Below are positions 1-13,397 of a stretch of DNA of 13,397 nt, piece after piece. A model generated the notes under the pieces. That model saw only the letters and a list, made by a program, of their open reading frames with translations. It was not told where the DNA came from and searched no databases. The stretch is from Nanoarchaeota archaeon (GTDB lineage Archaea; EX4484-52; LFW-46), in assembly GCA_018897155.1 (NCBI GenBank), contig JAHILE010000056.1, forward strand, positions 1 through 13,397, in the 5' to 3' direction. The position numbers and the translations under genes were made by a program. The stretch's first letter is position 1, and every line of letters begins with the position of its first letter.

Positions 1-59
1 GGTTCGTTCCCTGCCCTATTCTTAGGTTTTCTAGAAGAAAAATCTAATGATTCTTGAAT

Positions 60-131
60 TCCGAGCGCTTAGAAGCTGGTGACGCAATTCATCCGCCCGC
101 TAAAGCGGGCAGGGTTCTTGCGGCGCTCGGA
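60..131 (-). repeat. Nested palindromic element next to valS stop
   Basis: A 72-bp stretch is bounded by a perfect 9-bp inverted repeat (60-68 TCCGAGCGC and 123-131 GCGCTCGGA). Inside is a 7-bp perfect hairpin (95-101 GCCCGCT, AA loop, 104-110 AGCGGGC). It abuts the valS stop codon, so on the minus strand it would form a stem-loop right after the gene. Read on that strand, the hairpin is followed by GGATGAATTGCGTC, which resembles the hairpin-plus-GGATG pattern seen at right ends of IS200/IS605-type elements and TnpB guide-RNA scaffolds. That resemblance is from memory. It could equally be a REP-like repeat or a transcript-stabilising structure. Bases 1-59 hold nothing I can support. Confidence 0.6.
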
Positions 132-2576
132 CTAAATAATTACTTTAATCTCCTTATCATATACAACTTTTTTTACGCTATGCATCTGGACCAAATCGCG
201 CTCTATTGGCTTGAATTTCTCAGGCATTGTCAACTCTTTGACTTCTGCTTTTAATGATTGTCCTGCATCTTTTTTCGCTTTCCATATCGCGCTGTTAAGT
301 TCAATAATATCTGCGGTTGAGAAAGAAACCTGCGTTGCCGCTTTTGTCGGCTCCGGGAATTTTTCTGCGTGTATGTCGCCTTCTGCAAGTTCGCTGTAAA
401 TCTTATCTGTGATAAACGGCACAATCGGCGCAAGCAATTTCATTGATTCGAAAAGTACGTGATGCAGCGTGTAAAGCGCGGCGTTTCTTTCTTTTTCAGT
501 ATATGCGCCCTTTTCATTATACGCGCGATTCTTAACCATCTCAAGATAATGTGATGAAAATATTTCCCAGACAAAGTTCTTGATTCGCATCGCAGGATTA
601 TGAAAGTCGTATTCTTCATAGCTCTTTTTTGTAGATTCGATTAGCGCGTTAAGTTCGCCCAAAATCCAGTAATCAATAGGCTGCAGCTCGGAATCTTTCA
701 ATTTTGCTTTTGGAAATGACGAAATGAAGCGGCTCGCATTCCAGAGCTTTATCAGGAATTTGTTTCCGGATTCTATCCGCGGAAACGAGCACATGATGTC
801 TGTGGAGTGGATGTTGCCTTCAAGCGCGCACCACAGCCTGAATGACTCTGCGCCGTATTTCTCAATGACTTCCTGCGGGTTTATGACATTGCCAAGGGAT
901 TTTGACATTTTATTGCCTTTCTCATCAGTTACGTGGTAATGTATCCATACATCGCGGAAAATTGGCTCGCCTAAAAGCTGGTGGCATCGCAGAAGTGTGT
1001 AATATAGCCATGTTCGGACAATTTCGCGTCCCTGCGGCCTGATTGTGACTGGCTTGTACTTTGCGAAAAACTTCGGCTTGTCGGTATAGTGCATGATGTA
1101 AAGCGGCGAGATTGAGGAGTCAAACCACGTGTCAAAGACGCGCGTCTCCCCAGCAAATTCCTTTGAATCGCATTTGGGGTTAGGGCACTTTTGTACCGGA
1201 GCAGCGTCCTTCCACGGCCGGTAATACGGGCCCTTTTCAGGCACAATAGTTTCTCCGCATTTTTTGCAATACCAGAGCGGGATTTCAGTAGCATAATACC
1301 TGCGCCTTGACACTGCCCAGTCCATTGAGATAGCGTCAATCCAGTCAAGCAGAATCTGCCTGCTTTGAGGGGCATAAAAATTGAGTTTCATAGCGATTTT
1401 TCGCATGTCTTCCTTGAACTCAAGCTGGCGGATGTATATTTCTTTCATCGCCACGAATTCTATCGGCGTCTTTGAGCGCTCGCAAATCGGCGTCCTGTGG
1501 CTTGAATTTATCTGCTTTTCAATCAGGTTTTTTGCCTGCATTTCCTCAATTATTTTTTTGCGCGCCTCCTTCACTTTCAGCCCTGCGAGAAAGCCAGCGT
1601 TTTCATTCATTTTGCCGTCAATGCCTATAGAATATATCGGCTCAAGCTTTTCATCGCGAAAAAATCTTATGTCGTTGGAATCGCCGAAAGAGCACATCAT
1701 AACAAGCCCGCTTCCTGCATCAAGTTTCGCATACGGGTGAGCTTTTATCGGCACTTCTTTTCCATAAATCGGCGTTATTGCGGTCTTGCCAACAAGGTCT
1801 TTGTAGCGCGCATCCTCCGGGTTGAAAATAACCATCGCGCACGAGCAGATTAATTCGGGTCGCGTGGTTGCGATTATTATCTCCTCTCCGGTTTCCTTGA
1901 CTTTGAATTTCACATAATTAAAAGTTATTTCCTCTTCCTTGTAGTCGATTTCTGAGTCCGCTATTGTTGTCCTGCATTGCGGGCAGTAGTTGTTGACTTT
2001 TTTGTCCTCGTATACAAGACCCTTTTTCCAGATGTCGATAAATGTCGCCTGTGTAAGCGCGCGGTATTCCGGCGAATCCGTATAATATACGTCGCCGATA
2101 TTGTTTCGAGCTTTGCTCGAAAGCTTCGAGCCATCGGCGAGATGATTTCCGAGTTCCCATGAGCAGAACGAATGCCCGAGTTTGTAGAATGTATCAACTG
2201 ATGCCATGCTGAACTCTTCGAGAAGCTTTTCGCAGTATTCTATGAATTTTTCGCGGCCGACAACAGTTGGAATCACGTTGAATTTCTTTTCTGCCGCCAC
2301 TTCTATCGGAAGTCCGTTGCGGTCAAGCCCTAGCGGAAATATGACCTCGTGTCCGGTCATGCGTTTAAAACGCGCGAACATATCCATCAGCGTGTAAACT
2401 GTTGCGTGGCCTATGTGCACCGGTGCGTTGATGTATGGCGGCGGCGTGTCTATTGAGAAAACCGGCTTTTTGGTGTTTTCGTTGAAAGCGTAGCGCTTTG
2501 TCTCTCGCCATTTCTTTCGAATAGGCTCTTCCATTTCCTTTGACCATGTCTTCTCTTTCAGAGGCATAAAATTCAC
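132..2576 (-). CDS. valS: Valyl-tRNA synthetase, archaeal type
   Basis: This class Ia synthetase charges tRNA-Val in the cytoplasm. The 814 residues show the HIGH signature at 54-57 within a PPPYINAPVHIGHA context, and KMSKS at 556-560. Cysteine pairs suited to zinc occur at C198/C201, C437/C440 and C464/C469. The CP1 editing-domain TTRPE motif is at 237-241. DTWFDSS (482-488) and RPQGREIVRTW (513-523) are typical of ValS rather than IleS. No C-terminal coiled-coil extension follows, as in archaeal ValS. Residues about 143-162 (ELGNHLADG...NNIGD) are an in-frame extra segment between the SF.SW and YYTDSPEYR motifs, encoded by a palindrome at 2092-2140. The first Met is taken as the start; Met4 is also possible. 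The gene is divergent from the 2730 gene. Confidence 0.95.
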   Translation of the reverse strand: MNFMPLKEKTWSKEMEEPIRKKWRETKRYAFNENTKKPVFSIDTPPPYINAPVHIGHATVYTLMDMFARFKRMTGHEVIFPLGLDRNGLPIEVAAEKKFNVIPTVVGREKFIEYCEKLLEEFSMASVDTFYKLGHSFCSWELGNHLADGSKLSSKARNNIGDVYYTDSPEYRALTQATFIDIWKKGLVYEDKKVNNYCPQCRTTIADSEIDYKEEEITFNYVKFKVKETGEEIIIATTRPELICSCAMVIFNPEDARYKDLVGKTAITPIYGKEVPIKAHPYAKLDAGSGLVMMCSFGDSNDIRFFRDEKLEPIYSIGIDGKMNENAGFLAGLKVKEARKKIIEEMQAKNLIEKQINSSHRTPICERSKTPIEFVAMKEIYIRQLEFKEDMRKIAMKLNFYAPQSRQILLDWIDAISMDWAVSRRRYYATEIPLWYCKKCGETIVPEKGPYYRPWKDAAPVQKCPNPKCDSKEFAGETRVFDTWFDSSISPLYIMHYTDKPKFFAKYKPVTIRPQGREIVRTWLYYTLLRCHQLLGEPIFRDVWIHYHVTDEKGNKMSKSLGNVINPQEVIEKYGAESFRLWCALEGNIHSTDIMCSFPRIESGNKFLIKLWNASRFISSFPKAKLKDSELQPIDYWILGELNALIESTKKSYEEYDFHNPAMRIKNFVWEIFSSHYLEMVKNRAYNEKGAYTEKERNAALYTLHHVLFESMKLLAPIVPFITDKIYSELAEGDIHAEKFPEPTKAATQVSFSTADIIELNSAIWKAKKDAGQSLKAEVKELTMPEKFKPIERDLVQMHSVKKVVYDKEIKVII
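2092..2140. repeat. In-frame palindromic insert inside valS
   Basis: A 49-bp nested palindrome. The outer arms are TCGCCGAT (2092-2099) and ATCGGCGA (2133-2140). The inner hairpin is TTTCGAGC (2104-2111), loop TTT, GCTCGAAA (2115-2122). A third arm, TTCGAGC (2125-2131), can pair with the same GCTCGAA, so two alternative hairpins compete. It encodes valS residues about 146-162, where family members normally have only a short link. The layout TTTC.AG-loop-CT.GAAA followed by GCTT is like that of the insert in the Nudix gene, but sequence identity is only partial. Confidence 0.7.
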
Positions 2577-2627
2577 AGAACAAATATAGAATCAATCTGC
2601 AAATTATTGATGGGAAAATGATTTAAA

Positions 2628-2635
2628 GCTATAAA
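2628..2635 (-). promoter_or_regulatory. Candidate TATA box for valS
   Basis: On the minus strand TTTATAGC is preceded by purine/GC-rich bases. Initiation about 25 bases downstream, near 2605, would give a leader of about 30 bases before the valS ATG. No clear Shine-Dalgarno is seen. The same bases read TATAAAAG on the plus strand, so orientation is uncertain. Confidence 0.35.
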
Positions 2636-2668
2636 AGCGGATTCCCCCCTCAATTCGCGAGCTATTAA

Positions 2669-2718
2669 TGTTTGATTATTCCGTATTCAGTGATTACCTA
2701 TATATACATAATCAAACA
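2669..2718. promoter_or_regulatory. 10-bp inverted repeat bracketing a TATA box
   Basis: Perfect arms TGTTTGATTA (2669-2678) and TAATCAAACA (2709-2718) flank the TATA box of the downstream gene, with 30 bases between them. Transcription should start after the right arm, so this is not an RNA stem. A DNA-bound operator is the simplest reading. The binding factor is unknown. Confidence 0.5.
2699..2706 (+). promoter_or_regulatory. TATA box, predicted leaderless transcript
   Basis: TATATATA is centred 27-28 bases before the ATG at 2730. The usual archaeal TATA-to-start spacing puts the 5' end at or within one or two bases of the start codon, and no Shine-Dalgarno is present. Confidence 0.6.
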
Positions 2719-2729
2719 AAATAAAAATC

Positions 2730-3893
2730 ATGTCTGATTTTGTCAAAGTTCTCGCGGCAGGCGTAACGCTCATCATTTTCGCGCTCCTTATATCCGGCTC
2801 TTCTATGTTTGAAGAAGAGGGAATTGCTTCTAACAACATAACTTTGTTCTCCCAAAATATTGTCGGGCAAATCGGTTCTGTGCAGGAGACTTTCAGGCGC
2901 ATTTCTTTTGGCTCGTTTTCAGTCGGGCAGACTCTAGGTGAAGAAACCACAAACAATCTAAGCGACGCAATAATAGAAAATGGATGGTTCAGGGAGCATT
3001 CCGAGTCATTCCAGTTTTCGGGAAGCGGCGCGGTTGGCGCGTATATGACATTTACAGTAGCTGATATGAACAAGTACGGCAGCCTTCAGATTTATTTTAA
3101 CGACAGAAAAGTTTATGATAACATCACTGCAAAGGGAGATTACCGAATTCAGATAACTTTACCGGAAGCGACAAACACTATTGAGATAAAAGCGACATCA
3201 TCTGCTGAGAAATTCTGGGCTCCGACAACGTACATTCTAAAAGACATAAAGCTTGTTGTGAAGCGATATGGTGAGCAGGAGTACGTAGTGCCGTTTACAG
3301 TTTATGATTATGAAGCTGTCGGATGGAGCACAGGCCGCCTCTTATTCGGAGTTGACGATGCGACAATTGCTGGCGATCTTGCAGTCAATGTGAATGGGCA
3401 GGAAGTGTACCGCGACAGGCCTATTTCAAGGAGCACAATACACCAAAAGGATTTCACGCGCGAAAAAGCCCAGATACATGCAGGCGAAAATACACTTCGT
3501 TTCAGGACTGAGAAAGATGCAACATACGATTTGTCAAATGTCGAGCTTTTGATGTTCTTCTTTACCGGAAGCGAAAGCGTTACAAAGAAAATCTATTTCA
3601 GCATGGGCGACGGCCAGCTCGCCCTCTACAAGGCGCAAAATTCGACAGGCAGGATAACATTTGATGTTGACGCGGTTTATCTTGACCGCGGAATCACAGT
3701 TATGGTCAACAACAAGCCGATTGAGCTGTCAAAAGTTGAAAGCGAAGGAGGCTTCAAAGAGAATTATGTCAATTTCGACCTCAAGGACCTGCGCTCCGGA
3801 AGAAACACAATAGAATTCAAGACGCGCGGCTCGTACAGCTTATCAAATATAAGGGTGCTTTCAATCGTGCCTGTGGATGAAAACGATCCGTAG
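2730..3893 (+). CDS. Membrane-anchored protein with three beta-rich repeats
   Basis: I do not recognise a named family. The 387-residue product begins with one hydrophobic segment (about 8-23, LAAGVTLIIFALLISG) that looks like an uncleaved anchor. The rest would lie outside the cell. Three similar blocks of about 80-95 residues follow (about 99-179, 187-278, 287-380). Each has an early strand (AYMTFTV, GRLLFGV, GRITFDV), then a hydrophobic strand ending in a V-N/F-N turn (IYFNDRKVY, VNVNGQEVY, VMVNNKPIE), then G.NT(I/L).F(K/R)T or NTIEIKA, then Y.L(S/K)(N/D)(V/I).L. This suggests tandem beta-sandwich domains. There is no sortase-like or archaeosortase-like tail. The gene has its own promoter and converges on the endonuclease gene with 19 bases between stops. 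A surface or envelope role is inference. Confidence 0.8.
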   Translation: MSDFVKVLAAGVTLIIFALLISGSSMFEEEGIASNNITLFSQNIVGQIGSVQETFRRISFGSFSVGQTLGEETTNNLSDAIIENGWFREHSESFQFSGSGAVGAYMTFTVADMNKYGSLQIYFNDRKVYDNITAKGDYRIQITLPEATNTIEIKATSSAEKFWAPTTYILKDIKLVVKRYGEQEYVVPFTVYDYEAVGWSTGRLLFGVDDATIAGDLAVNVNGQEVYRDRPISRSTIHQKDFTREKAQIHAGENTLRFRTEKDATYDLSNVELLMFFFTGSESVTKKIYFSMGDGQLALYKAQNSTGRITFDVDAVYLDRGITVMVNNKPIELSKVESEGGFKENYVNFDLKDLRSGRNTIEFKTRGSYSLSNIRVLSIVPVDENDP

Positions 3894-3912
3894 GCAGTAT
3901 AAATATGATTAA

Positions 3913-4827
3913 TTAAGTTTTTGCGTCTTCTTTAAGTGCTTCTTTCATCTTCAGCGCGTCTTCTTCAAGTTTCGGGCTTTCGCATATGATTGTCATATCC
4001 AGCTTGCGCCGCAGAATTTCGCGCGCCAATGACGCAAATTGCGGGTTTCCGATAGGTTCGTGGCTGCGCTCGTTTCCCTTGCCTTCTGAAACAATCGAGT
4101 AATTGATGCCCGAGAAATGGCAGTGAAGATGAGGAGTGAAAACGCGGCAGAGCGTAGTATCCGCGATTGAATGACGATGAGGAGCGACATCGCGATAAGT
4201 CGTCGCATCCGCGATGGAGCGACGATGTTTGTATTCTTTCGCTGCGTCAAGCACTTTTCCGTAATCTATATGCCCTGCCTGCCTTGCGTAGATGTGCGCG
4301 AAATCGATAACTGGCGCGCATTCTTTTATGTCTCTGCACAGCTCAATTATTTCATCAAGCGTGCCGAATTGGCTCGACTTTCCGCTTGTCTCAAGGCCAA
4401 GAATTATGTTCCAGCTTTCTTTTCTGATTTTTTCAGCAAGTTCGATGCATGCGTCGCGTATCATCCCGATTGAAGCCGCAGCATTTTTCCCGTAAAATCC
4501 CGCATGCACCACAACTATTTTCGCGCCCATTGCTTCGCCGCGCTCGAGCGAATCAAGAACGCGCTGTTTGCTTTCTGCAATTGTCTGCGCTTTTTCGCTT
4601 GCAAGATTGATGAAATACGGCGCGTGCACCGAAAGGTCGATTCCGTGCTCAATTGCCGCAGTGCCGACTTTTTTTGCGGTTTCATTCGACATATGGACGC
4701 CGCGCACGAATTCGACTTCCAACGCCTTGAGACCGAGTTCTCGGACGCGTGAGATTCCGGAAATAGTGTCGCGTTTTGTTGCAGAGATTGGAACTCCGGC
4801 AGTGCCGAATTTTACTGTCGCGCCCAT
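3913..4827 (-). CDS. nfo: Endonuclease IV-like AP endonuclease (TIM barrel)
   Basis: Endonuclease IV cleaves DNA at abasic sites in base excision repair, using a metal cluster in a TIM barrel. Visible family motifs are VHAPYFINL (H68), VVHAGFYG (H108), GLETSGKSSQFGTLDE (E146), PVIDFAHIYAR (D175, H178), HLHCHFSGI (233-241), GNERSHEPI (H256) and ICESP (E283). These match the metal ligands in order. The oddity is residues 201-232: two 16-residue repeats (HRRSIADATTYRDVAP and HRHSIADTTLCRVFTP) placed directly before the HLHCHFSGI strand. Removing them gives a normal KEYK-HLHCHFSGI join and a normal length of about 272. Other members of the xylose isomerase-like TIM-barrel family are the alternative, but the motif set favours Nfo. 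A TATA-like box at 4851-4858 predicts a leaderless message. Confidence 0.88.
   Translation of the reverse strand: MGATVKFGTAGVPISATKRDTISGISRVRELGLKALEVEFVRGVHMSNETAKKVGTAAIEHGIDLSVHAPYFINLASEKAQTIAESKQRVLDSLERGEAMGAKIVVVHAGFYGKNAAASIGMIRDACIELAEKIRKESWNIILGLETSGKSSQFGTLDEIIELCRDIKECAPVIDFAHIYARQAGHIDYGKVLDAAKEYKHRRSIADATTYRDVAPHRHSIADTTLCRVFTPHLHCHFSGINYSIVSEGKGNERSHEPIGNPQFASLAREILRRKLDMTIICESPKLEEDALKMKEALKEDAKT
4132..4227 (-). repeat. Two 48-bp in-frame tandem units inside nfo
   Basis: Unit 1 is 4180-4227 and unit 2 is 4132-4179. Both start CATCGTC and end CTCCT on the coding strand and share ATCGCGGAT in the middle. The length is exactly 16 codons each, so the frame is kept. The bases after unit 2 (CATCTTCAC, encoding HLH) resemble the unit start. 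Within unit 1, CATCGCG (4188-4194) can pair with CGCGATG (4210-4216), and TCGTCGC (4200-4206) with GCGACGA (4219-4225). These pairings interlock. Confidence 0.85.
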
Positions 4828-4850
4828 GGGAAAGAATTGGATGGCTTAGA

Positions 4851-4858
4851 ATAAATAG
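4851..4858 (-). promoter_or_regulatory. Candidate TATA box for nfo
   Basis: CTATTTAT on the minus strand is centred about 27 bases before the ATG, predicting a leaderless start. It lies in the 50-base gap after the upstream winged-helix gene, so nfo may be transcribed separately from it. Confidence 0.45.
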
Positions 4859-4877
4859 CCGTCGCCTAAATCCTGCG

Positions 4878-5327
4878 CTACAGAAGTTTTTTATAGTAAA
4901 GAGGCATTACTTCGCGGTCAACTGTGAATTTATACATCGTGCTATTGCTTGTGTTTCGGTACTCTTTTTTTAAGTCAGGCAGTACGCCCATATAGTATAA
5001 TAAAGGTAGGTTGACTTGCGATATTAAATTTGGAAAAGAAACTTTTGCGGCCATAGCTATACGATCCGATGATGTGTATTCAGTTTCATGGCCGTGTTTG
5101 TATATGCACTTAAGGATACTCAATTGCCTTTGTGATACATTTCCTGTGAAAAGCTTCCATATGCGCTGAAAGCTATCTTCACCCGCATTCAGTTGCTTTG
5201 CAATCTCTTTGAGATCTATGTCCTCCATACGTGTAAGGATATCATCGCGCTTTTCAGGAGTCATTTTTTCTACATTATATGTTTCCAAAAGATATTTTTT
5301 AAATTTTTCATCAAGTACGTTTTTCAT
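4878..5327 (-). CDS. Small protein, predicted winged-helix regulator
   Basis: The family is not recognised. The 149-residue product is charged at the N-terminus (about 1-45, helical). From about 66 it has LSILKCIYKHGHETEYTSSDRIA followed by FPNLISQVNLPLLYYMGVL, then a basic turn and TMYKFTVDREVMPLYY. That order (helix, helix, recognition-like helix, beta hairpin) is what a winged helix gives, so DNA binding is a reasonable but unconfirmed guess. It has no signal peptide or membrane segment. It is transcribed away from dnaJ across a 96-base gap, with a perfect AT-rich palindrome (5342-5355) at the right distance to be its TATA box. It lies 50 bases upstream of nfo on the same strand. Confidence 0.65.
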   Translation of the reverse strand: MKNVLDEKFKKYLLETYNVEKMTPEKRDDILTRMEDIDLKEIAKQLNAGEDSFQRIWKLFTGNVSQRQLSILKCIYKHGHETEYTSSDRIAMAAKVSFPNLISQVNLPLLYYMGVLPDLKKEYRNTSNSTMYKFTVDREVMPLYYKKLL

Positions 5328-5341
5328 AATCTGTGCTTCGA

Positions 5342-5355
5342 ATTAAATATTTAAT
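5342..5355. promoter_or_regulatory. Palindromic AT box in the dnaJ divergent promoter
   Basis: ATTAAATATTTAAT is a perfect 14-bp palindrome centred about 21-22 bases before the ATG of the winged-helix gene, so it can serve as that gene's TATA box and might be a symmetric operator. For dnaJ, a TATA-like TTTTAAAA lies near 5392-5399, about 28 bases before its ATG. Both messages would then be leaderless or nearly so. Confidence 0.4.
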
Positions 5356-5423
5356 AATGTTTTGATTTGCCAATATCTGGATTTCGCAACTCTTTTAAAA
5401 CTAATTGTTTATATTATTTATCT

Positions 5424-6593
5424 ATGCCACAAAAGCGCGACTATTACGAAGTTCTGGGCGTCAAACGCGGCGCAACAGATGAGGAGATAAAGAAAGCATA
5501 CCGCATACACGCAAGAAAATTTCACCCGGATGTAAATCCCGGAAACAAGACTGCTGAAGAGAGTTTCAAGGAAGTCAACGAGGCTTTTGAAGTCCTGAAA
5601 GACCCGCAGAAACGCACGCAGTACGACCAGTTCGGCCACGCTCCCTTTGCAGGCGGCGGTGCAGGAGCCGGTGCTGGAGGATTCAGGGGATTTGGCGGAG
5701 GCGGTGCCGGCTTTGAGAATTTTGAGGACATTTTTTCAAGTTTCGGTTTTGGCGACATATTTGACGTTTTCACAGGCGGACGAAAAAGGGGCGGAAGGCG
5801 CGGCGGTCCAGTGGATGGCGCTGACCTTCGATTTGACCTGAATATTACGCTTGACGAGGCTTTCAGCGGCGCCGTCAAAAAAATCAATATTCCGCGATTC
5901 GAAAAATGCCCGACATGCAAAGGCTCCGGTGTAAAGCCGGGAACAACGCTTAAAGACTGTTCAAAATGCGGCGGACGCGGAGAAGTCCAGGCAGTGCAGC
6001 GGACGCCGTTCGGCCAGTTTGTCAGTATCAGGGCATGCGACAAATGTGGTGGAGAAGGAAAGGTTGCGGAGGCGCTATGCCCTGAATGCGCCGGCGCGAA
6101 ACGGGTGGAGAAGACGCGCACAATTGACATAAAAATCCCTGCAGGAGTAGGCACTGGCTCGCATCTAAGGGTTGAAGGAATGGGCGAGGAAGGCACAAAC
6201 GGCGGATATTCCGGCGACCTTTATATTATTCTGCATGTTGATTCACATCCTATTTTTGACAGGTACGAGAACGACATTTACGCAAAGACATCTATAAGCA
6301 TACCGCAGGCTGTTTTTGGCGCAGAAGTCGAAGTTCCGGCAATCAAAGGCAAGGTCAAGCTTCGCATTCCCCAAGGAACGCAGAGCCATACGATTTTCAG
6401 GGTTAAGGGCCAGGGAATGCCGGATATCAGGACTGGCAAGCGCGGCGACCTGCTTATCCGCATTATCGTAAACATTCCGGCAAAAGTGTCAGGAAAAGAA
6501 AAGGAGATTCTTGAAGAATACGCCAAAATTGCAAAAGGAGAGGGCGCGAAAGTGGAAAAGGGTTTCTTTGACCGATTCAAAGAGTATATTTGA
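5424..6593 (+). CDS. dnaJ: Chaperone DnaJ (Hsp40, type I)
   Basis: DnaJ delivers unfolded clients to DnaK and stimulates its ATPase in the cytoplasm. The 389 residues show all type I parts: a J domain (5-70, HPD at 34-36), a Gly/Phe-rich stretch (about 72-128), four zinc-binding repeats (C162/C165, C179/C182, C205/C208, C219/C222), and the C-terminal substrate-binding and dimerisation part to 389. The first three repeats fit CxxCxGxG; the fourth is CPECAGAK, with the final Gly replaced. An in-frame Met 19 codons upstream exists, but MPQKRDYYEVLG is the family N-terminus, so 5424 is chosen. No dnaK or grpE is in this window. DnaJ is often considered bacterial in origin when found in archaea. 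Confidence 0.96.
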   Translation: MPQKRDYYEVLGVKRGATDEEIKKAYRIHARKFHPDVNPGNKTAEESFKEVNEAFEVLKDPQKRTQYDQFGHAPFAGGGAGAGAGGFRGFGGGGAGFENFEDIFSSFGFGDIFDVFTGGRKRGGRRGGPVDGADLRFDLNITLDEAFSGAVKKINIPRFEKCPTCKGSGVKPGTTLKDCSKCGGRGEVQAVQRTPFGQFVSIRACDKCGGEGKVAEALCPECAGAKRVEKTRTIDIKIPAGVGTGSHLRVEGMGEEGTNGGYSGDLYIILHVDSHPIFDRYENDIYAKTSISIPQAVFGAEVEVPAIKGKVKLRIPQGTQSHTIFRVKGQGMPDIRTGKRGDLLIRIIVNIPAKVSGKEKEILEEYAKIAKGEGAKVEKGFFDRFKEYI

Positions 6594-6602
6594 GGTCGAA
6601 AT

Positions 6603-7037
6603 ATGCCAAGACTGCTTATATATGTTATGACTTCCGATAAAGGTAAAGCGCCGAAAATTGAAGACGACATTTGTATCTTATGTGGATGCAAAAAGAGAAG
6701 CATAGAAAAGCATGCAGAAGTCGGCGATTGGATTATAGGTATAGGTGGCAAAAAACTCTGTAATGGGATATACGACAGAAAGCTGATTTATGCCATGAAA
6801 GTCGAAAGTTGTAACCCACCCACATCAAAACATTTTACCCATTATGGTGATAAGGCAATTTCTATCAATGATTTTAATGAGATTACTGAAGTAAAAAGAA
6901 CAAAATATATCCGTAATAACCCCGATACATACCAAAGATTTGATAAGCTTATGAACAGCCAGCCACGAGGCAAGATTGGCTCTTATTGTTGTAGAATACC
7001 CTGCAAATATGGCTTTGAAGAAAAAGAGGCATTATGA
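6603..7037 (+). CDS. Nmad2-like protein (nucleotide modification associated)
   Basis: The 144-residue protein matches the shape I know for nucleotide modification associated domain 2: an N-terminal strand (LLIYVMTSDKGKAP), a Cys pair (CILCGCKKR), then EVGDWIIGIGGKK and KLIYAMKVES, followed by a conserved histidine region (KHFTHYGD). Nmad2 proteins are predicted to act with DNA-base modification systems in phages and mobile elements; their activity is not established. The C-terminus (GKIGSYCCRIPCKYGF) adds three cysteines. A Shine-Dalgarno-like GAGGT overlaps the dnaJ stop codon (6592-6596), six bases before the ATG, so it is probably co-transcribed with dnaJ. Its base composition is visibly more AT-rich than dnaJ, suggesting later acquisition. 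The family call rests on remembered motifs. Confidence 0.62.
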   Translation: MPRLLIYVMTSDKGKAPKIEDDICILCGCKKRSIEKHAEVGDWIIGIGGKKLCNGIYDRKLIYAMKVESCNPPTSKHFTHYGDKAISINDFNEITEVKRTKYIRNNPDTYQRFDKLMNSQPRGKIGSYCCRIPCKYGFEEKEAL

Positions 7038-7061
7038 GATTTAGGAGCAAAGCCATCATTC

Positions 7062-7068
7062 TATAAAT
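7062..7068 (+). promoter_or_regulatory. Candidate TATA box for the MntA/HepT pair
   Basis: TATAAAT lies in the 80-base gap after the Nmad2-like gene. Initiation near 7091 would give a leader of about 27 bases containing GGTGAT (7108-7113), which complements the usual archaeal 16S 3' end and sits four bases before the ATG. Confidence 0.45.
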
Positions 7069-7117
7069 CTTTATTAACAATCCGCGCTAACATAATCTAG
7101 TAAATGTGGTGATTGTT

Positions 7118-7519
7118 ATGCGCAAAATTCTCCTTGAAAAAATCAAAAAAGCTTTCAGAACAGAGAAAAACGTATTATTTGCTTACGTTTACGGAAGCTT
7201 TGGAAGAGGGGAAAAGGATTACAGCGACATTGATTTAGCAGTATTTCTCAAGAAAATACCGAAAAACAGCGCGCCTTATGAAGCAAAACTCGGACAAAAG
7301 CTTGAAAAAGAAACAGGAAAGCCGGTTGAAGTAAGGATTATGAATTCAATGCCGCTGCTTTTGAAATCGCGCGTATTCAAGGAAGGAAAAACAGTATTTT
7401 CAAGAAATAAGAAGGCGCGCGTCAGTTTTGAAACCGCATTAATGAGCCGTTATCTTGATTTTTCATATATTATGCAAGAATACGACCAAAGGAGGCTTGA
7501 ACGGTATGGCATTGGATAA
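7118..7519 (+). CDS. mntA: MNT-type nucleotidyltransferase antitoxin
   Basis: This is a minimal nucleotidyltransferase of the type that pairs with HEPN toxins. Characterised MntA proteins neutralise HepT by transferring AMP to a tyrosine near its active site. In the 133 residues, GSFGRG (26-31) and SDIDLAV (D37, D39) form the canonical motif. The third acidic position appears to be Glu71 (PVEVRI) rather than the common Asp. The ATG at 7118 is preferred over GTG codons at 7106 and 7109 because the GGTGAT ribosome-binding site would otherwise lie inside the gene. The 3' end overlaps hepT by 14 bases, a strong sign of translational coupling. Confidence 0.88.
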   Translation: MRKILLEKIKKAFRTEKNVLFAYVYGSFGRGEKDYSDIDLAVFLKKIPKNSAPYEAKLGQKLEKETGKPVEVRIMNSMPLLLKSRVFKEGKTVFSRNKKARVSFETALMSRYLDFSYIMQEYDQRRLERYGIG

Positions 7520-7934
7520 ATCGCTTGTAAATCTTAGAATCGATGTAATAGAAAGGAATCTGAAAGAAATAAAAAGCATTCTTGATGAAGGCGAGGAAAA
7601 ATTCCTTAAAACCTATAGAACCACATTGGCCGGAAGGCATGCGCTTCTTGAGTCTATTGAGGCTTGTATTGACATTGGAAATCATATAATCGCAAGCATT
7701 GGACTAAGGAGACCCGAGGATTACAAAGACGTATTTTCTATCTTAGAGGAAAACCGCGTTATTTCAAGAAATCTTTCGGAACGATTGCAAAAGATGGCAA
7801 GTTTCAGGAATCTTTTAGTGCATTATTACACGAAAGTTGATGATAAGGCTGTTTTTTCCATTATGCGCGAGGATATCAAAGACATCACAGAGTTTGTGAG
7901 AACAATACTGAAGTTTATGGCTGAAAAAGCGTAA
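7506..7934 (+). CDS. hepT: HEPN-domain toxin, HepT (DUF86) family
   Basis: HEPN toxins of this family are RNases whose active site is RX4HXY. Here R101, H106 and Y108 in RNLLVHYY fit exactly; Y108 is the position that partner nucleotidyltransferases AMPylate in studied systems. The 142-residue product is mostly helical, as expected, with YRTTLAGRHALLESIEACIDIGNHII matching the usual first helical motif. The ATG at 7506 follows an AAAGGAGG sequence (7488-7495) and gives the family N-terminus (MALDKSLVNLRIDVIERNLKEI). It overlaps mntA and converges on pyrI with nine bases between stops. Such pairs behave as plasmid or island stabilisers or defence modules; the role here is unproven. Confidence 0.9.
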   Translation: MALDKSLVNLRIDVIERNLKEIKSILDEGEEKFLKTYRTTLAGRHALLESIEACIDIGNHIIASIGLRRPEDYKDVFSILEENRVISRNLSERLQKMASFRNLLVHYYTKVDDKAVFSIMREDIKDITEFVRTILKFMAEKA

Positions 7935-7943
7935 TTGTTCTAA

Positions 7944-8381
7944 TTAAACCCTCATCTCCTGCTCACAATAAAGGCACTTTAGGCGCGCAGGCCTTTTTTC
8001 AATAACACTGAATTCGCTTGCCACGTCAGGTTCCCTGTTTGAGACGCAAGCGGGATTATTGCATTTTGCAATCCCTTTCAGGCTTTTCGGAAGGTCTGCT
8101 TTTTCCTTTTTCATCACCTCAAAATCGCGGATAGTGACAATAGTTGCATCAGGGCTCACAAGCGCGACATGGCTGTATTCCGGCGGCGCCAAGTATTTGT
8201 CTTCAATTCTTAAGACATCCTTTTTTCCCATGCGCGTGCTGGATACATTCACCGCAAGTATGACTGTCCTTCCTTCGATTCCTTTTAGCGCGCGCAAGAC
8301 TTCTGCACCTCGTCCGGCAACTATATGGTCAATCACTGTGCCGTTCTTTATTTTTTCAACGCGGAGTGTCTTTTCATTCAT
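7944..8381 (-). CDS. pyrI: Aspartate carbamoyltransferase regulatory chain
   Basis: PyrI is the allosteric subunit of aspartate transcarbamoylase, binding nucleotides and holding catalytic trimers together through a zinc site. The four zinc ligands are C107 and C112 (CNNPAC) and C136 and C139 (CLYC). The N-terminal nucleotide-binding half contains NGTVIDHI (13-20) and a central RIEDKYL strand region. At 145 residues it is the normal size. Its ATG shares one base with the pyrB stop (TAATG), so the two are translated from one message with pyrB first, the common archaeal order. Confidence 0.96.
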   Translation of the reverse strand: MNEKTLRVEKIKNGTVIDHIVAGRGAEVLRALKGIEGRTVILAVNVSSTRMGKKDVLRIEDKYLAPPEYSHVALVSPDATIVTIRDFEVMKKEKADLPKSLKGIAKCNNPACVSNREPDVASEFSVIEKRPARLKCLYCEQEMRV

Positions 8382-9307
8382 TATTTCACCGAACCCAATA
8401 GAAGCGCAATCAGCGCCATTCTTACAGGAAGCCCATATGCAGCCTGTTTGAAATAGACTGCCCGCGGGTCATTATCTACCTCGTACGCAATTTCGTCCAC
8501 GCGCGGCAGGGGGTGCATCAATATCATGTCCTTTTTTCCAAGAGCCATTATTTTATTGTCAATTATGTTGCGGCCCTTTACATCGAAATATTCTTTTTCC
8601 GAGCCGAAGCGCTCTTTCTGTATCCGCGTTGCATAAAGCACATCAAGCTCTGGCACTACTTTTTCAATTTCTTCATGTTCAAAAACATCAATATTCTTTA
8701 CAGCAAGCTGGTTTTGTACATATTCCGGCATTTTCAGCTGACTGGGCGAAATGCAGTAAATCTTGACTTTCGGGAAAAGCGATAGCGCATATGCAAGCGA
8801 GTGTACTGTTCGTCCGTATTTTAAGTCGCCGAAAAGGCCGATTTTAAGCCCTTCTATGGTTCCCTTTTCCTTCAATATCGTGAACATGTCAAGCAATGTC
8901 TGGGTCGGGTGCTGGTGGCCTCCGTCGCCTCCGTTTATCACAGGAGCATCCGATGCGTTGGCAGCAACCCGTGCCGCGCCTTCTGAAGGATGGCGCATGG
9001 CGATTATGTCGGAATAAGAAGCAGCCATGCGTATTGTGTCTGAGAGCACCTCACCCTTTTTGGCTGATGTGACTTGAGAGTCAGCGAATCCTATGACGCT
9101 TCCGCCAAGCCTATACATCGCGCTTTCAAAAGACATGCGCGTCCTTGTGCTGGGCTCAAAAAACAGGTTTGCAAGGATTCTGCCTTTGCAGATGTCAGAA
9201 CTTTGCTTAGCCAAAGGAAGCATCTTTTCTGAAACAGAAAATATCTTGTCTAGGTCCACTTTAGTCAAATCTTCAATAGAAATTATGTCGCGTCCTTCCA
9301 GGTTCAT
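8381..9307 (-). CDS. pyrB: Aspartate carbamoyltransferase catalytic chain
   Basis: PyrB joins carbamoyl phosphate to aspartate, the committed step of pyrimidine synthesis, in the cytoplasm. With the start at the ATG ending at 9307 the product is 308 residues, the usual length. Active-site motifs are STRTR (53-57), the SAKKGE loop (81-86), HPSEG (106-110), HPTQT (133-137) and HPLPR (265-269). An in-frame TTG three codons upstream is a less likely start. A TATA-like TTAAATAG (9335-9342, minus strand) is centred about 32 bases upstream, giving a leader of a few bases. The promoter lies only about 25 bases from the MITE. Confidence 0.97.
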   Translation of the reverse strand: MNLEGRDIISIEDLTKVDLDKIFSVSEKMLPLAKQSSDICKGRILANLFFEPSTRTRMSFESAMYRLGGSVIGFADSQVTSAKKGEVLSDTIRMAASYSDIIAMRHPSEGAARVAANASDAPVINGGDGGHQHPTQTLLDMFTILKEKGTIEGLKIGLFGDLKYGRTVHSLAYALSLFPKVKIYCISPSQLKMPEYVQNQLAVKNIDVFEHEEIEKVVPELDVLYATRIQKERFGSEKEYFDVKGRNIIDNKIMALGKKDMILMHPLPRVDEIAYEVDNDPRAVYFKQAAYGLPVRMALIALLLGSVK

Positions 9308-9334
9308 ACATATCAAAAATTATTGGACTGAAAT

Positions 9335-9342
9335 CTATTTAA
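9335..9342 (-). promoter_or_regulatory. Candidate TATA box for pyrB-pyrI
   Basis: TTAAATAG preceded by CTTTCGC on the minus strand. Expected initiation near 9312 leaves almost no leader before the pyrB ATG. No attenuator or other leader structure is possible in so short a leader. Confidence 0.5.
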
Positions 9343-9357
9343 GCGAAAGAATCACAA

Positions 9358-9366
9358 CTAAATATC
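9358..9366. repeat. Left copy of 9-bp target-site duplication
   Basis: CTAAATATC sits directly outside the left end of the 144-bp element and is repeated exactly at 9511-9519. Confidence 0.8.
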
Positions 9367-9399
9367 GGTGCTGTTGCACAATTCGCAGAGCACATACAC

Positions 9400-9477
9400 C
9401 TTAGCGTTATCTGCAAAGCTAAAACCGAGTCATTCAAAATTCTTGCGTTCAACGCTAAGATTTGAGCAAGAATTTTG
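9400..9477. other. Interlocked inverted repeats (possible pseudoknot)
   Basis: CTTAGCGTT (9400-9408) is complementary to AACGCTAAG (9451-9459). CAAAATTCTTGC (9435-9446) is complementary to GCAAGAATTTTG (9466-9477). The second arm of the first pair lies in the loop of the second pair, so if both form in one RNA the fold is an H-type pseudoknot with loops of 26, 4 and 6 bases. The short last loop makes simultaneous pairing borderline; an either/or switch is the alternative. Confidence 0.6.
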
Positions 9478-9480
9478 GCA

Positions 9481-9488
9481 TATATAAA
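9481..9488 (+). promoter_or_regulatory. TATA box carried by the MITE
   Basis: TATATAAA near the right end of the element points outward. Initiation near 9510-9511 would give a leader of about 17 bases to the ATG of the Nudix gene at 9528. Confidence 0.45.
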
Positions 9489-9510
9489 TTAAATCTTATG
9501 CAACAGCGCC

Positions 9511-9519
9511 CTAAATATC
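9511..9519. repeat. Right copy of 9-bp target-site duplication
   Basis: CTAAATATC directly outside the right end of the MITE, identical to 9358-9366. Confidence 0.8.
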
Positions 9520-9527
9520 TGATTTCT

Positions 9528-10023
9528 ATGACAAAACCCATAAAATCAGTGCCAAATCTCTCAAAAACGGATTTTTTAAAGGTACTGAAAATGGTTCCTA
9601 CCATAGTTGTTGAAGTGATTGTTAAAGATGAAAACGGCATATTGCTTGGAAAACGCAATACCGAGCCTTTTCGCGGTATGTCATGAAACCTTCGGTTTCA
9701 AGCTTTTCAGCCTCTATCGAGTCTGAAAATGGCACCTTACAGGCGGATTTGTGCATTACAATGAGAAACTGTCTGATGCTGTGAAGCGAGTGGCAAAACG
9801 TGAAGTAGGCGCCGACATAGAAATCGTAAAGATGCTTGGCGTCTACGAATACATAAACGACGACCCGCGCGGGCATATAATCGCGCTTGCGCATATTGTA
9901 AAGATTGCCGGTGGAAAAGCTGCGCCGACACCGGATAACACTGAACTGAAATATTTCAGACGCGCGCCAGATGATATGATTCCCTATCAGAAGAAGATTT
10001 TTAACGATGCGTTAAAAAGCTGA
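9528..10023 (+). pseudogene. Nudix hydrolase, broken by a 49-bp insert
   Basis: Nudix enzymes hydrolyse nucleoside diphosphates linked to another group. Joining 9528-9681 to 9731-10023 gives a clean 148-residue protein: VPTIVVEVIVKDENGILLGKRN, then EPFRGM-W-HLTGGF, then the Nudix box from G57 to about A79 (E63, R71, E76). The box lacks the first Glu of the REUXEE signature (RVAKREVGA), as in GDP-mannose mannosyl hydrolases, whose N-terminal pattern it also shares. In the actual sequence bases 9682-9730 interrupt the conserved Trp codon, bring a TGA two codons later and shift the frame by one. The downstream Met at 9751 would start after the essential Gly-Gly, so no active product is expected unless RNA or ribosome repair occurs. 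The rest of the gene is uncorrupted, so the break looks recent. Confidence 0.85.
9682..9730. repeat. 49-bp double-hairpin insert in the Nudix gene
   Basis: Hairpin one is GAAACC (9685-9690), TTC loop, GGTTTC (9694-9699). Hairpin two is TTTTCAG (9704-9710), 12-base loop, CTGAAAA (9723-9729). Exact removal restores the TGG codon, although a one-base ambiguity at the edges remains because T flanks both sides. AGCTTTTCAGC (9701-9711) is the exact reverse complement of 10061-10071 in the repeats after the gene, and the neighbouring ATTTTCAG and TGAAAC.GAA blocks also match in the same order. Confidence 0.85.
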
Positions 10024-10117
10024 GAACTCACGTAGTGAGTGAACAGATTTTCAGCGACGCGCTGAAAAGCTGAGAGTGAAACGAACAGATTTTCAGCGAT
10101 GCTATGAAAGCATAGCG
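9991..10117. repeat. Three tandem copies of the Nudix 3' end
   Basis: Copy 1 (about 9991-10025) is the coding end, KKIFNDALKS-stop. Copy 2 (10041-10075) would read EQIFSDALKS-stop and copy 3 (10083-10117) EQIFSDAMKA-stop; spacings are 50 and 42 bases. Copies 1 and 2 each form a 9-bp stem with a 3-base loop (9998-10018 and 10048-10068). Two base pairs differ between them and both partners changed in each case. Further hairpins are ACTCAC-GTA-GTGAGT (10026-10040) and GCTATG-AAAG-CATAGC (10101-10116). The array fills the gap to the pus10 stop and may end both convergent transcripts. Confidence 0.8.
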
Positions 10118-11380
10118 TTATTCAATCCCCACAACAGTTAATTCTTTCACGCTTGCGCCTATTCCAAGAATCCCTGAGACCGAAGGCTTAGTCCTTCCTT
10201 CGTCGCTTGTAACCAGTTCTTTGACATAAAGTCCAGCTTCTGTTTCGACTTCAATTTCCAGAGTCTTGGGATTCAGGAGCTTCGCTTTTATTGAAAGCAC
10301 CTTGCGCCTTCGGATGATATCCGCGCGTCTGTGAACCACTCTTTGCGGAGTCCGTTGCGATATTGTTGTTTTCAGTTTGCTCAGTTCCTTCAAATCCTTT
10401 GCAGCAACCGGCTTTTCAAGAGAAACTATAATTTTATATGTTTTATGCGCCTTCTTTTCCTTCACTTGCACAATCTCTGCAATGCTTGCGATTTTTAATG
10501 CAGAAACCTGTACTTTTTTCGCATCAGATGCCTTAAATTTTATCTTTTTCAGGTCGATTTTCCTGATTCTCGGTTCAAGTATTTCGATTACAAACTCTCT
10601 CCAATCAAGGCAAAGTACATCAGCATCTTCTCGTCCGGCTCCGTGAAATCGCGTTCCAGTGCCTTTAGTCAGCTTCAGGAACGGCTCGGCAATTATTTCC
10701 TGGACGCTGGTTTTGGCAAGCCTGCCGGTCCAGTTGCAGTTGTCGCATCCGACTCCACGGCATCGAGGGCAGTACCAAGTGGTTTGCGGAATCTTCGCAA
10801 GCTTCTTGTATTTGCCTCGAAAGCATATTGGATTAAGCGTTACTTCTATAGCATTCTTTTCAAGATTCAGAAGCAAGACAATGTCCGGATTTTTCAAGTC
10901 TACTTCTTTTTTAAGGTCGTAGGATAGTTGTTTTCCAACTGCGCGGCTTATTTCTGTTTTTATTGATTCGCAATAATCTATTCCGCTGGCTTCCCAAAGT
11001 TTTTCTTCATTATCATGAAGCTTCTTTGACAAAGTGACTCCAATATGAAACGTTTCGAATTCAATTCCTTTAAGTTCCTCTATTGCTCTTTTTGTGATTT
11101 CGCCGGTTTTTTCAAATAGGCATCCGCAAATCCAGCATGGCTTCGTTTCTGTAATTTCTGCTTTTTTCGGCGCCTTAAGAATCCTGAATTTGATGGTCTC
11201 GAAGTTTTCATTGAACTGGGTTTCACCCCTTTCCGCAGACATTGCAAGAACGGTGCGTATTGCGCATCCGCGTTCCTTGTTTGTATATCCTGAAAGAAGC
11301 TGGCCGAACTGCCTTCCGAGGCAATTGTCGCACAAGCAGCCGGTTTTAAGCACTTTTTCAGCAATCTCGATAATTCGCAT
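10118..11380 (-). CDS. pus10: tRNA pseudouridine synthase Pus10
   Basis: Archaeal Pus10 makes pseudouridine at positions 54 and 55 of the tRNA T-loop, the job done by TruB in bacteria. The 420 residues start with the Cys-rich N-terminus CLCDNCLGRQFGQL (15-28) and PCWICG (81-86), which bind zinc. A THUMP-like central part follows, then YCPRCRGVGCDNC (203-215), GTRFHGAGREDADV (242-255; the catalytic Asp is in the GRED.D motif), QRTPQRVVHRRAD, and the C-terminal AGLYVKELVTSDEGRTKPSVSGILG. The segment after GREDADV reads LCLDWREFVIEI, a little diverged from the common MLG.GRPFV pattern. An AT-rich TTTTAA near 11404 predicts a nearly leaderless start. The DNA-binding gene lies 41 bases upstream on the same strand. 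Confidence 0.95.
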   Translation of the reverse strand: MRIIEIAEKVLKTGCLCDNCLGRQFGQLLSGYTNKERGCAIRTVLAMSAERGETQFNENFETIKFRILKAPKKAEITETKPCWICGCLFEKTGEITKRAIEELKGIEFETFHIGVTLSKKLHDNEEKLWEASGIDYCESIKTEISRAVGKQLSYDLKKEVDLKNPDIVLLLNLEKNAIEVTLNPICFRGKYKKLAKIPQTTWYCPRCRGVGCDNCNWTGRLAKTSVQEIIAEPFLKLTKGTGTRFHGAGREDADVLCLDWREFVIEILEPRIRKIDLKKIKFKASDAKKVQVSALKIASIAEIVQVKEKKAHKTYKIIVSLEKPVAAKDLKELSKLKTTISQRTPQRVVHRRADIIRRRKVLSIKAKLLNPKTLEIEVETEAGLYVKELVTSDEGRTKPSVSGILGIGASVKELTVVGIE

Positions 11381-11421
11381 GCGCTATTGTTGCAGAAGAA
11401 TCATTAAAAAGATATTGCGAT

Positions 11422-12084
11422 TTATGCCTGTTTTTTCTGCGATTCCATCGTGTATAGGACGCGCACAAGCTCGCCTTCATTTTCGATAACTGTGGGTATA
11501 TTTTCTTCAGATATTTTTTGCCTTAATGTATTGAAATAGCTCAAAAGGTCCTTTTCAGAATAGAATGACAGCATTGTGAATAACATTCGAGTTACAATAT
11601 CTGCGCCGTATTTCTTGCAGAATGGCATCATGTTTGATACAAACACGAAAAGCCGTATATCGTCAAATATTGTGGAGCCAGAACTCTTTATTGTGCTAAG
11701 GTCATTCCTGTAAAGCTTTTTTAAGAGAACTCTGTCGAAAAGGATTGTGTGATTATGTTCTATGAACTTTTGCATTGCGGGCATTTTTTCTATTATGAAG
11801 CTGTTAAGCGACCAGCCGCTTTGGTCTGTGAGTTTGTGTTTCTCAAGCACATACGATGGTATCCAATCGAATTTGGCTGTCGGACCTTTTTTCCCATTTT
11901 GCATATATCCTTGTTCAATCATGTTCTTCAAGAGGGATTTTCCAAGCCCTTTTTCTTTATGATATAGGTAGTTTGTCGTGATTTTCCATTCTTCCTGTAT
12001 TTTGAACAGGGATGTTCCTTCAGGATCTCCTGCGCATTCAAGCCAAATAAGCCAAAAGTTGCTGTATTCAAAAAGCTTTTTCAT
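11422..12084 (-). CDS. Predicted DNA-binding regulator (winged-helix N-terminus)
   Basis: I do not recognise the family. In the 220 residues, the first about 75 (FWLIWLECAGDPEGTSLFKIQEEWKITTNYLYHKEKGLGKSLLKNMIEQGYMQ, then a basic GKKGPTAKFDWIPSYV) have the spacing of a helix-turn-helix plus wing, as in archaeal transcription regulators. The remainder is helical with no transmembrane segment and may be a sensor or dimerisation part. A strong ribosome-binding site, TAAAGGAG (12091-12098), precedes the ATG, unlike most genes here. A GTAC-N4-GTAC dyad lies 63 bases upstream and two more lie further on toward the divergent secreted-protein gene, so it is the obvious candidate to bind them. It could be co-transcribed with pus10. 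Confidence 0.65.
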   Translation of the reverse strand: MKKLFEYSNFWLIWLECAGDPEGTSLFKIQEEWKITTNYLYHKEKGLGKSLLKNMIEQGYMQNGKKGPTAKFDWIPSYVLEKHKLTDQSGWSLNSFIIEKMPAMQKFIEHNHTILFDRVLLKKLYRNDLSTIKSSGSTIFDDIRLFVFVSNMMPFCKKYGADIVTRMLFTMLSFYSEKDLLSYFNTLRQKISEENIPTVIENEGELVRVLYTMESQKKQA

Positions 12085-12146
12085 AACGATCTCCTTTACA
12101 TAAGGTATCTTTATACTATTCTTTTTTTAATGCGTTTAAGCCACGT

Positions 12147-12162
12147 AGGTACTAAAGTACTA
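12147..12162. promoter_or_regulatory. GTAC-N4-GTAC dyad, site 1
   Basis: AGGTAC-TAAA-GTACTA. It is the site nearest the predicted regulator gene, in the zone where that gene's promoter should be, so it could mediate autoregulation. Confidence 0.65.
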
Positions 12163-12176
12163 CAAGGCTGCTGACG

Positions 12177-12197
12177 CTGATTTTAAATCAAAATCAG
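12177..12197. promoter_or_regulatory. Inverted repeat between dyad sites 1 and 2
   Basis: CTGATTTT (12177-12184) and AAAATCAG (12190-12197) are perfect complements separated by five bases. It may be a further protein site or part of the minus-strand promoter region; AT-rich bases here make chance pairing possible. Confidence 0.35.
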
Positions 12198-12213
12198 ATG
12201 GCATGGTTATATT

Positions 12214-12229
12214 TAGTACGAATGTACTA
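12214..12229. promoter_or_regulatory. GTAC-N4-GTAC dyad, site 2
   Basis: TAGTAC-GAAT-GTACTA, a perfect 6+6 dyad and the best copy of the three. Its centre is 67 bases from site 1 and 124 from site 3. Confidence 0.7.
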
Positions 12230-12337
12230 TATATCCTTTCATTTTGCAAAATTTTTGAAATTTAGGGGGTATTTCTGGGCACGGGCAAAAAAGTTTTGGC
12301 CAAAAAACATTTATGAAAATAAGTGGTATGTTTATAA

Positions 12338-12353
12338 TAGTACATCAGTACCT
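12338..12353. promoter_or_regulatory. GTAC-N4-GTAC dyad, site 3
   Basis: TAGTAC-ATCA-GTACCT. It ends about six bases before a TATA-like TTTATATG on the plus strand, next to where transcription factor B contacts DNA, so a bound factor could either recruit or block it. Confidence 0.65.
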
Positions 12354-12359
12354 TAAAGC

Positions 12360-12383
12360 TTTATATGCTCTGATAAGCATATA
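12360..12383 (+). promoter_or_regulatory. Candidate TATA box with overlapping inverted repeat
   Basis: TTTATATG (12360-12367) is a good TATA candidate for the secreted-protein gene and would give a leader of about 70 bases. TATATGCT (12362-12369) and AGCATATA (12376-12383) form an 8-bp inverted repeat over it. A second AT-rich stretch (about 12391-12409) is an alternative TATA with a shorter leader. AAGGGGAT (12445-12452) lies five bases before the ATG and may be a ribosome-binding site. The rest of the 12085-12457 gap holds no credible gene. Confidence 0.4.
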
Positions 12384-12457
12384 TTCTTTACTTATTAATA
12401 ATATTTTTATCTAAGAAGAGAGTAAGGGATTTAATAGGAGATTTAAGGGGATAAAAC

Positions 12458-13366
12458 ATGAAATCTAAAATGGGATTTTGTTATTTGACAGTATTTGCTG
12501 TTTTGGCTTTTCTGATTACTGCACAGGCTGCAATCGCAGCTACGACAAATAATACTGTTACGGTTAATATTAACATTTCCTCTGTTGGCGCAATAGTCGT
12601 TCTTCCAAATTCGCTTTCATGGACAACCGGTGAATTAGGTTCTATTAATCCTGGTGCTGATTCAGCAGTCAGCAATCTTATAATCAAGAACACCGGTTCG
12701 GTTAATGTGAGCAGCATATATATGAATGCAAGCACAGTTGGTGACGAACCTTCTAATCCGCTTCAGACCGCAGATGCTGCCTATTATTCAGCAGCTGGTT
12801 TGGTGATGGTAAAAAACGCTACAGATACGTCATTTTATCATGCAGGGCGCCTTGAGTGGAATCTTTCAACAGTTCTTACTGATGAAACACTAAATTTAGC
12901 TGGAACTACTGGAAAATTCTCACATGGCTGGTACCGGAATGCTTCAGGTAATGAGTATCTCTGGAAGCTTGAAAACGGAACAAATGGCTTTTGCAATAAC
13001 ACGGCTACGACCTTTGCAATTAAGGTAATTCCTGAAAATCAGACAACTATGAACAGAAATTTAGCTGCTGGATTGTCTGCCTGTAGTGCAGTCACAACAG
13101 GAACTGATTGGGGTGTATTCACATGTACTGATGGGCCTCTTGCAGATCAATGCGTTGCAGCCGCATCTACATGCGATAAAATATACATTTATAAATATTA
13201 TGCCACGTTGGCCGATTATCCAACTTGTACAAATAGCGATTATTTGAGACGGGCTAATATAGTGCCCGGCGATGAAGCAGCATTTTCTGTTAAGGCTTCG
13301 GTACCAAAAGGAACGCCTGCAGGAGATGCTGTAACAGGAACTCTGACAATAATCGCAACCTACTAA
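12458..13366 (+). CDS. Secreted sequon-rich surface protein
   Basis: The family is not recognised. The 302-residue product has a classic signal peptide: a short basic start, a hydrophobic core (about 8-22) and an AQAAIA-ATT cleavage region near 27. The mature part is rich in Asn, Thr, Ser and Ala, with ten N-X-S/T sequons (N31, 39, 83, 90, 120, 135, 161, 173, 180, 194) and six cysteines (C179, 209, 223, 232, 239, 257), enough for three disulfides. There is no second membrane segment or lipobox. The end, VPKGTPAGDAVTGTLTIIATY, is a beta strand pattern common at the tails of archaeal secreted Ig-like proteins. A glycosylated cell-surface or S-layer-type role is likely but inferred. Its long upstream region with three dyads suggests tight control. 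Confidence 0.8.
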   Translation: MKSKMGFCYLTVFAVLAFLITAQAAIAATTNNTVTVNINISSVGAIVVLPNSLSWTTGELGSINPGADSAVSNLIIKNTGSVNVSSIYMNASTVGDEPSNPLQTADAAYYSAAGLVMVKNATDTSFYHAGRLEWNLSTVLTDETLNLAGTTGKFSHGWYRNASGNEYLWKLENGTNGFCNNTATTFAIKVIPENQTTMNRNLAAGLSACSAVTTGTDWGVFTCTDGPLADQCVAAASTCDKIYIYKYYATLADYPTCTNSDYLRRANIVPGDEAAFSVKASVPKGTPAGDAVTGTLTIIATY

Positions 13367-13397
13367 ATAATGACTGAACGGCCGGTCCTCCCAAAGA

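Follow-up and report, generated by a model that had tools for sequence, protein, structure and literature searches.

Palindromic repeats that invade genes in frame have so far been documented mainly in bacteria, in Rickettsia and in the REP systems. The Rickettsia palindromic elements (RPE) are small palindromes found in-frame in many unrelated genes and also outside genes (PMC10969869, PMC3733652). The archaeal elements described here resemble RPE in that insertions within intact genes keep the reading frame (10/10). However, RPE are about 100-150 nt long and have a conserved sequence and peptide, whereas the archaeal units are 40-60 nt, their stems differ and it is the structure that is kept; the RPE family criterion of a conserved sequence or peptide is thus unmet. 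The hosts are also different, Rickettsia for RPE and an archaeon here. REP, BIME and REPIN repeats are high-copy short hairpins with single-strand polarity that are paired or arrayed and have occasional intragenic copies (PMC3733652, PMC2817692). Each of these properties is shared by the archaeal elements, but the GTAG/CGTC tag of REP is missing and the consensus bases are AAAGC..GATTT. The archaeal elements also differ from REP in that no RAYT linkage was found, they branch as three- or four-way junctions with conserved mismatch collars, and their in-frame insertions are directly visible as indels. No earlier description of archaeal in-frame palindromic elements was found in the literature searched, the coverage of which is incomplete.

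The window is the whole 13,397-nt stretch that was analysed, contig 56 of a 1.43 Mb genome (G000) in 62 contigs. It was compared with a congener, G001 (ValS identity 81-88%), and with further genomes, all of which are metagenome assemblies. Sequence was read as loci over 816 kb without Ns of G000 (57%) and 953 kb of G001 (about 79%), and the remainder was covered by whole-genome searches; the detectors are descriptors written for the present analysis. The structures in valS, in the Nudix gene interior and at the Nudix tail all belong to a single family of short folded repeats, dispersed over the genome. The unit is about 40-60 nt, often arrayed or nested, and consists of a first hairpin bounded by a U-tract and an A-tract (P1, TTTT-stem-loop-stem-AAAA), after which comes a second hairpin based on AGC..GAT. 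The second hairpin takes the form AGC-NN-AGA-stem-GAA-N'N'-GAT (H2), AGCTT-CGAG-loop-CGAG-ATGA (H3) or AGCTT-stem-ATGA (H4). The nfo repeats are a second dispersed family, distinct from this P1/AGC family. The features in the window are listed below.

2104..2122, + strand: valS element, hairpin P1, TTTCGAGC-TTT-GCTCGAAA (sequence and detector)
2104..2145, + strand: whole valS element, P1 plus AGCTT-CGAG-CCATCGG-CGAG-ATGA, the H3 form (congener empty site)
4124..4171, + strand: nfo unit 1, separate family D (GAGGAGYGA..stem..GAKYGACGAT), in-frame, 16 aa (48-nt tandem repeat)
4172..4219, + strand: nfo unit 2, family D (48-nt tandem repeat)
9462..9686, + strand: Nudix gene N-terminal fragment, stopped by the element; no Pfam match alone
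9681..9729, − strand: Nudix interior element, CTGAAAA-type P1 plus AGCTT-GAAACC-GAA-GGTTTC-ATGA, the H4 form
9733..10023, + strand: Nudix gene C-terminal fragment; NUDIX PF00293 match only from profile position 33
9998-10111: whole Nudix tail structure
9998..10018, + strand: Nudix tail hairpin P1a, TTTTTAACGATGCGTTAAAAA (alignment with congener)
10016..10050, + strand: Nudix tail H2 hairpin a, AGCTGAGAACTCACGTAGTGAGTGAACAGAT (covariance model R2, E 5.7e-8)
10048..10068, + strand: Nudix tail P1b, TTTTCAGCG-ACG-CGCTGAAAA
10066..10092, + strand: Nudix tail H2 hairpin b, AGCTGAGAG-TGAAA-CGAACAGAT (pattern and model R2, E 1.1e-7)
10090..10111, + strand: third P1-like hairpin of the Nudix tail, decayed, TTTTCAGCGATGCTATGAAAGC (direct repeat D1)

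The 42-nt valS element, which is antisense to the gene, is open and a multiple of three, and ValS gains 14 aa from it (NHLADGSKLSSKAR). The corresponding site is empty in the congener (locus L157) and the insertion is precise. The Nudix interior element is 49 nt, a length set by the Nudix reading frame and the G001 sequence TGGCACC downstream. It is out-of-frame and introduces an in-frame TGA; the Nudix domain is divided by it between two ORFs. Alignment shows that the Nudix gene of the congener is likewise truncated, and for this reason the gene is probably dispensable. At its tail, the congener version of P1a is TTTTTAGCGATGCGCTAAAAA, in which an A-T to G-C change has occurred on both arms, and the TGA stop of the gene sits within H2 hairpin a. 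The two 48-nt nfo units are in-frame and follow the family D consensus GAGGAGCGA..stem..GAGCGACGAT. Nfo is about 22-30 aa longer than its relatives across the order at this place, with an alignment break at about residues 187-233. Related copies of family D occur in both G000 and G001, with matches at about a dozen congener places and 11 copies of the core in the congener sample. An earlier note, made from the sequence alone, had placed small structured repeats at valS, nfo, the Nudix interior and the Nudix tail; all four were confirmed at those places. The layout that it proposed for three of them also held, in the form TTT-stem-AAA, AGC(TT), second hairpin (on the − strand for the Nudix interior), as did its statement that the nfo units are unlike the others in sequence. 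Its description of the repeats as in-frame needs one correction: the valS element (42 nt) and the nfo units (2 x 48 nt) do keep the frame, and the Nudix interior copy (49 nt) does not.

Pairing is conserved in these elements while the stem sequence varies. In H2, the NN/N'N' pair covaries (CG/CG, TG/CA, CT/AG, CA/TG, TT/AA) and encloses an AGA/GAA internal loop that is invariant. Pairing is held in 94.5% of cells over 31 ungapped copies, and both sides are changed in 44 cells vs 12.2 after shuffling; slid controls collapsed. For H4 (34 copies, from other genera) pairing is 99.1%, with 15 both-side changes vs 4.3 shuffled. Wobble (G-T) pairs make up 13/79 of the non-Watson-Crick cells in pattern-defined copies, which is the random share. 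Since G-T pairs are no commoner than expected at random, it is possible that the pairing is maintained in DNA, but this is only a weak hint and the tRNA control consisted of just 11 stems. The P1 loop is short (often C-GAA-G or C-AAA-G), of a G.A plus CTC-GNNA-GAG type, or long (about 16-17 nt), and newer units are found nested within hairpin loops of older ones. A hammerhead or kink-turn likeness of CUGAGAG..CGAA and AGAUGAU was considered and dropped, as key bases are missing.

The elements are far too numerous to be chance palindromes, which are ruled out by shuffles and reversed-pattern controls. Motif counts were 24 observed vs 1.6 shuffled for H2, 22 vs 0 for H3 and 66 vs 15.3 for H4. 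A strict combined detector gave 109 loci in the 816 kb of G000 and 155 in the 953 kb of G001, with 1.2 expected. The linkers AAAAGCTTCGAG, AAAGCCGAGAGCG and GAGATGATTTT are among the most over-represented words in a de novo k-mer enrichment, and the best non-self matches elsewhere in the genome have E values of 1.4e-6 (valS), 1.5e-7 (Nudix interior) and 1.4e-4 (Nudix tail). Near-identical copies are dispersed at unrelated loci, for example 48/48 nt between L031 and L058. As a point against mobility, a near-identical donor for recent inserts is rare in the sampled 57% of the genome. It could be argued that there is no mobile element and that template switching at replication forks makes the palindromes locally and keeps them perfect. 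The arms are indeed near-perfect and covarying, and tandem and nested copies are common. However, hundreds of unrelated loci have the same flanking motifs (AGC..GAT, AGCTT..ATGA and the AGA/GAA collar), and some dispersed copies are near-identical. Local template switching does not produce shared motifs, and it is therefore all but excluded.

The distribution of the elements is lineage-specific. The H2 covariance model has at least 61 and 75 matches in the two congeners and one elsewhere. With the H4 model, a second family of the order has at least 7-55 per genome, three more families have a few and two have 0; these counts are lower bounds because no more than 150 candidates were scored per genome. 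Altogether, five families of the order have matches to the covariance models. G000 has 26 occurrences of the H3 pattern, G001 has 14 and three other genomes have 3-4, and the reversed control gives 0. Across 84,980 species the carriers of this pattern are archaeal only, Candidatus Aenigmatarchaeota among them, apart from three bacterial matches and one viral match without P1. Spread to bacteria or viruses was considered for these (Gammaproteobacteria, Chloroflexi, Steroidobacteraceae and one viral contig), but in the absence of P1 they are read as chance; the two proteobacterial matches are the same stretch.

How do these units come to lie inside genes? Alignment of 289 kb of orthologous DNA between the congeners gave 59 clean indels. 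Units are gained or lost as discrete blocks between the two species, since some orthologous sites hold a unit and others are empty; only presence or absence is scored, as there was no outgroup for polarity. Ten indels of 30-250 nt with good flanking identity are coding, the valS element included. Every one of the ten is a hairpin element; nine belong to the P1/AGC family and one to the nfo family (L070/L170), and all ten are open and multiples of three. An eleventh call, of 122 nt, actually lies between a stop and a start codon, and intergenic insertions can be of any length. The insertion pairs that were inspected by eye did not show a consistent target-site duplication, a point against mobility. 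Intact conserved genes contain only stop-free multiples of three, and the out-of-frame copy lies in an already degenerate gene. The in-frame pattern is inferred to result from selection after insertion, because the 49-nt Nudix insert shifts the frame and breaks the gene.

These results bear on the broader proposal of the earlier note, that the repeats form a genome-wide family. This held, with the 61 and 75 matches of one sub-type and up to 55 per genome of another in the second family. The outcome that was to refute it, no further matches or matches confined to this locus, is contradicted by the covariance scan. The count of lengths modulo three that the note called for was run on the insertion/empty-site pairs, where 10/10 coding insertions are multiples of three. 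The suggestion of an undescribed archaeal counterpart of in-frame palindromic elements is supported by the archaeal host and the lack of an earlier description in the literature searched. The note can be refined in that the units vary in sequence and conserve structure, are nested, occupy gene starts and ends as well, and can disrupt genes.

The elements are likely to be mobile or selfish palindromic repeats that act like bacterial RPE and REP and lie outside those families, although mobility itself is inferred. This reading is favoured because of presence and absence at orthologous sites, near-identical dispersed copies, nesting and lineage-specific abundance. One sub-type of P1, which carries a Shine-Dalgarno sequence, lies immediately before start codons. 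A long-loop P1 abuts the ATG of an ORF of ≥50 aa in 23/44 cases in G001 and 5/20 in G000, compared with 0/29 and 1/55 for the short-loop type. The typical long-loop start is ATGGAGAATGGTTAAAA-ATG, where the loop carries GGAG about 10 nt ahead of the ATG. Insertions are placed exactly between stop and ATG, or at the ATG, where the other species is empty, and in two cases one species has the element precisely in the space that precedes the ATG and the other species lacks it. The elements thus appear to install ribosome-binding leaders; this is an inference for which there are no expression data.

The same observations could suggest that the elements are primarily functional RNA structures, with 5'-leader hairpins that present the Shine-Dalgarno and 3'-end or intergenic hairpins for processing or termination, which were spread by recombination and kept for regulation, the in-gene copies being by-products. 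In addition to the long-loop hairpins at start codons, this reading is supported by the finding of an SD-like motif in only 70/344 conserved genes and by the many detector loci that fall outside conserved genes. However, most P1 hairpins do not adjoin a start codon, G-U intermediates are scarce, there is no Rfam match over the elements up to E = 1, and unrelated coding genes are invaded on either strand at sites that are empty in the congener. A primarily functional RNA is therefore unlikely.

For the mobile-element reading, a mechanism that reads structure in single-stranded DNA is favoured, by analogy with REP/IS200 systems; it is inferred and no enzyme has been identified. In such a scheme the enzyme would recognise a folded single strand, most likely single-stranded DNA, and not a fixed sequence, and would copy it to sites elsewhere, among them the loops of copies already in place. 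Insertions that break genes would then be lost to selection, and the survivors would be in-frame inserts, intergenic arrays and hairpin copies that serve as a ribosome-binding leader. A classical REP/RAYT system, in which an IS200-type Y1 (RAYT) transposase mobilises the hairpins in the form of single-stranded DNA, would account for folded repeats that are specific to one strand, and Y1_Tnp genes are present, three in G000 and one in G001. However, those Y1 proteins that were examined are of IS200/IS605-like type, and the flanking DNA examined, which covers two of the three G000 genes, contains no element of the family. The Y1_Tnp domain is found in 7/41 genomes and does not track element abundance; there is no match in genus g11 and several g9 genomes that are rich in elements, although these genomes are incomplete. 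Together with the missing GTAG or CGTC tag, this makes the classical system very unlikely. A reverse-transcribed, SINE-like element was also considered and rejected, as reverse transcriptase (PF00078) is absent in both G000 and G001; it is present in 1/41 genomes.

A bolder reading is also possible, that these are archaeal mobile elements of a new class, with the fold and not the sequence as its defining feature. In its full form, as a joint and equally tentative claim, it comprises branched, nested DNA hairpins, sheared-G.A-type collars and an unidentified enzyme that reads structure. If it is true, the elements would both extend proteins in frame and supply ready-made ribosome-binding leaders, and their spread would thereby rewire translation initiation. 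An archaeal case that arose independently would mark in-frame invasion as a general way for small repeats to extend essential proteins, such as ValS, with peptides. As copies are numerous, covariation is strong and the two congeners offer clean empty sites, the questions of what moves the elements, whether the substrate is DNA or RNA and how Shine-Dalgarno leaders are gained are testable.

In the second family of the order the complete form of the element is a palindromic cloverleaf, AAAATCAT-arm-AAGCT..P1..AGCTT-arm-ATGATTTT. With these palindromic ends, the elements resemble MITEs, as they are also short, non-coding and multi-copy. However, their arms are variable, no consistent target-site duplication was seen by eye and no parent transposon has been identified. 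A real MITE is also present in the window, at 9367-9510.

The hairpin at window 9998-10018, at the C-terminus of the Nudix gene, is protein-coding, yet it shows a compensatory A-T to G-C change between the two congeners (compared with L157, the congener's locus).

Long-loop P1 hairpins, the U-tract/A-tract hairpins of the dispersed repeat family with a loop of about 16-17 nt, run precisely up to a gene's ATG at loci of the congener G001 (for example L147:2627 and L154:10160), and GGAG is present in their loops. A Shine-Dalgarno-like motif is rare among the genes of the genomes that bear these ATG-abutting hairpins. In family f7 (G012-G033, other genomes of the same order) the arm loops of H4, the AGCTT-stem-ATGA second hairpin that follows P1, have in common CCTCCAA or CCACCAA followed by ACC or AC. 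When read on the opposite strand, CCTCCAA/CCACCAA is a Shine-Dalgarno-like word, and none of the copies read has a start codon at Shine-Dalgarno distance after it.

The following neighbouring features were identified, the first two by Pfam domain matches:

6603-7037, ORF encoding an Nmad2 domain (nucleotide-modification-associated; PF18753)
7106-7934, MNT nucleotidyltransferase (Polbeta PF18765), then a HepT-like HEPN RNase (PF01934)
9358-9520, MITE of 144 bp with inverted ends GGTGCTGTTGCACAA/TTATGCAACAGCGCC and 9-bp direct repeats CTAAATATC on both sides

From its domain matches, the gene pair at 7106-7934 is likely an MNT-HEPN toxin-antitoxin system. The Nmad2 ORF lies between this pair and dnaJ, and its region has no alignment in the congener. 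Six more copies of the MITE, with 94-96% identity, are found in the sampled genome; we take its inverted ends to be IS6-type-like, on resemblance only. Past the valS stop, at window 54-130, CATCCGCCCGCTAAAGCGGGC is flanked by an inverted repeat, TCCGAGCGC..GCGCTCGGA, which by appearance only we take to be an IS200/IS605-type end.

Follow-up and report, generated by a model that had tools for sequence, protein, structure and literature searches.

Three palindromic dyads in the gap between a regulator gene and a divergent surface-protein gene are probably operators of the regulator, a predicted winged-helix protein of 220 residues encoded on the minus strand (11422–12084) of the 13,397-bp stretch of DNA analyzed here (the window), which comes from an uncultured archaeon. 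Dyads of this kind precede the regulator gene across the phylum, so the protein most likely regulates its own gene, and perhaps that of the neighboring surface protein as well. The genome comparisons give good support to a previously undescribed, autoregulated operator/regulator pair, because the dyad travels with the regulator and commonly adjoins TATA boxes at the regulator promoters. A literature search found no characterized specific transcription regulator in Aenigmatarchaeota and no described archaeal regulator with a GTAC dyad, nor TrpY/TGTACA.

The full window was scanned for GTAC-N4-GTAC, and three matches were identified at 12149–12160, 12216–12227, and 12340–12351. All of them fall in the 373-bp gap that separates the divergent genes. 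The first-pass annotation had described three dyads in this gap and none elsewhere in the window, and the scan and the shuffles confirm this. It had also read all three as TAGTAC-N4-GTACTA. That reading is correct for the GTAC cores, but the full consensus is perfect only at site 2 (TAGTACGAATGTACTA; 12214–12229), which touches the minus-strand TATA box facing the regulator. Site 1 (AGGTACTAAAGTACTA; 12147–12162) retains an exact GTAC core, site 3 (TAGTACATCAGTACCT; 12338–12353) is flanked by TTTATAA (12331–12337) and TTTATATG (12360–12367), and each has two mismatches to the consensus in the outer bases. The three sites are strandless, as is an inverted repeat, CTGATTTTAAATCAAAATCAG (12177–12197), that lies between sites 1 and 2 and is similar in G001, the other genome of the genus. 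Dinucleotide shuffling of the gap (5000 shuffles) gave no N4 dyad in 4992 cases and one in 8, and the highest count for any single spacer of 0–20 in 300 whole-window shuffles was two. Half-sites do overlap TATA-like sequence, and many of the isolated matches in other genomes are inside ORFs and resemble chance hits. Nevertheless, the idea that the dyads are chance palindromes in AT-rich promoter DNA is refuted by the shuffle tests and by the phylogenetic recurrence described below, and its probability is negligible. An Rfam search of the 373-bp gap returned nothing approaching threshold.

N4 is the commonest GTAC-GTAC spacer within the range 2–8 in the 1.43 Mb genome, with eight exact occurrences compared to two to three each for N2, N3, and N5–N8. 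Scanning the genome for TAGTACN4GTACTA, as the first-pass annotation had proposed, gave just one further perfect copy, located at C16:27190. This copy belongs to a related block. A strandless 45-bp core between sites 2 and 3 of the gap (12261–12305) recurs once in the genome, giving two copies in total, and the second copy is on the opposite strand at C16:27224–27268 with 96% identity. The core is flanked by dyads at both places. Gapped alignment of the gap with C16 stays collinear all the way from site 1 to site 3, core included, with a score of 101 compared to a shuffled maximum of 48. At C16, 16/16 core bases are kept in both flanking dyads and the remaining sequence is mostly diverged. The aligned counterparts of site 1 are AGGTATAAATGTACTA in G001 and CAGTACTTAAGTACTG in the C16 copy. 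The C16 block is flanked by convergent genes and has no obvious target, and from its sequence it looks like a decayed duplicate of the regulator/surface-gene control region. The second dyad-core-dyad block and an integrase-like gene downstream of the surface gene could also point to a dispersed repeat or mobile element that ends in GTAC dyads. This explanation is extremely unlikely. Only two copies exist in the genome, the G001 block is at the orthologous place, and the wider distribution of the dyad in other families without the 45-bp core already largely refutes it.

Conservation of the sites beside regulator orthologs was determined with a generalized dyad, TWRTAY-N4-RTACWA, allowing at most one mismatch. 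Orthologs were found at 21 places elsewhere, 19 were scored for upstream dyads, and the dyad was present upstream in 19 of 19. There were 36 generalized dyads in the 6.0 kb upstream of these orthologs compared to 20 in the other 165 kb of these loci, where the dyad is thus about 50 times rarer, and 25 were observed in 11 distal loci compared to 0.51 in shuffles, enrichments that are partly circular because the pattern was drawn up after viewing the distal sites. The unmodified pattern of the first-pass annotation was therefore also run on the 11 distal loci as a stricter control free of this circularity, and with up to three mismatches it gave 13 matches compared to 0.81 in shuffles (maximum 4 in 200). 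The dyad is often paired in distant relatives: one copy is near –35 relative to the start codon and the other near –143, a separation of about 110 bp. In the f4 genomes (0.9–1.3 Mb), none of the 10 sites with no more than one mismatch is farther than 300 bp from the regulator gene. The three f4 genomes that lack the regulator have zero such sites, a co-occurrence that alone is not independent evidence because the dyad before the regulator vanishes along with the gene. These data place a recurrent palindromic site in the regulator's own promoter across the orthologs, the arrangement expected of an autoregulator.

Other conserved elements were seen upstream of the regulator. A strongly conserved leader-like element, TTTTTTGCCCACGGCTTAAACGGGTACTTTTTTTT, lies 100–200 bp upstream, between the dyad and the start, at four f4 loci (L074, L077, L078, and L079). 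The distal clade (L125, L127, and L129–L132) has a conserved CCGAGCCTSTGG between its two dyads about 80 bp upstream. The consensus RNA fold of the distal leaders is weak (–1.81 kcal/mol) and unconvincing. Three dyad-like sites are found in 150 bp at L107:4012–4161 (G032:C112), apart from that genome's regulator gene.

The generalized pattern occurs at about nine places in the window's genome compared to five to six estimated by chance from base frequencies, and the places examined are mostly within ORFs or a tRNA-like gene. A wider regulon is therefore not claimed. Two candidates, C53:1341 inside a repeated ParB-like reading frame and C38:11592 near an ORF start, are probably chance matches. 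The matches in f7 genomes are mostly within ORFs. A one-mismatch dyad in the window's genome (G000:C1:7906–7921; L020) has a TATA-like left flank and follows a hicB-like gene, with a hicA toxin gene beginning about 12 bp beyond it. Within the window, adjacent nucleotidyltransferase-like and HEPN-like small genes (7106–7934) resemble, by eye, an MNT-HEPN toxin–antitoxin pair. The dyads could be operators of another, unlinked transcription factor that regulates the regulator and its neighbors. A perfect copy, TAGTACGTATGTACTA, located between a different HTH gene and hisS (L108:4393–4408; G005:C55) in a genome that lacks the regulator would fit such a factor, as would the site just ahead of hicA. 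However, the close matches in the regulator-bearing f1 and f4 genomes nearly all cluster at the regulator gene, which is the signature of a local autoregulator, and the regulator itself has a predicted DNA-binding fold. An unlinked factor is thus unlikely, and the neighboring regulator is the preferred candidate.

The position of the dyad relative to the TATA box is also conserved. The f1 and f4 regulator promoters read TATA-TAGTAC-N4-GTACTA, with the dyad directly on the downstream side of TATA. The corresponding box in the window (TATATA; 12228–12235, minus strand) adjoins site 2 and is probably the main promoter of the regulator. The same TATA–dyad junction is found in G001, G015, G022, G028, G019, G004, and G026. 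A TATA-like box, ATAGTATAAA (12110–12119, minus strand), is close to the regulator start and may be a proximal promoter. Site 1 begins 63 bp upstream of the ATG, near the regulator's start as the first-pass annotation had placed it, but the conserved regulator-promoter arrangement is matched by site 2 instead.

In five f4 genomes, the promoter of a MinD-like ATPase gene downstream of the regulator carries a second dyad, placed upstream of its TATA box. The distance from dyad to TATA is 7–8 bp in G019, G028, and G004 but larger, about 15 bp, in G022 and G015, a layout similar to that of site 3 in the window, which is 6 bp from the TTTATATG TATA. This dyad is missing in G010, which has no regulator gene, and in the two f1 genomes (G000:C9 and G001:C19), where the MinD-like gene is unlinked to the regulator. 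G026 is a counter-example: the regulator and minD-like genes are adjacent, yet minD has no dyad. The gene order around the regulator in the wider phylum (L120–L132, e.g., L130:3–10636) is a surface protein of about 1600 residues, the regulator, the MinD-like ATPase, a small membrane protein, and two coiled-coil proteins. This conserved order looks like an uncharacterized surface apparatus.

Adjacency to a ParA-type ATPase gene, found in f4 and the distal loci and not in the window's genus, raises the possibility that the dyads are parS/SegB-like partition sites and the regulator a SegB-like centromere-binding protein that partners the MinD/ParA-type ATPase. The resemblance to Sulfolobales SegAB is that a small protein, predicted here to bind DNA, is encoded directly before a ParA/MinD-family ATPase, both in f4 and more widely in the phylum. 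Palindromes precede the first of the two genes and, in f4, the second as well, much as SegB sites are upstream of segAB (PMC12284271). SegB, however, has a ribbon-helix-helix fold and about 45 chromosomal sites, most of them intragenic (PMC12284271), whereas the regulator is a predicted winged-helix protein with few promoter sites, and its motif, gene order, and neighbors differ. The ATPase ends in a helix-like tail (e.g., FLTRIAKMFRFGRK) reminiscent of membrane-bound MinD, and its neighbors are coiled-coil and giant surface proteins. The regulator and the ATPase are unlinked in the window's genus, where the ATPase promoter has no dyad. A partition function is very unlikely on this evidence, and the dyads are better read as operators.

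The regulator structure was predicted with AlphaFold. An earlier input of 9 sequences gave a poor model (pLDDT 46), and 21 sequences gave a model with a pLDDT of 88.8. The model has an N-terminal winged-helix-like part (residues ~8–70) and a C-terminal helical domain (residues ~93–210). An invariant TNYLYHxE segment (residues 37–44) is located in the predicted winged helix, a fold that would provide the sequence-specific DNA-binding domain of a local autoregulator. Comparison with the PDB returned many winged-helix regulators with Z scores of about 4 (best 4–5) across about 70 residues, but no match at E ≤ 0.001 and every Z below 5, which is too weak to assign a family. The regulator has no Pfam or NCBIfam family, and Pfam and NCBIfam searches with 21 members gave no match to the AsnC-type HTH and RAM (AsnC_trans_reg) domains of Lrp/AsnC proteins. 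The regulator resembles MecI-, IclR-, and PadR-type repressors in its predicted N-terminal winged helix, but it has no sequence match to these or to MarR-type regulators, and its C-terminal domain is unmatched. The 21 loci with relatives are in records labeled Candidatus Aenigmatarchaeota, DPANN, Nanohaloarchaea, or archaeon, and no homolog was found in viral contigs and plasmids. The regulator is present, always as a single copy, in 9 of the 34 genomes of the window's order. The family thus appears confined, so far, to Candidatus Aenigmatarchaeota and closely labeled DPANN records. These comparisons suggest a new family with a known kind of job, local autoregulation.

The gene on the other side of the gap (12458–13366, plus strand) encodes a 302-residue secreted/surface protein with a signal peptide and no Pfam family. 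The plus-strand TATA box TTTATATG, which reads TTTATATACC in G001, is probably its promoter. The protein has 10 N-X-S/T sequons compared to a mean of 4.9 in shuffles and, judged by sequon count alone, may be glycosylated. The G001 counterpart, at the same genomic place, shares 62% identity with it, a protein encoded next to the regulator in the distant L128 locus shares 42%, and a partial homolog faces the regulator in G032. The f4 orthologs (54–62% identity) are on contigs other than the regulator's. Both genomes of the genus have a dyad near the surface-gene promoter, site 3 in the window and TAGTATATTTATACTA in G001, where the sequence aligned with site 3 is degenerate and the dyad is about 15 bp further upstream. 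Dyad-like matches around the f4 surface genes are inside ORFs or downstream, with the exception of a weak generalized match, TAATATTATAGTTCTA, at the surface-gene start in G024, which itself lacks the regulator. The first-pass annotation had proposed an operator/regulator pair that controls a glycosylated surface protein. The pair is borne out by the phylum-wide dyads upstream of its orthologs, but the case for surface-protein control is a dyad near the promoter in two genomes of one genus, which makes the surface gene a plausible target in that genus only. Linkage of the regulator to the surface gene recurs in some lineages, but the f4 promoters have no convincing dyads, so this control is seemingly not ancestral. 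The constant target appears to be the regulator's own promoter, and the MinD-like gene is the likely second target in f4. The last 141 bases of the window (13257–13397) coincide exactly with the beginning of contig C53, on which ParB-like repeats and an integrase-like gene follow.

The analysis itself yields the dyads, how they are conserved alongside the regulator, where they lie relative to TATA boxes, and the predicted fold, whereas binding, dimerization, start sites, the sign of regulation, and any effector are inferred. One dimer would bind each 16-bp dyad. At site 2, a dimer against the downstream edge of the regulator's TATA would block pre-initiation complex assembly or RNA polymerase recruitment, giving negative autoregulation. 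Site 1 lies closer to the regulator gene than site 2 does and would act as an auxiliary operator. A dimer at site 3, just upstream of the surface gene's TATA/BRE, could either activate by recruiting TBP or repress by blocking TFB, and activation is slightly favored. Pyrococcus furiosus LrpA is an autorepressor whose operator borders its own TATA box on the downstream side (PMC2995911). The sites described here likewise lie in the regulator's own control region with an operator downstream of TATA, but the regulator has no Lrp/AsnC domain by Pfam, and its operator sequence and predicted C-terminal domain are different. The archaeal activators Ptr2, LysM, and Ss-LrpB work from positions a few base pairs upstream of BRE (PMC2995911). 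Site 3 and the f4 minD-like dyads are similarly a few base pairs upstream of BRE/TATA, but the regulator is not of the Lrp family and activation by it is putative.

It is possible, though doubtful, that the regulator family is specific to the phylum and that its dyad code controls an uncharacterized Aenigmatarchaeota cell-surface apparatus composed of the giant surface protein, regulator, MinD-like ATPase, small membrane protein, and coiled-coil proteins; the regulator would then have been uncoupled from that operon in the window's genus and rewired to a different surface protein. The analysis provides a regulator family, its probable DNA code, a predicted fold, and a testable layout, with the dyad downstream of TATA at the regulator's own promoter and upstream of it at targets. 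It also draws attention to a conserved operon of MinD-like, coiled-coil, and surface-protein genes, which may be important for the cells of this lineage.
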